Source of the DNA: Rheinheimera sp. EpRS3
GTDB taxonomy: Bacteria; Pseudomonadota; Gammaproteobacteria; Enterobacterales; Alteromonadaceae
NCBI RefSeq assembly: GCF_001513785.1
Contig: NZ_LNQS01000001.1
Coordinates: forward strand, 868,001 to 932,000
Length of the DNA stretch: 64,000 nt
Direction: 5' to 3'
Shown one piece after another: positions 1 through 64,000 of this stretch. Positions within the stretch are counted from its first letter, which is position 1, and each line of letters starts with the position of its first letter. The notes beneath the pieces were generated by a model. That model worked only from the letters and a program-made list of their open reading frames with translations, did no database searches and had not been told where the DNA came from. Made by a program: the position numbers and the translations under genes.

Positions 1-1
1 C

Positions 2-769
2 AGCGTAGCCAGAGTGCAGCGTATTGCCGAACGCTTAAGCCACAAGCAACGCGCCAGCACAGCATGGGATTTTGAACGCCTGGTGCTGCAGGCTTTTCCG
101 CAGTTGGCTAAGGTAAAGTGTTTCCCTAATGCCGCGCTGGAGCAAAACAGCCTTATGAGCGGCCGGCTGTTGCTTATTGTGGTGGCAAAACCGCCGGGCT
201 GTCAGCATCAGGCTTGCCAGCGCAGCCTGGTTAGTGGCGAGTTGCTACGCCAGATTAAACACTATGTCGCAGCGCTGGCATCGCCTTTTGCCAGCATCGA
301 AGTGGCGAATCCCGGTTTTGAACAGTTACAGGTACGCTGTGCTGTGCAGCTTAATCAGTCCTTACACAGTGGCGACGGCTTGCAGCGCCTGCAGCAGGCC
401 CTTTCTGACTATCTTTGCCCGTGGCATGAACAGGGGCTGGATGCGCGCTTTGGCTGGCAGTTAAGGCCACAGTTAGTGCAATCTTTTATTCAGCAACAAC
501 CTTACGTTGACTACGTGACAGACTTTTCTCTGCTGCATATCAGCCAGTATGGCAGCCGTCAGTATCAGTTACAGGACAGTGCCAGCTACCAGCATACCGA
601 ACAACTGGTATTACAGCCGGTGCGGCCCTGGAATTTACTAACACCGGCGCGGCAGCACAGTTTACGCGTGCTGGCAGTGCCTAAACCTGAACTGGCGCAG
701 CGCACCGGAGTTAGCGAACTGGAAATTGGCCATACCTTTATTATTCAGCAGGAAGCACGCGATGGCTAA
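2..769 (+). CDS. eCIS baseplate J-like protein, C-terminal part (5' end outside window)
   Basis: The frame is open to the left edge of the window with no stop, so the gene starts upstream; about 255 residues are visible. The visible part has the pattern seen at the C-terminus of baseplate-wedge (gp6/J-like, Afp11-type) proteins of contractile injection systems: an AERLSHKQRA..WDFERLVL block, then a conserved VANPGFEQLQV segment and a PYVDYV stretch. In the family this protein forms the wedge ring around the tail hub. It overlaps the next gene by 8 bp, so the genes are translationally coupled. Family assignment comes from remembered motif patterns plus the eCIS neighbours; the N-terminal half cannot be checked here. 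Confidence 0.7.
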   Translation, partial: SVARVQRIAERLSHKQRASTAWDFERLVLQAFPQLAKVKCFPNAALEQNSLMSGRLLLIVVAKPPGCQHQACQRSLVSGELLRQIKHYVAALASPFASIEVANPGFEQLQVRCAVQLNQSLHSGDGLQRLQQALSDYLCPWHEQGLDARFGWQLRPQLVQSFIQQQPYVDYVTDFSLLHISQYGSRQYQLQDSASYQHTEQLVLQPVRPWNLLTPARQHSLRVLAVPKPELAQRTGVSELEIGHTFIIQQEARDG

Positions 770-1556
770 ACGTAACCGTAATACGCTGAAAAACTTTTTC
801 CGCGATGGCGCTATGCCTTCGGCGCAGGAATTTTCTGATCTGATTGACTCGTCATTAAATACACTGGAAGACGGTTTTGATAAATCGGCCCGTTATGGTT
901 TTGAAATCACGGTGCTGGGTAAACACACCGAGTTACTCAGTTTTTTCCGCGATAACCTCAGCGAGCAGCCGGTGTGGAGTATCAGCTTTGACGAGCGCAG
1001 CAATGCGCTGCAATTTAAGCATGTTGATCAAGCCCTGCTAACCCTGACACCCCAGCAACGGCTGGGGATTGGCACCGCTAATCCTGCCAGCACGCTTGAG
1101 GTTGCCGGTGTGATCACGCAGCAGGGGCGGCAGGGGTATCAACCCACCGGTAAACGCCAGGTGCTGGCCAACGGGCAGTGGCATGATATCAGTGGCCCTT
1201 TGCAGGGCTGTCAGGCGTTTGAAATAATGGCTGGTACCGGTAATAAAGGCACGGGCAAGTATGCCTTGTTGCAGGCAGTGGCACTTAACACGCATAACCC
1301 GGGTGGCTGGTGGTTTAATTTTCTCAACCGTAAAAAACGTATTCGTGTGCAGCAGGCGTATTATTTGTCACGCAGCAGCAAGCTGGATTTACGCTGGCAG
1401 GCGCTGGAGCAGGGTTATTGTTTGCAGTTGCGCTCGCGCACGGATCTGGGAGCTAATATTCGCATCAGCTACTACCTGACCCAGCTCTGGTTTGACGCCG
1501 ATATGAGCCAGTGCTGGCAGGATCCTGCCAGTGGCCGCGGAGGCACCGGTGGCTGA
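762..1556 (+). CDS. small tail-fibre/baseplate-associated protein of the eCIS operon
   Basis: 264 residues from the ATG at 762, which overlaps the preceding stop by 8 bp. An earlier in-frame start at 726 would lie deep inside the upstream gene. The N-terminus (AKRNRNTLKNFFRDGAMPSAQEFSDLIDS) is charged and helical. Near residues 105-125 there is an RLGIGTANPASTLEVAG block, the repeat-like turn seen in phage tail fibres just before a C-terminal knob. The last 130 residues are rich in Trp/Tyr and could form a beta-rich tip domain, possibly surface-binding. The position between two baseplate-like genes suggests a structural or receptor-binding part of the particle. No enzyme motif is seen. Function is inference. 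Confidence 0.55.
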   Translation: MAKRNRNTLKNFFRDGAMPSAQEFSDLIDSSLNTLEDGFDKSARYGFEITVLGKHTELLSFFRDNLSEQPVWSISFDERSNALQFKHVDQALLTLTPQQRLGIGTANPASTLEVAGVITQQGRQGYQPTGKRQVLANGQWHDISGPLQGCQAFEIMAGTGNKGTGKYALLQAVALNTHNPGGWWFNFLNRKKRIRVQQAYYLSRSSKLDLRWQALEQGYCLQLRSRTDLGANIRISYYLTQLWFDADMSQCWQDPASGRGGTGG

Positions 1557-3939
1557 GTACAGTATTAAGCGGCGCCAGACGCACGAGAAAGACAGCTTTA
1601 CAGCCTTAAAACAGCAAGCGCTGGCCGATATTCAGCAACTGGCCGGTAAACGCTGGACCGACTACAACCTGCATGACCCCGGTATTACCTTGCTGGAGCA
1701 ATTATGTTTCAGCCTGACAGAGCTGCAGTACCGCTGTAATTTTTCTATGGCTGATTTGCTCAGTGGCCCGGATGGCAAAATAGACTTTGCCGCCCTGGGC
1801 CTGGTATCGCCAGAACAAATTCTCAGCAGCAGGCCAACCACCGCTGCCGATTACCGCCGTTATCTGTTGGATCAGCTGCCGCAGCTGGCCGACATTTATT
1901 TACTGCCCGGCGCTGTATTGGGCTTATACCGCGCTGTTGCCGTGGCAGCCCAACCTGATGAGCCAACGGCCCCCCTTATTGCCGCTATCAGGCGCTGTTA
2001 CAGCGCACAACGCAATTTAGGTGAGCAACTGGGGCAGATAGATATTATTGCTCCGCTGTACTGTGAGCCGGTGGCAGAGCTGGATGTGCAATCATCTGCA
2101 GATGCGGTAGAGCTGCTGGCAGAATTTTACTACCGCTGCCAGCAGCTGTTGCAGCGCAGCAGTGCCCGGCGCAGTTATACCGATTTGCTGGCACAGGGCG
2201 CTGATTATGAACAGCTGTTTACCGGGCCGCTAACCGCAGGCGGCGTGCTGGAATATAGTGAAAGTGAACAGCGCCAGTTGCATATCACCGACTTTTTTCA
2301 GCCACTGCAGCATATTGATGGCGTAGTGCAACTGCGGCAGTTTCATCTGCGCTGCGGGGGCAACCCTTGTTACGATAATTTGCCATTGCAACAAGGCTTA
2401 CCGGTATATTATTTATCCTTGCCTGATGCTACGCATCCACCGCAGGTACGCCTGAGTATGGGCAATAAGAGCATCAATATTGACTGGCCGGCAGTGGTGC
2501 AGCGTTACCAGCAAAAGCGTTTTCATCAATACAGCCGCTGGCAAACAGATATCGCAGCGCTGTGTCCGCCACCGGCTGGCCGTTACCGGGCGTTAGGGCG
2601 CTATCATTCCTTGCAGACACTGCTGCCGCAAAATTACGGCTTGCAACGGCCGCTGGCGCAAAGTTCGCCGCGGCAGTTGCAGCTAAAAGGCTACTTAGTG
2701 TTATTTGAACAGTTACTGGCTAATTTTCTCGCGCAGTTGCAGCAGTTGCCTGCACTGTTTTCACCGCAGCATATTACACAAAGTTATTATTATCAGTCGT
2801 TGCAAGATGCCGGTATCCGCGATCTGGATGCGTTGTTATACCAGCAAATGGACACCACCCAGGCGCAACTTTACCAACGGCTGGACAATGTGCTGCAGCG
2901 TAAACACCGGCTGCTGGATTATTTGCTGGCGCTGTATGGTGAAAGCCTGCATCAGCACAGTCTGCAGCATTTTGATTACTACCACACAGCGCAGTCAGCG
3001 GCACTTAGGCGGTTGCAGCAAAAAGTCAGTTATTTACAGCAGATTGTGCTGATGACGCGGGATCGTGTAGCCGCGCCGGATCATCATGCGCCGTTGTGGC
3101 GTGATGCAGTGGGCGGCTTTGTGCGCAAGCAGGCATTGGTGCTGGATCTGGCGCAAACGGCCCAGTCATTAACCACGGCAGTGCTGCAACATAAGTTGCG
3201 GCTGCGTAGTGATACTGATCAGCTGCAGCAGCTTTATCTGGATGAAACCAGCAGCAGCGCCCTGGTGCTGCAGCAAGTGCCACCGCTGCGTTTACGCTAC
3301 GCCGCGGATAGCCAGGCGCTGCGGCGTAAACTGGACGACGCCTGTTGTTTTGATGGTAACTGCCTGCCTGAGATCTTGCTGCAAACGGGTATTCAGCTAA
3401 GCAACTACCGTATTTTGCTGCAGCAAAACCGCTATCAGGTGTTACTTAAGGTGCCACATAGCAGGCAGGATGAATGGTGGCTGGTCGGCAGTTACCGTTA
3501 TTATCGCCGGGCATTAATTATGGCCAACAGCCTGGTGATGTTTTTATCTTATGTCAGCCGTGCATCTGAAGGCCTGCACGTAATGGAACACCTGTTATTG
3601 CTGCCGCCAGCAAACAGCGATGCGGAACTGCCTGCTCCATTTTATGCAGGCAATATCAGTATCTTATGCCCGGCCTGGACCGCACGTTTTGCCGATGCCG
3701 GTTTTCAGCAACTGGTGTGCGAAACGCTGCAAATGAACTGCCCGGCGCATTTAAACTGCCGGGTGTTTTTTCTTGATTTTGCCCAAATGAACCGGTTTGA
3801 GCGCTTGTTTAAATACTGGCGCTCGGCGCTAAAAGCTGATCGGCAAGGTGCGGATAAACAACGCCGGGCACTGGCGCAGTTTATTTACCGCTTAAACCAG
3901 CCTGTGGAGGATGCCGATGCACCAGCTGATGCAGGTTGA
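1549..3939 (+). CDS. eCIS baseplate-wedge protein (Afp12/gp7-like), large
   Basis: About 796 residues from the GTG at 1549, which sits 5 bp behind a GCGGAGG ribosome site and overlaps the upstream stop by 8 bp; another GTG at 1531 is possible. The N-terminus contains WTDYNLHDPGITLLEQL (around residue 30), the hallmark of baseplate J-like wedge proteins in contractile injection systems. The rest is long, Gln/Leu-rich and without catalytic motifs, consistent with a scaffold. Near the C-terminus, a segment around residues 640-690 (VLLKVPHSRQDEWWLVGSYR and following) may be a beta-rich module. It overlaps the tape-measure gene. The exact Afp11 versus Afp12 equivalence is uncertain; the contractile baseplate role is fairly secure. 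Confidence 0.7.
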   Translation: MAEYSIKRRQTHEKDSFTALKQQALADIQQLAGKRWTDYNLHDPGITLLEQLCFSLTELQYRCNFSMADLLSGPDGKIDFAALGLVSPEQILSSRPTTAADYRRYLLDQLPQLADIYLLPGAVLGLYRAVAVAAQPDEPTAPLIAAIRRCYSAQRNLGEQLGQIDIIAPLYCEPVAELDVQSSADAVELLAEFYYRCQQLLQRSSARRSYTDLLAQGADYEQLFTGPLTAGGVLEYSESEQRQLHITDFFQPLQHIDGVVQLRQFHLRCGGNPCYDNLPLQQGLPVYYLSLPDATHPPQVRLSMGNKSINIDWPAVVQRYQQKRFHQYSRWQTDIAALCPPPAGRYRALGRYHSLQTLLPQNYGLQRPLAQSSPRQLQLKGYLVLFEQLLANFLAQLQQLPALFSPQHITQSYYYQSLQDAGIRDLDALLYQQMDTTQAQLYQRLDNVLQRKHRLLDYLLALYGESLHQHSLQHFDYYHTAQSAALRRLQQKVSYLQQIVLMTRDRVAAPDHHAPLWRDAVGGFVRKQALVLDLAQTAQSLTTAVLQHKLRLRSDTDQLQQLYLDETSSSALVLQQVPPLRLRYAADSQALRRKLDDACCFDGNCLPEILLQTGIQLSNYRILLQQNRYQVLLKVPHSRQDEWWLVGSYRYYRRALIMANSLVMFLSYVSRASEGLHVMEHLLLLPPANSDAELPAPFYAGNISILCPAWTARFADAGFQQLVCETLQMNCPAHLNCRVFFLDFAQMNRFERLFKYWRSALKADRQGADKQRRALAQFIYRLNQPVEDADAPADAG

Positions 3940-6775
3940 GCTTGATTTTCAGTGCCATTCAACAACGATGGCACAGTGGTTTAACGCAGCTGGCGAGCAG
4001 CTGTTTGTTGACGAGCTGCTGCCTTTGGCCCAGCAGGTACTAGATGAGTTTGACACCGGTATGGCTGTGCGGCTGGATGAAATTCAGCTGCAATTGCCGC
4101 CGCTGCATTTGCCTGCTGATCGCTATGTTTTGCAGCATTGCTTTCGCGAAGCACTGCGCCAGCAATTATGGTTGTTATTGCCAGCGGCTGTGCCGCAGCC
4201 AGATGTAACGAAACAGCCAGGTTTAACTGCTGCGCAACAACAGCAACTGATCATGGTGTTACAGCAGGCCGACAGTAAAGCATTACAGCAACACTGGCCG
4301 TTGTATTTGCAGCACGCGGCACAATTGCTAAGCATACTGCGGTATCTGGCCAGCCACAGTAATGTATGCCAGGCCCTGGCATTTGGTTTAACGGATGCCA
4401 TGCTGGCGCAACTGCTGCAGTTGCTGGCGCCGTCAGAGCAACGCTTTATGCTGCAGCTGATGGCTCAGCCGCAGTTATTCAGTGTGGTGCCGGGCAGCAG
4501 CAAAGCGGATTTTCGATATCAGCCCGCACCGTTACCACCGCCGGCACTGCAGCAACGGCAGCGGCATTTATGGCAGTTTAGCCTCAGTTACCTGCTGGTA
4601 GAGCGCGGCAGCCAGTTTAACCGGCGCAGTTACCTGCATTATTTACTGCGTAAAATGGCCGCACATGACAATTTATCGCTGCAAAGCCTGGTGCAGCATA
4701 TGTTGCTGACTTTGCAGCACAGCCGTCAGCTGTTTGCCCGTCATAGCCCGTTATTACTGCAACTGACAGAGTTACTAACCGGTATGGCAGATGCTCCGTT
4801 ACAGCCGCCGGGGGTAATTAAAATAGCCTCTGCTAAAGAGGTTCTACAAGGTGGTTTAACAGTATCTCAGCATCAGCAACTCCTATTGGCATTACGTTTG
4901 GCAGACAACACAGCCTTGCAGCGAAACTGGGCCTTGTACCTGCAACATAGCGCTGAATTGCTAACCATACTGCGGCAACTGGCCAGCCATAGCGACTTAT
5001 GTCAGGTGCTGGCCTTTGGTTTAAACCATGCCATGCTGGCGCAGCTGTTGCAACTTCTGGCGCCGTCTGAGCAGCGGTTTATGCTGCAACTTATGGCACA
5101 ACCGCAGTTATTCAGTGTGGTACAAAGCAGTGTTAAAACTCAGCCTCAATCTCAATCAGCGCCATTGCCGCCAGCAGCATTGCAGCAACGCCAGCGCCAT
5201 TTATGGCAGCTTAGCCTGAGTTATTTGCTGGTAGAGCGTGGCAGCCAGTTTAACCGGCGCAGCTACCTGCATTATTTGCTGCGCAAAATGGCCGCGCATG
5301 ACAACTTGTCGGTACAAAGCCTGGTGCAGCATATGCAACGGGTATTACAGCGCAGCCGCCAGCTGTTTTCCTGGCACAGCCCGTTATTGCTGCAACTGAC
5401 TGAGTTGCTGGCGGGTATTGCAGAGCCTGCATCTTTGGCAACCGATGGCCTGGCCGACAGCTTTAGTGCCTTACCGGGTTACTTTAGTTATCGTTTGGCA
5501 CAGCCGGTAACCGCCTTACCTCAGGTTGGCACAGCGCGGCCAGCACAGCGCAGCGCGTTACAGCATCAGGCCAGACGATGGCGGCAGTGGCAGCAGTTGT
5601 TATTACTTGGCCAGCTTACACTGGCGCAGCAGCGGCAGTTTAACCTGCTGCTGCGCCAATTATTGCAGCAACCCAATGCCCTGTGGCTGGACGGTTTACG
5701 CCAGCAGTTGTCTGGCAGTTCGTTATTAGCGCGCCTGGTGCAGTATGCGTCTGACGATCATTTGCAGCGGTTGTTTCAGCAGTTACAACCTGCCAGCTTT
5801 GCCAGTATGCAGCCTTATACCAGCCTGCTGCAGTGGGGGTTAGGTGGTATCAGCCTGCCGTTGCCATTATATCGACAGGCGCGCTGGCAGCCACTGTTGC
5901 AATGTAGTCTGCAGCGCCAGCCACTGACATTGCCATTGTTAATAAGCCAATTACAGCAGTGGTTAGAGGCTGAAACCGGCAGTGCTGCCAGCCGCACGCT
6001 GTTGCAGCAACTGGCGCAGCAACTGCAACATTACACCGCTAATTCGGCACAGGGCAGCAGGCCACAATTGCTACAGCAGTTAAAGGTACAACTTGCTGGC
6101 ATGGCCGCTACAACTACTTCGGCAGCGCAGCCGGCTTTAGCCTTAGCGCCAAAGGCTGCGGCATCTGGCCTGGCGGTGTTATCGGCATTGCCACCGGTAG
6201 TAGTAGAGGGTGTAGTACAAGAGCATACCACTGGCGGGCAAGCACAGGCACAAACACACTGGGTTGCCAACGCCGGTATAGTGCTGGCAGCGCCTTATAT
6301 ACCGATGTTACTGCAGCGGCTGGGTTGGGTATCGGCGCAACGGTTTACCAGCACGGAACAGGCCTGGCAGGCGTGCGCTTTATTACACTATATGACCACA
6401 GGACACTGGCAGGCGGAACTTGTACCGGACTACTGGCAGCAATGGCCGTTGCCTATGTTGCTAAGCGGCGTACAGCCGCCTTGTCCGGTAGGGTTTGTGC
6501 CACAGCTGAACGGCGAAGCACTTGCCATGGCTGATAGCCTGCTGGCAGGCATACTGGCACAGTGGCCAAAGCTGGCCAGCAGCTCAGTAACCACGTTGCG
6601 CGAATGTTTTTTACAGCGTGGCGGTACACTGGAGCGCGCTGGCAATGGCTCCGGCTGGCAACTGCAACTCGACAGCGGGCCTTACGATATGCTGCTCGAC
6701 GGCTTGCCGTGGTCCTATTCGCTGATCCGTTATCCGTGGATGCAAGGAGAAGTGTATGTTCACTGGCGCGGTTAA
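3917..6775 (+). CDS. contractile injection system tape measure protein with internal duplication
   Basis: About 952 residues. ATG 3917 is preferred because GGAGG (3906-3910) lies 6 bp before it but directly touches the earlier ATG at 3911. The N-terminal VDELLPLAQQVLDEFD pattern matches the CIS tape-measure family (Afp14-type). So does the C-terminal module beginning NAGIVLAAPYIPMLLQRLGW and ending DMLLDGLPWSYSLIRYPWM. These proteins set inner-tube length and sit in the lumen. The middle holds two tandem copies of a 211-residue unit (633-bp offset; 4221-4853 and 4854-5486) that are nearly identical in protein but differ at many synonymous sites. Overlaps its neighbours on both sides. Confidence 0.85.
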   Translation: MHQLMQVELDFQCHSTTMAQWFNAAGEQLFVDELLPLAQQVLDEFDTGMAVRLDEIQLQLPPLHLPADRYVLQHCFREALRQQLWLLLPAAVPQPDVTKQPGLTAAQQQQLIMVLQQADSKALQQHWPLYLQHAAQLLSILRYLASHSNVCQALAFGLTDAMLAQLLQLLAPSEQRFMLQLMAQPQLFSVVPGSSKADFRYQPAPLPPPALQQRQRHLWQFSLSYLLVERGSQFNRRSYLHYLLRKMAAHDNLSLQSLVQHMLLTLQHSRQLFARHSPLLLQLTELLTGMADAPLQPPGVIKIASAKEVLQGGLTVSQHQQLLLALRLADNTALQRNWALYLQHSAELLTILRQLASHSDLCQVLAFGLNHAMLAQLLQLLAPSEQRFMLQLMAQPQLFSVVQSSVKTQPQSQSAPLPPAALQQRQRHLWQLSLSYLLVERGSQFNRRSYLHYLLRKMAAHDNLSVQSLVQHMQRVLQRSRQLFSWHSPLLLQLTELLAGIAEPASLATDGLADSFSALPGYFSYRLAQPVTALPQVGTARPAQRSALQHQARRWRQWQQLLLLGQLTLAQQRQFNLLLRQLLQQPNALWLDGLRQQLSGSSLLARLVQYASDDHLQRLFQQLQPASFASMQPYTSLLQWGLGGISLPLPLYRQARWQPLLQCSLQRQPLTLPLLISQLQQWLEAETGSAASRTLLQQLAQQLQHYTANSAQGSRPQLLQQLKVQLAGMAATTTSAAQPALALAPKAAASGLAVLSALPPVVVEGVVQEHTTGGQAQAQTHWVANAGIVLAAPYIPMLLQRLGWVSAQRFTSTEQAWQACALLHYMTTGHWQAELVPDYWQQWPLPMLLSGVQPPCPVGFVPQLNGEALAMADSLLAGILAQWPKLASSSVTTLRECFLQRGGTLERAGNGSGWQLQLDSGPYDMLLDGLPWSYSLIRYPWMQGEVYVHWRG
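4221..5486 (+). repeat. in-frame tandem duplication inside the tape-measure gene
   Basis: Two consecutive 633-bp units. Anchors such as GTTTAAC at 4221 and 4854, and GAGCG(C/T)GGCA at 4601 and 5234, are exactly 633 bp apart. Both encode the block LLAPSEQRFMLQLMAQPQLF and the block RSYLHYLLRKMAAHDNLS. Differences are mainly at third codon positions, so the duplication is not recent and both copies appear to be kept under protein-level selection. Confidence 0.92.
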
Positions 6776-8126
6776 ACTAAGAAACGACGTAACGCCTGAT
6801 AACGCCGCCTGCATGCAGCAGGAGCTGGACTGGCTGGCGCGTTGTATTGAGCTTAGGTTGCATAGTTATTTTCAGCAACAGCCGCTGAATATGCTGCAAC
6901 AGGCCCCAACCCCACAACTGGACGCTGCGCAGGGCAGTTATGCCGCTTTTGTTATTAAACAACAGCTGAGCGCGGCGCAGCGGCTGATCTTATTGCTGGC
7001 GCTGGCACCACATTTACAGCCGCAATTACTGGATACCTTTTTTGTCCGTAATGAGAACCTGGCGCGTAATTTCAGTGAATTTGGCGGCTGCAACAGTAAG
7101 CAGCATCAGGGGTTTTTGCCCAGTGCGCAAACGGCAGCATTTTTGCTGGCCGCTAATGATTTATCTGCCCGGTTGGAGGTAATACAACTGCTGCAGCCAG
7201 ACCAACTGCTGTGCCGGGAAAATATTATCCGCCTGCGCCACGACGTGGCAGAAGAGCCTTTTTTAAGCGCTCAGCTAACGGTTAGTGCAGAATATTTGCA
7301 GCTGTTTTGTAGTGGTACCAGACAAAAGCCCGATTACAACATTCACTTTCCGGCCAAGCTGCTTACCACGCCGTTAAACTGGCAGGATTTGGTATTACCG
7401 GCCGCAGTAATGGCTGAGGTGCAGCATGTTATCGGCTGGGCAGAGCATCAGCATACGGTAATGCAGCAATGGCAACTGGGCCGCAGTATAAAACCCGGTT
7501 ACCGGGCGTTGTTTTATGGCCCGCCCGGTACCGGTAAAACCCTTACCGCTACCTTAATTGGCCAGCAAACCGGTGCCGATGTTTACCGGATAGATTTATC
7601 TGCCGTGGTATCCAAGTTTATTGGTGAAACCGAAAAAAACCTTGCCACAGTGTTTGATCAGGCGCAGGCGCGACACTGGATTTTGTTTTTCGACGAGGCC
7701 GATGCGTTATTTGGCAAACGTACGCAAACCAGCAGCAGTAACGACAGATACGCCAATCAGGAAGTATCTTACCTGCTGCAGCGCATTGAAGACTTTCCGG
7801 GCGTAGTGCTGCTGGCCAGCAACCTTAAAGCCAATATTGATGAAGCTTTTGCCCGCCGTTTTCAATCGATGGTGTACTTTCCGTTACCGGATATCTCTGA
7901 GCGTTTAAGGCTTTGGCAGCATATTCTGGGAGAGCATGTTGCACTGAGCAGCGATGTCGATCTGAATTACCTGGCCCATGAATTTGAGCTGGCTGGCGGC
8001 GCTATGACCAACGTAGTGCGTTACGCCGCAGTGGCTGCGTTATTACGCAACGATAAAGCCCTGACGCAAGCTGATTTACTGCAAGGCATAAGCCGCGAGC
8101 GGCGCAAAGAGGGCATGATGGTATGA
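6756..8126 (+). CDS. AAA+ ATPase of the eCIS (Afp15-like)
   Basis: 456 residues. Start ATG at 6756 follows AAGGAG by about 6 bp and overlaps the tape-measure stop by 20 bp. The C-terminal half is a classic AAA+ module: Walker A GPPGTGKT at about residues 255-262, Walker B ILFFDEAD near 309-316, sensor-1-like LLASNLK, and an arginine-finger-like FARRF. The N-terminal 200 residues are family-specific and lack known motifs. Afp15-type ATPases are found in nearly every eCIS locus and are thought to act in particle assembly or cargo loading in the cytoplasm. The closest alternative is a generic cytosolic AAA ATPase, but the operon position right after the tape measure makes the eCIS role the best reading. 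Confidence 0.9.
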   Translation: MFTGAVKLRNDVTPDNAACMQQELDWLARCIELRLHSYFQQQPLNMLQQAPTPQLDAAQGSYAAFVIKQQLSAAQRLILLLALAPHLQPQLLDTFFVRNENLARNFSEFGGCNSKQHQGFLPSAQTAAFLLAANDLSARLEVIQLLQPDQLLCRENIIRLRHDVAEEPFLSAQLTVSAEYLQLFCSGTRQKPDYNIHFPAKLLTTPLNWQDLVLPAAVMAEVQHVIGWAEHQHTVMQQWQLGRSIKPGYRALFYGPPGTGKTLTATLIGQQTGADVYRIDLSAVVSKFIGETEKNLATVFDQAQARHWILFFDEADALFGKRTQTSSSNDRYANQEVSYLLQRIEDFPGVVLLASNLKANIDEAFARRFQSMVYFPLPDISERLRLWQHILGEHVALSSDVDLNYLAHEFELAGGAMTNVVRYAAVAALLRNDKALTQADLLQGISRERRKEGMMV

Positions 8127-9883
8127 CACAGTTACTGCGCCTGTTTACTGTTGTATGGCTGGTGGTATGCAGCTTAGTGTTGCCGGTAAGTGCGGCTATG
8201 GCTGCAGCTACCCCGGCTCCGGTCAGTGCTATTGGTTACTACCAGCTGACAGAGCAGGATTTGGCACGTTTGCAGCAGCAAGCCGAATTTGCCAGTCTGC
8301 CACCTGCTCAGTTTGCGCAGCTGAAAACGTTACAGCAGCAGATTTTTCGCAATCAGCGCATTATGTCAGTAGCGCTCGATAGCATCGGTTTTGCTGCAAG
8401 CATTGATAAAACCGCTTTGCCGCCTGACGCTGCAGAGCAGGCAAAGTTACGCCAGTTGGTATTTAACAACAGCTTTAAAGCTGGCCACTGGCCTGAGCAA
8501 GCACCGTTGCCGCTGAATTTACAACCCTCGTCCCGCTGTGGCTGTGCGCCGGAAATTGTTAAACAGGAACGCTTTACCAATTTCAGCTATGGTTTTGTGC
8601 CTTACTGGCAAAGTGGCACTAATCAGATTACATTCAGTGCTTTTAACCGCATTGGCTTATACTCGTTTACCCTGGGCGATGACAATCAGCTGTTAAGCCC
8701 ACCTAACTGGCGCAACAACCGCCATTTTAATGACTTTATCAACACCGCTCAGGCCCACAATACTTATCTGGATATCGTGATTACCGCTTTTGACCGTATC
8801 AGCTATCGGGAAGTTGATCTGCACCGTTTGCGTCAGCAATTAGTGACTGAACTTACCACACCGATGGCCGGTTTTGCGCTGAATAACCTGCAGCCCTGGC
8901 TGAGCTTTGGTGCCAGTTCGCGCCGCACTCTGGCCGATGGCATTACCTTTAATCTGGATTTAACCGCGCTAACGGCAGCAGAGCAGTTAAATTTCATTAC
9001 TTTCTTACGTGAACTGCGCCTTGATCTTAAGCTGCCGCCACAGGCTACCAATACCGATGGGTATTTTATTAACTTAAAGGTACCGGCCAAAGCGGTATTA
9101 AGCGGTGCTAAGTTACCGGAAGAAATAGCCAACAGCATGCCGGCACTAACCTTATACAACTCAGATACGCTGTACGCACCAGACAAACTAACCGCACTGG
9201 CGCCATTGGTAAACCTGTTGCTGGTGCAGTTTGACCATAGCATAGAAGCCAAATTAAGCAGTCACGTGCCCAGTGGGCAGGACAAATATCCGTTTCGCCG
9301 TGAAATGAAGTTGTTAAAAAGCGCAATAGATGCAATGCCCGATACCGACAAAGCTAACTTACTGCTGGAAAAAATACTGCCGCTGTTTGAGGTTTTACCG
9401 CTACAGCAAAGCGGCCAGTTGGCCACACAGGATCTGCGCAATGACTTAACCTATGCCAACTGGAATTTCAGCGGCGCGGCTTTTTGGACCCTACCGCTGA
9501 CCAGCAGCCAATATGCCGAAGTGCAGCGAGCTTTTGCCATCCAGGACAGTTATGGTTATCAGCAATATATGCAACAGATATGTGACCGGGTATGCCCTAA
9601 ACGCTGGTTCTGGCGTTTGGTGCTGGTGCTATTGCTGCTGGCGGTGGCAGCGCTATATCTGCTGGCTACGTTGTTTTACTACCCGTTGCAACGCTGGCTG
9701 GAGCATCCGGCTATGCTGTATGGCGTACCCGGTGTATTTACTATCGGATTACTACTGATTTTGTCCTGTGACCCATACTGGCATCAATTTCAGGCACTGA
9801 TTTTAGTGGCTGTGCTGGCATTTGTCGTGCTGGGTCTGATGTTATATCGCCGCTTACAGCAAAAGCGGGAACATTATCCCTAA
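8123..9883 (+). CDS. eCIS-operon membrane protein with GH18-like domain
   Basis: 586 residues; ATGA overlap with the upstream stop. It starts with a hydrophobic signal or anchor (residues 5-28, AAMA-A cut possible). Residues about 145-270 (YGFVPYWQSG, then FNRIGLYSFTLGDDN, then FINTAQAHNTYLDIVITAF) have the rhythm of the first strands of a glycoside hydrolase 18 TIM barrel. However, I do not see the catalytic DxxDxDxE motif, so it may be a non-catalytic sugar-binding version. Near the C-terminus lie three hydrophobic segments (about 498-522, 534-552 and 555-575), so the domain faces the periplasm. A CGC and a CDRVC pair of cysteines fit a secreted region. Its role in the injection system is unknown; it could anchor particles at the envelope or help release them. 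Confidence 0.5.
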   Translation: MTQLLRLFTVVWLVVCSLVLPVSAAMAAATPAPVSAIGYYQLTEQDLARLQQQAEFASLPPAQFAQLKTLQQQIFRNQRIMSVALDSIGFAASIDKTALPPDAAEQAKLRQLVFNNSFKAGHWPEQAPLPLNLQPSSRCGCAPEIVKQERFTNFSYGFVPYWQSGTNQITFSAFNRIGLYSFTLGDDNQLLSPPNWRNNRHFNDFINTAQAHNTYLDIVITAFDRISYREVDLHRLRQQLVTELTTPMAGFALNNLQPWLSFGASSRRTLADGITFNLDLTALTAAEQLNFITFLRELRLDLKLPPQATNTDGYFINLKVPAKAVLSGAKLPEEIANSMPALTLYNSDTLYAPDKLTALAPLVNLLLVQFDHSIEAKLSSHVPSGQDKYPFRREMKLLKSAIDAMPDTDKANLLLEKILPLFEVLPLQQSGQLATQDLRNDLTYANWNFSGAAFWTLPLTSSQYAEVQRAFAIQDSYGYQQYMQQICDRVCPKRWFWRLVLVLLLLAVAALYLLATLFYYPLQRWLEHPAMLYGVPGVFTIGLLLILSCDPYWHQFQALILVAVLAFVVLGLMLYRRLQQKREHYP

Positions 9884-9956
9884 CGTACAATATTAGCGTC
9901 TACACTTTATTAACCTGCAGCCGCAGTACAGGCTTTGCAAACTTAAGGAAACCACC

Positions 9957-11024
9957 ATGAAATTTGCTGTTGGCCGTACCTCACAATCACAACAACCGGT
10001 AGCTGCAGCGCCTGGCAGTGCTGCCAGCGCTGCTTTACAGCAAAGTAGCCGGCAACAACAACAGGCCCGCCAGCTGCAGGCGCTAAAACACAGTAAAGCT
10101 GCTTTGATTCAGCACAAGCCAGATGAAAGCACGGTAAGCCAGCAAGCTGCGCTGGAAGATGAAGAGCCTATGCAGGGCAAGTTTGAAACAGCGCAAAAGA
10201 TGGGCCTGGAAGACGAAGAGCTAATGCAAGGCAAGTTTGATGCGACAGTGCAACGGCAGCCGGATGAAGAGGAGCCGTTACAGGGAAAGTTTGAGCCTGG
10301 CGCTGTTAATCAGCGTCAGGCAGATGCGGCACCAGCTAATAACACCGGTATGCCGGATCAGTTAAAAAGTGGCATTGAAAGTTTGTCCGGCTACGTGATG
10401 GACGATGTAAAAGTGCACTACAACTCGGCTAAACCGGCACAAATGCAGGCACATGCCTATGCGCAGGGCTCCGATATCCATATAGCGCCGGGGCAGGAAC
10501 AACATCTGCCACACGAAGCCTGGCATGTAGTGCAGCAAAAGCAGGGCCGGGTACAAGCCACCACCCAGCTAAAAGGTGAAGCAATAAATGACGATCCTGG
10601 CCTGGAGCATGAAGCTGATGTGATGGGGGCAAAGGCGCTGAACGCTGCTCAGGTAACCACACAATTATCGTCTGCTGTCCACAGTAGGCTGGTGCCAGGT
10701 TGTGTAGCACAAAGAGAAGTCGTTGCCGGCACTTTGGTTGTAAATGAGGGAGGCTACCCATGTTTTGCTTACGATGGCAAAAAATATCATATAGATGAAA
10801 ATGAACCGAAACATGTTACATGTGATACCGACGGGAGAACACATTACTATTTCGAAGGGAGTGGTACCGATATAGTTGGCAATGTCGGTCCGGGGAAAAA
10901 TAAGAAATCAAAGCAGCAGATAAAATTTAAGTTTGAAGCTCTACCTGCTGGTGTGCAGTCTTTTATTAAAAATAACTACAACGCAATAGTTAATGCTGTT
11001 GAAAAAGGTGTTATTGCAGTGTGA
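9957..11024 (+). CDS. DUF4157 eCIS-associated protein with variable C-terminal tail (candidate cargo/toxin)
   Basis: 355 residues; good site AAGGAAACC before ATG 9957. Residues 1-60 are Gln/Ala-rich and disordered-looking. Residues 66-118 carry three acidic repeats (EDEEPMQGKF, EDEELMQGKF, DEEEPLQGKF). Residues 132-228 are a DUF4157 domain with the zinc-metalloprotease-like HEAWH at 186-190 and a downstream HEAD (218-221). DUF4157 is the best-known eCIS cargo-associated domain. From about residue 250 the protein changes: codon use becomes AT-richer, and the 100-residue tail (DGKKYHIDENEPKHV, GNVGPGKNKKSK) matches nothing I recognise. That is the layout of a polymorphic effector with an exchangeable tip. 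Whether HEAWH self-cleaves the tail is inference. Confidence 0.85.
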   Translation: MKFAVGRTSQSQQPVAAAPGSAASAALQQSSRQQQQARQLQALKHSKAALIQHKPDESTVSQQAALEDEEPMQGKFETAQKMGLEDEELMQGKFDATVQRQPDEEEPLQGKFEPGAVNQRQADAAPANNTGMPDQLKSGIESLSGYVMDDVKVHYNSAKPAQMQAHAYAQGSDIHIAPGQEQHLPHEAWHVVQQKQGRVQATTQLKGEAINDDPGLEHEADVMGAKALNAAQVTTQLSSAVHSRLVPGCVAQREVVAGTLVVNEGGYPCFAYDGKKYHIDENEPKHVTCDTDGRTHYYFEGSGTDIVGNVGPGKNKKSKQQIKFKFEALPAGVQSFIKNNYNAIVNAVEKGVIAV

Positions 11025-11182
11025 TAGTCGACTTTAGACAAACTAGCTTAGCTTTTTGCAAAAGCAGTAAACAAATTTTTGTATATGACCTGCCGGAGTC
11101 TGGTGCGCTTCATACTCGTGGCCGAGTAGCTGAAATGGCGCGCCAAACTGATATTCTGCAGCGGTACAGGCATGGTGAATGA
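11021..11182 (+). CDS. small overlapping ORF after the DUF4157 gene (candidate)
   Basis: A 53-codon frame starts with GTG at 11021 in a GTGA overlap with the DUF4157 stop and runs without interruption to a TGA at 11180-11182, three bases before a strong terminator. The product begins MIVDFRQTSLAFCKSSKQ and ends ILQRYRHGE; it is soluble and basic at the end. The tight fit between upstream stop and terminator suggests a real cistron, for example a partner or immunity peptide of the variable tail, or a remnant of a longer one. There is no ribosome site of its own beyond coupling. I recognise no family. Confidence 0.35.
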   Translation: MIVDFRQTSLAFCKSSKQIFVYDLPESGALHTRGRVAEMARQTDILQRYRHGE

Positions 11183-11185
11183 TAT

Positions 11186-11213
11186 AGCCCGGCTGCAACG
11201 CCGGGCTTTTTAT
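11186..11213 (+). terminator. Rho-independent terminator of the eCIS operon
   Basis: Perfect 8-bp stem AGCCCGGC / GCCGGGCT around the loop TGCAAC, followed by TTTTATT. It closes the plus-strand operon before the minus-strand tautomerase gene. Confidence 0.85.
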
Positions 11214-11229
11214 TGCAATTACTTATTGC

Positions 11230-11445
11230 TCAGTTTTTTTTCGCCGCTTCGCGCTGACGGCGGCTGGTGATGTTTTCCCGGTTCAGGCCCCAATTGTCGG
11301 TATTTACCTCATCGATAATGACAAAGGTGGTGGCCGGGTCTTTACCCAGCACGTCGCTGAGTAAGTCTGTTACACCTTCAATTAACTGCAGTTTCTGCTC
11401 TGCTGTTACGCCTTCTTCAGTGACACGGATATTAACGTATGGCAT
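11230..11445 (-). CDS. tautomerase family protein (4-oxalocrotonate tautomerase-like)
   Basis: 71 residues beginning MPYVNIRVTEEGVT. After removal of Met, Pro-1 would be the catalytic base, as in 4-oxalocrotonate tautomerases. The VIIDEVNTDNWGLNRE segment with a central Trp is the usual second half of this fold. It is of normal family length; these enzymes act as oligomers on keto-enol substrates. It lies 23 bp downstream of an SDR gene on the same strand, so the two are probably co-transcribed, and a LysR regulator is divergent from them. The actual substrate cannot be read from the sequence. C-terminus is lysine-rich (REAAKKN). Confidence 0.85.
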   Translation of the reverse strand: MPYVNIRVTEEGVTAEQKLQLIEGVTDLLSDVLGKDPATTFVIIDEVNTDNWGLNRENITSRRQREAAKKN

Positions 11446-11468
11446 AGCTGTGCTCCTTTAACCATGAA

Positions 11469-12212
11469 TTACCAGACACCGGCCGCGGCGCCGCCGTCAA
11501 CCGCCATAATAGTACCACTGACATAGGCAGAATCGGTCAGGTACAACACGGCTGCGACAATGTCCTGCACAGTGCCGGTTTTACCGCTGGGTGACAGCTG
11601 ATTCAAGAACGCTTCAGAGTCAGCAAAGCTGCCATGCAGCGGCGTTTGAATAATGCCGGGCGCAACCGCATTAACGCGGATATTGGCCGGTGCCAGCTCC
11701 ACCGCCAGATGGCGTGTGGCGGCATTAATACCGCCTTTAATCAGTACCGGCAAGGTAGCAGGCAGTTTGGCGGTAGGCTGCAGCCCGATATTGGCGGTGA
11801 TACTAACAATATGGCCGCCGCCATGAGCTTGCATATGGGTGACGGCTTGCTGCACCGGGTAGAAAAAGCCCTGCAGGTTGGTCGCAACTAAGGCGTTAAG
11901 GTCGGTTTCAGTGTAGTGATTAACCGGCTTGGCGATAAATACACCGGCATTATTAATCAGCACATCGACACCGCCGAAGTGTTTAATCGCCTGGTCGAAT
12001 AACGCTTTGGCTGTCTCAGGTTTGGCAATATCACCGGCCACGGCCAGAAAGTTGGCCGGGTTACCCAGCCTGGTTGCGGCCTCTGCTAAGCGCTCTGCCG
12101 TGCGGGCATTGCCTACCACGTTATCACCACGTTGTAAGTAAGCTTGGGCAATGGCAAAACCAATGCCGCTGGAAGCGCCTGTTACTATAACGGTCTGTTT
12201 GCTGTTGCGCAT
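11469..12212 (-). CDS. SDR-family oxidoreductase-like protein with atypical active site
   Basis: 247 residues from ATG 12212, behind GAGGAG; the longer frame to 12266 adds an unlikely extension. Rossmann features are clear: TGASSGIG at 11-18, NNAG at 87-90, and the C-terminal RVNAVAPGIIQTPLH block. The catalytic Ser and Tyr are not where expected: the usual SS position reads TA (A140) and the YxxxK tyrosine is Pro155, with K159 kept. Such Tyr-less SDRs exist and may have a changed mechanism or simply bind nucleotide. Upstream of the tautomerase and divergent from a LysR regulator, which probably controls it. Confidence 0.85.
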   Translation of the reverse strand: MRNSKQTVIVTGASSGIGFAIAQAYLQRGDNVVGNARTAERLAEAATRLGNPANFLAVAGDIAKPETAKALFDQAIKHFGGVDVLINNAGVFIAKPVNHYTETDLNALVATNLQGFFYPVQQAVTHMQAHGGGHIVSITANIGLQPTAKLPATLPVLIKGGINAATRHLAVELAPANIRVNAVAPGIIQTPLHGSFADSEAFLNQLSPSGKTGTVQDIVAAVLYLTDSAYVSGTIMAVDGGAAAGVW

Positions 12213-12354
12213 ATTTTGCTCCTCGTAGCTGAAATGTTGGCACCGAAAACCGGTCAGCAACGCCACTTTACTTTTAACTTAAGGCGCGATAAATATCGGT
12301 ATGGTTGAATCACTTGATACATAATGTAACTAATGGTGCGGGCGGAGCGCTCTG

Positions 12355-13269
12355 ATGACACATATATTCGATGATAAACAATACAGTGGTATTGAGCTGT
12401 TTTGTCTGGCGGTAGAGGCGGGCAGTTTTACTAAGGCGGCACTTCATGCCGGTATCACACCGGCCGCCGTAAGCCGGTCGATATCCAGGCTGGAAGACCG
12501 GCTGGGCGTCAGGCTGTTTGTCCGTACCACCCGGCAAATCCGGCTAACGGATAACGGCCAGCGCTATTATCTGCAATGCCGCGATGCACTGGCGCAGTTG
12601 GCAGAAGCTGAGCGCGAAGTCAGCGGTGGGCAGGTCGCGCCAGCTGGGATGTTGCGGCTCAGTGCGCCGACGCCCTATGCGCATTTTCGCTTGCTGCCGT
12701 TATTGCCGCAGTTCAGGCTGCTTTATCCCGATGTGCAGTTTCATCTGCATCTGGGTAACCGCAATATTGATTTTGCAGCCGACAATATTGATCTGGCCAT
12801 TCGGATGCGCGATCCGAAAGACTCCGGCCTGATCGCCCGTAAACTGGAAGATGCCGAACTGGCAACTGTGGCAGCACCGTCGTACTTGCGCCGGGCCGGC
12901 ACGCCAACCCGGCTGGACGAGTTACAACAACATGACTGTCTGCAATTTGAGTTACCCAGCACCGGTAAAGCCATCAACTGGCCATTTATGCAAAACGGCC
13001 GGCAGGTAGAGATAGAAACCCGCGGCAGTTATCACTGCAGTGACGATTTATTGGGCGTGGTAACTTTAGCAAAACAAGGGGGCGGTATTATTCAGACATA
13101 CCGTTTTATGTTTGAACGCGAGCTGGCGCAAGGCGAATTGGTTGAGTTGCTGTCACAGCACAGTGGCACATCGCGGCCGGTGTATCTGTTATATCCGCAT
13201 GCCCGGCATGTGCCGCTCAGGCTGCGGGTGTTTATTGATTTCCTGTTGGCACGGCTACAACAGCAATAA
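12355..13269 (+). CDS. LysR-family transcriptional regulator
   Basis: 304 residues. The N-terminal winged helix-turn-helix (FTKAALHAGITPAAVSRSISRLEDRLGVRLFVRT, split over residues 25-60) is typical LysR, followed by an effector-binding domain (LRLSAPTPYAHFRLLPLLPQF). The family activates or represses a divergent neighbour using a small co-inducer. Here the divergent gene is the SDR/tautomerase pair, with a 142-bp shared intergenic region (12213-12354). Start ATG 12355 is preceded by a GGAG about 10 bp upstream. The sequence resembles the large group of LysR regulators that sit next to quinone reductase, SDR and similar stress genes. Target is inferred from position only. Confidence 0.92.
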   Translation: MTHIFDDKQYSGIELFCLAVEAGSFTKAALHAGITPAAVSRSISRLEDRLGVRLFVRTTRQIRLTDNGQRYYLQCRDALAQLAEAEREVSGGQVAPAGMLRLSAPTPYAHFRLLPLLPQFRLLYPDVQFHLHLGNRNIDFAADNIDLAIRMRDPKDSGLIARKLEDAELATVAAPSYLRRAGTPTRLDELQQHDCLQFELPSTGKAINWPFMQNGRQVEIETRGSYHCSDDLLGVVTLAKQGGGIIQTYRFMFERELAQGELVELLSQHSGTSRPVYLLYPHARHVPLRLRVFIDFLLARLQQQ

Positions 13270-13294
13270 GCATCACGTGATGGCGAGTGAGTGT

Positions 13295-13324
13295 AAGGCC
13301 CGTCTGATGTAGCCCGGGCCTTTG
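13295..13324. terminator. hairpin between lysR and ohr (shared terminator candidate)
   Basis: Stem AAGGCCCG / CGGGCCTT (8 bp) with a 12-nt loop between two convergent genes. The T-run is short on both strands, so efficiency is uncertain. Confidence 0.55.
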
Positions 13325-13329
13325 TTGAC

Positions 13330-13752
13330 TTAAAGCAGTCGCAGGGTCACAGCAACATTATCGCGGGTGGCTTTAGAGTAGGGGCAAATCTGATGAGCTT
13401 TTTCGGTGAGTTGGTTTGCCAGCAGAGGATCTAACCCCGGTAGGCTAATATTGAGCCGTACTTGCAAAAAGAAGGCATTGTTTGTTAAACCCAAATCAAT
13501 TTCTGCATCAACAGCCGTATCTGCAGGCAGCGTAAGATTAAGCTCCGCTGCAGCTTTGCTCATGGCGCCAATAAAACAGGCAGACCAGCCAGCGGCCAAC
13601 AACTGCTCCGGATTAGTACCGGGGCCTGCTGAGCCCGGGGCCGACAGTTTAACCGCTAAGCGGCCATCAGAGCTGTGAGACTCGCCATTGCGACCGCCGG
13701 TGGTGTGCGTTTTGCCGGTGTAAACAACTTTTTCAATTGCAGTAATCATCAT
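13330..13752 (-). CDS. ohr: organic hydroperoxide resistance protein Ohr (OsmC/Ohr family)
   Basis: 140 residues, the normal Ohr length. The peroxidatic cysteine is in AAGWSACFIGAM (about residue 60) and the second cysteine in HQICPYSKATRDN (about 125), the thiol pair that reduces organic hydroperoxides using lipoylated partners. Starts MMITAIEKVVYTGKTHTTGGRNG, typical of Ohr. AAAGGAAAG lies just upstream of the double ATG, so 13752 and 13749 are equally possible. Convergent with the LysR gene. An OhrR-type regulator is not seen nearby. Confident identification. Confidence 0.95.
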   Translation of the reverse strand: MMITAIEKVVYTGKTHTTGGRNGESHSSDGRLAVKLSAPGSAGPGTNPEQLLAAGWSACFIGAMSKAAAELNLTLPADTAVDAEIDLGLTNNAFFLQVRLNISLPGLDPLLANQLTEKAHQICPYSKATRDNVAVTLRLL

Positions 13753-13898
13753 TCTTTCCTTTCAGTGGTGAGTGGCTTGCGCATTAAAAGCGCTGTCGGG
13801 TTGTCACAACCCGATAGGAGTTAGTTTTTCATTTCAATGTACTTGCGATATGTCCCGATCAGGCTCTGATGTAATGTTTTGTAGTTGCCAGCCTTACA

Positions 13899-13947
13899 GA
13901 TACAGAGTGATACAAATCCACTGCTTCTCCGATACGTTGCGGATACA
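13899..13947 (+). promoter_or_regulatory. four-site GATACA array upstream of the bufferin operon
   Basis: GATACA at 13899, GATACA at 13909, GATACG at 13931 and GATACA at 13942: two pairs with 10-11 bp spacing, 32 bp between pairs. A TTAATA that could serve as -10 lies at 13958-13963. The same array with almost the same spacers is found in front of the DoxX/ferric-reductase operon (17446-17493). Tandem half-sites one helical turn apart are the usual layout for OmpR-family regulators, and one is encoded at 18813-19550. The region 13753-14053 contains no gene that I can support. Confidence 0.7.
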
Positions 13948-14053
13948 AGCGTAGGGCTTAATAGCTCTACCCGAACAAGCAGAGTTTGTTCGGCAACACG
14001 CCATCTTGGCATCAGCACGCGGACATGCCGCGTTACATATCTGGAGAAACAAC

Positions 14054-14515
14054 ATGTCTCGTAATCACTCTTTAAAAACAACTCGTTTAGGATTTATGGC
14101 AGTTGCCTTAGTGGGTGCTGTGAATCTGAGCTCCGCTGCTTTTGCAATGGACTCTTTACCTCAAGGTTACCAACTGACGACTTTAGTGAAAGTGGGTGAA
14201 GGTAAATGTGGCGAAGGCAAATGTGGTGCAGCAGAAAGCAACACTAAAGTAGCGGCAACGGAAGGAAAGTGCGGCGAAGGTAAATGTGGTGATGCCTCTT
14301 TTGCAAGCACCGATACCGATGGTGACGCTCTTGTTTCACGCAAAGAGTTCCTGGCAGTAGCCCCAACCCGCGCCAGCGATTTTAATACCATTGATACCGA
14401 TAAAGATGGCTTTATCTCTGAACTGGAAGCCTACAACTACCTGAAAACTGTGTATGAGAGCAATGGCAAAGCAGTGCCAAAAGACTTGTTTACCAGCCTG
14501 AATCAGACCAACTAA
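14054..14515 (+). CDS. bufA: bufferin/HvfA-type RiPP precursor with EGKCG motifs and EF-hand tail
   Basis: 153 residues from ATG 14054 (GGAG 8 bp upstream). A Sec signal peptide ends at about residue 31 (AFA-M). The core has four EGKCG motifs (residues 49-53, 54-58, 70-74 and 75-79), the pattern whose cysteines are converted by MNIO enzymes into oxazolone/thioamide-type groups in HvfA and related copper-binding peptides. Unusually, the C-terminus has two EF-hand loops: D87-T-D-G-D-A...E98, with Ala instead of Gly at position 6, and a textbook D114-T-D-K-D-G...E125. A secreted metallophore with calcium-binding domains is my reading. Precursor class is secure from motifs and neighbours; metal and EF-hand role are inference. 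Confidence 0.88.
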
Positions 14516-14537
14516 TTCAACAGTTGTTCTGCGAACG

Positions 14538-14572
14538 GCCTCCGCCATGCTTGTGCTGTCGGGGGCTTTTTT
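14538..14572 (+). terminator. attenuating hairpin between precursor and maturation genes
   Basis: Imperfect 7-bp stem GCCTCCG / CGGGGGC (one G:U pair), 15-nt loop, followed by TTTTTTATTT. It sits 23 bp after the precursor stop and ends just before the GAGGAG site of bufB. A partial terminator here would give more precursor than enzyme. Confidence 0.6.
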
Positions 14573-14589
14573 ATTTGAGGAGAGAACGG

Positions 14590-15423
14590 ATGACTACACG
14601 TCCTGCTTTACAAGGTGCTGGCCTTGGTTTACGCCGGGGTTTATTGCCTGAATTACTGACTATGGATACCCATGCGGTTGATTTTCTTGAATGTGCGCCG
14701 GAGAACTGGATAGATGTCGGTGGTGCCTATGGCCAGCAGCTGATGAGCCTTGCGGAGCGTTTTCCACTGAGCTGTCATGGCTTGTCTTTGTCCTTAGGGG
14801 GGCCTGCGCCACTGGATATGCAGTTACTGCAACGCACCCGTGCTTTTCTTGACCGTTATCAGGTGCCTCTGTTCAGTGAGCATCTGAGCTATTGCTCCGA
14901 TGAAGGCCATTTATACGATTTACTGCCCTTGCCCTTTACGGACGAAGCCGTTTTGCATGTGGCTGCGCGTATTCGTCAGGTGCAGGAGGTGCTTGGGCGA
15001 CGTATTGCGGTGGAGAATATCTCTTATTATGGTGCGCCTTTTCAGGCTTTGGCTGAAATTGAGTTCTTAAAGGCGGTGATGAGCGAAGCCGATTGTGACT
15101 TGCTACTTGATATCAATAATTTATATGTGAACTCCATCAACCATCGTTATGACGCATCGGCTTATCTGGCGGCGCTTCCGGCTGAACGGGTGGTGTATAT
15201 GCATGTGGCGGGTCACTATGACGAAGCAGCTGATTTGAAGATAGACACTCATGGTGCGCCTGTAAAAAACGATGTCTGGAGTTTACTGCGTCAGGCTTAT
15301 CAGCGCTTTGGGGCTGTGCCGTCGTTGCTGGAACGGGACTTTAACTTTCCGCCCTTGTCAGAGCTATTGGGCGAGGTATCACAGATACGTCAGTTGCAAC
15401 AGCAGGGAGTCCGCCATGAATAA
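14590..15423 (+). CDS. bufB: MNIO-type (DUF692) RiPP maturase, BufB/HvfB-like
   Basis: 277 residues from ATG 14590 behind GAGGAG. A TIM-barrel DUF692 protein: the family binds two or three iron atoms and uses oxygen to rewrite cysteines in peptide precursors. Putative metal ligands are all visible: H63 (CHGLSLSLG), E97-H98 (SEHLSY), E142-N143 (VENISYY), D174/N176 (LDINNLYVN), H205 and H209 (HVAGH), D219/H221 (DTHG) and E248 (LERDFNFP). It follows the EGKCG precursor and overlaps the DUF2063 partner by 8 bp, which is the standard order. Acts in the cytoplasm before export. Identification is secure; the product structure is taken from studied relatives. Confidence 0.95.
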
Positions 15424-16168
15424 GACCTTAGAGCAGCAATTACTTTGTCTGGCGCATTATGTGCGCGACCCTGCAGGTTCTGCCGCCCCGCCAGGGATGG
15501 AGCCACGGCGTCTGGCGGTTTACCGCCGCTTGTTTTATGGCAACATCGAAGCCATGCTGGCCTCAGGCTTTCCGGTGCTGTGTGCCAGCCTTGGCTCTGC
15601 CGACTGGCATCGGCTGGTGCAGGATTTTTATGCCCATTACTGCAGTCAAACGCCTTTATTCACCGAACTTGCCTCTGAGTTTGCGCTCTATCTGGAGCCG
15701 GGTGTGACTGAACAAGGTGTCGCTGAGCGTTTAAAACTACCGCTGTGGCTGGCCGAGCTTGCGCATTATGAGCAGGTCGAGACGGTGTTGCTGCTTAGCA
15801 ATGCTCAGCACTCTGCAGTTAATCCAGAGACTGAACTGCTGGATACTGTGCTTGTGCTCTCTGAATTGGCCTGGCCTTTAGCGTACCAGTGGCCGGTCTG
15901 TGATATTGGTCTTGGTTATTTGTCAGAGCCGCCTTTGCCAGAGCCAACTTTGCTGCTGGCACAGCGCAAAGCGGACCATAAAGTTCACTTCTCCCGCTTG
16001 GCTCCTCTGGCTTATACTCTGCTGATATCTGTGCAGCAACAGCAGTGGACAGGGCGACAGCATCTGGCCGCACTGGCAGATAGCATGGGGGTCGCACTGG
16101 AAGCGGTTTTACCTGCAGGCAAAGCGCTGCTGGAACAGCTGCATCAGCAGGCAGTTATTTCGGGCTAG
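15416..16168 (+). CDS. bufC: DUF2063 RiPP maturation partner, BufC/HvfC-like
   Basis: 250 residues from ATG 15416 (GGGAG upstream, 8-bp overlap with bufB). It begins with a helical DUF2063 N-terminal module ([24 protein letters not shown] and [31 protein letters not shown] patterns). In the family this module binds the MNIO enzyme and presents the precursor. The C-terminal 120 residues are less conserved. No catalytic motif is expected. A longer frame beginning at 15272 would lie inside bufB and is rejected. A strong shared hairpin (16181-16212) ends the operon. Confidence 0.92.
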
Positions 16169-16180
16169 ACACTGAAGCAT

Positions 16181-16212
16181 AAAAAAGGGCTGAAGATAAT
16201 TTCAGCCCTTTT
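16181..16212. terminator. bidirectional terminator between bufC and the doxX-like gene
   Basis: Stem AAAAGGGCTGAA / TTCAGCCCTTTT (12 bp) with a 6-nt GATAAT loop; A-rich left and T-rich right flanks let it work on both strands. Confidence 0.88.
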
Positions 16213-16242
16213 GCGACCTGCAGTACAGCAATTAATTGAGTA

Positions 16243-16743
16243 TCAACTGCGCTTACGCAGCAGGGCATCCACACTTAACCGGCCTGAGCCTTTGAGCAGC
16301 AGGAAAAATAACCCGACCATATAAATCAACGGTAATTTGTAGTTGCCATAGCCTTTATTGCTGATGGAGTAGCCCATAGCCAGCTCTGACAAGCTGGACC
16401 ACTCCGCCGGCCAGTGCACGGCAGCGGTCGCGACTATAGTCAGTACGATAAGTACGAGGCTTGCCAGACGGGTACCAAAGCCAAGCAGTATCAAAACCGG
16501 TGCTATTAACTCCGCCCACATCGACAACTGCCAGTTCAGGTTGACCGGCAACAGATTAAACGGCAGAGGAAAGTTTGACTGGATTTGAGCAAACCAGTTC
16601 TCGCCATTCCATTTCTCAAGACCTGCATCAAAAAACTCCCAGACCAGAAACAGGCGTAGTGGAATATCGGCCAGCCACAGCCCCACTGAATTCAGCGAAG
16701 CAGATAAAGTTTTTGTCAGGGAATTCACAGAATAAATCATCAC
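16243..16743 (-). CDS. DoxX-family membrane protein (HvfX-like)
   Basis: 166 residues with four predicted membrane helices. The DoxX signature is clear: [20 protein letters not shown], then a [23 protein letters not shown] segment and a C-terminal [29 protein letters not shown]. DoxX-like proteins often accompany MNIO/bufferin clusters (HvfX in NCBI naming), where they may handle electrons or metal at the membrane. It overlaps the upstream ferric-reductase-like gene by 4 bp, so the two are one operon on the minus strand, and it faces the bufABC operon across a shared terminator. Confidence 0.88.
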
Positions 16744-17372
16744 ACAGCTCCAATTTTTGCTGATTTACGGGCACGTACTGCTACTTTTGCCGTGAGCTTT
16801 AACACAATGGCCGACACCATGATGCTGAACGCAATCAGGTACCACGGGTGCAGCGGAATACGTTTATAAAACGAGTAACAAAACAGAGCGGCGATAACCC
16901 AGCTACCGGTTGAGTGCAGCAGTTTCCAGGCGCTGAAACCCAATAGCCGGACCATCACAGGGAAAGAGGTCACGGCAAGCAACAAAATAAACAGATAGCC
17001 GACAGAGCCGGGAATATTGGCGGCAGCGGTGCGGCCATTCCAGAAGGTTTCAGGAAACATATTGGCATAAATCAGGATCAGAATGCCGTGCACCAGATGA
17101 GAAAACGCGAAAGACAAGCCGAGAAACCGCCGTTCCCGGAGTAACGCTTTGGTGCGGCCGGTTGGCACCAGCGTTGCCAGCGAAGAGGCTAAAAATGTTA
17201 GTAAAAACAGTGCAAAGGAGGTTCGGGCGGTGACACGAATAGCGCTGCGTAATGCCTCCACTAACTCGCTATGCCACAGCATGGTACTGGTCGCAAACAA
17301 CAGCACAGTTAAAGACAGCAGCGAAAATAACGTCCAGCCACGCAGGCCGGCCCCGGAGTTGGGATAAGTCAT
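16740..17372 (-). CDS. ferric-reductase-like transmembrane protein
   Basis: 210 residues with about six membrane helices. Histidines placed as heme ligands of the ferric-reductase/MsrQ-like family are visible: [10 protein letters not shown] in the third or fourth helix and KLLHSTGSW in a later one. No FAD/NAD domain follows, so it is a heme-only membrane module that would need an electron partner; the coupled DoxX-like protein is a candidate. Transcribed first in the two-gene operon, with the GATACA array at 17446-17507 in its promoter region. Could pass electrons across the membrane to a metal or quinone; the substrate is unknown. Confidence 0.75.
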
Positions 17373-17445
17373 GGACAGGATCCTTCAGGTTAAGCGCGGC
17401 CGGCGGGATGCAGCAGCTGCTTCACTGTCCATTTTGTCTGTCGGC

Positions 17446-17507
17446 TGTATCCTCAGTGTGTCTGTGATCCGGTCTTTTGTATCTTTGTGTATCTGCGTTT
17501 TTGTATC
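17446..17507 (-). promoter_or_regulatory. GATACA array upstream of the ferric-reductase/DoxX operon
   Basis: Read on the minus strand in the direction of transcription: GATACA (17493-17488), GATACA (17483-17478), GACACA (17462-17457), GATACA (17451-17446), with spacers of 4, 15 and 5 bp. The array before bufA has spacers 4, 16 and 5. A fifth copy at 17507-17502 touches the 3' end of the sensor-kinase gene. Ten bases after the last site is AAAATG, which could be a weak -10. The match argues for one regulator acting on both operons. Confidence 0.7.
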
Positions 17508-18807
17508 ACCTGTTGTGAGGCAACACTAAATTTGCGCACAGCCCGCCTTCTGCACGGTTGTATAAGGTCAGACGACCGCCAAGTGCCTGGCTGAGTTGCT
17601 GCGCTATCGCCAGCCCCAAACCGGTGCCGCCGGTATCACGGTTACGTGAACTTTCGACGCGGTAAAAAGGTTGCAGCACCTGTTCCAGTTCAGCTTCTGG
17701 TATACCAGGTCCGTTATCCAGCACCTGCAGCTGGATGCCGGACGCGGTGCTTTGCACCGTTAATTCGGCACTGCCGCCAAATTTCAGCGCGTTATCTGTC
17801 AGATTGGTCAGAATACGGCGTAGCGCATGGGGTCTGGTGTTGATCACTGCTGCTGTGCTGCCATTGAGGCTGACGGCCTGGCCGCTGTCCTGATAATCAC
17901 AAACTAAACTGTCGAGAAACGCATCAAGGTCAATCCGGCATGCCGGTTCAGCCGTTGTATCTATACTGCGGGCGTAGGCTACACCTTCTCTGACCAGATG
18001 TTGCATTTCACTTAAATCACTCCACAACTTGTCTTTTTCCTCCGGGTTATCCATTTGCTCTACCCGCAATTTCATCCGCGTGATAGGCGTTTGCAGATCA
18101 TGAGAAATAGCGGCTAATAACTGCATCCGTTCTTTCAGATAAGTGCCGATACGGCCTTGCAGCGTATTAAAAGCCCTGGCGGCATACACCACCTCACTGG
18201 GACCTTTTTCATCCAGTTCCGGACCTGGCGCATCGGGGGCCAGTTGATCAACAGCCTGTGCCAGACGGGTTAGCGGCCGAATGGCCATATGCACAGCCAG
18301 CCAGATGCAACCCAATAACACCAGCAGTTGCAGAATCAGCACCACAGGCAACCACTGTGCTACAGGTATGGCCCCGGGAGTGACATCCAACGTTAATAAC
18401 TTGCCGTCACTTAATGTCATATGCACCTGAAAGTGGGGCCGTGATCCAGGCATCGTCTGAAATACAGGTTCGAATCGATTGGCAACGGTTTGAGCAATAG
18501 TCAGAGCTGCCATAGGGGGCTGTTGCATATCCATAGGCTCGCCGGTGATGGGCTGATCCAGCAAATAGCGATAGTTTCCTCTTTCCACTAAAGGTAACCA
18601 GTTCGCTCTTTCTTCTGCCGGTAATCTGTCAAGCAGTGCCACTGCAGTACTGACATCTGTCGACAAATTATTCAGCATCACGTTACGGCCGGTTTGGTAG
18701 CGCTCGTAAAATTGCGAGCTGAACGACAAACCATACGCCAGCACCAAACCAACAAGTAAAATTAATGACAGACGGGCGGCCAGACTCTGCGGCATAAGTA
18801 ATCGCAT
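17506..18807 (-). CDS. two-component sensor histidine kinase (HAMP, EnvZ/CusS type)
   Basis: 433 residues from ATG 18807; a TTG at 18816 overlapping the regulator stop is an alternative. Order: TM helix (10-30), about 125-residue periplasmic sensor, second TM (about 155-180), HAMP, H-box AAISHDLQTPITRMK, N-box LTNLTDNALKFG, and G-boxes DNGPGIP and TGGTGLGLAIAQQL. All catalytic boxes are intact. The sensor has a methionine cluster (PMDMQQPPM), which could touch a soft metal such as copper, but that is a guess. Forms a tight pair with the upstream response regulator; its last bases overlap the operator of the next operon. Confidence 0.93.
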   Translation of the reverse strand: MRLLMPQSLAARLSLILLVGLVLAYGLSFSSQFYERYQTGRNVMLNNLSTDVSTAVALLDRLPAEERANWLPLVERGNYRYLLDQPITGEPMDMQQPPMAALTIAQTVANRFEPVFQTMPGSRPHFQVHMTLSDGKLLTLDVTPGAIPVAQWLPVVLILQLLVLLGCIWLAVHMAIRPLTRLAQAVDQLAPDAPGPELDEKGPSEVVYAARAFNTLQGRIGTYLKERMQLLAAISHDLQTPITRMKLRVEQMDNPEEKDKLWSDLSEMQHLVREGVAYARSIDTTAEPACRIDLDAFLDSLVCDYQDSGQAVSLNGSTAAVINTRPHALRRILTNLTDNALKFGGSAELTVQSTASGIQLQVLDNGPGIPEAELEQVLQPFYRVESSRNRDTGGTGLGLAIAQQLSQALGGRLTLYNRAEGGLCANLVLPHNR

Positions 18808-18812
18808 GGCGA

Positions 18813-19550
18813 TCAATCTGTTTCAAGCAGTTGCAACGGTAAGGTAAAAACATAACCTTCGTTACGCACTGTTTTTATACAAGCTGCTTCCCGGGCATCG
18901 TCACGCAAACGCTGACGTAAGCGGCTGACCAGTAGATCGATGGAACGGTCAAAAATGTCAGCTTCACGCCCTTGAGTCAGGTTCAGTAATTGCTCACGGC
19001 TGAGCACCCGCTGCGGATGATCGAGAAACACCCGCAATAACCGGTACTCTGCGCCGCTTAACGAAACGATAGTGTTTGCTGTATCAAGCAGATGCCTGGC
19101 ACTCGTATCCAGCCGCCAATTGCCAAAGCCAATTAACCGGCTGCTTTCGGTGATTTGCAGGTTTGGCGGCAACATGCGGGTGCGCCGCAGTACCGCATTG
19201 ATCCGTGCCAGCAGCTCACGGGCCGAAAAGGGTTTGGTCAGATAGTCATCGGCACCCATTTCCAACCCGACGATGCGATCGGTTTCGTCGCTGCGGGCGG
19301 TCAGCAGCAATACCGGAATGGCTTTATGTTTGCTGCTGCGCAATTCACGGCAAAGCCGTAAGCCATCATCACCCGGCATCATAATGTCCAGTACGATAAA
19401 ATCCACAGTATTGGCGTCGAGAAAAGCGCGCATTTGCCGGCCATCGGCTGCCAGGCTGACCCGCATGCCGTTTTTTGTCAGGTAGCTGCCTACCAATTCA
19501 CGGATTTCTCTATCGTCATCGACGACCAAAATATGTTCCATATGCTGCAT
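18813..19550 (-). CDS. OmpR-family response regulator
   Basis: About 245 residues from ATG 19550 (AAGG 6 bp upstream); starts at 19541 or the longer frame to 19607 are possible. Receiver domain with acidic patch VVDDDRE and phospho-acceptor Asp in VLDIMMPGDDG, Thr in LLLTARS, Lys in YLTKPFS. The C-terminal winged helix (LSGAEYRLLRVFLDHPQRVLSREQLL, EADIFDRSIDLLVSRLRQRL, VRNEGYVF) is typical of OmpR/CusR. It probably binds the two GATACA arrays and so controls bufABC and the DoxX operon. Confidence 0.93.
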   Translation of the reverse strand: MQHMEHILVVDDDREIRELVGSYLTKNGMRVSLAADGRQMRAFLDANTVDFIVLDIMMPGDDGLRLCRELRSSKHKAIPVLLLTARSDETDRIVGLEMGADDYLTKPFSARELLARINAVLRRTRMLPPNLQITESSRLIGFGNWRLDTSARHLLDTANTIVSLSGAEYRLLRVFLDHPQRVLSREQLLNLTQGREADIFDRSIDLLVSRLRQRLRDDAREAACIKTVRNEGYVFTLPLQLLETD

Positions 19551-19674
19551 GACGGGCCTTGTTTGCTGAGCTGCACTGAGTTTATCTGAACAATCCCTGG
19601 TACTCAAACAGTAGCTGCCGGTTTGGTATTGCGGCCAATTTCCGCTTAGCGGCAGCCAGCGCTGTATGCTGTTT

Positions 19675-19896
19675 TCAGTGAATTATCTGCTCAATTTTCG
19701 CCTGCAGGCGGGGTCCGATTAGCAAAATGGCTGGTATTACAATCAGATATGCCATGCCCCACGACTTGAGCCAGGTTAATACAAAGCCCTGCACAAACCC
19801 CAGGTTCAGGGCAATCAGCACAAACGAGATAATGCCGGTAGTGACTACCCCCATTGACAGGGCAAAGGCTATTTTACGTTTCAGTTGCATGTTCAT
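19675..19896 (-). CDS. DUF2798 family small membrane protein
   Basis: 73 residues with two hydrophobic helices (about 12-34 and 44-64). The pattern of a KRKIAFALSMGVVTTGIISF start, a GF...WLKSWG turn and an AYLIVIPAILLIGPRLQ end matches DUF2798, a family of unknown function. Lies 40 bp downstream of an SDR gene on the same strand, suggesting co-transcription. DUF2798 proteins are often next to stress or drug regulators; here a GlxA-type AraC regulator is on the other side of the SDR gene. Confidence 0.75.
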   Translation of the reverse strand: MNMQLKRKIAFALSMGVVTTGIISFVLIALNLGFVQGFVLTWLKSWGMAYLIVIPAILLIGPRLQAKIEQIIH

Positions 19897-19936
19897 TATG
19901 CTCTCCGCCAGTTCAATTGCTGTTGCAGCCAGATAA

Positions 19937-20737
19937 TTATCTGGTCAGGTTATAGCGTGCAGCAGGCCGGTTGCCGGATAACTTACCGGCCAGCGATTTG
20001 CGCTGCGCTTCCAGCACCTGCCATTGGCTGAGATCCTGCAGGGATGGGATAGAGATCAGTTCGCCACGGTCAAAGTCCAGTAATGCTGCGCTAACCAGAT
20101 CCGTTGCCGACATGACAATGTCCGGGTCCAGATGTGCCAGCGGCAGGCCGCCATTTTCCCAGAACTCCGTTGCTGTGGCTCCTGGCAGTACTGCCTGGAT
20201 ACGCAGCCCTTTATCAGCCAATTCATGATGCAGTGATTGGCTAAACGCCGTTACAAAGGCTTTGCTGGCACCGTAAACACCATTGAGGATCTCCGGCGCT
20301 ATGCTGACAATTGACGATATATTGATAATGCTGCCGTGGCCGCGGGCGACAAAACCGGGTACGGCGGCGTAAGTCAATCTGGTCAGGGCGCTGATATTAA
20401 GCGTAATCATCTTGCTCATTTGCGTAATATCACTATCCAGCAGGGTGGTATGGGTACCGGTGCCGGCATTATTTACCAGCAAGGTAATGCCACTGTCGTC
20501 GCGCAGCCGGGCTTCGACATCAGCCAGTCCGGCATCTGACGTTAAGTCGGCTGCGATTAAATCAACCCGTTGCCCGCTGTTGCTACGAATACGCTGTGCC
20601 ACATCGTGCAGCCGCTGTGTGTTGCGTGCCACGAGAATTAAATCGTAACCGCGTTGTGCCAGTTGTTCGGCATACACCGCGCCAATGCCACCTGATGCGC
20701 CGGTGATTAGCGCCGTACCTTTATTTACTTGCGTCAT
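19937..20737 (-). CDS. short-chain dehydrogenase/reductase
   Basis: 266 residues. TGASGGIG at 14-21, NNAG near 91-94, catalytic Ser in IINISS and YGASK giving the intact Ser-Tyr-Lys triad, then LPGATATEFW. Unlike the SDR at 11469-12212, this one has all catalytic residues. The long C-terminus (LISIPSLQDLSQW) matches the YqjQ/DltE-type group of SDRs. NAD(P)-dependent; substrate unknown. Divergent from the AraC-type gene at 20837, which may regulate it. Start ATG is preceded by GGAG. Confidence 0.92.
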   Translation of the reverse strand: MTQVNKGTALITGASGGIGAVYAEQLAQRGYDLILVARNTQRLHDVAQRIRSNSGQRVDLIAADLTSDAGLADVEARLRDDSGITLLVNNAGTGTHTTLLDSDITQMSKMITLNISALTRLTYAAVPGFVARGHGSIINISSIVSIAPEILNGVYGASKAFVTAFSQSLHHELADKGLRIQAVLPGATATEFWENGGLPLAHLDPDIVMSATDLVSAALLDFDRGELISIPSLQDLSQWQVLEAQRKSLAGKLSGNRPAARYNLTR

Positions 20738-20836
20738 TTTTTATCTCCTGCTGAGTAAGTCGTTACATAATGCGCCAATTTGACGGTGTCTCAAATGACA
20801 TATATAGTCATATTTTGTGACATTGAGGCTGAAGCA

Positions 20837-21781
20837 ATGCATCGTATTGGTTATCTGGTGACAGAAGGTTTTCAGTTGCTGACGTTGGGCACGCAAACGG
20901 TATTTGAATACGCTAACCGGGTGAGCGGAGCAGACTTCTACACTTTGGGTTTATTCTCCGCATCAGGTGGTCTGGTGTCATCTTCGCTGGGTTTCGCTGT
21001 TGCCACTCAGCAGCTGTCGTCGGCTGTTGCCACCGACAGCTGGATTGTAGCCGGCATTAATAATCCGTTGCTAACGGCAGAGGATCCGGCAATTACCACC
21101 TTTCTCAGATACGAAGCATCAAAAGCCAGACGTATCGTCGGGCTGTGTACCGGCGGTTTTGTGCTGGCACAGGCCGGTTTGCTTGATGGCCGGCGCGTTA
21201 CCACGCACTGGGCCTATACCCGGCAGTTGCAGGCTAACTACCCCGGCGTGCAGGTAGAGCAGGATCGTATTTTTGTTGTTGACGGGCCAATCTGGACATC
21301 CGCCGGTATGACAGCCGGGTTTGATCTGGCGCTGGGAATTGTCGAGCAGGATCTGGGCGCTGAAGTCGCGCGCTCAGTAGCGCATAAACTGGTAATGCAT
21401 CAGCGCCGTGCGGGCGGCCAGTCACAGCATTCGGAAATGTTGGAACTGGCACCAAAGTCGGATCGCATTCAAAATGCGCTGAGTTATGCCCGGCAGCATC
21501 TGCATAAAGCGCTTAGCGTAGAAGAGCTGGCCGAAGTAGCGCATCTTAGCCCCCGTCAGTTTAGCCGGGTGTTCAGCGCTGAAACCGGGCAATCGCCAGC
21601 CAAAGCCATAGAACAATTAAGGCTGGAAGCTGCGCGGTTGATGATTGAGCAAAGCCGGCATTCGCTGGACGTTATTGCGCGGGAAAGCGGCTTTCGGGAC
21701 CGGCGTCATCTGCGCGAAGTTTTTATCCGGGGTTTTGGTATACCGCCGCAGGCTGTGCGACGAATGGCACGCAATGGGTAA
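20837..21781 (+). CDS. GlxA-type AraC-family transcriptional regulator
   Basis: 314 residues from ATG 20837 (GAGG about 10 bp upstream). The N-terminal DJ-1/PfpI-like domain carries GLCTGGFVLAQAGLLDGRRVTTHW, the nucleophile-elbow motif of the GlxA group with Cys kept. The C-terminus is a double helix-turn-helix AraC domain (LSVEELAEVAHLSPRQFSRVF and LDVIARESGFRDRRHLREVFIRGFGIPP). It probably responds to a small carbonyl or amine ligand and controls the divergent SDR/DUF2798 pair. Frame extends upstream to 20780 but the GAGG and conserved start favour 20837. Confidence 0.92.
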   Translation: MHRIGYLVTEGFQLLTLGTQTVFEYANRVSGADFYTLGLFSASGGLVSSSLGFAVATQQLSSAVATDSWIVAGINNPLLTAEDPAITTFLRYEASKARRIVGLCTGGFVLAQAGLLDGRRVTTHWAYTRQLQANYPGVQVEQDRIFVVDGPIWTSAGMTAGFDLALGIVEQDLGAEVARSVAHKLVMHQRRAGGQSQHSEMLELAPKSDRIQNALSYARQHLHKALSVEELAEVAHLSPRQFSRVFSAETGQSPAKAIEQLRLEAARLMIEQSRHSLDVIARESGFRDRRHLREVFIRGFGIPPQAVRRMARNG

Positions 21782-21911
21782 AGTTACTTTGTCTTTAATT
21801 TATCTGCCGCGCTGTGTGCTATCTCTTTTGCTACCCCGCTCACCGTTTCATCCTCGTACTGTAATGCTGATGAGCTACACTTAGTTAACAGTAATCAGTA
21901 TGAGGTATGTT

Positions 21912-24629
21912 ATGACCACTCCCAACCCCTACGCCGACAAACTTACGGTAGATAAACAGCAGTACCGTATTTTCAGTCTGAATAAGGCCGCGACCCAGTT
22001 TGGTGATATCAGCCGTTTACCGTTTTCACTTAAGGTTTTGCTGGAGAATCTGTTACGTAACCTTGATGGTGATACCGTAACCGATGCTGATATTCAGGCA
22101 TTGGTCGACTGGCAAAAAACCGGCACTTCTGAGCGCGAAATTGCTTTTCGCCCGGCCCGGGTGTTAATGCAGGATTTTACCGGCGTGCCGGCGGTGGTCG
22201 ATTTAGCTGCTATGCGTGCCGCAGTAGCTGCGCTGGGTGAAGACCCGGACAAAGTAAACCCGTTATCGCCGGTGGATTTGGTGATTGACCACTCAGTAAT
22301 GGTAGACCGCTACGCTACAGAGCAAGCCTTTACGCAAAATGTCGATATTGAAATGCAGCGCAATTACGAGCGCTATGCGTTTTTACGTTGGGGCGCTAAA
22401 GCTTTTGCCAATTTTCGTGTAGTGCCGCCGGGTACCGGTATTTGCCATCAGGTGAACCTGGAATATCTGGGCCAGACAGTTTGGGCAGAGCAAACTGCTG
22501 ACGGCCAGTTAGCTTACCCTGATACACTGGTGGGCACCGATTCTCACACCACTATGATTAATGCGCTGGGTATTCTGGGCTGGGGTGTTGGCGGTATTGA
22601 AGCTGAAGCCGCCATGCTGGGCCAGCCCGTGTCGATGATTATCCCCGAGGTTATCGGTTTTGAATTTACCGGTAAGTTAAACGCTGGTATCACAGCAACC
22701 GATTTGGTGCTTACCGTTACGCAAATGCTGCGTAAGCACGGTGTGGTGGGGAAATTTGTCGAGTTTTTCGGTGATGGGCTGGATCAGTTAGCACTGGCTG
22801 ATCGTGCCACTATTGCCAATATGGCACCGGAATATGGTGCTACCTGCGGCTTTTTCCCTGTTGATCAGGTAACGCTGGATTATTTGCAGCTTACCGGCCG
22901 TGACGAAGCCGTTATTGCCAGAGTTAAAGCCTACAGCCAGGAACAGGGCTTGTGGCGGCAAAAAGGGGTTACGCCAGTATTTACCGATACGCTGCATCTG
23001 GATTTAAATACGGTTGTGGCATCACTGGCCGGCCCGAAAAGACCACAGGATAAAGTGACACTAAGCGGGCTTAAACAACACTGTGATGATGCGCTGACAC
23101 TTGAGCCAAAAGTAAGCAAAGAGCGTGATGCTGAAATGGTAAATGAGGGGGCGGCACAGACAGATGCAAAACAACCGGATCGCAGCTTTGAGCTTGATGG
23201 CCACCGGATACAGCTGGACAACCATGCCGTGGTTATTGCAGCAATTACCTCTTGTACCAACACATCAAACCCCAGTGTGCTAATGGCTGCAGGCTTACTG
23301 GCCCAAAATGCGGTTGCTAAAGGGCTTACGCGTAAACCTTGGGTAAAAACGTCACTGGCGCCAGGCTCTAAAGTGGTTACCCGCTATCTGCAGCAGGCCG
23401 GCTTAATGCAACCGCTTGAGCAACTGGGTTTTAATCTGGTGGGGTATGGTTGTACTACCTGTATCGGTAACTCCGGCCCGCTGGCAAAACCGATAGAAAA
23501 TGCCATTAGCAGTGCAGATTTAAATGTTTCGGCGGTATTGTCAGGCAATCGTAATTTTGAAGGTCGTATACATCCGTTAATTAAATCAAACTGGCTGGCT
23601 TCACCGCCATTGGTGGTAGCGTTTGCTCTGGCCGGCACCATCAATATTGATTTAAGTACTCAGCCGCTGGGGCAGGGTAAAGATGGTAAAGACGTATACT
23701 TAAAAGATATCTGGCCCGACAGTAAAGACGTTGCTGCTGCGGTAGCGCAGGTAAACAGCGGCATGTTCAGTAAAGAATATGCCCAGGTGTTTGATGGTGA
23801 CGAAAGCTGGCGCGCTATTGATGTATCGCAGGCAAAAACTTATACCTGGCCGGAGTCGACCTATATTCGCCAGCCGGACTTTTTTCGTGGTATGACGCGC
23901 CAGCCAAAACCAATAGCCGATATTGTTAATGCCCGTTTGTTGGCTGTGCTGGGGGATTCGGTGACGACCGATCATATTTCACCGGCTGGTTCAATCAAGC
24001 AAAGTAGCCCTGCCGGCCAGTATTTGCTTGACCATGATATTGATAAAGCCGACTTTAACTCTTACGGTTCGCGCCGGGGTAACCACGAGGTGATGGTGCG
24101 TGGCACCTTTGCCAATGTGCGTATTCGTAACGAAATGGTGCCGGGCACTGAAGGTGGTGTAACTAAGCATTATCCGTCTGGTGAAACCCTGCCAATTTTC
24201 GATGCCGCCATGCGTTATCAGCAGCAGGAGCTGCCATTGATCGTGGTGGCCGGCAAAGAGTACGGCACCGGTTCATCACGTGACTGGGCTGCAAAAGGCA
24301 CGCTGATGCTGGGGGTGCGGGCGGTTTTGGCAGAATCGTTTGAACGTATTCACCGTTCTAACTTAATTGGTATGGGCGTGCTGCCGTTGCAGTTTCCATC
24401 CGGGGCAGATCGTAAAACCCTGAAACTAACCGGGGAAGAAAGCTTTACGCTGCGCGGCTTAAATAGCCTGAAACCACGGCAAAAGCTGCAGCTGATTATT
24501 ACTTACGCTGATGGTGCCAAGCAGGAGTTGGACGTTATTTGCCGCATTGATACCGGCAACGAGCTGGCCTATTACCAGCATGGTGGTATTTTGCATTACG
24601 TGCTGCGCAGGATGATAGGCGAGGCGTAA
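21912..24629 (+). CDS. acnA: aconitate hydratase AcnA
   Basis: 905 residues from ATG 21912, with GAGG at 21902-21905; the ATG at 21900 precedes the ribosome site. The 4Fe-4S cysteines are C448 (TSCTNTSNP) and C514/C517 (YGCTTCIGNSGPL). Active-site blocks VGTDSHTTMINALG, YGTGSSRDWAAKG and ESFERIHRSNLIGMG are intact. Length and domain order match the AcnA/IRP1 type, not AcnB. Converts citrate to isocitrate in the TCA cycle in the cytoplasm; the gene for AceK, acting on the next enzyme, is 30 kb away. Single-gene unit ending at a strong terminator. Confidence 0.97.
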   Translation: MTTPNPYADKLTVDKQQYRIFSLNKAATQFGDISRLPFSLKVLLENLLRNLDGDTVTDADIQALVDWQKTGTSEREIAFRPARVLMQDFTGVPAVVDLAAMRAAVAALGEDPDKVNPLSPVDLVIDHSVMVDRYATEQAFTQNVDIEMQRNYERYAFLRWGAKAFANFRVVPPGTGICHQVNLEYLGQTVWAEQTADGQLAYPDTLVGTDSHTTMINALGILGWGVGGIEAEAAMLGQPVSMIIPEVIGFEFTGKLNAGITATDLVLTVTQMLRKHGVVGKFVEFFGDGLDQLALADRATIANMAPEYGATCGFFPVDQVTLDYLQLTGRDEAVIARVKAYSQEQGLWRQKGVTPVFTDTLHLDLNTVVASLAGPKRPQDKVTLSGLKQHCDDALTLEPKVSKERDAEMVNEGAAQTDAKQPDRSFELDGHRIQLDNHAVVIAAITSCTNTSNPSVLMAAGLLAQNAVAKGLTRKPWVKTSLAPGSKVVTRYLQQAGLMQPLEQLGFNLVGYGCTTCIGNSGPLAKPIENAISSADLNVSAVLSGNRNFEGRIHPLIKSNWLASPPLVVAFALAGTINIDLSTQPLGQGKDGKDVYLKDIWPDSKDVAAAVAQVNSGMFSKEYAQVFDGDESWRAIDVSQAKTYTWPESTYIRQPDFFRGMTRQPKPIADIVNARLLAVLGDSVTTDHISPAGSIKQSSPAGQYLLDHDIDKADFNSYGSRRGNHEVMVRGTFANVRIRNEMVPGTEGGVTKHYPSGETLPIFDAAMRYQQQELPLIVVAGKEYGTGSSRDWAAKGTLMLGVRAVLAESFERIHRSNLIGMGVLPLQFPSGADRKTLKLTGEESFTLRGLNSLKPRQKLQLIITYADGAKQELDVICRIDTGNELAYYQHGGILHYVLRRMIGEA

Positions 24630-24645
24630 AAACGGTAACAGTTGC

Positions 24646-24676
24646 AAGCGCCTGTCACGAATAGCAGGCGCTTTTT
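24646..24676. terminator. terminator between acnA and the mscS-like gene
   Basis: Stem AAGCGCCTG / CAGGCGCTT (9 bp), 10-nt loop, then TTTTT; both genes point towards it. Confidence 0.88.
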
Positions 24677-24682
24677 ACTGTA

Positions 24683-25975
24683 CTACAGCTCAGATGAGGG
24701 CGGTAACTGGCCCGATTTAATATGTAAGTCGCGCTGGGGGTAAGGTATGGTAATGCCTTCCTGCTGAAAGGCACGCCATATTGCCACATTGACATCAGAC
24801 TTTACTGTGTCGGCACCGTATTCCGGATCGGCTATCCACACCCGTAGTTCCAGTTCAATGCCATTGTCGGCAAAGTTCTTTAACATTACTGTTGGCTCTG
24901 GCGTATCCAGCACCCGTTTTGATTTTTTGGCACACAGTAACATCAGCGCCATGGCTTGTTCCGGATCGTCCTCGTAGCTTATCTGCACGACAATTTTTAC
25001 CCGTACATTACGGTCTTCATAACTCCAGTTAATTACCTCTGATGTGATCAGGTTTTCATTTGGGATCAGCGTATCGACACCTTCACGGTTACGCACCACT
25101 ACATAGCGGGCTTTAAGTTCGTGTACCCAGCCAAAGTTTTGGCCGACTGAAATAACATCACCGGGTTTAATGCTGCGATCCAGCACCAGAATAAAGCCGC
25201 TGATAAAATTTGAGGCGATACGTTGTAAGCCAAAACCTAACCCCACGCCCAGTGCGCCACCAAACACTGCCAGCGAGCTGAGGTTAATACCCACAGCATT
25301 TAGCGCAATTAAAAACGCGATGGTAATAAGCAGAAATTTACTGAACTTGCTAAAACCCACCTGCATACTGGGGCTGATATGCTGGGCTTTTTTCATTTGC
25401 TGGTTTAACAGTTCAGCCAGCCATAGCGCCAGAGTAAACGCCAGAATAATCACCAGCGTTAGTTTTACCGCACTTAATAATGAAAACCGGCTTTCGCCCA
25501 GCGTAAAAGCCAGTGAATCCATAACGTTCAGCACCGGCGTTAGCCAGCCTGCCAAATGCAGCACCACTACTAACCAGATAATTACCGCAACAGCCGGTTC
25601 GACAGATTTCATCAAAGGGCCGGATGAAAACGCTTTACGCAGGATATAGATCAGCAGGCGGATCATGCCCAACGCCAGTGCAATGGGAATAAACAGCTGT
25701 ATAAGATTGTTCTTTAGCTGATAAAGGCTGAAGAGTTCACTACTTATTGCCAGCAATGCCGCCAGGCTAAAAGGCAGTAAAATGCGGTGAGAGCTGCGCA
25801 TAGCTACATGGCGTAAACCTTCGCCACCACTGTCAATCAGGAACCTGCCCACCAGACGATTAATAATAGCTGCCAGCATAATACAGCAGGCTATTGCAGT
25901 TAACTGGTACCACAGTTCTGCTTGCTGCAGCTGAATCACAACATGTTGCCACCATACTAAAAGCTTTTCGGTCAT
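24683..25975 (-). CDS. MscS-family mechanosensitive ion channel
   Basis: 430 residues. About five hydrophobic helices in the first 250 residues lead into the pore-lining helix (LSSLAVFGGALGVGLGFGLQRIASNFISG), then the MscS beta domain (SIKPGDVISVGQNFGWVHELKARYVVVRN), and a VPNE-like ENLITSEVINWSY. The alpha/beta C-terminus ends YPQRDLHIKSGQLP. This is the full architecture of an MscS/YnaI/KefA-related channel. It protects the inner membrane from hypo-osmotic shock. Convergent with acnA. Confidence 0.93.
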   Translation of the reverse strand: MTEKLLVWWQHVVIQLQQAELWYQLTAIACCIMLAAIINRLVGRFLIDSGGEGLRHVAMRSSHRILLPFSLAALLAISSELFSLYQLKNNLIQLFIPIALALGMIRLLIYILRKAFSSGPLMKSVEPAVAVIIWLVVVLHLAGWLTPVLNVMDSLAFTLGESRFSLLSAVKLTLVIILAFTLALWLAELLNQQMKKAQHISPSMQVGFSKFSKFLLITIAFLIALNAVGINLSSLAVFGGALGVGLGFGLQRIASNFISGFILVLDRSIKPGDVISVGQNFGWVHELKARYVVVRNREGVDTLIPNENLITSEVINWSYEDRNVRVKIVVQISYEDDPEQAMALMLLCAKKSKRVLDTPEPTVMLKNFADNGIELELRVWIADPEYGADTVKSDVNVAIWRAFQQEGITIPYPQRDLHIKSGQLPPSSEL

Positions 25976-26095
25976 ATAAGTTATTCAGCTAAGTAAGTTG
26001 TTGTTTTACCTTAGCAGAAAAGCACGTTGCCGCCCATTACTCTGTAAGGTTTGCTTGCACAATACTAAACAGTTGCATTTTTCTGCAGTTGCGCT

Positions 26096-26122
26096 AAATT
26101 GATATCAAAATAATATCAATTT
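26096..26122 (+). promoter_or_regulatory. perfect palindrome in the SPFH promoter (operator candidate)
   Basis: Ten-base arms AAATTGATAT / ATATCAATTT with a 7-nt spacer, ending directly before the AAGAGGG ribosome site. Symmetry and position suggest a repressor site, most likely for the ribbon-helix-helix protein encoded as the second gene of the operon. Confidence 0.65.
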
Positions 26123-26135
26123 AAGAGGGCTGGCT

Positions 26136-26993
26136 ATGTTGCAGGAACGCATGATTAACAGTAAGGGCGGTTTTGGCATGATTGGGGTCTTGCTATTGGC
26201 GCAGTTACTGACATTAGCAGGGGTAGTGGTGTTGCCGGGGGCTGTAAAAGTTGTGGCTTTATTGCTGGCAATAGTGGTGTTTATCTGTTGGTTTGGTTTT
26301 TATATGGTGCACCCGAACCAGTCGGCGGTGCTGCAGTTGTTTGGCCGTTATGTTGGTACCGATCTTAATAATGGCTTGCGCTGGTCTAACCCTTTGTACA
26401 GTAAACAAAAGGTATCGTTACGGGTGCGTAACTTTGAAAGCAGCAAAATGAAGGTAAACGATAATGCCGGTAACCCGGTGGAAATTGCTGCTGTAGTAGT
26501 ATGGAAAGTAGTAGACAGCGCTGAAGCGGTATTTGAAGTGGATAATTACGAGAACTTTGTCAGTATTCAAAGCGAGTCGGCTATCCGCCATTTAGCCTCC
26601 AGTTATGCTTATGATGCCGGCAACGATGAGGCTATCAGCCTGCGCAGCAGCACTGACGACATAACAGAGCTGCTTAAAAGCGAAATTCAGGCCCGGCTAA
26701 ATAAAGCCGGTGTGCAGGTGCTGGAAGCCCGAATTAGCCATTTAGCCTATGCACCGGAAATTGCCAGCGCCATGTTACAGCGCCAGCAGGCAGCAGCAAT
26801 AGTGGCTGCACGTCAGCAAATTGTTGAAGGCGCCGTGGGCATGGTAGAAACAGCACTGGAAAGGTTGTCTGCGCGTAACGTAGTACAACTGGATGATGAG
26901 CGCAAAGCCGCAATGGTCAGTAATTTACTGGTGGTATTGTGTGGAGATCATCATGTGCAGCCGGTAATTAATACCGGCAGCCTGTATCAATAG
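26136..26993 (+). CDS. SPFH/Band-7 domain membrane protein
   Basis: 285 residues. Two adjacent hydrophobic helices near residues 16-58 are followed by an SPFH domain: [19 protein letters not shown], then [23 protein letters not shown], and [11 protein letters not shown]-like residues around 110. The C-terminal part ([31 protein letters not shown]) is the usual helical oligomerisation region. These proteins form ring-shaped membrane scaffolds. A ribbon-helix-helix gene follows after 8 bp, a pairing seen in many bacteria. ATG 26136 follows AAGAGGG. Confidence 0.9.
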
Positions 26994-27001
26994 GGGTTGT
27001 T

Positions 27002-27175
27002 GTGGCTAAAAAAGCCTTTGCCTTACGTATTGACGAAAAAATGCTCAGCGCTTTGCAGCGCTGGGCAGATGATGAGTTTCGTAGTGTTAATGGCCAGATT
27101 GAGTTTTTACTTAACGATGCGCTGAAAAAAGCCGGCCGGTTAAAACCTGCAAAAGATCAGCCTGAAGATGATTAA
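27002..27175 (+). CDS. ribbon-helix-helix (Arc-like) DNA-binding protein
   Basis: 57 residues starting with GTG at 27002, 8 bp after the SPFH stop. The sequence FALRIDEKMLSALQRWADDEF followed by SVNGQIEFLLNDALKK is a clear RHH fold: beta strand AFALRI, first helix DEKMLSALQRWADDEF, turn RSVNG, second helix QIEFLLNDALKKAG. The acidic tail ends DQPEDD. It fits the Arc-like partner encoded with SPFH proteins and probably represses the operon at the palindrome 26096-26122. Its stop overlaps the convergent AEC gene by 4 bp. Confidence 0.85.
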   Translation: MAKKAFALRIDEKMLSALQRWADDEFRSVNGQIEFLLNDALKKAGRLKPAKDQPEDD

Positions 27176-28074
27176 TGCAATAACCAGAACACTACCGGTA
27201 AGCTAACCAAGCCCAGCAGTATACCAATACCGATAATGCCGCTAACCAGGCGCGGCGCCAGCCCCGCCATAATGGCAATAGCACCGGCGGAGATCATCGG
27301 TGGCATTGCCGCCTGAAAAATACTGACATCCACTGCAGTGCCGCGTTGGCCAACACTAAACCACAGCGCAGCCACTAGCGCAGGCATCAGCGCCAGTTTA
27401 ATCAGCAACGCACAAATAAGCGGGGATATTTCGCTTTTACTAAACTTGATAGTCAGGGCAAAGCCTACCGCCACCATCACCACTGGCACCAGAGTTGCCG
27501 CTAAATTATCAATTAACTGTGTGGCAAAAGGCGGATATTCAGTACCGCGCAGCAGTAAACCCAGTGCCAGAGCCACAAAAGACGGAAAGGTAATAATTTT
27601 AACAATGATGCCTTTAACAGTAGGTTTGGCTGCGGTTGGGCTGTACAACGCAGCAATAACCGTGACATAACTTGCCAGCGCAATAAATGACCCCAACTGA
27701 TCGTACACCACGGCATAAGGCATAGCGTCGCTGCCAAATAACGCTTCCGTCATTGGAAAGCCTAAAAACGAGGTATTGCCCAGCGGTAGCACGATTAACA
27801 AGGCGCCGGTCACCTCACGTGGCCAGTGCAATAGTTTACTGAGCAGTAATACTGTTGCTACTACCGCCAGCAGCAACAGCCAGGGTGTAACGGCCGGAAT
27901 AAGCAATTCAGCAGAAAATTGTAACTGCGGTACGTTTTTCAGGATCAGCGCAGGCAGTGCGACATAAAGCACATACATATTCAGCGCAATACCGCTGTTT
28001 TGTGGCATGGCAGGTAAACGGCGCAACATAACGCCGATGCACAGATAAGCCAGGATAAGCAGAAAGTTGTCCAT
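27172..28074 (-). CDS. AEC-family (auxin efflux carrier-like) transporter
   Basis: 300 residues, ten hydrophobic helices. N-terminal MDNFLLILAYLCIGVMLRRLPAMPQNSG and the LPLGNTSFLGFPMTEALFG block of helix 4 are typical of AEC permeases such as YfdV; the C-terminal half repeats the five-helix unit (LAATLVPVVMVAVGFAL, AAMPPMISAGAIAIMAGL). Substrates are usually organic acids. Overlaps the GIY-YIG gene by one base, so they are coupled. Confidence 0.9.
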   Translation of the reverse strand: MDNFLLILAYLCIGVMLRRLPAMPQNSGIALNMYVLYVALPALILKNVPQLQFSAELLIPAVTPWLLLLAVVATVLLLSKLLHWPREVTGALLIVLPLGNTSFLGFPMTEALFGSDAMPYAVVYDQLGSFIALASYVTVIAALYSPTAAKPTVKGIIVKIITFPSFVALALGLLLRGTEYPPFATQLIDNLAATLVPVVMVAVGFALTIKFSKSEISPLICALLIKLALMPALVAALWFSVGQRGTAVDVSIFQAAMPPMISAGAIAIMAGLAPRLVSGIIGIGILLGLVSLPVVFWLLH

Positions 28075-28343
28075 TAAATCTCACTTGGGTTATAGCTGGC
28101 GGCAAGCGCCAGTTTTGCACTTCTGGGTAGTTGTTTAAGTTGATACTCTGCCTTGGCTGCAGCGCTTTTATCAGCAACAGGCTGCTGATATACCAGCGTC
28201 AACGGCCCTTTACCGCGTAGCGCTTTAGCACCGCCAGCCAGCTCGCCACTGTGCTGGCGCAAGCGACGCTGCGGATCAGTGCTGATACCGGTGTAAAGCA
28301 AGCCATTGCTGGTTTGCACCATATACAAATACCAGTTGTTCAC
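28074..28343 (-). CDS. GIY-YIG nuclease superfamily protein (UPF0213/YhbQ-like)
   Basis: 89 residues. GIY-YIG core: WYLYMVQTSNGLLYTGISTDPQRRLRQH with the conserved Arg, and KAEYQLKQLPRSAKLAL where the conserved Glu sits. Length and pattern match the small UPF0213 family (E. coli YhbQ), DNA-cleaving or nucleic-acid-binding proteins of uncertain role. Upstream of and coupled to the AEC transporter gene. Confidence 0.9.
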   Translation of the reverse strand: MNNWYLYMVQTSNGLLYTGISTDPQRRLRQHSGELAGGAKALRGKGPLTLVYQQPVADKSAAAKAEYQLKQLPRSAKLALAASYNPSEI

Positions 28344-28455
28344 TGCGCTAACTCCGCCGGGGACTGTTCTGTTATAATACGCGCTTTATGCTGCGCGGCG
28401 TGTTGTATTAACACAGTAACGGGCGCTGGTAATGCTTGGCAAAACAGGAATTTTA

Positions 28456-29706
28456 ATGTCATTTCAATCTCTCGCGTTGGCCGCGCCTATTTTACGCGTG
28501 CTGACAGAGCAAGGCTATGCTGCTGCTACGCCGGTGCAATTGCAAAGTATACCGGTGATTCTGGCCGGTAAAGATGTGCTGGCTGGTGCGCAGACAGGTA
28601 CAGGTAAAACCGCGGCTTTCACTTTACCGTTGCTGCAGCAAATGCTCAATGCGCCTAAGGTCGTAGCACCAAACCAGGTGCGGGTGTTGGTGTTAACGCC
28701 AACCCGTGAACTGGCGCAGCAAGTGTATGACAATGTACGTAAATATAGCCAGTACCTGAACACACGCTCAGCGGTGTTTTATGGCGGCGTGTCTATTCGG
28801 CCGCAGTATGATGAGGCAGAGCAGGGGCTGGATATCCTGGTTGCCACCCCAGGCCGCCTTATTGATCATCTGCATCAGAAAACGCTTGATTTATCTGCGC
28901 TGGAAGTACTGGTGCTGGACGAAGCCGACCGCATGCTGGACATGGGCTTTATTGTTGATATCAAACGCATTATGGCCAAGCTACCGGCCAAACGGCAAAC
29001 GCTGCTGTTCTCTGCTACCTATTCCAATGAGATAAAACAGCTGGCCGATGAGCTGTTAAACGCTCCGCAACTGATTGAAGTAGCTGCAACCAACGCCACA
29101 GCTGATCGGGTAGAGCAGCTGGCGTATTTAGTTGACCGGCACCGTAAGCGCGAGCTGTTATCGCATGTAATTGGTAAAAATAACTGGCCGCAGGTGCTGG
29201 TGTTTGTCCGTACCAAGCATGGCGCTGACCGCCTGGCTAAGCAACTGGCAAAAGACGGTTTAAAAAGCGCAGCCATTCATGGCGATAAAAGCCAGGGCGC
29301 CCGCACCAAAGCCCTGGCCGATTTTAAAGCCGGAGCAGTACGGATTCTGGTTGCCACTGATATCGCCGCCCGTGGTCTGGATATTAACGAACTACCCTAT
29401 GTAGTGAATTACGATTTGCCGCAAGTGTCGGAAGACTATGTGCACCGTATCGGCCGCACCGGCCGTGCCGGTAACAGTGGTGTGGCGTTAACATTAATCA
29501 CACCGGAAGAAATTAAAGCGCTGCAAGAGATAGAGCGGCTTATTCAGCAGGTGATTACGGCTAAAATATTGCCGGGCTACGAGCACGACCCTACCTATGT
29601 GTCGCCAGAGCATGCACAGGCTCGCCACGGTGACGGGCCGAAAAAGCCAGCAAAGAAAGGTATGCTTAAAGCCAAGCTACGCGCTAAGGCGCTGGGTAAA
29701 GCATAA
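28456..29706 (+). CDS. rhlE: DEAD-box RNA helicase, RhlE type
   Basis: 416 residues from ATG 28456 behind AGGA; the frame upstream to 28432 lacks a site. Motifs in order: Q motif [35 protein letters not shown], Ia [50 protein letters not shown] and [13 protein letters not shown] short lysine-rich tail follows ([16 protein letters not shown]). Fits RhlE, which remodels ribosomal and mRNA structures. Distinguished from SrmB/DeaD by length and the RhlE-like N-terminus. Confidence 0.93.
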
Positions 29707-29782
29707 AGGCGCAAAGCATAAAACGAAGCAGACCATAGTGTCTGCTTTTTTAGGCGTATATTTGTCTCTATGTGGACATATT

Positions 29783-29805
29783 TATATTAATAGTCTATAT
29801 TAATA
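29783..29805 (+). repeat. direct repeat TATATTAATA x2 before the Xre/RES operon
   Basis: TATATTAATA at 29783-29792 and 29796-29805, 13 bp apart, just upstream of the antitoxin start and overlapping any likely -10 box. Placement fits an autoregulation site for the Xre antitoxin. Confidence 0.5.
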
Positions 29806-29831
29806 CCAATTTAGCCAGATACGAGGGTATT

Positions 29832-30230
29832 ATGCAGGCGGTCCAGCTAGACAGACAAAGCCAGCGGCAAGCTGCTGCTATAGGGCTTAAAGCGGTATTT
29901 ACTATTCTGGATAAATGGCAATGCTCACCAGAGCAGGTCCAACGTATCTTACAGATCTCCAAAGCGGCGTATTACAAATACCGTAACGACCCTTACTGCG
30001 CCAGCTTAACGCAGGACCAAATCGAGCGCATAAGCTACCTGCTGAATATTCACAGCAGCTTACGGTTGTTGTTTGATAACCCGCAAAACCTGTATGGTTT
30101 TATGGCGTTGCCCAATCATAACCCGTATTTTAACGGCAAGAGCCCGCTGGATGTGATCAGCAGTGGCCAGTTTGCTGCATTGTACGAAACATTTAAACAT
30201 ATCGATGCCTTGCGTGGTGGCATGTGGTAG
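29832..30230 (+). CDS. Xre/MbcA/ParS-type antitoxin of a RES toxin pair
   Basis: 132 residues from ATG 29832 (GAGGG upstream). The N-terminal two-thirds is a helix-turn-helix-like Xre domain (AIGLKAVFTILDKWQCSPEQVQRILQISKAAYYKYRND). The C-terminus is the DUF2384 toxin-binding module (LFDNPQNLYGFMALPNHNPYFNGKSPLDVI). It neutralises and co-represses with the RES-domain toxin that follows and overlaps by 7 bp. Confidence 0.93.
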   Translation: MQAVQLDRQSQRQAAAIGLKAVFTILDKWQCSPEQVQRILQISKAAYYKYRNDPYCASLTQDQIERISYLLNIHSSLRLLFDNPQNLYGFMALPNHNPYFNGKSPLDVISSGQFAALYETFKHIDALRGGMW

Positions 30231-30937
30231 TAAAGGTGAGTGTGGGGCAGGATAATTTATCTCAGGTTAAATTGCATCAGCAGCAAAGCTACCGGCTGAT
30301 TAATTCAAAATACCCGCCGCAGTCGGTGTTTGACGACGTAGCCGACGTCGATGAGTTTGACGCCTTATTTGCACTGCAGGCATTAACCAATCCCAGGTTA
30401 AAGGCGCAGGCAGGTAACCTAAGTTTGCTGCCACGCGCTGAGATCCCGTTTGGCATTGCTGGTTGCTCTTATGCGGTAGCGCCTTTTACTCATGTAAACC
30501 CGGCAGGCAGCCGTTTTTCTGATGGTCGTTTTGGTGTGTTATATCTGGCCGATAGTGTGCAAACAGCTATTAGCGAAGTGGCTTATCATCAGGGCCGTTA
30601 CTGGGCCAAAGTATCCGGGCTGGCCTATGAGCGTTTTGTGTTTCGGGCCTTAAGTTGTCAGTTTGCTGATGTTAGCCTGGCAGATTTAACTGCTTTGTCG
30701 CCAGAGCATGCTGTTTATGCGAAAGAGGATTACAGTGCGGCCCGTGCGCTTGGGATCCATTTGCGCGAGCAGGGCAGTGCCGGTGTGCAGTATTACTCTG
30801 TGCGCAACAGCGGTGCTGTTTGTTGGGGCTTATTTAGCCCACAGTATGTCAGGCAAATTGTCCAGTGCGGCCATTATGAGATGATCTGGCAAAACGGCAG
30901 TATCAGCGCTGTTAATCAGATAGTCAGTTGCGCATAG
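30224..30937 (+). CDS. RES-domain toxin (NAD+-degrading type)
   Basis: 237 residues starting with GTG at 30224. RES signature residues are in place: YRLINSKYPP (Arg), SRFSDGRFGVLYLADSVQTAISEV (Arg, Gly, Glu) and the VQYYSVRNSGAVCWGLF block with Ser. Characterised RES toxins deplete NAD+ by phosphorolysis or hydrolysis and stop growth. Coupled to the Xre antitoxin, so an intact type II module. The two adjacent AT-rich repeats give its likely promoter region. Confidence 0.92.
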   Translation: MVVKVSVGQDNLSQVKLHQQQSYRLINSKYPPQSVFDDVADVDEFDALFALQALTNPRLKAQAGNLSLLPRAEIPFGIAGCSYAVAPFTHVNPAGSRFSDGRFGVLYLADSVQTAISEVAYHQGRYWAKVSGLAYERFVFRALSCQFADVSLADLTALSPEHAVYAKEDYSAARALGIHLREQGSAGVQYYSVRNSGAVCWGLFSPQYVRQIVQCGHYEMIWQNGSISAVNQIVSCA

Positions 30938-30962
30938 CCATCCTGCTTCAGTTTTAGCTAAT

Positions 30963-31241
30963 CTAGCTGCGATACAGCGTTTTAATCAGGTGAAAACCAA
31001 ACTGGGTTTTTACCGGCCCCTGTACTTCTAATAGCGGGCCTTTAAATACAACATCATCAAAGGCTTTTACCATCTGACCTTTACGAAACTCACCTAAATC
31101 GCCGCCTTTTTTACCCGACGGACACAGCGAATGCTGCTTGGCCAGCTTGCCAAAATCAGCGCCTTTGGCCAGTTGCTGTTTGAGTTTTTCCGCTTCTTCA
31201 CGGGTTTTTACCAGTATATGTAAAGCGCAGGCTTTGGACAT
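30963..31241 (-). CDS. ppiC: peptidyl-prolyl cis-trans isomerase PpiC (parvulin)
   Basis: 92 residues, the single-domain parvulin length. Hallmarks: [41 protein letters not shown] and [15 protein letters not shown]. Soluble cytoplasmic isomerase that speeds proline rotation in folding. Convergent with the RES toxin gene. It starts next to the repeat-rich spacer 31242-31538. Confidence 0.95.
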
Positions 31242-31272
31242 TCATGAATCCTCAATAGAGTTGGCTATACGT

Positions 31273-31368
31273 AGATTGGAACCCCGTTTCGGTCGTCACA
31301 GAGTGTCTGAGTGAGTGTGTTAACACTCGCGAGTTGCTGTGACGAGCCGGGGCGGGTGTTGCAATCGG
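31273..31368. repeat. dispersed noncoding repeat, copy A
   Basis: The reverse complement of this stretch lines up with 35734-35830 over its whole length. Shared blocks, given in the orientation of copy B: GTTGCAACACC, GCTCG.CACAGCAACTCG, ACTCAGACACTCTGTG and GGGTTCCAA.CT. No ORF of note. The rest of 31242-31538 is likewise noncoding and holds the hairpin at 31415-31502. Confidence 0.7.
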
Positions 31369-31414
31369 AGCTTGCTCGCTCAATGAACCAGCTCAGCGAT
31401 ACCGCAGCTACTAC

Positions 31415-31502
31415 GTAGATCTTTTCTTCGACACGCCGTGAACCCATCCCTGGGGGCTCGTCTCACGCCGTCCAGGCGTTCAACGGTCGAAGAAAAGACT
31501 AC
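31415..31502. repeat. long inverted repeat in the ppiC-aguA spacer
   Basis: Arms GTAGATCTTTTCTTCGAC (31415-31432) and GTCGAAGAAAAGACTAC (31486-31502) pair with one mismatch or gap; the 53-nt loop has its own smaller GC hairpins. Looks like part of a mobile noncoding (MITE-like) repeat family or an RNA structure. Confidence 0.6.
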
Positions 31503-31538
31503 TTCGCATCTGCTATTCACGTCAGCAGAGTACTTTAA

Positions 31539-32651
31539 TTAGCGAGGCTGTTGCTGGGTTATACAGTGAATATTACCGCCGCCAAGCAAGATCTCACGGC
31601 CTGGCACTGTTACCACTTTATGCTGCGGATACAGGCTTTGCAGGATCTCTGCGGCTACTTTATCGTTCGGGTCATCAAAAGTTGGCAATATTAAACCGCC
31701 GTTACACAAATAAAAGTTAATGTAAGAGCCGGCCAAACGGGCATTCGCTTCGCGTGGAATGGCGCTCATGGTGGCATCTACGGTGGCGTACTCTTCCGCT
31801 TTGGCGATAATAGGCGCCGGTACCGGCAGCTTATGCACCTTTATTTTACGGCCTTTCGCATCGGTGGCTGCTTCTAAGTAATCCAAAGCCGCTTTGCTGC
31901 GGGCATACTGCGGATCGGTTGTATCGTCAGTCCACGCCAGTACTACTTCGCCTGGCTTAACAAAACAGGCCATATTATCAATGTGGCCATCGGTTTCGTC
32001 GTTAAAGATACCGTCTTCTAACCACAGCACTTTGTCGATGCCCAAATAATCGCGCATCTGCTGTTCAATCTGCTCACGGCTTAAATGCGGGTTACGGTTG
32101 CTGTTTAGTAAGCACTCTTCGGTAGTTAGCAGTGTGCCTTCGCCATCAACATGAATAGCACCGCCTTCGAGCACAAAGCCTTCAGTGCGGTAGCGCGGTA
32201 GCTGTTCTATGCCCAACACTTTGCTGGCAACCTGATCATCTTTATCCCATGGGAAATACAAACCACCGTTTAAACCGCCCCAGGCATTAAAGGTCCAGTC
32301 GATACCACGCACTTCACCCTGTGCGTTAATAACAAAAGTAGGGCCGGTGTCACGACACCAGGCGTCGTTGTTGGAAATCTCTACCACCCGGATAGGGAAT
32401 TTCGTGCCAGCGTCAGACAGTTGTACTAATGCATTAGCATATTGATTAGCTGATACGCCTACCGTTACCGGCTCAAAGCCGGCAATAGCTTTTATTACCG
32501 CAACAAAGGCATGTTGTGCCGGCTTGGCGCCTAAACGCCAGCTGTCGGTACGCTCGGGCCACACCATCCAGGTTTGTTTATGCGCTGCCCATTCGGCTGG
32601 CATGCTAAAACCATCGGCGCGTGGTGTACTGTTCAGGGTTGTAGAGGCCAC
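31539..32651 (-). CDS. aguA: agmatine deiminase
   Basis: 370 residues. Starts [34 protein letters not shown]; the catalytic cysteine is in [15 protein letters not shown] near the C-terminus, with the [18 protein letters not shown] block of the family. Hydrolyses agmatine to N-carbamoylputrescine and ammonia. Follows aguB directly (1-bp spacing), so both steps from agmatine to putrescine are made from one transcript. Confidence 0.97.
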
Positions 32652-33548
32652 TTAGTTACCACCTTGTTTAACAGGTTGTTTGGTTTCGCCATCTTTAGTC
32701 ATAACAGCACCGTAGATATCGATACGACGGTCACGGAAAATACCCCAGGCACGGCGGGTAGCGGCAACAGCGTCTAAATCAAAGCTGTGCACCAGCACGG
32801 CTTCGTCGGTTTCATTGGCTTCCTGCACCTTGGCACCGGTTTCATCAGCAATGAAGGAGCTGCCGTAGAAGGTAATATGGTAATCGCCTTCGGTCTCGGT
32901 ACCGATACGGTTAGAGGCAATTAACGGCATTAAGTTAGCAGCGGCGTGGCCTTGCTGGGTGCGTTGCCAGTGATCGCGTGAGCTGATGGTCGGATCATGC
33001 GGCTCGCTGCCGATAGCGGTTGGGTAGAATAGCAGCTCGGCGCCCATTAATGCCATGCTACGCGCGCACTCAGGAAACCATTGATCCCAACATATGCCGA
33101 CACCAATTTTAGCGTATTTGGTGGCAAACACTTTAAAGCCGGTGTCGCCTGGCGTGAAATAGTACTTCTCGCTGTAACCAGGGCCATCCGGAATATGGCT
33201 TTTACGATAAGTACCCAGGTTCTCGCCGTCGGCATCGATAATTACTACGCTGTTGTACAGGCAGTTGCCGGCGCGCTCGTAAATGCTGATTGGCAGCACT
33301 ACGTTCAGCTCTTTGGCAATCTTAGTAAAGTGCGCCACGGCTTTGTTCTCTGCCACTGTGGTGGCAAAGGCTAAATAATCCGGTTTTTGTTTCTGGCAGA
33401 AATAATTGCGCTCAAACAGCTCCTGCAGCAGGATGATCTGTGCGCCTTTGGCTGCAGCATCGCGTACTAAACGCTCGCCACGGGCAATGTTTTCATCCAC
33501 ATTCCAGCCGCCAATCATTTGGGTTGCAGCAACGGTTACTTTACGCAT
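32652..33548 (-). CDS. aguB: N-carbamoylputrescine amidase
   Basis: 298 residues. Nitrilase-superfamily triad: Glu in LLQELFERNYF, Lys in YRKSHIPDGPG, Cys in GVGICWDQWFPE. Other family blocks: GAELLFYPTAIGSEP and HAAANLMPLIASNR. Turns N-carbamoylputrescine into putrescine, CO2 and ammonia. First gene of the aguBA operon on the minus strand. Confidence 0.97.
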   Translation of the reverse strand: MRKVTVAATQMIGGWNVDENIARGERLVRDAAAKGAQIILLQELFERNYFCQKQKPDYLAFATTVAENKAVAHFTKIAKELNVVLPISIYERAGNCLYNSVVIIDADGENLGTYRKSHIPDGPGYSEKYYFTPGDTGFKVFATKYAKIGVGICWDQWFPECARSMALMGAELLFYPTAIGSEPHDPTISSRDHWQRTQQGHAAANLMPLIASNRIGTETEGDYHITFYGSSFIADETGAKVQEANETDEAVLVHSFDLDAVAATRRAWGIFRDRRIDIYGAVMTKDGETKQPVKQGGN

Positions 33549-33657
33549 CAGTTATCTCCGGCAGAGGGTAAAACCAACAGGCTAGCATCCCTTCAGATAC
33601 TTGCCAAACAGGGCGCGAAAAATGCCGTATTTTTGCCCTGTCGTCAACGCTTTTTAA

Positions 33658-33699
33658 TAAAAAAACAGCAGCGAAAAATACTACTTTGTCCGCTGCTGT
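33658..33699 (-). terminator. terminator of the peroxiredoxin-like gene
   Basis: On the minus strand a 9-bp stem ACAGCAGCG / CGCTGCTGT with a 17-nt loop is followed by seven T. It separates the peroxiredoxin-like gene from aguBA. The rest of 33549-33733 has no coding signal. Confidence 0.8.
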
Positions 33700-33733
33700 A
33701 AACAGGTGAGAGACGACCTGAAAAAAGAGAGCT

Positions 33734-34366
33734 TTATTGCAACGCCAGTTGTGCTGCTTTTAGCAGTAATTCACTTTCCAACCGGGTTTTGTAGTTGATA
33801 TGTACATAGTTAAACAGCGCTTCGCCTTTAGTGTTGACGATGTACACCGCCGGTACCGGTAGCACCACTTTTTCAGTGCCGGCTTCAGTGGTGATCAGGC
33901 TGCCGAGCTTACCTTTATAAGCGGCAGCAGTTTTATCATCCAGATAATAGGCCAGGCCAAAGGCGCTGCTGGCAGCGAAATTGGCATCAGACAACAGCGT
34001 ATAGTTCAGCTTTTGGCCGCCGGTGTCGGTTAAGCTTTTATTGATCGACGCTACGCTATCCGGCGTGATGGCAATTAACTGATAGCCTAGCTTATTAAGC
34101 TGCGGCATGATATCGCGCAGGGCAGATAGCTGCGCATTGCAATACGGGCACCAACCGCCACGGTAAAATACCAGCACAGCAGGTTTTTGCTGTACAAGCT
34201 GCTGCAAGGCAACTGGGTTGTTATCTGCATCGGTTAAGGTGACTGCCGGAATGGTTAAGCCGTTCAGCAGCGGTGTTACCTGCTCAGGTGAGGGAGCAAT
34301 AGCGGGAGCGGCCAAAAGTTTGATGCTGAACAACATAGCAGCAAACGGAATAAGGTAAATTTTCAT
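33734..34366 (-). CDS. secreted AhpC/TSA-family peroxiredoxin-like protein
   Basis: 210 residues with a signal peptide (MKIYLIPFAAMLFSIKLLAAPA, cut near residue 20). Thioredoxin fold with FYRGGWCPYCNAQL, the CxxC of the AhpC/Prx-like group, and a later VPAVYIVNTKGE block. It would act in the periplasm as a thiol peroxidase or oxidoreductase. Single gene with its own terminator. Confidence 0.85.
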   Translation of the reverse strand: MKIYLIPFAAMLFSIKLLAAPAIAPSPEQVTPLLNGLTIPAVTLTDADNNPVALQQLVQQKPAVLVFYRGGWCPYCNAQLSALRDIMPQLNKLGYQLIAITPDSVASINKSLTDTGGQKLNYTLLSDANFAASSAFGLAYYLDDKTAAAYKGKLGSLITTEAGTEKVVLPVPAVYIVNTKGEALFNYVHINYKTRLESELLLKAAQLALQ

Positions 34367-34509
34367 AGCGGTTCCTTGTCAGGTTGAGTTGTTTGCCTAA
34401 CAAAGACAGGGTTAAACCGGTTTTGCTTTCAGCGGCAGAAAAAAAGCCGGTTTTCGTTTTTGTGCGGCGCTGGCGTACAATGCTTTATCAGTTAATAAGA
34501 CTCTTATCT

Positions 34510-35694
34510 ATGACCAACGAGAAAACAGTACAACAGTTTGATATCAGTATCGTCGGTGGCGGCATGGTCGGCGCGGCTATTGCTGTGGCACTTAGCCAGG
34601 CGGGGTTGCAGGTAGCGTTAATAGAAAAGCAGGCGCCGCCGGAGTTTGAGCCAGATAGCGCACCGGATTTGCGTGTATCCTCAATTAATTTGGCCAGCGA
34701 AGCCTGGCTGGCAACGCTGGGAGCCTGGCCAGTCTTAGAGCGAATGCGGTTATGTCCGTATCAGCGCCTGCAAGCGTTTGAACAACCGCACAGCATTGTC
34801 ACCTTTAATGCGGCAGATATTAAACGCAGCCATTTGGGCCATATCGTGGAAAACAATCTGCTGCAGTTGGCGCTGTGGCAGCAGTTCGGCGCGAATGTGC
34901 GGCTGTTTTGCCCATCCTCAGTAACGGCACTTGAGCAAACGGCAGATAGCGCCATAGTAACGCTCGACAGTGGCGAGCAGCTTAGCAGTAAGCTGGTGGT
35001 AGCCGCCGATGGCGGTAACTCACAACTGCGCCAGTTAGCCGGCATTGGCAGCAATGGCTGGCAATACCGTCAGGCATGCTTGGTCGCCTTAGTGAATACG
35101 CCTTACCCGCAGCAAGATGTGACCTGGCAGCAATTTACCCCAAGCGGGCCAAAAGCCTTTTTACCGCTAAGCGGCCAGCAAGGCTCAGTGGTATGGTATG
35201 AGGAAGCTACCAAAGTAAAACAGCTGGCGGCACTTAGTCCGGCACAGTTAACGCAGCAGCTGCTTAAAGCCTTCCCGCCACAAATAGGCGAGGTAGAAGT
35301 AGTCGCCAGCTCCTGGTTCCCATTGGCACGGATGGATGCGAACCGCTATTACGCCGGCCGTGTGGTATTGGCGGGCGACGCCGCCCATACCATTAACCCA
35401 CTGGCGGGGCAGGGGGTTAACCTGGGGTTTGCTGATGCTAAACTGCTGACAGAGCTGATTATCGACGCCAGACGGCATAACAACGATATTGGCAGTGCGC
35501 AACTGCTGCAAAGCTATCAGCGTAAGCGTAAGCCGGCGAATTTATTAATGATGAGCGCGATGGATGGCTTTTATCAGGTGTTTGGCAATGACATTCCGCC
35601 AGTACGTAAATTGCGCCAGTTGGTATTAAGTGTGGCGGCGCGCAGTACTATGCTAAAAACCTTAGTAGCACGTTATGCAGTTGGTTCTGAATAA
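34510..35694 (+). CDS. ubiF: FAD-dependent ubiquinone-pathway hydroxylase (UbiF/UbiH/VisC family)
   Basis: 394 residues from ATG 34510; the frame continues up to 34384 but the extension is not conserved-looking. FAD motifs: IVGGGMVGAAIAVAL (GxGxxG), the VVAADGGNSQLR block, and GDAAHTINPLAGQGVNLGFADA. Length and the MSAMDGFYQVFGN tail resemble UbiF, which hydroxylates the ring of demethoxyubiquinone. UbiH and UbiI are close paralogues, so the exact step is probable, not certain. Confidence 0.82.
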   Translation: MTNEKTVQQFDISIVGGGMVGAAIAVALSQAGLQVALIEKQAPPEFEPDSAPDLRVSSINLASEAWLATLGAWPVLERMRLCPYQRLQAFEQPHSIVTFNAADIKRSHLGHIVENNLLQLALWQQFGANVRLFCPSSVTALEQTADSAIVTLDSGEQLSSKLVVAADGGNSQLRQLAGIGSNGWQYRQACLVALVNTPYPQQDVTWQQFTPSGPKAFLPLSGQQGSVVWYEEATKVKQLAALSPAQLTQQLLKAFPPQIGEVEVVASSWFPLARMDANRYYAGRVVLAGDAAHTINPLAGQGVNLGFADAKLLTELIIDARRHNNDIGSAQLLQSYQRKRKPANLLMMSAMDGFYQVFGNDIPPVRKLRQLVLSVAARSTMLKTLVARYAVGSE

Positions 35695-35733
35695 CTGATT
35701 GTCAAAGTAGATTGGAACTTTTGCTCAGCGATA

Positions 35734-35830
35734 CGGTTGCAACACCTACAGTGCTCGCCACAGCAACTCGTCCTTATGCCTACGGCAGGACTCAGACACT
35801 CTGTGGCTGTGCGCTGCAGGGTTCCAACCT
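35734..35830. repeat. dispersed noncoding repeat, copy B (inverted relative to copy A)
   Basis: Counterpart of 31273-31368 in opposite orientation, 4.4 kb away. The stretch 35695-36030 between ubiF and the tRNA terminator holds no gene that I can support; several short TGGAAC and GTTCCA motifs and an ACTCGTCTGGAACGAGT hairpin occur in it. Confidence 0.7.
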
Positions 35831-36030
35831 CTCAGCTAAGCAGGTTAGAACTCTTTTGGCGCAGCCGCAGAGTGTCTTCGCAAATGCGAAGCGTGGGTGA
35901 CAAACTCGTCTGGAACGAGTTTGAACAGCTTCAGCTGGCCCGAAGGGTGTAGGGCAGGATGCCCGGAATAGTTGCTGCGGCGAGCCCAAAAGATGTTGTA
36001 ACCGGAAAAGTGAGATCAAACCAGAAAGCA

Positions 36031-36055
36031 AAAACCCAGCCTAAGCTGGGTTTTT
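36031..36055. terminator. terminator at the 3' end of the tRNA operon
   Basis: Stem AAAACCCAGC / GCTGGGTTTT around CTAA; symmetric, so it can end transcription from either side. Confidence 0.88.
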
Positions 36056-36063
36056 CTGTTTAA

Positions 36064-36138
36064 TGGCAGGGGCGGCTGGATTCGAACCAACGCATGGCGG
36101 GATCAAAACCCGCTGCCTTACCGCTTGGCTACGCCCCT
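36064..36138 (-). tRNA. tRNA-Gln (TTG)
   Basis: 75 nt with encoded CCA. Acceptor AGGGGCG / CGCCCCT, anticodon loop TTTTGAT (anticodon TTG), T arm GGTTCGAATCC. Last gene of a three-tRNA operon. Confidence 0.97.
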
Positions 36139-36168
36139 GCAAAAACTTGTGTGCAACCACTTTATAAG

Positions 36169-36253
36169 TGGTGCGGAGAGAGAGACTCGAACTCTCACAC
36201 CTTGCGGCGCTGGAACCTAAATCCAGTGCGTCTACCAATTCCGCCATCCCCGC
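36169..36253 (-). tRNA. tRNA-Leu (TAG)
   Basis: 85 nt with encoded CCA and long variable arm. Acceptor GCGGGGA / TCTCCGC (one G:U), anticodon loop TTTAGGT (anticodon TAG), T arm GTTCGAGTC. Middle gene of the operon. Confidence 0.97.
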
Positions 36254-36272
36254 ATGCACAGGTAAAGTTAAG

Positions 36273-36349
36273 TGGTGGCTACAGCGGGAATCGAACCTGC
36301 GACCCCAGCATTATGAGTGCTGTGCTCTAACCAGCTGAGCTATGTAGCC
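36273..36349 (-). tRNA. tRNA-Met (CAT), elongator type
   Basis: 77 nt with encoded CCA. Acceptor GGCTACA / TGTAGCC, anticodon loop CTCATAA (CAT), T arm GTTCGATTC. The paired first acceptor base (G:C) marks it as elongator, not initiator. First in the operon, as in the E. coli metT-leuW-glnU order. Confidence 0.96.
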
Positions 36350-36379
36350 ACGCTAACTTGACCTAAGCAAGTGGCGCGT

Positions 36380-36408
36380 ATTATCCAGAACTGCCCCTAT
36401 AGCGTCAA
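36380..36408 (-). promoter_or_regulatory. sigma-70 promoter of the tRNA operon
   Basis: On the minus strand: TTGACG, 17-bp spacer, GATAAT, followed by a GC-rich discriminator (ACGCGCC). This is the pattern of strong, stringently controlled stable-RNA promoters. Confidence 0.85.
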
Positions 36409-36484
36409 CCGTTTTTTTGCGTTTAAAAATCAATGTTGGTTCGTTTGCCGAATTAATACGCAAAACGCTGGTTTCACAAGCAAT

Positions 36485-36518
36485 AAAAAAGCCGCTGTCG
36501 GCAAACAACGGCTTTTTT
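36485..36518. terminator. terminator after ychF
   Basis: Stem AAAAAAGCCG / CGGCTTTTTT (10 bp) with a 14-nt loop, 15 bp beyond the ychF stop. Confidence 0.88.
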
Positions 36519-36533
36519 GACGCTAAAACGTAG

Positions 36534-37625
36534 TTAAACGTTAAAACGGAAATGCATTACATCGCCATCTTTTACGATGTAGTCTTTACCTTCTAAACGC
36601 CACTTACCGGCTTCTTTGGCACCGGCTTCGCCGTTAAATTGGACAAAGTCGTTATAGGCGACCACTTCAGCGCGGATAAAGCCTTTCTCAAAGTCGGTGT
36701 GAATAACGCCTGCCGCTTGTGGTGCTGTGGCACCTACTGCAACTGTCCAGGCGCGTACTTCTTTAACACCAGCAGTAAAATAGGTGTGCAGGTTAAGCAG
36801 TGAGTAACCGCCACGGATCACGCGGTTTAAGCCGGGTTCTTCTAAGCCCATATCGGCCATAAACTCGGCTTTCTCGTCATCGTCCAGCTCTGCAATTTCA
36901 GATTCAATAGCGGCGCATACCGGCACCACTATAGCGCCTTCTTTGTCAGCAATAGCCTGTACTATGTCTAAGTAAGGGTTATTCTCGAAGCCATCGTCCA
37001 TTACGTTGGCGATATACATCGTCGGTTTAATGGTTAAGAAGTTCATATAGGCAATTAAGGCCTTTTCTTCTTTATCCAGCTCGAGCTGGCGCAATGTGTG
37101 GCCTTGCTCTAAATGCACTTTTACTTTTTCCAGCACCGCCATTTCAGCTTTGGCGTCTTTGTCGCCGCCTTTGGCTTTTTTGCTGACACGGAAAATAGCG
37201 CGCTCGGCGCTGTCCATATCAGACAATACCAATTCCATATTAATGGTGTCGATATCGTCGGCCGGGTCAATTTTTCCCGCTACGTGAATAATATTTTCGT
37301 CGTCAAAGCAGCGTACAACATGGCCAATAGCATCAGTTTCGCGGATATTAGCCAAAAATTTATTGCCCAGGCCTTCGCCCCGCGATGCGCCTTTTACCAA
37401 ACCGGCGATATCAACAAATTCCATGGTGGTAGGCAGCACGCGCTGTGGGTTAACAATTTGCGCCAGCTTATCCAGTCGCAGATCCGGTACCGGTACTACG
37501 CCGGTATTCGGTTCAATAGTACAGAACGGAAAGTTAGCCGCTTCAATGCCTGCCTTGGTTAACGCATTAAACAGGGTGGATTTGCCTACGTTAGGTAAGC
37601 CGACGATGCCACATTTGAAACCCAT
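36534..37625 (-). CDS. ychF: redox-regulated ATPase YchF
   Basis: 363 residues, standard length. G1 [19 protein letters not shown]3 [20 protein letters not shown], the modified G4 (NVMD instead of NKxD) that makes the family prefer ATP, and the C-terminal TGS domain ([13 protein letters not shown]). Associates with ribosomes and catalase in other bacteria. Follows pth and rplY on the same strand. Confidence 0.97.
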
Positions 37626-37668
37626 AATTAGTATCCTTTACGTGCTGGAAATTGCTGCGCCTGCTGCT

Positions 37669-38271
37669 TTAGCCGGCTTTAAAACTGTGCAGGCGGTTTT
37701 GTGCTTTAACCAGGCCGTCACGGGCCAGAATATCAAAACAACGCGCTGCTTCATCTATTGTTTGTTCAATCAGGTTTTGTTCACTGGCAGGGGCTTTGCC
37801 CAGCACATAACCGGTAACCTGATCTTTATGGCCCGGATGGCCAATACCTAAGCGCAGGCGATAAAAGTTCTGGTTATTACCCAGGCGGGAGATAATATCG
37901 CGCAGGCCATTATGACCAGCATGGCCACCACCGAGTTTAAATTTTGCCACACCCGGTTCCAGCGCCATTTCATCATGCGCCACCAGAATTTGTTCAGGTG
38001 TCAGCTTGTAAAACTGTGCCATAGCTAGCACGGCTTTACCGCTTAAATTCATATAAGTAGAGGGAATAAGTAACTTGAATTCTTGCCCGGCGCAGACAAA
38101 CTTGCCGGTATAACCGAAAAACTTCGGCTCGTTTTTTAAGCTGACCTTAAAGGCGTGGGTCAGCTGCTGAACAAACCAGACACCGGCATTGTGCCGTGTC
38201 TGGCTGTATTCCGGGCCCGGATTACCCAGGCCCACAATCAACTGAATGGCTGATTGAGTAGTGTCAGACAT
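37669..38271 (-). CDS. pth: peptidyl-tRNA hydrolase
   Basis: 200 residues. Blocks: [23 protein letters not shown] (catalytic His), [53 protein letters not shown]. Recycles peptidyl-tRNA dropped from ribosomes. Its ATG overlaps the rplY stop by one base, the common pth-rplY arrangement. Confidence 0.97.
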
Positions 38272-38885
38272 TACTCAGCAGTTTCAGTTTCTTCTGCATC
38301 AGCTGCTTTACCAGCTGGTTTGTTCACAGATACAACGGCTAAGTCATGGCCGGCACCTTTAGTTAACTGAACGAAAGTAACGCCTTTAGGCGCTTTCAGA
38401 TCAGATAAGTGCAGGGTAGTGCCAACTTCAACGTTGCTCATGTCAACTTCGATAAACTCTGGTAAGTCTTTTGGCAGACAAGAGATTTCGATTTCGTTCG
38501 CGCCGTGTACTACTACGCCGCCTTTCTTGACCGGTGCATCTTCGTTTAAGAAGTGGATCGGAACAATAGTGTGCAGCTCGTGGCCAGCTTCAACGCGTTG
38601 GAAGTCAACGTGCATGATTTTCGGCTTGAACGGGTGACGTTGCATCGCTTTAACGATAGCTTTTACGTCTTCTTTGCCAACTTTGATAGTCAGAATGTGA
38701 GAGTAAAACGCTTCAAAGCTTTGTGCTTTTAACAGTTTAGAATGCTCTAAAGTGATAGAAACCGGGGCTTTGCTACCACCGTAGATGATAGCTGGTACTT
38801 TGTCTTCGTGACGCAGGCGGCGGCTCGCACCTTTCCCCGCGTCAGTACGGACTTCTGCATTTAATGTAAAAATTGCATCAGACAT
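38271..38885 (-). CDS. rplY: 50S ribosomal protein L25/Ctc
   Basis: 204 residues from ATG 38885 (GGAG upstream). The N-terminal L25 domain binds 5S rRNA ([25 protein letters not shown]); the C-terminal TL5/Ctc domain ends in an acidic tail ([10 protein letters not shown]). The longer form replaces the short E. coli L25 in many bacteria. The spacer 38886-39158 upstream carries its promoter; I see no other gene in it. Confidence 0.96.
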
Positions 38886-39158
38886 GGTGTACTCCAAAAA
38901 TTAAGGTTTCCCAAGACTCGCGACCAGTCTCAGGCTGGATGCCCTTTTCAGGGGCGCGACATATTACCACCGGACCCTGACGGCTGCAATTGTAAAGTGA
39001 TGGCAAATTTACCCTAATGCCTGATAGCAGCTATACTCGATGCGTTGTTTAAAAAATAATCAGCTGCGCAGTGGTATGGTTGCAATACTGTCATTTTAGC
39101 TAATAGCCGGCATGTAATCAGGAAGTGGCGTATCCACCAGGGTTTTGCGGAGGATGTT

Positions 39159-39716
39159 ATGTTAAGACGGTATTTTGTCAGTGAAGATCTGACCGAGCTC
39201 AAAACAGTTGAGCATGAATTGGAACAGCAGGGTATTAATACTGAACAAATACATGTCCTAAGTGAACAGGATGCCAATATCGAGCTGCATCAGTTACCAG
39301 AGGTTTCGCCGGTATTAAAAAGTGATGTGGTTCACGCTACAGAACGGGGCGCAATAATTGGGGTCATAGGCGCCTTACTGGTATTGCTTATCGCATATGC
39401 ATTGGGCTGGACTGGCACGGCAGCTGGCTGGATCCCGTTTATCTTTCTGGCTATTGTGGTGCTGGGGTTTTGTACCTGGGAAGGCGGATTTATTGGCATT
39501 CAGGAGCCCAATACTCACTTTAAGCAGTTTAAAGACATTCTTAAACAAGGTAAGCATGTGTTATTTGTTGATGTTGATTTACAAGATGAGGCTATCCTAA
39601 ACCGTACCATGCGCCGCCATCCCCAATTGCAGCTTGCAGGCAGTGGTGCAGGGACACCCGGTTGGCTAATCAAGGCCCGCGTCCAATTCCGGCGTTTTAT
39701 TAAAGTCATGCCCTGA
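39159..39716 (+). CDS. conserved membrane protein of unknown function
   Basis: 185 residues. N-terminal alpha/beta segment (RRYFVSEDLTELKTVEHELEQQGINTEQIHVLSEQ) resembles the small ferredoxin-like domain in DUF1269-type stress proteins. Two close hydrophobic helices follow (about 66-84 and 90-108), separated by a short GWTGTAAG loop, with a Gly-rich run (GAIIGVIGALL). The C-terminus is soluble and basic. Good site GCGGAGG before ATG. I do not recognise a named family. Confidence 0.7.
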   Translation: MLRRYFVSEDLTELKTVEHELEQQGINTEQIHVLSEQDANIELHQLPEVSPVLKSDVVHATERGAIIGVIGALLVLLIAYALGWTGTAAGWIPFIFLAIVVLGFCTWEGGFIGIQEPNTHFKQFKDILKQGKHVLFVDVDLQDEAILNRTMRRHPQLQLAGSGAGTPGWLIKARVQFRRFIKVMP

Positions 39717-39744
39717 TTGCATCGGGCTTTTATCTTCGGCAGAT

Positions 39745-39776
39745 AAAAAAACAGCGCCCCGTGAGCGCTGTTTTTT
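39745..39776. terminator. bidirectional terminator between the membrane protein and prs
   Basis: Stem AAAAAACAGCGC / GCGCTGTTTTTT (12 bp), loop CCCGTGA-like; both neighbours end at it. Confidence 0.9.
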
Positions 39777-39787
39777 AGCTGAAAAAC

Positions 39788-40732
39788 TTAATCGAACATC
39801 GACGAGATAGATTCTTCATTGCTGATACGGCGGATACACTCGGCCAGCATTTCGCTCAACGTCAGTTGGCGTACTTTAGACACCGCCCTCATTTCAGCAC
39901 TTAGCGGAATGGTGTCGGTGATAATCAGCTCATCGATGACAGAATTGGCAATATTTTCTGCTGCACCACCGGAAAATACCGGGTGGGTGGCATAAGCAAA
40001 TACGCGCTTTGCGCCTTGCTCTTTTAATGCTTCAGCGGCTTTACATAAGGTGCCGCCGGTGTCGATCATGTCATCAACAATAATACAGTCGCGATCTTTC
40101 ACATCACCGATAATATGCATTACCTGGGCAATGTTAGCTTTAGGCCGGCGTTTGTCGATAATGGCTAAATCGGCATCGTTCAGCAGTTTGGCAATAGCAC
40201 GGGCACGCACCACACCACCAATATCCGGTGATACCACTACCGGAGAAGTGAAGCCTTTTTTACGCATATCGTCCAGCAGCACCGGGCTGGCGAACACGTT
40301 ATCTACCGGCACATCGAAGAAACCCTGAATTTGCTCGGCGTGCAAATCTACCGTTAATACGCGGTCTACGCCTACGCTGGATAAAAAGTCGGCTACTACC
40401 TTGGCAGTAATAGGCACCCGCGCAGAACGTACGCGGCGGTCTTGCCGCGCATAACCGAAGTACGGCATTACTGCGGTAATACGGCCGGCAGAGGCACGAC
40501 GCAGGGCGTCTACCATGACTATCAGTTCCATCAGGTTATCGTTGGTCGGAGCGCAGGTAGATTGGATAATAAACACATCAGAACCACGCACATTTTCATT
40601 GATCTGGACACTAACTTCCCCATCACTGAAACGGCCGACTTCGGCATCTCCAAGTTTAATATACAGACGGCTGGCGATTTTACTTGCGAGTTCTGGTATG
40701 GCGTTACCAGCGAAAACCTTCATGTCAGGCAC
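39788..40732 (-). CDS. prs: ribose-phosphate pyrophosphokinase
   Basis: 314 residues. GTG 40732 gives [15 protein letters not shown], matching the known PRPP synthase N-terminus, with GAGGA 7 bp upstream. Blocks: [27 protein letters not shown], the PRPP loop [10 protein letters not shown]. Makes PRPP from ribose-5-phosphate and ATP for nucleotide, His and Trp synthesis. Downstream of ispE and lolB in the conserved lolB-ispE-prs order. Confidence 0.97.
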
Positions 40733-40802
40733 GGTAGGATCCTCAGGGCGGTGGTGAGTCCGGTTTATCAATTAACAGCGGCAAAAGCACCGCTGCGGTT
40801 AC

Positions 40803-41648
40803 TTATTCGGTATCTGCCAACGCAGCCCACACAGGCGACTGGTTGACCCCTTTGGCAATAAAACCACGCCAGGACGGCGGTAATTGCGCAAGAGCATGCT
40901 GAGCACTGGTCTGGTCCGGGAATGCGGCGAACACACTGGCGCCAGTACCCGTCATTTGACACGGCGCGTATTCTACCAACCACTGTAAGGTTATTGCAAC
41001 AATAGGGTAGAGCTGTTCTACCAAAGGCTGGCAGTCATTGCGCCAGGGTGCTGTTAACACCTGTTCAAAGCCTATAGATGGTGTATTACGTATTAAATCA
41101 GGGTGTTGGAAAATCTCTGCTGTGCTGATATGACAATCTGGTGTAACCACCAGGTAAACTTTCTCAGCCATGGGCAGTGGTTGTAATTTTTCCCCTACGC
41201 CTTCAGCAAAAGCAGTGTAACCGCGGACAAACAAGGGCACATCGGCACCCAGTTTCAACCCCAGCCCGGCCAGCGTATCGGTGGTTAAATTAAGTTGCCA
41301 TAATTTATTTAACCCCAGCAAGGTAGTGGCGGCATCAGATGAGCCACCGCCTAAACCTCCACCCATTGGCAGGCGTTTAGCCAGATAAATATCACAGCCT
41401 TGTGTGCAGTTGCTGTATTGCTGCAACAGGCGGGCAGCCCGCAGTACCAGGTTTTGTTCGTTGATCAGTTCGCTGTTATTGCAATCAAGCCGGATTTCAT
41501 CGTCCTGGCGCAGCGTAAATGTCAGTTCATCGCCCACGTCCAGCAATTGAAACAAGGTTTGCAGGTTATGGTAGCCATCCGGGCGGCGGCCGGTAATATG
41601 TAAAAATAAATTCAGTTTTGCCACTGCTGGCAGGGTAAGGCGCTTCAT
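40803..41648 (-). CDS. ispE: 4-diphosphocytidyl-2-C-methyl-D-erythritol kinase
   Basis: 281 residues. GHMP-kinase motifs: PAVAKLNLFLHITGRRPDGYH, PMGGGLGGGSSDAATTL and MTGTGASVFAAF. Phosphorylates CDP-methylerythritol in the non-mevalonate isoprenoid pathway. Overlaps lolB by 4 bp. Confidence 0.97.
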   Translation of the reverse strand: MKRLTLPAVAKLNLFLHITGRRPDGYHNLQTLFQLLDVGDELTFTLRQDDEIRLDCNNSELINEQNLVLRAARLLQQYSNCTQGCDIYLAKRLPMGGGLGGGSSDAATTLLGLNKLWQLNLTTDTLAGLGLKLGADVPLFVRGYTAFAEGVGEKLQPLPMAEKVYLVVTPDCHISTAEIFQHPDLIRNTPSIGFEQVLTAPWRNDCQPLVEQLYPIVAITLQWLVEYAPCQMTGTGASVFAAFPDQTSAQHALAQLPPSWRGFIAKGVNQSPVWAALADTE

Positions 41649-42250
41649 TGCCAGCTCCGGATAACAATTTTAATTTGGCTGTCGCTGCTTTGCAGCAGCA
41701 TGCGTCTGGGCAGCGCCAGACTGTCGGGGAAAAAGCCCTGATACTGCAGCCGCCAGACAATACCGGTGCTGTCAGTTAAATTAAACGCTGTAACCCTACC
41801 AAATTCGTCACGCATTATGTCGCGGCCTTTACTGCCGGGTAAGCCTCGCAGCCAAAGCGGCATATCATGCAACGGCATTGACCAGCCCGAGAGTTGCAGC
41901 AATAAGGTACTGCTATCTACGGCGCGGTAGGTTTCACCTTTAATAGTAATAGCGCTGCCTTGTTCGGTTTCGCTCAGCTCAAACAGGCTGATACCAAGAA
42001 AATTACTTAAACGGGCGTTATAAGTTGCGCTGTCCTGCTGCCAGTGTAAATTACCGCTCAGTGATTCTTCGGGTGTTTTAATACCAACACTGGCCTGCAA
42101 TGAAAATTGCTGCATAGCCAGTATGTGTTGTTCGCGCTCGTTGGTGCTCAGCGGCGTTTCAGCCGGCGCCGGGCGCTGAAATACGGTACAGGCACTTAGC
42201 AATAAAATAACAATGCTGATAAATAACGGACGAATAAACGGATGCACCAC
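41645..42250 (-). CDS. lolB: outer-membrane lipoprotein receptor LolB
   Basis: About 201 residues from a GTG at 42250, placed 7 bp after AAGGA; other GTG starts nearby are possible. A lipoprotein signal (PLFISIVILLLSAC) puts the acylated cysteine about 20 residues in. Followed by the LolB pattern NLHWQQDSATYNARLSNFLGISLFEL and WRLQYQGFF. Receives lipoproteins from LolA and inserts them in the outer membrane. Divergent from hemA. Confidence 0.92.
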   Translation of the reverse strand: MVHPFIRPLFISIVILLLSACTVFQRPAPAETPLSTNEREQHILAMQQFSLQASVGIKTPEESLSGNLHWQQDSATYNARLSNFLGISLFELSETEQGSAITIKGETYRAVDSSTLLLQLSGWSMPLHDMPLWLRGLPGSKGRDIMRDEFGRVTAFNLTDSTGIVWRLQYQGFFPDSLALPRRMLLQSSDSQIKIVIRSWQ

Positions 42251-42327
42251 ACTAAAGTCCTTCACTGAGCTTTCTTCGCTTTTATTAAGTTGGGGCTTTT
42301 TGTACAATTCGCCCCCTGACAATTCTG

Positions 42328-43587
42328 ATGATACAGGTGACAGCCATTTTCGCACTCGGCATTAATCATAAAACGGCACCGGTTGCCCTGCGCGAGCAAG
42401 TTGCTTTTGCGCCTGAGCAGTTGCCTGAAGCCTTGCGCGAACTGACTACCTTAACCAGTATTTCCGATGCGGTGATTTTATCTACCTGTAACCGCACTGA
42501 ACTGTATTTTAACGGTACTGCCACCCAAGCGGAACAGGTAATTGCCTGGCTGGCACAATTTCATGCGATTGATGGCAGTGAATTGCAACCGCACTTGTAT
42601 TTACATCAGGACAATGCTGCCGCCGAGCATCTGATGCAAGTGGCCTCCGGCCTGGATTCATTAGTGCTGGGCGAGCCGCAAATTCTCGGCCAGGTAAAAC
42701 AGGCTTATAATCAGGCGCGCAGTGCCGGCACCGTTAACCCGCAGTTTGAACGTTTATTCCAAAAAACCTTCGCGGTGGCCAAACAGGTGCGCACCGAGAC
42801 TGATATTGGTGCCAATGCGGTATCTGTCGCTTATGCGGCGGTAAGCCTGGCCAAGCAAATTTTCGGTAACCTGGCCAAAGTACGGGTGCTGCTGATTGGC
42901 GCCGGTGAAACCATTGAGCTGGTAGCTAAGCACTTGCAAGAGCAGGGCGCCGGACAGCTAACGGTAGCTAACCGCACTTATGAGCGGGCGGTGCATTTGG
43001 CTGAGCAGTTTTCTGCCTCAGCCATTACATTGGCGCAGGTGCCGTCAACTTTAGCAGATGCAGATATTGTTATCAGTTCTACCGCCAGTACCTTGCCTAT
43101 TGTTGGTAAAGGTATGGTTGAACAGGCGCTTAAACAGCGCAAGCACAAACCGATGTTTCTGGTTGATTTAGCCGTGCCGCGTGATATTGAGCAGCAAGTG
43201 GCAGAGCTGGAGGATGCTTACCTGTATACCGTAGATGATTTACAGTCGATAGTGGCGCAAAACCTGAATAACCGCCTGCAGGCCGCCGAACAGGCCAAGC
43301 AAATGATATCGATTGGCGCAGCTGAGTTTGCCCAGTGGTTAACGCTGCAAGGTAGTGTCGACTGGGTGCGCGATTATCGCCAGCGCTGCGAGCAGGTGCG
43401 TACAGAATTACTGGCCAAAGCTGCTAACCAGCTGGCCGCCGGGCAAGATGCCGAAAAAGTGCTGGCTGAGCTGTCAACTAAACTGAGTAACCGGCTGATG
43501 CATAGCCCAACCAAAGCCATCCGCCAGTTAGTGCAGGATGATGAACCGAACAAACAAACATTGATCAACACTTTGTTAGATCTGTAA
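42328..43587 (+). CDS. hemA: glutamyl-tRNA reductase
   Basis: 419 residues from ATG 42328; a GTG at 42337 gives VTAIFALGINHKTAP and fits the family N-terminus equally well. Catalytic Cys in LSTCNRTELYF, GLDSLVLGEPQILGQVK, NADPH site VLLIGAGETIELVAKHL. First step of tetrapyrrole synthesis from glutamyl-tRNA. Heads the conserved hemA-prfA-prmC operon. Confidence 0.96.
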   Translation: MIQVTAIFALGINHKTAPVALREQVAFAPEQLPEALRELTTLTSISDAVILSTCNRTELYFNGTATQAEQVIAWLAQFHAIDGSELQPHLYLHQDNAAAEHLMQVASGLDSLVLGEPQILGQVKQAYNQARSAGTVNPQFERLFQKTFAVAKQVRTETDIGANAVSVAYAAVSLAKQIFGNLAKVRVLLIGAGETIELVAKHLQEQGAGQLTVANRTYERAVHLAEQFSASAITLAQVPSTLADADIVISSTASTLPIVGKGMVEQALKQRKHKPMFLVDLAVPRDIEQQVAELEDAYLYTVDDLQSIVAQNLNNRLQAAEQAKQMISIGAAEFAQWLTLQGSVDWVRDYRQRCEQVRTELLAKAANQLAAGQDAEKVLAELSTKLSNRLMHSPTKAIRQLVQDDEPNKQTLINTLLDL

Positions 43588-43605
43588 TCAGGCAAATAAA
43601 ACACC

Positions 43606-44697
43606 ATGAAAGAATCGGTATACCGCAAGCTGGAAGGCCTGGCTGAGCGCTACGAAGAAGTGCAGGCATTATTAAGTGATGCTGGCGTAATAAGCGATCA
43701 AAGCAAATTCCGCGAGCTGTCAAAAGAATACAGCCAACTGGAAGATATCAGCAAAGCTTTTGCCGACTACCAGCAGGCGCAGCAGGATTTAGCCTCGGCT
43801 GAAGACATGCAAAAAGACAGCGATCCTGATATGCGTGAAATGGCGCAGGAAGAATATAAAGCAGCCAAAGAACGGATTGAACAACTGGATCAACACCTGC
43901 AAATTTTATTGCTGCCCAAAGATCCGAACGACAACAGCAGCTGCTTTTTAGAAATTCGTGCCGGCGCCGGCGGCGATGAAGCGGCTATTTTTGCCGGTGA
44001 TGTATTTCGTATGTACAGCCGTTTTGCCGAAAAACGCCGCTGGAAGCTCGAAGTTGTCAGCGCCAGTGATGGCGAGCATGGCGGTTATAAAGAAATCATT
44101 GCCAGTGTGCAGGGCGAGGGGGCTTACGGTACGCTGAAGTTTGAATCTGGCGGCCACCGCGTGCAGCGGGTACCGGCCACTGAATCACAGGGCCGGGTGC
44201 ATACCTCAGCCTGTACCGTGGCTATTATGCCGGAAGTGCCGGAAAGCGAAGCGATAGAAATTAATCCGGCCGATTTAAAAGTAGATACGTTCCGCGCCTC
44301 CGGTGCCGGTGGCCAGCACGTTAACCGTACCGACTCGGCCATTCGCATTACCCACTTACCTACCGGCATAGTGGTAGAGTGTCAGGACGAACGCTCGCAA
44401 CATAAAAACCGCGCCCGGGCCATGAGCGTGCTGCAATCACGTATTCAGGCAGCAGAAGATGAAAAACGCCGTTTAGTGGAAGAATCTACCCGCCGCTCGC
44501 TAGTGGGCAGTGGCGATCGTTCAGAGCGTATCCGCACTTATAACTTCCCGCAGGGCCGCCTAACCGATCACCGGATTAACCTGACCATTTACCGCTTAAA
44601 CGAAGTAATGGAAGGCGATTTAGACCAGGTATTAGAGCCGCTGAAACACGAGCATCAGGCCGACTTATTAGCTGCCCTGGCCGACGAGAACCGCTAA
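43606..44697 (+). CDS. prfA: peptide chain release factor 1
   Basis: 363 residues. GGQ motif in [22 protein letters not shown]-type stop recognition ([14 protein letters not shown]). Releases peptides at UAA and UAG. The GGQ glutamine is methylated by PrmC, encoded directly after it with no gap. Confidence 0.97.
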
Positions 44698-45546
44698 GTG
44701 CAACAAACAGTGCAGCAAACACTGGCACAGTGGCAAAAACAGGCGCAGCAACAACTCGTAGAAATCAGCCCAACAGCTGATATTGAAGCCCGGTTATGCC
44801 TGTGCCATGTGCTTAATGTTAGCAACAGCTATTTATACAGCTACCCCGAGCGCGAACTTAACAGTGCAGAGCTGGCACAGCTAACTGAGCTGCTAAGCGC
44901 GCGCTTGCAGGGCCAGCCACTGGCTTATTTGTTTGGTTACTGGCACTTTTTTGACTTACAGCTTGAAGTCGCCCCCAGCACCTTGATCCCGCGGCCAGAT
45001 ACCGAACTGCTGGTAGAACAAGCCTTGGCGCTGCCACTACCAGCACAGGCAACTGTGCTGGATTTAGGCACAGGCACCGGCGCTATTGCGCTGGCACTGG
45101 CACATAATAAACCGCAGTGGCAGCTAACCGCGGTAGACTATATTACCGAAGCGGCTGCACTGGCCGAACGCAACCGGAAAAGACTGCAGATAAAAAATTG
45201 CAGCGTGGTGCAAAGTAACTGGTTTAGCGCACTGGGCAGCGCAAAGTTTGATCTGATTGTCAGCAACCCGCCGTATATCGACCCGCAGGACCCACATTTA
45301 GCCACCCTGCAATATGAGCCGGTTACCGCACTGACTGCCGCGCAACAAGGGCTGGCTGATATTAGCCAGATCATATGCCAGGCGCCGCAGCACCTGAATG
45401 CCAATGGCTGGCTTTATCTGGAACATGGCTATAATCAGGCTGATGCTGTGCGGTTATTGCTGCAACAAGCCGGTTTTACCCAGGTTGAGTCAAAGCGTGA
45501 TTATGGTAATAACTGGCGTATCAGTGGTGGTTGTTTACCAGGTTAA
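44698..45546 (+). CDS. prmC: release-factor glutamine methyltransferase
   Basis: 282 residues starting with GTG right after the prfA stop. SAM-binding VLDLGTGTGAIALAL and the catalytic NPPYID that holds the glutamine side chain; helical N-terminal substrate domain. Methylates the GGQ of release factors 1 and 2. Confidence 0.96.
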   Translation: MQQTVQQTLAQWQKQAQQQLVEISPTADIEARLCLCHVLNVSNSYLYSYPERELNSAELAQLTELLSARLQGQPLAYLFGYWHFFDLQLEVAPSTLIPRPDTELLVEQALALPLPAQATVLDLGTGTGAIALALAHNKPQWQLTAVDYITEAAALAERNRKRLQIKNCSVVQSNWFSALGSAKFDLIVSNPPYIDPQDPHLATLQYEPVTALTAAQQGLADISQIICQAPQHLNANGWLYLEHGYNQADAVRLLLQQAGFTQVESKRDYGNNWRISGGCLPG

Positions 45547-45643
45547 GCGGTTGTTTTTATCCATTTCCTTTGACCCTGCTCTGGATACAGCATATAACTA
45601 ATTCAGCAATTACTCAGACTAAAGCAAGCTAAAGGAAAAGCGG

Positions 45644-47203
45644 ATGAGCGATGATTTTTTATTTGCCGAAGAGCCAGAACCCATAATCGCAGTGCTTAAC
45701 GGCAGCTGGAAAGTACTGATTGTTGACGATGAACCTGAAGTGCATGCCGTTACCAAACTGGCGCTGAGTGATTTTACCTTTCAAAGTAAAAACCTGAGCT
45801 TTTTCAGTGCTTACTCTGGCAGTGAAGCTAAAGAACTGATTAAACAACACCCCGATACCGCCATTATCTTGCTGGATGTAGTGATGGAAACCGACGATGC
45901 CGGTTTGCTGGTAGCACGCTATATCCGTGAAGAGCTGCACAATGAACATGTGCGCATTATTTTACGCACCGGCCAGCCGGGGCAGGCGCCAGAGCGACAG
46001 GTAATTATTAACTACGATATTAACGACTATAAATCTAAAACCGAGCTTACCGCGCAAAAACTATTTACCGTTATTATGTCCAGCCTGCGTTCCTACCGCG
46101 ATATTATGTCACTGGAGCAAAGCCGTCAGGGCCTGGAAAAAATCATTAATGCCTCGGCCGACTTATTTTCATCGCACTCGATGGAGCAGTTTATCGATGG
46201 CGTATTACAGCAGCTCACCTCTATTCTTGGCTGTAACGAGGACGCTTTGCTGGTCAGCTCATCGCTGGTGGCGGGTAATGTTGCCGGTGAAGTAACAGAT
46301 CCACACAACTTAGTGGTATTTGCCGGCCAGGGCGAGTTTGAGAGCAAAGAAGGTAAACCGGTGCAGGAGGTATTGGCGCCCGAGTTAATGGACGCCTTTG
46401 ATACCGCCCTTAAATCACGCGGTATTGTGTATCGCGACAACTATCTGGTGGCCTACTGCACCAGTAAATTTACCCATGGCTCTTTGCTGTATATTTCTGG
46501 CTTGCCGGGCATCATTACCGATAATCAGAAAAAGCTGATTGAGCTATTTTCACAAAATGTGCAAATAGCTTATGAAAATGTGCAGCTGCAGCATGAAATA
46601 GAAGACACCCAACGCGAAATTGTTTATCGCCTAAGTGAAGCGGTAGAACATCGCTCTATTGAAACCGGTAATCATGTGAAACGAGTGGCTTTTATTTGTT
46701 ATGATCTGGCCAAAGCTTATGGCATGCCTGAAGAAGAAGCCGAACGTTTAATGTTTGCTGCGCCGCTGCATGATGTCGGTAAGGTAGGTATTCCGGATGG
46801 CATTCTGAATAAACCGGCTAAACTACAAGCGCAGGAATGGGAAGTAATGAAAACCCATACCAGCATTGGCTATGACATATTAAAAAATTCCAAACGCAGT
46901 ATTATTCAGGCCGGTGCAGTTATCGCGCAGGATCACCACGAAAAATGGGACGGCACAGGCTACCCGGCCGGTAAAAAAGGCGAAGATATTCATATTTACG
47001 GCCGTATTGCTGCCTTGGCCGATGTTTATGATGCATTGCGCCACCGGCGCTGTTATAAGTCAGCCTGGCCGCTGGATCAGGTAATGGCAACAATAGAAGC
47101 AGAAGCCGGTAAGCAATTTGACCCCAAACTGGTAGAAATATTTAAAAGCCGGGTCGACAAACTGGAAGCAATACTGCAAAAATACCCGGACAGCAACGAG
47201 TAA
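45644..47203 (+). CDS. HD-GYP response regulator with DUF3369 (c-di-GMP phosphodiesterase)
   Basis: 519 residues. Receiver domain first (VLIVDDEPEVHAV, phospho-Asp in ILLDVVMETDDAG), a DUF3369 sensor-like middle section (LEQSRQGLEKIINASADLFSSHSMEQF), and a C-terminal HD-GYP domain: HVKRVAFICYDLAKAYG, HDVGKVGIPDGIL, HHEKWDGTGYPAG. All HD-GYP metal and catalytic residues are visible, so it should cut c-di-GMP. No cognate kinase is adjacent. Confidence 0.93.
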   Translation: MSDDFLFAEEPEPIIAVLNGSWKVLIVDDEPEVHAVTKLALSDFTFQSKNLSFFSAYSGSEAKELIKQHPDTAIILLDVVMETDDAGLLVARYIREELHNEHVRIILRTGQPGQAPERQVIINYDINDYKSKTELTAQKLFTVIMSSLRSYRDIMSLEQSRQGLEKIINASADLFSSHSMEQFIDGVLQQLTSILGCNEDALLVSSSLVAGNVAGEVTDPHNLVVFAGQGEFESKEGKPVQEVLAPELMDAFDTALKSRGIVYRDNYLVAYCTSKFTHGSLLYISGLPGIITDNQKKLIELFSQNVQIAYENVQLQHEIEDTQREIVYRLSEAVEHRSIETGNHVKRVAFICYDLAKAYGMPEEEAERLMFAAPLHDVGKVGIPDGILNKPAKLQAQEWEVMKTHTSIGYDILKNSKRSIIQAGAVIAQDHHEKWDGTGYPAGKKGEDIHIYGRIAALADVYDALRHRRCYKSAWPLDQVMATIEAEAGKQFDPKLVEIFKSRVDKLEAILQKYPDSNE

Positions 47204-47254
47204 CTGCAGCCAGCTTATGCTGGCTGTTTTATTAATAAAGAAAGGACAAGCGTT

Positions 47255-48527
<1,273 letters not shown>

Positions 48528-48551
48528 CCTTAGCTTTTTGCTAAGCTAACC

Positions 48552-48576
48552 ACGCCGCCGCTCTGGCGGCGTTTTA
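48552..48576 (+). terminator. terminator after kdsA
   Basis: Stem ACGCCGCC / GGCGGCGT, loop GCTCT, followed by TTTTACT. A smaller hairpin CTTAGC / GCTAAG precedes it. Confidence 0.85.
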
Positions 48577-48659
48577 CTGTTAATCTTCATAAAACTGCCA
48601 TTTTCGTCTGACGGGCATCAGGTATGCTGTCATATAACTTTCACTAACGGAGTGAGCTG

Positions 48660-49670
48660 TTGGTTGATACTGATACCATGCTGCCCGAGCTGGCTCAGCT
48701 GCAGCAGTTAATTGATACGGCCCCGCCACAATTACAGGTTGAATTACTTGCCAGCATACCGCATATGGCAGAGCGCCTGCCGTTATATGGTCTGGCTCTT
48801 GGCAACCGCAGCGCATCAGCCCCAGCAGTCGTGCTGGTAGGCGGCATTCATGGCTTGGAGCGTATTGGCACACAAGTGGTGTTGGCCTATCTGCAAACTT
48901 TACTAAACCGCTTGCCCTGGGATCTTTGCCTGCAACATACGCTGGCACATTGTTGTATTTATTTTATCCCGCTGGTAAACCCGGCCGGCATGGCCAATGG
49001 CTGGCGTGCCAATGGTAACAGTGTTGATTTAATGCGCAATGCCCCGGTGGAGTGCGCCGAAGGCGCCGCCTGGCTGGTTGGCGGCCAGCGTATCAGCCGT
49101 ACCATTCCGTGGCATCGCGGCCGCACCGACAAAATGGAAACAGAAAGCCAGGCCGTAGCCGATTTTATTCAGCGCGAGCTGTTTAACCGGCCCTTTTCGC
49201 TGGTGCTGGATTGCCACTCCGGCTTCGGCACTACTGACCGCTTATGGTTTCCTTATGCTAAAAGCAAGCGTCAACCTATCGCACACCTGGCTGAAATGTA
49301 CCGGCTGCGTGAACTGTTGTTTCAAACCTACCCGCACCAGAATTATATTTTTGAGCCGCAATCGCAACATTATCTTTGTCATGGTGATTTATGGGACTAC
49401 CTGTATGATTTATCACTGGCGCACAACACCACTATGTTGCCGTTAACACTGGAAATGGGCTCGTGGAACTGGGTGCGAAAAAACCCGTTTCAGCTGTTAT
49501 CCAGCCTGGGTATGTTTCATCCGGTAAAGCCGCACCGGGTAAAAAGGGTGCTACGCAGCCACCTTATTCTGATTAATTTTCTTATTAACAGCACTATGTC
49601 ATATCAAAACTGGCTGCCGCAGCTTAACCGCGAGCAGTTGCAGGCACAGGCCAAAGCCTTATGGTATTAG
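48660..49670 (+). CDS. M14-family zinc carboxypeptidase-like protein
   Basis: 336 residues with a TTG start at 48660 behind GGAG; ATG at 48678 is the alternative. Zinc ligands His and Glu in GGIHGLERIG, third ligand His in DCHSGFG, catalytic Glu in LTLEMGSW. This is a cytoplasmic carboxypeptidase/deacylase type with no signal peptide. The stop overlaps the next gene, an alpha/beta hydrolase, by 10 bp. Confidence 0.85.
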   Translation: MVDTDTMLPELAQLQQLIDTAPPQLQVELLASIPHMAERLPLYGLALGNRSASAPAVVLVGGIHGLERIGTQVVLAYLQTLLNRLPWDLCLQHTLAHCCIYFIPLVNPAGMANGWRANGNSVDLMRNAPVECAEGAAWLVGGQRISRTIPWHRGRTDKMETESQAVADFIQRELFNRPFSLVLDCHSGFGTTDRLWFPYAKSKRQPIAHLAEMYRLRELLFQTYPHQNYIFEPQSQHYLCHGDLWDYLYDLSLAHNTTMLPLTLEMGSWNWVRKNPFQLLSSLGMFHPVKPHRVKRVLRSHLILINFLINSTMSYQNWLPQLNREQLQAQAKALWY

Positions 49671-50434
49671 CCGATGCCACACCGGTACTGCTGATCCGTG
49701 GTTTAACCCGTGAGCAGCGCCATTGGGGCGAATTCAAACCTTTGCTGGCTAAGGCGATAACCAACCCGGTGCTGAGCTTTGATTTTGCCGGCACAGGCCA
49801 GCTATACCAGCAGCGTTCGCCTTGCAGCATCAGCGGTTTGCGCCAGTCAGTGCGCCAGCAATGGTTGCAGGCGCCACAATACAACGGCAGGGTGCATCTG
49901 CTGGCTATTTCACTGGGCGGAATGCTGGCGGCCGACTGGGCGGCGCAATATCCGCATGAAGTAGCCTCGGTCACGCTGATTAACAGCAGTGCCAAGCCGT
50001 TGTCGCCGTTTTACCGCCGTTTATGCTGGCGTAATTACCCGGCTATTTTACGCAGTATCGTCGTGGGGGCCGCGCAGCGCGAACAGTCTATTTTGCAGTT
50101 AACCAGCGCCAGGCCTGCAGAACATACCGACATAGTTGCCAGCTGGCAGTTATGGCAGCAGCAAAGGCCGGTAAGTAAAGTAAATGCCCTGCGCCAATTG
50201 TGGGCGGCCAGTCGTTTTGCGGTAACACCCGCGCCGCAATACCCAACATTATTGCTTAGCAGCCTGGGTGATACGCTGGTTAGCCCGCAATGCTCGCTTG
50301 ATTTAGCCCGCTACTGGCAGTCGGCACATATTCAGCACCCCTGGGCCGGGCACGATTTAGCGCTGGATGACGCACCCTGGCTTGTAGCACAATACCAACA
50401 GCACCTTACTGCTATCAGGCAGGCTGGGCGTTAA
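49661..50434 (+). CDS. alpha/beta hydrolase
   Basis: 257 residues. Oxyanion and GxSxG region: LIRGLTREQRHWGEF and LAISLGGMLAADWAA (nucleophile Ser); Asp in SSLGDTLVSPQC and His in WAGHDLALDD complete the triad. Cytoplasmic. Coupled to the M14 peptidase gene. Substrate unknown. Confidence 0.9.
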   Translation: MVLADATPVLLIRGLTREQRHWGEFKPLLAKAITNPVLSFDFAGTGQLYQQRSPCSISGLRQSVRQQWLQAPQYNGRVHLLAISLGGMLAADWAAQYPHEVASVTLINSSAKPLSPFYRRLCWRNYPAILRSIVVGAAQREQSILQLTSARPAEHTDIVASWQLWQQQRPVSKVNALRQLWAASRFAVTPAPQYPTLLLSSLGDTLVSPQCSLDLARYWQSAHIQHPWAGHDLALDDAPWLVAQYQQHLTAIRQAGR

Positions 50435-51104
50435 ACTGCGCCACCGAAAAGGGGGTGCTGTTAAGCTGATTTAAGTCAAACTCACTGAGGCAGCGTAGTT
50501 TCAGCTCGGCCAGATCAAATTTTTCCAGGTGCCAGTCGTGCACCGCGGGCAAGGCTATTACTTGCATCCCGGCTGCTTTTGCTGCGCTTAGCCCGGTGTA
50601 CGAGTCTTCAAATACCAGACAGTGCTGTGGCGCTACGCCAAGGTTTTCTGCTGCCAGCAAATAAATATCCGGTGCCGGTTTGCCTTGCTTTACCATCTCT
50701 ACCGAGCAGTGGGTGTTAAAATAATGGCGGATCTGCAGTTTTTCTAAGGTGGTGTCCATTAAAAAACCGGGAGAGTTAGTCGCAAGGCCAGTAGGTATTG
50801 CCGCTTGCTTTAGCCGGTTTAGTAACGGCAACAAGCCTTTTTTTGCTACACCTTGCTGCTGTATCTGCGTGGCAACATGTTGCAATACAGCTTGCTCGGC
50901 TTCATCCAGTGACATAGAAGACCACGGCGACTGCTGGTACCAGTGCGCAGTAACGGCCTTGGTGGTCATGCCTACGGTTTGCTGCTGACGCTGTGGGCAA
51001 ATCGTTACGCCAAGGCTGCCAAATACCTCAAGCTCAGCCTGATGCCACATAGGCTCTGAATCAATCAGTACGCCGTCCATATCAAAAATAACTGCCTGGA
51101 TCAT
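50415..51104 (-). CDS. hxpB: HAD-family sugar phosphatase (HxpB/YniC-like)
   Basis: 229 residues. HAD motif I FDMDGVLIDSEPMW, motif II TNSPG, motif III K (MVKQGKPAPDIYL), motif IV FEDSYTGLSAA. Sequence and length match the YniC group that dephosphorylates hexitol and 2-deoxyglucose phosphates. Its 3' end overlaps the convergent hydrolase gene by 20 bp. Confidence 0.88.
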   Translation of the reverse strand: MIQAVIFDMDGVLIDSEPMWHQAELEVFGSLGVTICPQRQQQTVGMTTKAVTAHWYQQSPWSSMSLDEAEQAVLQHVATQIQQQGVAKKGLLPLLNRLKQAAIPTGLATNSPGFLMDTTLEKLQIRHYFNTHCSVEMVKQGKPAPDIYLLAAENLGVAPQHCLVFEDSYTGLSAAKAAGMQVIALPAVHDWHLEKFDLAELKLRCLSEFDLNQLNSTPFSVAQFNAQPA

Positions 51105-51131
51105 AGTATTCCTGCTGTTGTCTCTGCTGTG

Positions 51132-51260
51132 TTACAAGGCAAAACTCAGATGAGGTTTACCGGCAATATACGCACAGCGAAAGGTATCAAAGTAGTATTG
51201 CAATGCTGTGGCAGCGCTATTATCGTTCGCCAGCTTCAGTTCTTCAATGGCAACTCCCAT
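51132..51260 (-). pseudogene. C-terminal remnant of a DTW-domain (TapT-like) gene
   Basis: A 42-codon stretch aligns with the last 42 residues of the intact DTW gene at 51521-52219: VAIEELKLANDNSAATALQY against VAIEVLKLANDTAAAVALAE, then AYIAGKPHLSF against AYIVGKPHLNF. A TGA lies directly before its first ATG, and the rest of the gene is missing. It sits on the other side of ybcJ from the intact copy, so it looks like what is left of a duplication. Confidence 0.8.
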
Positions 51261-51290
51261 TCACCCCAATCACTTGGTTTAACCTTGATG

Positions 51291-51503
51291 TTAACCCAAG
51301 CGCATTTGCAGTTTATCGCCGCCAATTTCAATAATATCGCCGGCGTTAATTTGCCGGCGTTTGCGGGTTTCTACTTCGCCATTCACTTTTACCAAACCGC
51401 TGTCTATGGCTGCTTTTGCTTCGCCGCCACTGCTAAGCAGGCCCTCAAATTTGAGTATTTTATACAGCTCTACCGCGGGTTTACTCAGTATTACATCACG
51501 CAT
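51291..51503 (-). CDS. ybcJ: S4-domain RNA-binding protein YbcJ
   Basis: 70 residues forming one S4-like domain: LYKILKFEGLLSSGGEAKAAIDSGLVKVNGEVETRKRRQ. Matches YbcJ in size and order. Binds structured RNA; role unclear. Flanked by the intact DTW gene and the DTW remnant. Confidence 0.93.
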   Translation of the reverse strand: MRDVILSKPAVELYKILKFEGLLSSGGEAKAAIDSGLVKVNGEVETRKRRQINAGDIIEIGGDKLQMRLG

Positions 51504-51520
51504 GTCAGATCCTTGGCAGA

Positions 51521-52219
51521 CTACTCTGCTAATTCAGTAAAATTAAGGTGGGGTTTGCCGACAATGTAAGCGCGGCGAAATACGGCAAAGTATTCGGCCA
51601 ACGCTACTGCAGCGGCGGTGTCATTCGCCAGTTTTAATACTTCTATAGCGACCTCGGCAGTGCATAGTTGATGCAAATGGGCCGCTTCGCGCAGCTGATA
51701 ACTTGAGCCTTGCTCTGGCTGAATACCCAGCACGGGTAAGTTTGCCAGATAAGTGCTTTTAAACATTTTTTTGGCTTCGCGCCAGGTGCCGTCCAGCATA
51801 ATAAACAGCGGTATTTTGCCGTTTTGCACTGTGCCAAGTTCAAGCGGGCTGTTGATACAACGCTGCGCTTCAGCGTATTGCTGCGGAAATACCACTATCG
51901 GCGCATAACGCGCATCGGCCAGCAATGCCAGCATAGCTGCATCGGGTCGGGTTCTGTCCCAGACATAGGCATGATTGTCGGCGATAACATCGGCAATAAT
52001 GCGGCCGGTGTTGCTGGGTTTATAGCACTCGCCGGTGTACATAATAAAACAAAAGGCACTGTTACTGCTGACGCCGGGTTTGCTGGCGCAGATGCAGTCG
52101 GTGGCCGGTAGCAGGCACTGCTGACAGCGTTTCACTTTGCTGCCGCGGGCGTTAAACACCCTTGTGGCTTTTGCCAGCTCCTGGGCGCGGAGCCTGAGGA
52201 CAGAATTAATATGCGACAT
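51521..52219 (-). CDS. tapT: DTW-domain tRNA-uridine aminocarboxypropyltransferase
   Basis: 232 residues from ATG 52219. Zinc-binding CxxC pairs near the N-terminus (RCQQCLLPATDCIC), the DTW-type DGTWREAKKM, and the LREAAHLHQLCTAEVAIEVL segment. E. coli TapT (YfiP) puts the acp3 group on U47 of tRNAs; this protein probably does the same. Confidence 0.92.
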   Translation of the reverse strand: MSHINSVLRLRAQELAKATRVFNARGSKVKRCQQCLLPATDCICASKPGVSSNSAFCFIMYTGECYKPSNTGRIIADVIADNHAYVWDRTRPDAAMLALLADARYAPIVVFPQQYAEAQRCINSPLELGTVQNGKIPLFIMLDGTWREAKKMFKSTYLANLPVLGIQPEQGSSYQLREAAHLHQLCTAEVAIEVLKLANDTAAAVALAEYFAVFRRAYIVGKPHLNFTELAE

Positions 52220-52310
52220 GCAGGTTCCAACAGCATCTGAACGGCAACGGGCGGCTATTGTAGCCGCTTTTATGCTACACTGCGCGCTGATTTTTCTGCC
52301 GGAATACACA

Positions 52311-53213
52311 GTGTCGATAGCCCGCCAAGCCTCTGAAATTACCCTGCCTGCTGTTAATGACGGCTGGCATACGGTGCTGCAGTTTCTGTGCAGCCAGTTT
52401 CCGTTTATCAGCGAGGCTATCTGGCGTCAGCGTATTGCGGCAGGCAAAGTGCACTGGTTTAACGGCGCGGCTATTAGCGCAGATACACCTTTTATGCCAA
52501 GCAAACGGCTGTGCTACTACCGTGAAGTAACAGCCGAGCCTGTGATCCCATTTGCGCACCAAATTGTCTATCAGGACGAGCATATACTGGTGGCCGACAA
52601 GCCGCATTTTTTGCCGGTAACGCCAGGCGGTGAATACGTTAATGAGTGCTTACTGGCGCGCTTAAAGCGCGACACCGGCTTAAGCGACATTGCACCGCTG
52701 CACCGGCTGGACCGTGATACCGCCGGCCTGGTGTTGTTTTCTGTTAATGCCCAAAGCCGGGCGGCTTATTACCAGCTGTTTAGTGAGGGCACTATCAATA
52801 AGCAATATCAGGCAGTGGCCCGGTTAACACAGCAGGCTGCCACAGCTGCGTTACCACAGCACTGGCATATTGCAAACCGGATTGAGAAAAGCACACCGCG
52901 TTTTATTAACGCCATAGTGGCCGGTGAGGCAAATGCGCAATCAACTATCAGCCTGGTGGCGAAAAGCGGCGAACTCGGGCTGTTTGAACTGACACCGCAC
53001 AGCGGCAAAACCCATCAGCTACGCTTGCATATGCTCAGTTTGGCGATGCCGATTTTGCATGATAATTATTACCCTGAACTTAAACCGAAGCAGGCGCCGC
53101 AGTTTGAAAAGCCGCTGCAATTACTGGCAAAACAGTTAAGTTTTACTGATCCGCTAACACAGCAACCGCAACAATTCAGCAGTAAGCAGCAGCTGTCGGC
53201 ATGGCCGGGTTAA
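52311..53213 (+). CDS. RluA-family RNA pseudouridine synthase
   Basis: 300 residues from GTG 52311 (GGAA upstream); the frame is open to 52137 but earlier starts lie inside the divergent tapT gene. N-terminal S4-like segment ([12 protein letters not shown]), catalytic Asp in [15 protein letters not shown]-terminal [15 protein letters not shown]. Target rRNA or tRNA position cannot be told from the sequence. Confidence 0.92.
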
Positions 53214-53662
53214 CCTTTCGCATGCTGCTGTAACAGCTTATCCAGCTGATTGGCAAAGGCCTGGCGATCGCTTTGGTTTAGCGGTGGCGGGCCGCCGGTA
53301 TGCACGCCGCTGCCACGCAGGGTGTCCATAAAATCACGCATCGTCAGTTTTTGTTTAATGGTGTCGTTACTGTACAGCTCGCCGCGCGGGTTTAGCGCAT
53401 AGCCGCCCTTGGCCAACACGTCGGCTGCCAGCGGAATATCGGCGGTGACAACTAAATCACCGGCTTCACAGCGGCGTACTATTTCGTTGTCGGCTTCATC
53501 AAAGCCGCTGGATACGGTAATGGCCGAGATAAACTTTGAAGGCGGTACCCGGATCGGCTGATTCGCCACCAACAGCGTTTCGATCTGTTTGCGCTCTGCG
53601 GCGCGAAAGATAATGTCTTTAATCACCACGGGGCAAGCATCAGCGTCGACGTATATTTTCAT
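53210..53662 (-). CDS. yaiI: YaiI/YqxD family protein (UPF0178, DUF188)
   Basis: 150 residues from ATG 53662; TTG at 53665 precedes it. Pattern [64 protein letters not shown] is typical of the family, which has a PIN-like nuclease fold. Convergent with the pseudouridine synthase. Confidence 0.93.
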
Positions 53663-53665
53663 CAA

Positions 53666-54511
53666 TCAGGATTTTCCGTTTAGCAGCGGTTGCAGGCGCG
53701 GCAGTATAGCAGTTGGCAGCAGGCCGCGCTCGCCCTGTATGGCTGCCAACTGGTCTGCCGCAGTCCCATGCAGGTAACCGCCCAGTGCAGCCGCGTTAAA
53801 GCTGTTTAAGCCTTGTGCCAGCAGCGCGGCAATAATGCCGGACAACACATCGCCCATACCCCCGATGGCCATGCCGGGGTTGCCGCAATCAAGCCGGGCC
53901 AGCTGCTGTGGCCCGGCAATCAGGCTGGCATGGCCCTTTAGCAGTACAGTGCCGCCAAAGCGCTGCTGCAGTTGCTGTACAGCAGCGACTCTGTCGTGTT
54001 GAATATCAGCGCTGCTGCAACCGAGCAAACGTGCGGCTTCGCCCGGGTGTGGTGTCAGCAGCCAGTTGTCGCGTTTTAATTGCTGTTGCTCTGCCTGTGT
54101 TAGTGCTGCCAGATAATTCAGCGCATCGGCGTCCAGTAACAGCGGCTTGTCAGATGCCAATGCCTGAGCCAGTAAAGCGGTGCCCCAGCTGTACAGGCCC
54201 AGCCCCGGGCCAGCCAGCAGCACGCTGGCGCGCGTCAGCATGTCGCTGAAATGCTGGTGGCTTACCATCACTTCCGGCTGGCGGCTCAGCATAGCGCTGA
54301 CATGCTCCGGCCGGGTGAACAGGCTAACTAAACCAGCGCCGCAGTGCACTGCGCTTTGTGCCGCCATTATGGCCGCGCCGCCGTAGCCGTGGTCGCCACC
54401 GAGCACCAGTACATGGCCAAAGTCGCCTTTATGCGCCTGTGGCGATCTGGCGGGCAACAGGCGTGTTAGCCACTGTGCTGAAACCGGCTGAATAGTGCTT
54501 GCGCTCATCAT
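53666..54511 (-). CDS. nnrD: ADP-dependent NAD(P)H-hydrate dehydratase, stand-alone
   Basis: 281 residues. Ribokinase-like YjeF C-terminal domain: GHVLVLGGDHGYGGAAIMAAQSA, LLTPHPGEAARLLG, GNPGMAIGGMGDVLSGIIAALLAQG. Repairs damaged NAD(P)H hydrates. E. coli fuses this to the epimerase NnrE; here the domain is on its own. Overlap or near-overlap with yaiI suggests one transcript. Confidence 0.92.
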   Translation of the reverse strand: MMSASTIQPVSAQWLTRLLPARSPQAHKGDFGHVLVLGGDHGYGGAAIMAAQSAVHCGAGLVSLFTRPEHVSAMLSRQPEVMVSHQHFSDMLTRASVLLAGPGLGLYSWGTALLAQALASDKPLLLDADALNYLAALTQAEQQQLKRDNWLLTPHPGEAARLLGCSSADIQHDRVAAVQQLQQRFGGTVLLKGHASLIAGPQQLARLDCGNPGMAIGGMGDVLSGIIAALLAQGLNSFNAAALGGYLHGTAADQLAAIQGERGLLPTAILPRLQPLLNGKS

Positions 54512-54546
54512 TAACTGTCCTGTGTAGCGACGTTATAGTACTAAAG

Positions 54547-56298
54547 TTAGTGCGCTTCGTTACTGCTGTCATCCTGATAATAGTGATAAAACCGCATGCT
54601 GTCGGGGTAGGGAAAAATATCTTCTACCACGCCATTGCGGATATTTTGTTGTTTCTGCCGCCAGTAAGCGGCATCAAGCAGTTCAGGGTGTTTGCTAAAC
54701 AACAGCTCGCGGATTTGCGGCTGCGGCGTAACAAAGGTGGCCATCTGCTCGGGGAATACATCACCCGGCGCAGCGCACACAGTGCCTTCGGCAAACAGTG
54801 CATCTTCGTAGTTATCGGTTTTCGGAAAGCTTCGGAAATTCACATCCAGCATATACTGCACTTCGTCGTAGTCGTAAAACACCACGCGTTTATGCCGTGT
54901 TACGCCAAAGTTTTTCAGCAGCATATCACCCGGGAAAATATTGGCGGCCAGCATCTGTTTAATCGCCTGGCCGTAGTCGTCCATAATATGGCTTTTCTCC
55001 GCCAACGAGGCAGTTTCCAGATAGATATTCAGCGGGATCATCCGCCGTTCAATATACAGGTGCTTAATCACCACCAGCTCATCTTCAAAGCTAAGTGAGT
55101 CGCCAATAACCTGCTGTAATTCTTCGAGTAACTCAACAGAAAAACGGTTTTTCGGTAAGGCGACATAAGAGTATTCCAGCGTATCGGCCATACGGCCAAC
55201 GCGGTCATGTTTTTTTACCAGCAGGTAGCGCGCTTTTACCGTGTCGCGGCCAAATTCTTTGCTGGGCGCAAACTTGTCGCGAATAACCTTAAACACATAA
55301 GGGAAAGAGGGCAGGGTAAATACCATCATTACCATGCCGCGAATACCCGGCGCGGCAACAAATTGATCATTGCTTTTGTCCAGGTGGCTTAACAGCTCGC
55401 GGTAAAACTCGGTTTTGCCCTGTTTATGTAAGCCGATGCTGGCATACAGCTCGGCCAGGGTTTTATGCGGCAGCAGCTCGCGTAAAAAATGCACCAGCGC
55501 CGAGGGTACCTGGCTGGCCACCATAAAATAAGCACGCGAGAAGCCGAAAATAATCGTCATCTGCTTGGCGTCTGTTACCAGAGTATCGATATACAAGCCG
55601 GCGCCTTCGCGGTGCAGCAGCGGAATAATGAACGGCTGCTGGCCATCCGGCGTTACCGCGCGGCCAACAATATAAGCGGCTTTATTGCGGTAAAACACTG
55701 ACCTTAAAATATCAAAACGAATTTGGTACACCGGATGGCGGCCATGGCTGGACTGCGCCATAAAGCTTTTTACAATCAGACGGATATCCCGGTCGAGGTT
55801 AATAAAGGGGGTAATAAAACCAAAGCCGGAGACAATATTACGGATAGTTTGTTTTAAGCCATCCTGGGCCGGAAAGTAGCTGTCGTACACCGATGCCACC
55901 GGCGCCGGTAAATGCTGTTTGCTTAGCGTCGACTCAACAAAAATATTCTTATTATGAAAATACTTACGCTCAAATAACTGGCAAAACACTGAGTTATAAA
56001 AGGTTTCTGCCAGCTCTGCCTGAGGGTGAAACGCCAGAAACTCCATATAGTGCTGCTTTACCTGCTGCCACAGTGTTTCATTTAAGCACTGGGTTGGCAA
56101 CTCAGTGGCCAGATGGGCAATGGCTTCGGTAACACGCTGATCGTAAAACGAAATGCGATCTGAACTGTCCTGCTGAAAGGCGCGCCAGTCGGCCAGCTCA
56201 AAACGTTGTTTCGCTTTGGCCGTAATGGCCTGAAATAAACTAAAGTGGCGGCGAAAGCCTTTTAAGATAATTTCAGCAATTTGTTTCGCCTGACTCAT
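54547..56298 (-). CDS. aceK: isocitrate dehydrogenase kinase/phosphatase
   Basis: 583 residues, full AceK length. ATP-binding region APGIRGMVMMVFTLPSFPYVFKVIRDKF and the DRVGRMADTLEYSYVALP block; C-terminal DYDEVQYMLDVNFRSFPKTDN. Controls flux between TCA cycle and glyoxylate shunt by modifying Icd. It is not next to aceBA here. Confidence 0.97.
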   Translation of the reverse strand: MSQAKQIAEIILKGFRRHFSLFQAITAKAKQRFELADWRAFQQDSSDRISFYDQRVTEAIAHLATELPTQCLNETLWQQVKQHYMEFLAFHPQAELAETFYNSVFCQLFERKYFHNKNIFVESTLSKQHLPAPVASVYDSYFPAQDGLKQTIRNIVSGFGFITPFINLDRDIRLIVKSFMAQSSHGRHPVYQIRFDILRSVFYRNKAAYIVGRAVTPDGQQPFIIPLLHREGAGLYIDTLVTDAKQMTIIFGFSRAYFMVASQVPSALVHFLRELLPHKTLAELYASIGLHKQGKTEFYRELLSHLDKSNDQFVAAPGIRGMVMMVFTLPSFPYVFKVIRDKFAPSKEFGRDTVKARYLLVKKHDRVGRMADTLEYSYVALPKNRFSVELLEELQQVIGDSLSFEDELVVIKHLYIERRMIPLNIYLETASLAEKSHIMDDYGQAIKQMLAANIFPGDMLLKNFGVTRHKRVVFYDYDEVQYMLDVNFRSFPKTDNYEDALFAEGTVCAAPGDVFPEQMATFVTPQPQIRELLFSKHPELLDAAYWRQKQQNIRNGVVEDIFPYPDSMRFYHYYQDDSSNEAH

Positions 56299-56370
56299 AT
56301 AGCGGCCTGCGGTTAAGGGAGGCTGTTGCCTGATTAACGTACTTTAATCAGGAAACTATTGAATTACCAG

Positions 56371-56405
56371 TAACATTGCCGGTAACGCTGTTACCGGCAA
56401 TGTTA
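56371..56405. repeat. perfect 16-bp palindrome between aceK and the yfcC-like gene
   Basis: TAACATTGCCGGTAAC, loop GCT, GTTACCGGCAATGTTA. No T-run follows on either strand, so a simple terminator is unlikely; regulatory or repeat element possible. Confidence 0.8.
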
Positions 56406-56413
56406 CACACTGC

Positions 56414-57844
56414 TTATTCCTGCTGGCTCAGGTTGGTGTCAGCGGCTGCCTGGGGTTGTACGCTATCGCCATAGTCAAATACTACTGCCAGCACTAAAAC
56501 CACCGAGGCTGCCAGCATCAGCTTTAACAGCAGCGGCGCACAAAAGCGGAACCAGTGGCCGTAAGGAATACCGGCAATACCGATAATGCCCATTAGTACG
56601 GCATTGGTGGGGATGAGCATATTGGAGAAACCATCACCAAACTGATACGCCAGTACCGCTACCTGACGCGGAATGTCGAGTAAGTCGCTCAGCGGCACCA
56701 TTAACGGCATAGTGACATAGGCCTGGCCACTGCCGGAGGGAATAAAGAAATTCAGCAGGGTTTGAATAATCAGCATACCCACAGCCGCCGCTTCAGCGCC
56801 AACATAAGACAACGGCAGCGACATACCATGCACCAGCGAGTGTAAAATCTGGCCATCTTCCATAATCAGTGAAATACCGCGCGCCACGCCAATCAGCATC
56901 GCTGTGGTGGTCAGTTCCATAGCGCCATCGATAAACTTTTGCGCGGTAGTATCAGCAGAAATACGGCCAACCACTGCAGTAAACAGGCCCCAGGCAACAA
57001 AGCAGGCGCTTAGTTCATACAGGTACCAGCCATGCACCCGGATGCCATAGGCCACCACCGCTATGGTACCGACAAAGCTGGCTAAAATCAGTTTATGGTT
57101 TAACGCCAGTTGCGGGTAAGTGCTGGTTTGTTTATCACCCAGCGGGCAGGGTAAATCGGCTACCATGGAGCTGGCCGGATCGGCCAGTACTTTTTTGGCA
57201 TAGCTCCAGACATGGTGAAAGCCAATCAGCACAAAGGGAATAAAAATCGCCAGGCGCAGTTCAATGCCAGACAGTACCGGCACTTCAGCAATTTGCTGGG
57301 CAATAATCACCGTAAAAGGGTTAATAGCCGATACACCATAGCCAATACCATAACCGGCCACTGTCATGCCCACAGCTGTCATCGCATCCAGCCGCATGGC
57401 TTTACACAGCGCGACTAAAATCAGCACAAAGGGAATATATTCACCGGCGGTACCAATAGCGCTGGACGCCATAGCAAAGCAGAACACCACCATAAAGATC
57501 AGCATATGCGGCTTTTCACCAAAGCGGGTTAGCAAGCGGCCGATCAGCGCATCTACCGTGCCGGTAGCGCGGGCGATAGACAATACGCCACCGAGAATCA
57601 TCACAAAGAAAATCACATCCTGAGCGCTGGCAAAAGCGCGCGGTATGGCCGTTAACAGCTGCCACGGGCTTAAATACTGGCGCTCTTCTACTAAGGCAAA
57701 GGTGCCGGGCACCACTGCCGATCGGCCATTGGCCAGGGTTTGGGTTTCAAAAAAGCCTTGCGGTACTATCCAGGTGGCAATCATTGCCAGCACCATCATG
57801 CTAAACAATAAGGTAAGGGTGTGCGGCACTTTAAATCTTGCCAT
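56414..57844 (-). CDS. YfcC-family (DcuC/AbgT-like) transporter
   Basis: 476 residues, about 12 helices. Signature blocks FVMILGGVLSIARATGTVD and NFFIPSGSGQAYVTMPLMVPLSDLL, GDGFSNMLIPTNAVLMGIIGIAGIPYG. Such carriers move basic amino acids or C4 dicarboxylates. Start ATG preceded by GGGGAG. Single gene. Confidence 0.88.
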   Translation of the reverse strand: MARFKVPHTLTLLFSMMVLAMIATWIVPQGFFETQTLANGRSAVVPGTFALVEERQYLSPWQLLTAIPRAFASAQDVIFFVMILGGVLSIARATGTVDALIGRLLTRFGEKPHMLIFMVVFCFAMASSAIGTAGEYIPFVLILVALCKAMRLDAMTAVGMTVAGYGIGYGVSAINPFTVIIAQQIAEVPVLSGIELRLAIFIPFVLIGFHHVWSYAKKVLADPASSMVADLPCPLGDKQTSTYPQLALNHKLILASFVGTIAVVAYGIRVHGWYLYELSACFVAWGLFTAVVGRISADTTAQKFIDGAMELTTTAMLIGVARGISLIMEDGQILHSLVHGMSLPLSYVGAEAAAVGMLIIQTLLNFFIPSGSGQAYVTMPLMVPLSDLLDIPRQVAVLAYQFGDGFSNMLIPTNAVLMGIIGIAGIPYGHWFRFCAPLLLKLMLAASVVLVLAVVFDYGDSVQPQAAADTNLSQQE

Positions 57845-58025
57845 AGATTATGCTCCCCATAAGTTTCCCTTGGTCTGAAAAGACGCGCTTTGCGCGATAT
57901 TGTTATGTTTAAAAACCGGGGGAGTCTACCCTAACAAGGGCTGCATCACAAACCTGCCACAGGCCAAAAGGCTTACACACAGCTGCAGCAGCGCTGGCAT
58001 AGGCAACGGCTGCGCTTTGGCAGAC

Positions 58026-58057
58026 AAAAAAGCCAGGGTGTCACCGCCTGGCTTTTT
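58026..58057 (-). terminator. terminator after putA
   Basis: Stem AAAAAGCCAGG / CCTGGCTTTTT (11 bp), 9-nt loop. The rest of 57845-58081 has no gene. Confidence 0.88.
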
Positions 58058-58081
58058 ATGGTGTAACTTATGGCTGGCAGG

Positions 58082-61000
58082 TTACTCGTCGTCTTCCACC
58101 ATCGTCATTAGCGAGGTGTTACCACCCGAGGCGGTGGTATCAATACTGATGGTTTTTTCCGTTATCAGCCGTTTGATCAGGGTGTCGTAATACTCGGCGC
58201 TGATCACCGGCAAAATAGCGCCCTCGCGCTTGGCCAACTGCTGGCTGAAATACCCCAAACGCGACGAGCGTGCAGCAACAACCGCACCGGCCAAATGCGG
58301 ATGAGCCAGAATAGCCTGCAACTGGTTAGATTTCGCCACCTGAAACACGCCTTTGGCAACACCTGTGGCGATAAACTTTTCTCTGAACGTCTGTGCTTCT
58401 TCATAAAACAGCTCGGACGCTACCGTAATGACAGTATTGCCCGCAGCCAGTGCGGTAATAATAGACAGGGTCCAGAAGTTAAACGAGGTGCTCTTATCGG
58501 CATAACACACCACGCAGCCACGTGGTTCATAACGCAGCGTATTCGATTCACCGGTAGGCCCGGGTAATTCGATGGCTTTGCGCATATGTTTTTCCAGCCG
58601 GTTTAGCTGCGCGCGGGCATCGGCCAGAGTAGAGCCTAAATCGTCAGCCAGCTCGTCAATAATGTCAACGGTGGCTATTTTGGCCAACAATTGCCGTACT
58701 GCGGAAATACGATCATTTAATGCGGTTGAACGCCAGATTTTTTCATCGCGCAGCGAGTTTTCCATCAGTTGCTGCACCTGCGCTTCAGCGTCGGGTGCAT
58801 GGTGTAAATCCAGCTCGTCGGGTGATAGGTTCGTCATTTGTATATTGTCCGGCGAGGCCTTTTCTTTTACCAGCCGCACTAAGTAGTTCGGGCCGCCTGC
58901 TTTGGGGCCGGTGCCTGACAAGCCACGGCCGCCAAAGGGCTGAGAGCCGACAATGGCACCAATCATATTGCGGTTAACATACACATTGCCCGCGCGTGAC
59001 ATTTTAGCCAGATAATCGCAGCGCTCTTCAATCCGTGAATGAATACCCATGGTCAGGCCAAAACCGGTACCGTTGATCTGATCGATAACTTTATCCAGAT
59101 CTTTCGCTTTAAAGCGGACAATATGTACGCAAGGGCCAAATACTTCGCGCTTTAACACAGACAAATCTTTAATTTCATATAAACGCGGAGCAAAGAAGTA
59201 AGCTCCGTTGCTGTCGTTATCCGGAATATCGCACTGGTAGTGCAGTGTGGCCTTATCCTGCAGATACTCGACATGCTGCTGCAGATTTTTCAGTGCTTTT
59301 GCATCAATAACCGGGCCAACATCAGTGCTAAGCAGTGCCGGATCGCCAACATGCAGCTCTTTTAAAGCGCCCTTTAGCATGGTAATAATGTTGTCGGCCA
59401 CGTCTTCCTGAATAAACAGCACCCGCAGTGCCGAGCAGCGCTGGCCTGCACTTTGAAAGCCCGAGCTGATGACATCGTCAACCACCTGTTCCGGCAGCGC
59501 TGTCGAGTCGACAATCATACAGTTCTGGCCACCGGTTTCGGCTATCAGTGGCACCTGAATATCACTGCGTCCGGCCAGTGTTTGTGCAATAAGGTTGCCG
59601 GTATCGGTAGAACCGGTAAACATCACTGCCTGAATGCGGCTGTCCGGCACTATGGTTTTACCTACATCACTGCCGCGGGCAAGCACAGCCTGCACCACAT
59701 GCTCAGGCAAGCCAACGGTGTGCATCAGCTCAATGGTACGCAGCGCAATCAGGCTGGTTTGTTCGGCAGGTTTGGCGATAACGGTATTACCGGTAACAAT
59801 AGCGGCGGCTACCTGGCCCAGGAAAATTGCCAGCGGGAAGTTCCACGGGCTGATACATAAAATTACCCCGCGTGGTTCAAAGCGCTCATCTTTGGCCAGC
59901 TCTTCTGCCCGTGCGGCGTAATAGCGGCAAAAGTCGACCGCTTCACGCACTTCGTCGATACCATCCTGCGCCACTTTACCGGCTTCTTTAATACAGATGG
60001 CCACCAGCTCGTCGTTGTGGCGCTCTAAAATATCGGCTATCCGGCGCAGTAAGTTGGCCCGCTGTGTAATAGGCACTTGTGACCAACTGCTAAATGCCTT
60101 ATCGGCGTTCGTTAGCAACTGCTGCATTTGTTCAGTACTGTGCAGGCTAACATGGCCTATTATTTCCCGGTGATTGGCCGGGTTTATTACCGCTAACACA
60201 CCTGTTGGCAGAGTGTCGGCAGTGATTCTGTGCTCATTAAACCATTTGTCTAAATTCGCTTTAAACGGCATCAGGGCATTAACATCAGTTAAATCCAGCC
60301 CGCGGGAATTTTCCCGTTCGGCGCCGTATAAATCTAGCGGCATTTTTATCTGGCTGTTGTATTTGTTGCGCAGGCCCTGCAGGGTTTCTACCGGATCGGG
60401 CAGCAATGCTTCTACCGGTTGGGTGGTATCAACAATAGCATTGACAAAAGACGAATTAGCGCCGTTTTCCAGCAAACGCCGCACTAAGTAAGCCAGCAGG
60501 TTTTCATGCTCGCCAACCGGGGCATACACCCGGCACTGAATTTTCTCTTCAGTAACGATCTGGTCGAACAATGATTCGCCCATGCCGTGCAAACGCTGAA
60601 ACTCAAAGCCAGTGTTGTTGCCTTTGGCCACCTCTAAAATGGTGGCGGCGGTGTAAGCATTGTGGGTGGCAAATTGCGGATATAACACATCGCGTGCTTC
60701 CAGTAATTTAATCGCACAGGCTTTGTAAGATACGTCGGTAGAGGCCTTGCGGGTAAATACCGGAAAGTGTTCCAGGCCATCTTGCTGGGTGGTTTTAATT
60801 TCAGTATCCCAGTAGGCACCTTTTACCAGCCGCACCATCATTTTGCGGTTAACTTTGCGGGCTAATTCAGCCAGCCATTCAATCACAAAAATGGCCCGTT
60901 TCTGATATGCCTGTACTGCCAGGCCAAAGCCTGTCCAGTCGCCCAGGTCTTCATCGCTGAACACGGCTGCAATAATATCCAGCGAAATATCTAAGCGATC

Positions 61001-61885
61001 GGCTTCTTCGGCATCCACGGTAAAGCCAATATCGTAGTTTTTGGCTAACAGCACCAGGGCTTTGAGCTTAGGTAGCAATTCGGCCATAACCCGTTCGCGG
61101 TGGCTAAACTCGTAGCGCGGATGGATAGCCGACAACTTAACGGAAATTCCGGGGCTTTTAATCGGGCCGCGGCCGTTGGCAGCTTTGCCAATAGCATGAA
61201 TGGCGGTTAAATAGCTTTGGTAGTAACGCTCGGCATCGGCCATAGTGCGGGCACCTTCGCCCAGCATATCGTAGGAATACACATAACCTTTTTTCTCGGT
61301 GTCTGCCGCACGCTCTATCGCTTCATCAATGTCGCGCCCCATCACAAACTGTTTGCCCATAATTTTCATGGCAAAGTTAACCGACTTGCGGATCACCGGC
61401 TCGCCCAGGCGGCCAAGCGTTTTTTTCAGAATACCAAACTGATGCGCTTTGTTTTGATCCGAGTAGTTCACCATTTTACCGGTAACTAACAAGCCCCATG
61501 ACGACGCATTAACAAACAACGAGTCGCTGCTGCCCAAATGTGCGCTCCAGTCGCCTTTGGCCAGTTTGTCGCGAATAAGCGCTTCCTGGGTGCTTTTATC
61601 CGGCACCCGCAATAATGCTTCAGCCAGGCACATCAGCACTACGCCTTCTTCGCTCGACAGGGAGAATTCATTTAATAATGCATCAATACCACCCTGGCCG
61701 TCCTGCTCTTTGCGAATAGTAAGTACAATTTGTCTGGCACGCTCCCAGGCACGGCTGCGGGCTTTAACGCCCACTTCTGCCAGGGGTAATAAATGGTCAA
61801 TAACAGTATTTTCGTCGATGCGGTAATAATTACGGATCTTTTGTCGCAGCGGGCAAGCGGTGGTTAAATCTGCATCAAATAACAT
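58082..61885 (-). CDS. putA: bifunctional proline dehydrogenase / glutamate-semialdehyde dehydrogenase PutA
   Basis: 1267 residues. PRODH part: GVKLSAIHPRYEF-like block, VDAEEADRLDISLDIIA, RLVKGAYWDTEIK, FAD site near YAPVGEHENLLAYLVRRLLENGANSSF. ALDH part: ISPWNFPLAIFLGQVAAA, catalytic Glu in AETGGQNC and Cys in SAGQRCSALR. A C-terminal extra domain of about 200 residues follows. The N-terminal ribbon-helix-helix of E. coli PutA is missing, so this is the bifunctional (type B) enzyme without self-repression. Confidence 0.96.
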   Translation of the reverse strand: MLFDADLTTACPLRQKIRNYYRIDENTVIDHLLPLAEVGVKARSRAWERARQIVLTIRKEQDGQGGIDALLNEFSLSSEEGVVLMCLAEALLRVPDKSTQEALIRDKLAKGDWSAHLGSSDSLFVNASSWGLLVTGKMVNYSDQNKAHQFGILKKTLGRLGEPVIRKSVNFAMKIMGKQFVMGRDIDEAIERAADTEKKGYVYSYDMLGEGARTMADAERYYQSYLTAIHAIGKAANGRGPIKSPGISVKLSAIHPRYEFSHRERVMAELLPKLKALVLLAKNYDIGFTVDAEEADRLDISLDIIAAVFSDEDLGDWTGFGLAVQAYQKRAIFVIEWLAELARKVNRKMMVRLVKGAYWDTEIKTTQQDGLEHFPVFTRKASTDVSYKACAIKLLEARDVLYPQFATHNAYTAATILEVAKGNNTGFEFQRLHGMGESLFDQIVTEEKIQCRVYAPVGEHENLLAYLVRRLLENGANSSFVNAIVDTTQPVEALLPDPVETLQGLRNKYNSQIKMPLDLYGAERENSRGLDLTDVNALMPFKANLDKWFNEHRITADTLPTGVLAVINPANHREIIGHVSLHSTEQMQQLLTNADKAFSSWSQVPITQRANLLRRIADILERHNDELVAICIKEAGKVAQDGIDEVREAVDFCRYYAARAEELAKDERFEPRGVILCISPWNFPLAIFLGQVAAAIVTGNTVIAKPAEQTSLIALRTIELMHTVGLPEHVVQAVLARGSDVGKTIVPDSRIQAVMFTGSTDTGNLIAQTLAGRSDIQVPLIAETGGQNCMIVDSTALPEQVVDDVISSGFQSAGQRCSALRVLFIQEDVADNIITMLKGALKELHVGDPALLSTDVGPVIDAKALKNLQQHVEYLQDKATLHYQCDIPDNDSNGAYFFAPRLYEIKDLSVLKREVFGPCVHIVRFKAKDLDKVIDQINGTGFGLTMGIHSRIEERCDYLAKMSRAGNVYVNRNMIGAIVGSQPFGGRGLSGTGPKAGGPNYLVRLVKEKASPDNIQMTNLSPDELDLHHAPDAEAQVQQLMENSLRDEKIWRSTALNDRISAVRQLLAKIATVDIIDELADDLGSTLADARAQLNRLEKHMRKAIELPGPTGESNTLRYEPRGCVVCYADKSTSFNFWTLSIITALAAGNTVITVASELFYEEAQTFREKFIATGVAKGVFQVAKSNQLQAILAHPHLAGAVVAARSSRLGYFSQQLAKREGAILPVISAEYYDTLIKRLITEKTISIDTTASGGNTSLMTMVEDDE

Positions 61886-62001
61886 AAATCAGCCTATAGC
61901 TCGGCGCTGCGCCATGGTGCTGGCAACGCCCGGTTAACATTAATCTACTATGCGCATACTAATGAAAATATGGCAAAATAGGCTAGTGTATTTTGGCTAA
62001 A

Positions 62002-62022
62002 AAACCATAATTCACATGGTTT
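62002..62022. promoter_or_regulatory. inverted repeat in the putA promoter region
   Basis: AAACCAT / ATGGTTT arms with a 7-nt spacer, about 117 bp upstream of putA in an AT-rich stretch. Candidate site for a separate proline regulator. The rest of 61886-62119 is noncoding. Confidence 0.45.
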
Positions 62023-62119
62023 ATGTGTATTTTTACAGTATAAAGTTCGGTATTTTTTCAATATTGCCGATTTTTGTTATAAGTTGGCCTTTTGAGTGGG
62101 CATTAAAACATCGCCCGGT

Positions 62120-63157
62120 TTAGCTTTTTATCCGCAGTACCAGGGTATCAGCCAGTTTGTCCTGAATGGCCTGGCGGTTTGGGTCCCAGTAGATTTGTAA
62201 AAAGCCCAGTAAGCCGGTGGCAAAGCCGGCGCTATAACCGCCCTGGCGGCCAAAGGCGCCCCACAGGGAGATGGGTTTGTTGTCCAGTTGCACTACGCGA
62301 ATACCGCATAGCTTTTTGCCAATAGTCTGGCCATTATTCCAGGCAATAAACAGCGTAAAATAGCCGATAGCCCAGCCAAAACCGATACCTAAATCAGCTA
62401 AAATACCTTGCACCCATTTCAGTACACTGTGATCCGATTCCTGCAGCCTTTGCCACAGCGAAGCGCCGGTAATCGAAGCTGCCGGCTCGGGCGAGCTGGT
62501 GCTGCCTTGTACTGTCGCGCTCATTTGTTCCACAGTCGCGCCAACTTTGAGGCTGGTAATCGCTTCTGTCATCACTGAAGCTTTTTCGCTGGCAGACAGC
62601 TGGCTGATATCCAGCAAATCGCTGAGCATTTCTTCCCGCTCGGCAATGCTCAGTTGGGTTTTTTGCAGTTGTTGTATCACCGCCTGTAGCTGTGCTTGTG
62701 CACAGCTTGCATCGCAGTCAGCCTGGCTTAAGCGCAGGGCATTCGCCGATACGGCGGTGCTGTCTGTAATACGTTTAATAGTGGTGTCTGAGGGCAGCGA
62801 TGCAGTCCAGTTATTGCTGGTAAACAGCACCAGTGCCGTACAGGCCAGAATAGCCACCTGTCCGGTTTTACCTACCTGCCAGCGCGACCACGCCAGATAA
62901 GCCAGCATAGGCAACAGAAAAATCAGGCTGCCGGAAGTAAGGGCGGCAATAAAAAAACCGTCAATCAGTATCGCCACACCACGGCGCGCGGGCCTGGCCA
63001 ATGGCTGGCCAATTAACTCCGGTGCTACGGCAAATACATGTGGCGTAACCACACCCCGAACCTGGCGATCAGTCAGTTGCTGGCCGCTGCTGTCAACAAA
63101 GGTGTCGGGCGCCACTTCAGAAATCACGGCGTTGTCGGCAGGGGGGAGTGTGCTCAT
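62120..63157 (-). CDS. RDD-family membrane protein
   Basis: 345 residues. RDD domain begins PARRGVAILIDGFFIAALTSG; two helices follow, then a roughly 115-residue soluble Ser/Ala-rich insert (including ADCDASCAQAQLQAVIQQLQ), and a second membrane part with GYFTLFIAWNNGQTIGKKLCGIRVVQLDNKPISLW. The insert splits the usual RDD fold. Some RDD proteins are Na+(K+)/H+ antiporters. Unknown role here. Confidence 0.85.
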   Translation of the reverse strand: MSTLPPADNAVISEVAPDTFVDSSGQQLTDRQVRGVVTPHVFAVAPELIGQPLARPARRGVAILIDGFFIAALTSGSLIFLLPMLAYLAWSRWQVGKTGQVAILACTALVLFTSNNWTASLPSDTTIKRITDSTAVSANALRLSQADCDASCAQAQLQAVIQQLQKTQLSIAEREEMLSDLLDISQLSASEKASVMTEAITSLKVGATVEQMSATVQGSTSSPEPAASITGASLWQRLQESDHSVLKWVQGILADLGIGFGWAIGYFTLFIAWNNGQTIGKKLCGIRVVQLDNKPISLWGAFGRQGGYSAGFATGLLGFLQIYWDPNRQAIQDKLADTLVLRIKS

Positions 63158-63289
63158 GGTTTAGGTGGCTCTAACTGGCTGATTAAAATTACTTTAAACA
63201 CAGCGCGCTACTAATGCAATGCACAATGTACAAACTTTGGCCATTCAGGGCTTTGCCCTTTTACTTATCTATGTAAAGCGCATATTAAA

Positions 63290-63817
63290 TCAAACACATG
63301 ATTGCAGCCAAATCCATTGCTGAGCAGTAATGCCAAGGCGCTCAGCAAAGGCCATATAGTCGTCGCACAGGTCTTTGTCTGGTGTTTTGCTACGCGCCAG
63401 TAACCAGGCGAAATCTGTTGACGGGCCTACAACCAAAACAATGCTGTAGTCAGCGCTAAGTTTAGCCACATTGTAACCACCGTAAAACGGGCCAAAAAAC
63501 GACACCTTAAGCGCGCCGGTATCGCTGTCGCCAACAAAGTACGCCTTGCCCTCTGCCTGTTGCCATTCGTTATCCTCGCTATTAAAACCGCGGTTAATCA
63601 CTTTAACACCGCCATCATCGCGCAAGGAGTAGTTAGCCGTTACGTCAGTTAAACCACGCTCAAAGCGGTGGTCCAGCCTGGCAATTTCATGCCACTGCCC
63701 CAAATAGCGGTTAAGTTCAAATGGTGTTACCGGCGTAACACCATCCGGCACGCCGGTACAGCTTTGCAGGCTAAGGCAGCTGCCGAGCAACAGGGCAATA
63801 CTAAGCAGAGTTTTCAT
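63290..63817 (-). CDS. blc: Blc-type outer-membrane lipocalin
   Basis: 175 residues. Lipoprotein signal LLLGSCLSLQSC with the lipidated Cys near residue 20. Lipocalin motif YLGQWHEIARLDHRFERG, then TANYSLRDDGGVKVINRGF, KVSFFGPFYGGY and YSIVLVVGP. Fits the Blc group that binds lysophospholipids. The last 180 bases of the window (63818-64000) contain only its promoter region as far as I can tell. Confidence 0.93.
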   Translation of the reverse strand: MKTLLSIALLLGSCLSLQSCTGVPDGVTPVTPFELNRYLGQWHEIARLDHRFERGLTDVTANYSLRDDGGVKVINRGFNSEDNEWQQAEGKAYFVGDSDTGALKVSFFGPFYGGYNVAKLSADYSIVLVVGPSTDFAWLLARSKTPDKDLCDDYMAFAERLGITAQQWIWLQSCV

Positions 63818-64000
63818 AAAAATCCTTCAAACAAAAAGGGAAGATACCGATACTACGTGCTTGCGCGCGTATTGTATCTGTGTGCCCGGTTATTAATTGC
63901 TGTAATGGCTTGTAACAATAAAGCTGTAGGTAATAACGTTTTGATGGCGCAGGATAAAGCCTATTTTTGCCGCTAGCATAATTGCAGCTTGTTAACACCT

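What the first reader, a model, noticed from the sequence alone, without database searches (positions are those of the whole stretch)
13899..17507. Identical four-site GATACA operators on the bufferin operon and the DoxX/ferric-reductase operon
Seen directly: two regulatory regions, 3.5 kb apart and on opposite strands, share GATACA-4-GATACA-15/16-GA(T/C)AC(A/G)-5-GATACA. Inner pairs are spaced one helical turn, and pairs three turns. A response regulator gene lies beside them and the kinase gene ends on the second array. Inference: this two-component system governs a regulon of RiPP synthesis plus membrane redox proteins.
Basis: partly seen in the sequence, partly recalled or inferred. Interest (0 to 1): 0.85.

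Follow-up and report, generated by a model that had tools for sequence, protein, structure and literature searches.

The report
Two-component operator on copper-peptide and redox genes
A bacterial sensor pair very probably switches on two neighbouring gene sets, one making a copper-binding modified peptide and one making membrane redox proteins, through the same four-part DNA switch, and that switch travels with the sensor pair across distant bacteria.

Summary
It behaves as the operator of the adjacent OmpR-type response regulator. A scan of genome contigs for the array alone returned 47 loci; 14 were not tandem repeats, and 6 of those carry this regulator, 2 of them betaproteobacteria. In 40 regulator loci the 10/11, 31/32 and 42-bp spacings recur. 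A -10-like hexamer sits at one fixed offset after 23 representative arrays, which fits PhoB-like activation. The regulon is small and local: hvfABC; a weakly MsrQ-like membrane gene plus hvfX; possibly ohr. In other proteobacteria the same system sits with CcdA/TlpA, Ohr and alpha/beta-hydrolases. Four of 40 betaproteobacterial loci also carry a bufferin cluster, one with a clear array before it. The signal (copper, peroxide or thiol oxidation) is inferred, and binding was not tested.

The parts
13899..13947 (+). Array A: four half-sites GATACA-4-GATACA-16-GATACG-5-GATACA, upstream of hvfA
   Evidence: 24 of 24 site positions invariant in 4 Rheinheimera-type promoters against 16 of 25 spacer positions
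13957..13962 (+). -10-like hexamer CTTAAT, offset 10-15 after the last site
   Evidence: fixed offset across 23 representative arrays
17446..17493 (-). Array B: GATACA-4-GATACA-15-GACACA-5-GATACA, upstream of the MsrQ-like gene and hvfX
   Evidence: conserved in four other Rheinheimera-type loci (third site GACATA there) and, in the same geometry, in Herminiimonas and Massilia
17431..17436 (-). -10-like hexamer CAAAAT (GATAAT in G029), same offset
17502..17507 (-). Fifth GATACA overlapping the kinase stop codon; not conserved in G029
13838..13885 (-). Weak third array facing ohr (ACTACA-4-ATTACA-15-GACATA-5-AGTACA); suggestive only
   Evidence: nominal P 0.019 here, 0.0045 in L092, 0 of 2000 shuffles in L114, 0.076 in L104, 0.61 in G029
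14054..14515 (+). HvfA-family precursor (two [10 protein letters not shown] motifs) fused to an EF-hand region
14590..15423 (+). HvfB-family MNIO maturase
   Evidence: NCBIfam 427.1 bits, cut-off 360
15416..16168 (+). HvfC-family partner (DUF2063)
   Evidence: 240.9 bits, cut-off 142
16243..16743 (-). HvfX-family DoxX protein
   Evidence: 139.8 bits, cut-off 80
16740..17372 (-). Membrane protein, weakly MsrQ/ferric-reductase-like
   Evidence: MsrQ 23.7 bits, cut-off 130; no Pfam or PDB-sequence match; predicted model too poor to use
17506..18807 (-). Sensor histidine kinase, EnvZ/RstB-like, below cut-offs
18813..19550 (-). OmpR/PhoB-type response regulator, the proposed array-binding protein
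13330..13752 (-). Ohr-family peroxiredoxin, a recurrent neighbour of the system

Best explanation
The arrays are operators of the neighbouring OmpR/PhoB-type response regulator. When the membrane kinase senses envelope stress it phosphorylates the regulator. Two head-to-tail dimers then bind the array, one on sites 1-2 (10 bp apart) and one on sites 3-4 (11 bp apart), all on one face of the DNA over four helical turns. Sites 3-4 lie over the -35 region, and a -10-like hexamer starts 10 nt after the last site, so RNA polymerase is recruited as in PhoB class II activation. In this genome the system turns on two operons: hvfABC, which makes an HvfA-type modified peptide expected to bind copper, and the MsrQ-like gene plus hvfX; ohr is a possible third target. 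Shown by comparison: the array, its geometry, its link to this regulator, the -10 position and the genes behind it. Inferred: binding, activation and the signal, most likely oxidative or copper damage to periplasmic thiols and methionines.
For: Array-only scan of genome contigs: 47 loci, of which 33 are regular tandem repeats; 6 of the 14 others carry a regulator orthologue (cut at the locus edge in L104), including Massilia horti (58% identity) and Herminiimonas contaminans (70%). Array with up to 3 mismatches in 8 genomes: 12 hits, 11 of them exact and at regulator loci, reversed controls 0. In 20 genomes (19 sampled from Herminiimonas's family, plus Massilia): 14 hits in 12 genomes, 12 of the 14 within 3 kb of a regulator, controls 0. 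Spacing spectrum in 20+20 loci peaks at 10, 11, 31, 32 and 42 bp. In 40 loci 31 arrays (4 being the same place in a second register) against 0.2 shuffled. In 8 plasmid loci, arrays in 8 of 8, 0.1 shuffled. TATAAT match at offset 10-15 averages 3.91 of 6, best of 1000 shuffles 2.17. Site positions invariant 22 of 24 against 4 of 24 spacer positions from Rheinheimera to Massilia. DNA-binding domain among the nearest to OmpR and RstA; the RstA box TACA-N6-TACA (PMC4117788, passages) is contained in GATACAN4GATACA.
Against: No binding or expression data. Exact-form pairs are found in only 5 of 20 loci of the farther regulator clade, and in 17 of 20 of the closer one; arrays at score 19 or more are found in 20 of 40 loci of the closer clade, so the motif drifts. 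In one search, 8 of 20 genomes had no hit and two of 14 hits lie far from the regulator. Nine of 23 representatives lack AAT at the -10 position; it is two bases off in Herminiimonas and poor in L269. Twelve relatives of 46-60% identity (L041-L052) had no GATACA pair in the 20 kb fetched.
Confidence: 0.87

Rival explanations
1. The arrays are repressor operators: the regulator blocks both operons until the signal releases it.
For: Sites 3-4 lie close to the promoter, and some OmpR-type regulators repress from such places (recalled).
Against: The array ends at a constant distance upstream of the -10, the geometry of PhoB-type activation (recalled).
Confidence: 0.08
2. Another regulator (the LysR-type gene at 12355-13269, or a global factor) binds the arrays, and the response regulator is a bystander.
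For: The LysR-type gene ends about 630 bp from array A and is kept beside the system in G029.
Against: Arrays follow the response regulator across alpha-, beta- and gammaproteobacteria, while LysR matches were seen in 5 of 40 betaproteobacterial loci and were weak (25-35%). The motif has the direct-repeat form, 10-bp period, of OmpR-family sites such as the RstA box (PMC4117788, passages).
Confidence: 0.04
3. The array belongs to hvf-type clusters in general, whatever regulator is near.
For: Array A precedes hvfA in four Rheinheimera-type loci.
Against: Of 30 other hvfB loci of the genus examined (1.5 kb each side, the second copy of this genome included), 28 show no GAYACR pair and two only a GACACA pair. 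G029 lacks hvf beside the system yet keeps array B.
Confidence: 0.01
4. The array is a chance or mobile-repeat feature.
For: 33 of 47 scan hits are simple tandem repeats.
Against: 0 of 100 shuffles; two places only in the genome; spacers diverge while sites are kept.
Confidence: 0.005

Closest known systems
RstA/RstB of enterobacteria and the RstA box (PMC4117788, abstract and passages read)
   Same: OmpR/PhoB-family regulator; tandem TACA repeats of 10-bp period; each DNA-binding domain takes one site
   Different: Regulator and kinase score far below the RstA and RstB model cut-offs; four sites of 10-21-11 spacing; different targets
PhoB and the pho box (recalled)
   Same: Direct repeats over the -35 and a fixed distance to the -10
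   Different: Sequence of the sites (recalled as TGTCA), signal and targets; PhoB model cut-off not met (212.4 of 296.2)
HprRS-MsrPQ and CusRS of E. coli (start of the abstract of PMC9302797 in the search listing; rest recalled)
   Same: Two-component control that couples periplasmic oxidation repair (MsrPQ) with copper stress
   Different: The MsrQ-like protein here is only weakly related; the RiPP genes are new to the scheme
MNIO RiPP clusters: bufferins, Buf_EGKCG/oxazolins, HvfABC-X (PMC12452194, passages read)
   Same: Precursor, MNIO, DUF2063, DoxX; EGKCG-EF-hand fusions and ferric-reductase neighbours are described there
   Different: That paper reports sigma-factor and NrsF genes in Buf1 clusters; the words two-component and response regulator do not occur in its main text

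Membership tests
OmpR/PhoB-family response regulator | Receiver domain plus winged-helix Trans_reg_C domain | tested here: met
   Response_reg 112.1 bits, Trans_reg_C 75.1 bits, both above cut-off
RstA (NCBIfam NF007977) | Curated equivalog score of 330 bits | tested here: not met
   173.9 bits
RstA | Binds TACA-N6-TACA | not testable with these tools
   Sequence compatible only; no binding assay
OmpR equivalog (NF007005) | Curated score of 331 bits | tested here: not met
   244.1 bits
PhoB-like class II activation | Array end at a fixed distance upstream of the -10 | tested here: met
   offset 10-15, 3.91 of 6 against at most 2.17 in 1000 shuffles; activation itself not tested
HvfABC-X copper-RiPP cluster | Precursor with EGKCG motifs, HvfB, HvfC and HvfX above cut-offs | tested here: met
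   domain NF050137 38.4 (cut-off 19.5), HvfB 427.1, HvfC 240.9, HvfX 139.8; the HvfA equivalog itself is not reached (35.3 of 95)
HvfABC-X copper-RiPP cluster | Peptide is modified and binds copper | not testable with these tools
   none
MsrQ | Curated score of 130 bits | tested here: not met
   23.7 bits; model too poor to compare folds

The most novel reading that the evidence does not exclude
A two-component family without a name in the literature searched, spread by horizontal transfer through alpha-, beta- and gammaproteobacteria, runs a compact envelope thiol/peroxide-defence module through one fixed four-site operator, and has on separate occasions taken MNIO copper-peptide clusters of different types (EGKCG in Rheinheimera, Buf1/Buf2 in Burkholderiales) under its control. 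MNIO metallophores would then be part of a periplasmic oxidation response, not only of copper buffering.
Probability: 0.5. Interest if true: 0.75.

Novelty: new variant of a known kind. Interest (0 to 1): 0.6.

Why it matters
For MNIO peptide clusters the regulators named in the passages read of PMC12452194 are sigma factors and NrsF in Buf1 clusters. A dedicated sensor pair with a defined operator makes the inducing signal directly testable with a reporter. It also ties copper-peptide synthesis to periplasmic thiol and peroxide repair, and gives a DNA pattern by which regulated members can be found in other genomes.

Tried and rejected
RstA membership: rejected on model cut-offs, though the box resembles the RstA box. 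A wide regulon: not found in this genome for the two array spacings at up to 3 mismatches; other spacings were not searched genome-wide. 'Array is an hvf feature': rejected. Fold comparison of the MsrQ-like protein: the prediction had mean pLDDT 46, so no fold search was run; no PDB sequence match. A search of 295 genomes of the order with that protein found it only here (G029, which has it, was not in that draw). Metal-binding residues in the kinase sensor part: by eye, no conserved cysteine in the periplasmic part of 18 aligned kinases, so direct copper sensing through cysteine has no support. Donor of the system: the tree puts the Rheinheimera regulators inside a Burkholderiales clade, but rhizobial and Methylobacterium plasmid copies, not in that tree, are closer by identity (up to 79.7%), so the donor is left open. 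Degenerate arrays before the bufferin genes in L241 and L273 (scores 17.8 and 17.5) do not exceed shuffles and are not counted; L262 has none there.

Literature; none of their listings showed a paper on this array or system, in a library without most subscription journals.
Full report
What is there. The window holds, in order, a LysR-type gene (+), ohr (-), hvfABC (+), hvfX and a weakly MsrQ-like membrane gene (-), then a sensor kinase and a response regulator (-). Array A stands before hvfA and array B before the MsrQ-like gene. The full array pattern is found twice in the window and in none of 100 shuffles. GATACA alone is also over-represented (34 against 18.5 +/- 3.9); 27 of the 34 lie outside the arrays. 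In the whole genome GATACAN4GATACA is exact only at these two places, and the four-site pattern in its N15 and N16 forms with up to 3 mismatches finds nothing else there.

Close relatives. Of 30 other genomes of the genus searched with the regulator, only G029 has the orthologue, at 98%; the others' best matches were far weaker (E near 1e-50 to 1e-60, near 45% identity where listed). G029 keeps regulator, kinase, MsrQ-like gene, ohr and LysR gene in that order but has no hvfABC or hvfX between them. It keeps array B with all four sites, the third as GACATA, and has no GAYACR pair at its own hvfB locus elsewhere. Three further named loci (Rheinheimera faecalis YR1, Rheinheimera sp. W122, and the MAG MM_PW_MetaG.mb.44) have both arrays and the same gene set, though ohr is partial in the MAG and its regulator is cut by the locus edge. 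Across the four A promoters 24 of 24 site positions are invariant against 16 of 25 spacer positions. Across five distinct B-type promoters reaching Herminiimonas and Massilia it is 22 of 24 against 4 of 24. The genus name is inferred from these named relatives. An HvfB is present in 30 of 31 genomes of the genus; the window copy is an additional one, 54% identical to this genome's other copy. In the regulator tree G029 is sister to the window (100/89), so loss of hvf in G029 is likelier than a late gain, but this was not tested formally.

Blind test. The array pattern was scanned over genome contigs with no protein guidance: 47 loci. By script, 33 are regular tandem repeats and 14 are not. Of these 14, six hold a regulator orthologue: the three double-array loci, G029's record, Massilia horti and Herminiimonas contaminans. 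The other 8 of 14 gave no match to the regulator in the DNA held. In 8 genomes, allowing 3 mismatches, the N15 form gave 8 hits (7 exact, plus one 3-mismatch place with other spacing in G095 beside a protease-like gene) and the N16 form gave 4, all exact; reversed-pattern controls were 0.

Betaproteobacteria. The Herminiimonas regulator matched 173 of 245 genomes of its family at E <= 1e-75. In the 30 loci returned, GAYACR pairs at 4 or 5 bases number 32 against a shuffled mean of 0.33 and maximum of 2 in 100. In 20 loci of the closer clade and 20 of the farther one, start-to-start spacings peak at 10 (16 and 5), 11 (13 and 0), 31 (3 and 6), 32 (4 and 9) and 42 (4 and 1), with background near 0.1; pairs were present in 17 of 20 and 5 of 20 loci. 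In those 5 loci of the farther clade the pair faces away from the regulator, toward a divergent gene; in Massilia, and in L041 without an array, that gene has a Spy/LTXXQ domain. In 20 whole genomes 14 array hits were found in 12 genomes, 12 of the hits within 3 kb of a regulator and two far away. In 40 loci of the closer clade, 31 arrays scored at least 19 of 24 (4 of these being the same place in a second register) against 0.2 per shuffled set; 20 of 40 loci have one. By tblastn, TlpA-like genes lie in 32 of 40, CcdA-like in 25 and Ohr in 18; some loci are cut short by contig ends. Pair boxes lie 48-59 bp before the regulator in L187, L194, L195 and L197, which suggests autoregulation.

Link to copper peptides outside the genus. 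Four of the 40 loci (L241, L262, L269, L273) carry a bufferin cluster within about 7 kb of the regulator, read from translations and tblastn. Family searches were run on proteins of two: in L262 they gave a DUF2282 precursor, BufA2 (89.7, cut-off 60), BufB (376.8, cut-off 310), DUF2063 and DoxX, with the HvfC and HvfX models below their cut-offs; in L269 the one protein tested is a DUF2282 precursor. In L269 an array scoring 22.7 (best of 40 shuffles 20.2) stands directly before that precursor gene. In L241 and L273 only degenerate arrays are seen, no better than shuffles, and in L262 none.

Plasmids and alphaproteobacteria. Plasmid records hold relatives up to 79.7% identical, 239 records at E <= 1e-60. 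Eight of these loci were fetched, seven alphaproteobacterial and one from Cupriavidus: CcdA/TlpA in 7 of 8, Ohr in 6 of 8, arrays in 8 of 8 against 0.1 per shuffled set, and no MNIO match in any of the 8. L276 also has MsrA.

Promoter geometry. From 37 arrays, 23 representatives were kept after dropping 14 near-identical ones. The match to TATAAT downstream of the last site is 3.91 of 6 at offset 10-15. No other offset exceeds 2.35, and the maximum over offsets in 1000 shuffles is 2.17. AAT stands at 13-15 in 14 of 23. Herminiimonas is shifted by two bases and L269 has a poor -10. This signal was not used to define the arrays and argues for activation from a site over the -35 region.

Mechanism and signal. 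The DNA-binding domain is among the nearest to OmpR and RstA structures, and RstA boxes are tandem TACA repeats of the same period (PMC4117788, abstract and passages). Two dimers on a four-turn array is the simplest reading. The target and neighbour genes point to periplasmic oxidation and copper: CcdA/TlpA for thiols, Ohr for organic peroxides, MsrA in one locus, Spy-like chaperones in the farther clade, HvfA and bufferins for copper (bufferins raise growth under copper stress: start of the abstract of PMC12452194 in the listing). In E. coli, MsrPQ, copper stress and Spy are linked (starts of the abstracts and titles of PMC9302797 and PMC12503329 in the listing). The signal is inference.

Weak points. 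Binding and expression are untested. Identification of the 16740-17372 protein is weak. The weak array facing ohr is nominally significant in three of five loci, which are homologous to each other. Shuffles keep base composition only.

Noticed in passing
G000:C8:82299-83111 and 29 other hvfB loci of the genus: Nearly every genome of the genus (30 of 31) has an hvfB; in the 30 loci examined besides the window's copy there is no GATACA pair within 1.5 kb (two show a GACACA pair), so a genus-wide copy and a regulated extra copy coexist here.
   Followed up: partly
L142:12121-12136 (Herminiimonas contaminans): A second, two-site GATACA box before a GFA-domain gene that precedes the regulator; relatives show the same box opposite an array facing CcdA/TlpA, a two-way promoter region.
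   Followed up: partly
L149 (G095:C4:5847-5894): GATACA-4-GATACA-4-GATACG-5-GATACG near a subtilisin-like protease gene (name by eye), on another contig than G095's regulator; a different spacing.
   Followed up: no
L108:368-4734: In Massilia horti the regulator-kinase pair is followed by a HlyD-type adaptor (Pfam) and an RND-type pump (by eye).
   Followed up: no
window 9957-11024: ORF with a HEAWH motif and long low-complexity N-terminal part, resembling DUF4157-type proteins (recalled, not searched); unrelated to the finding.
   Followed up: no
L040:12329-12496: In G029 the stretch before ohr directly follows the MsrQ-like gene, which suggests where hvfABC and hvfX were lost or inserted.
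   Followed up: partly
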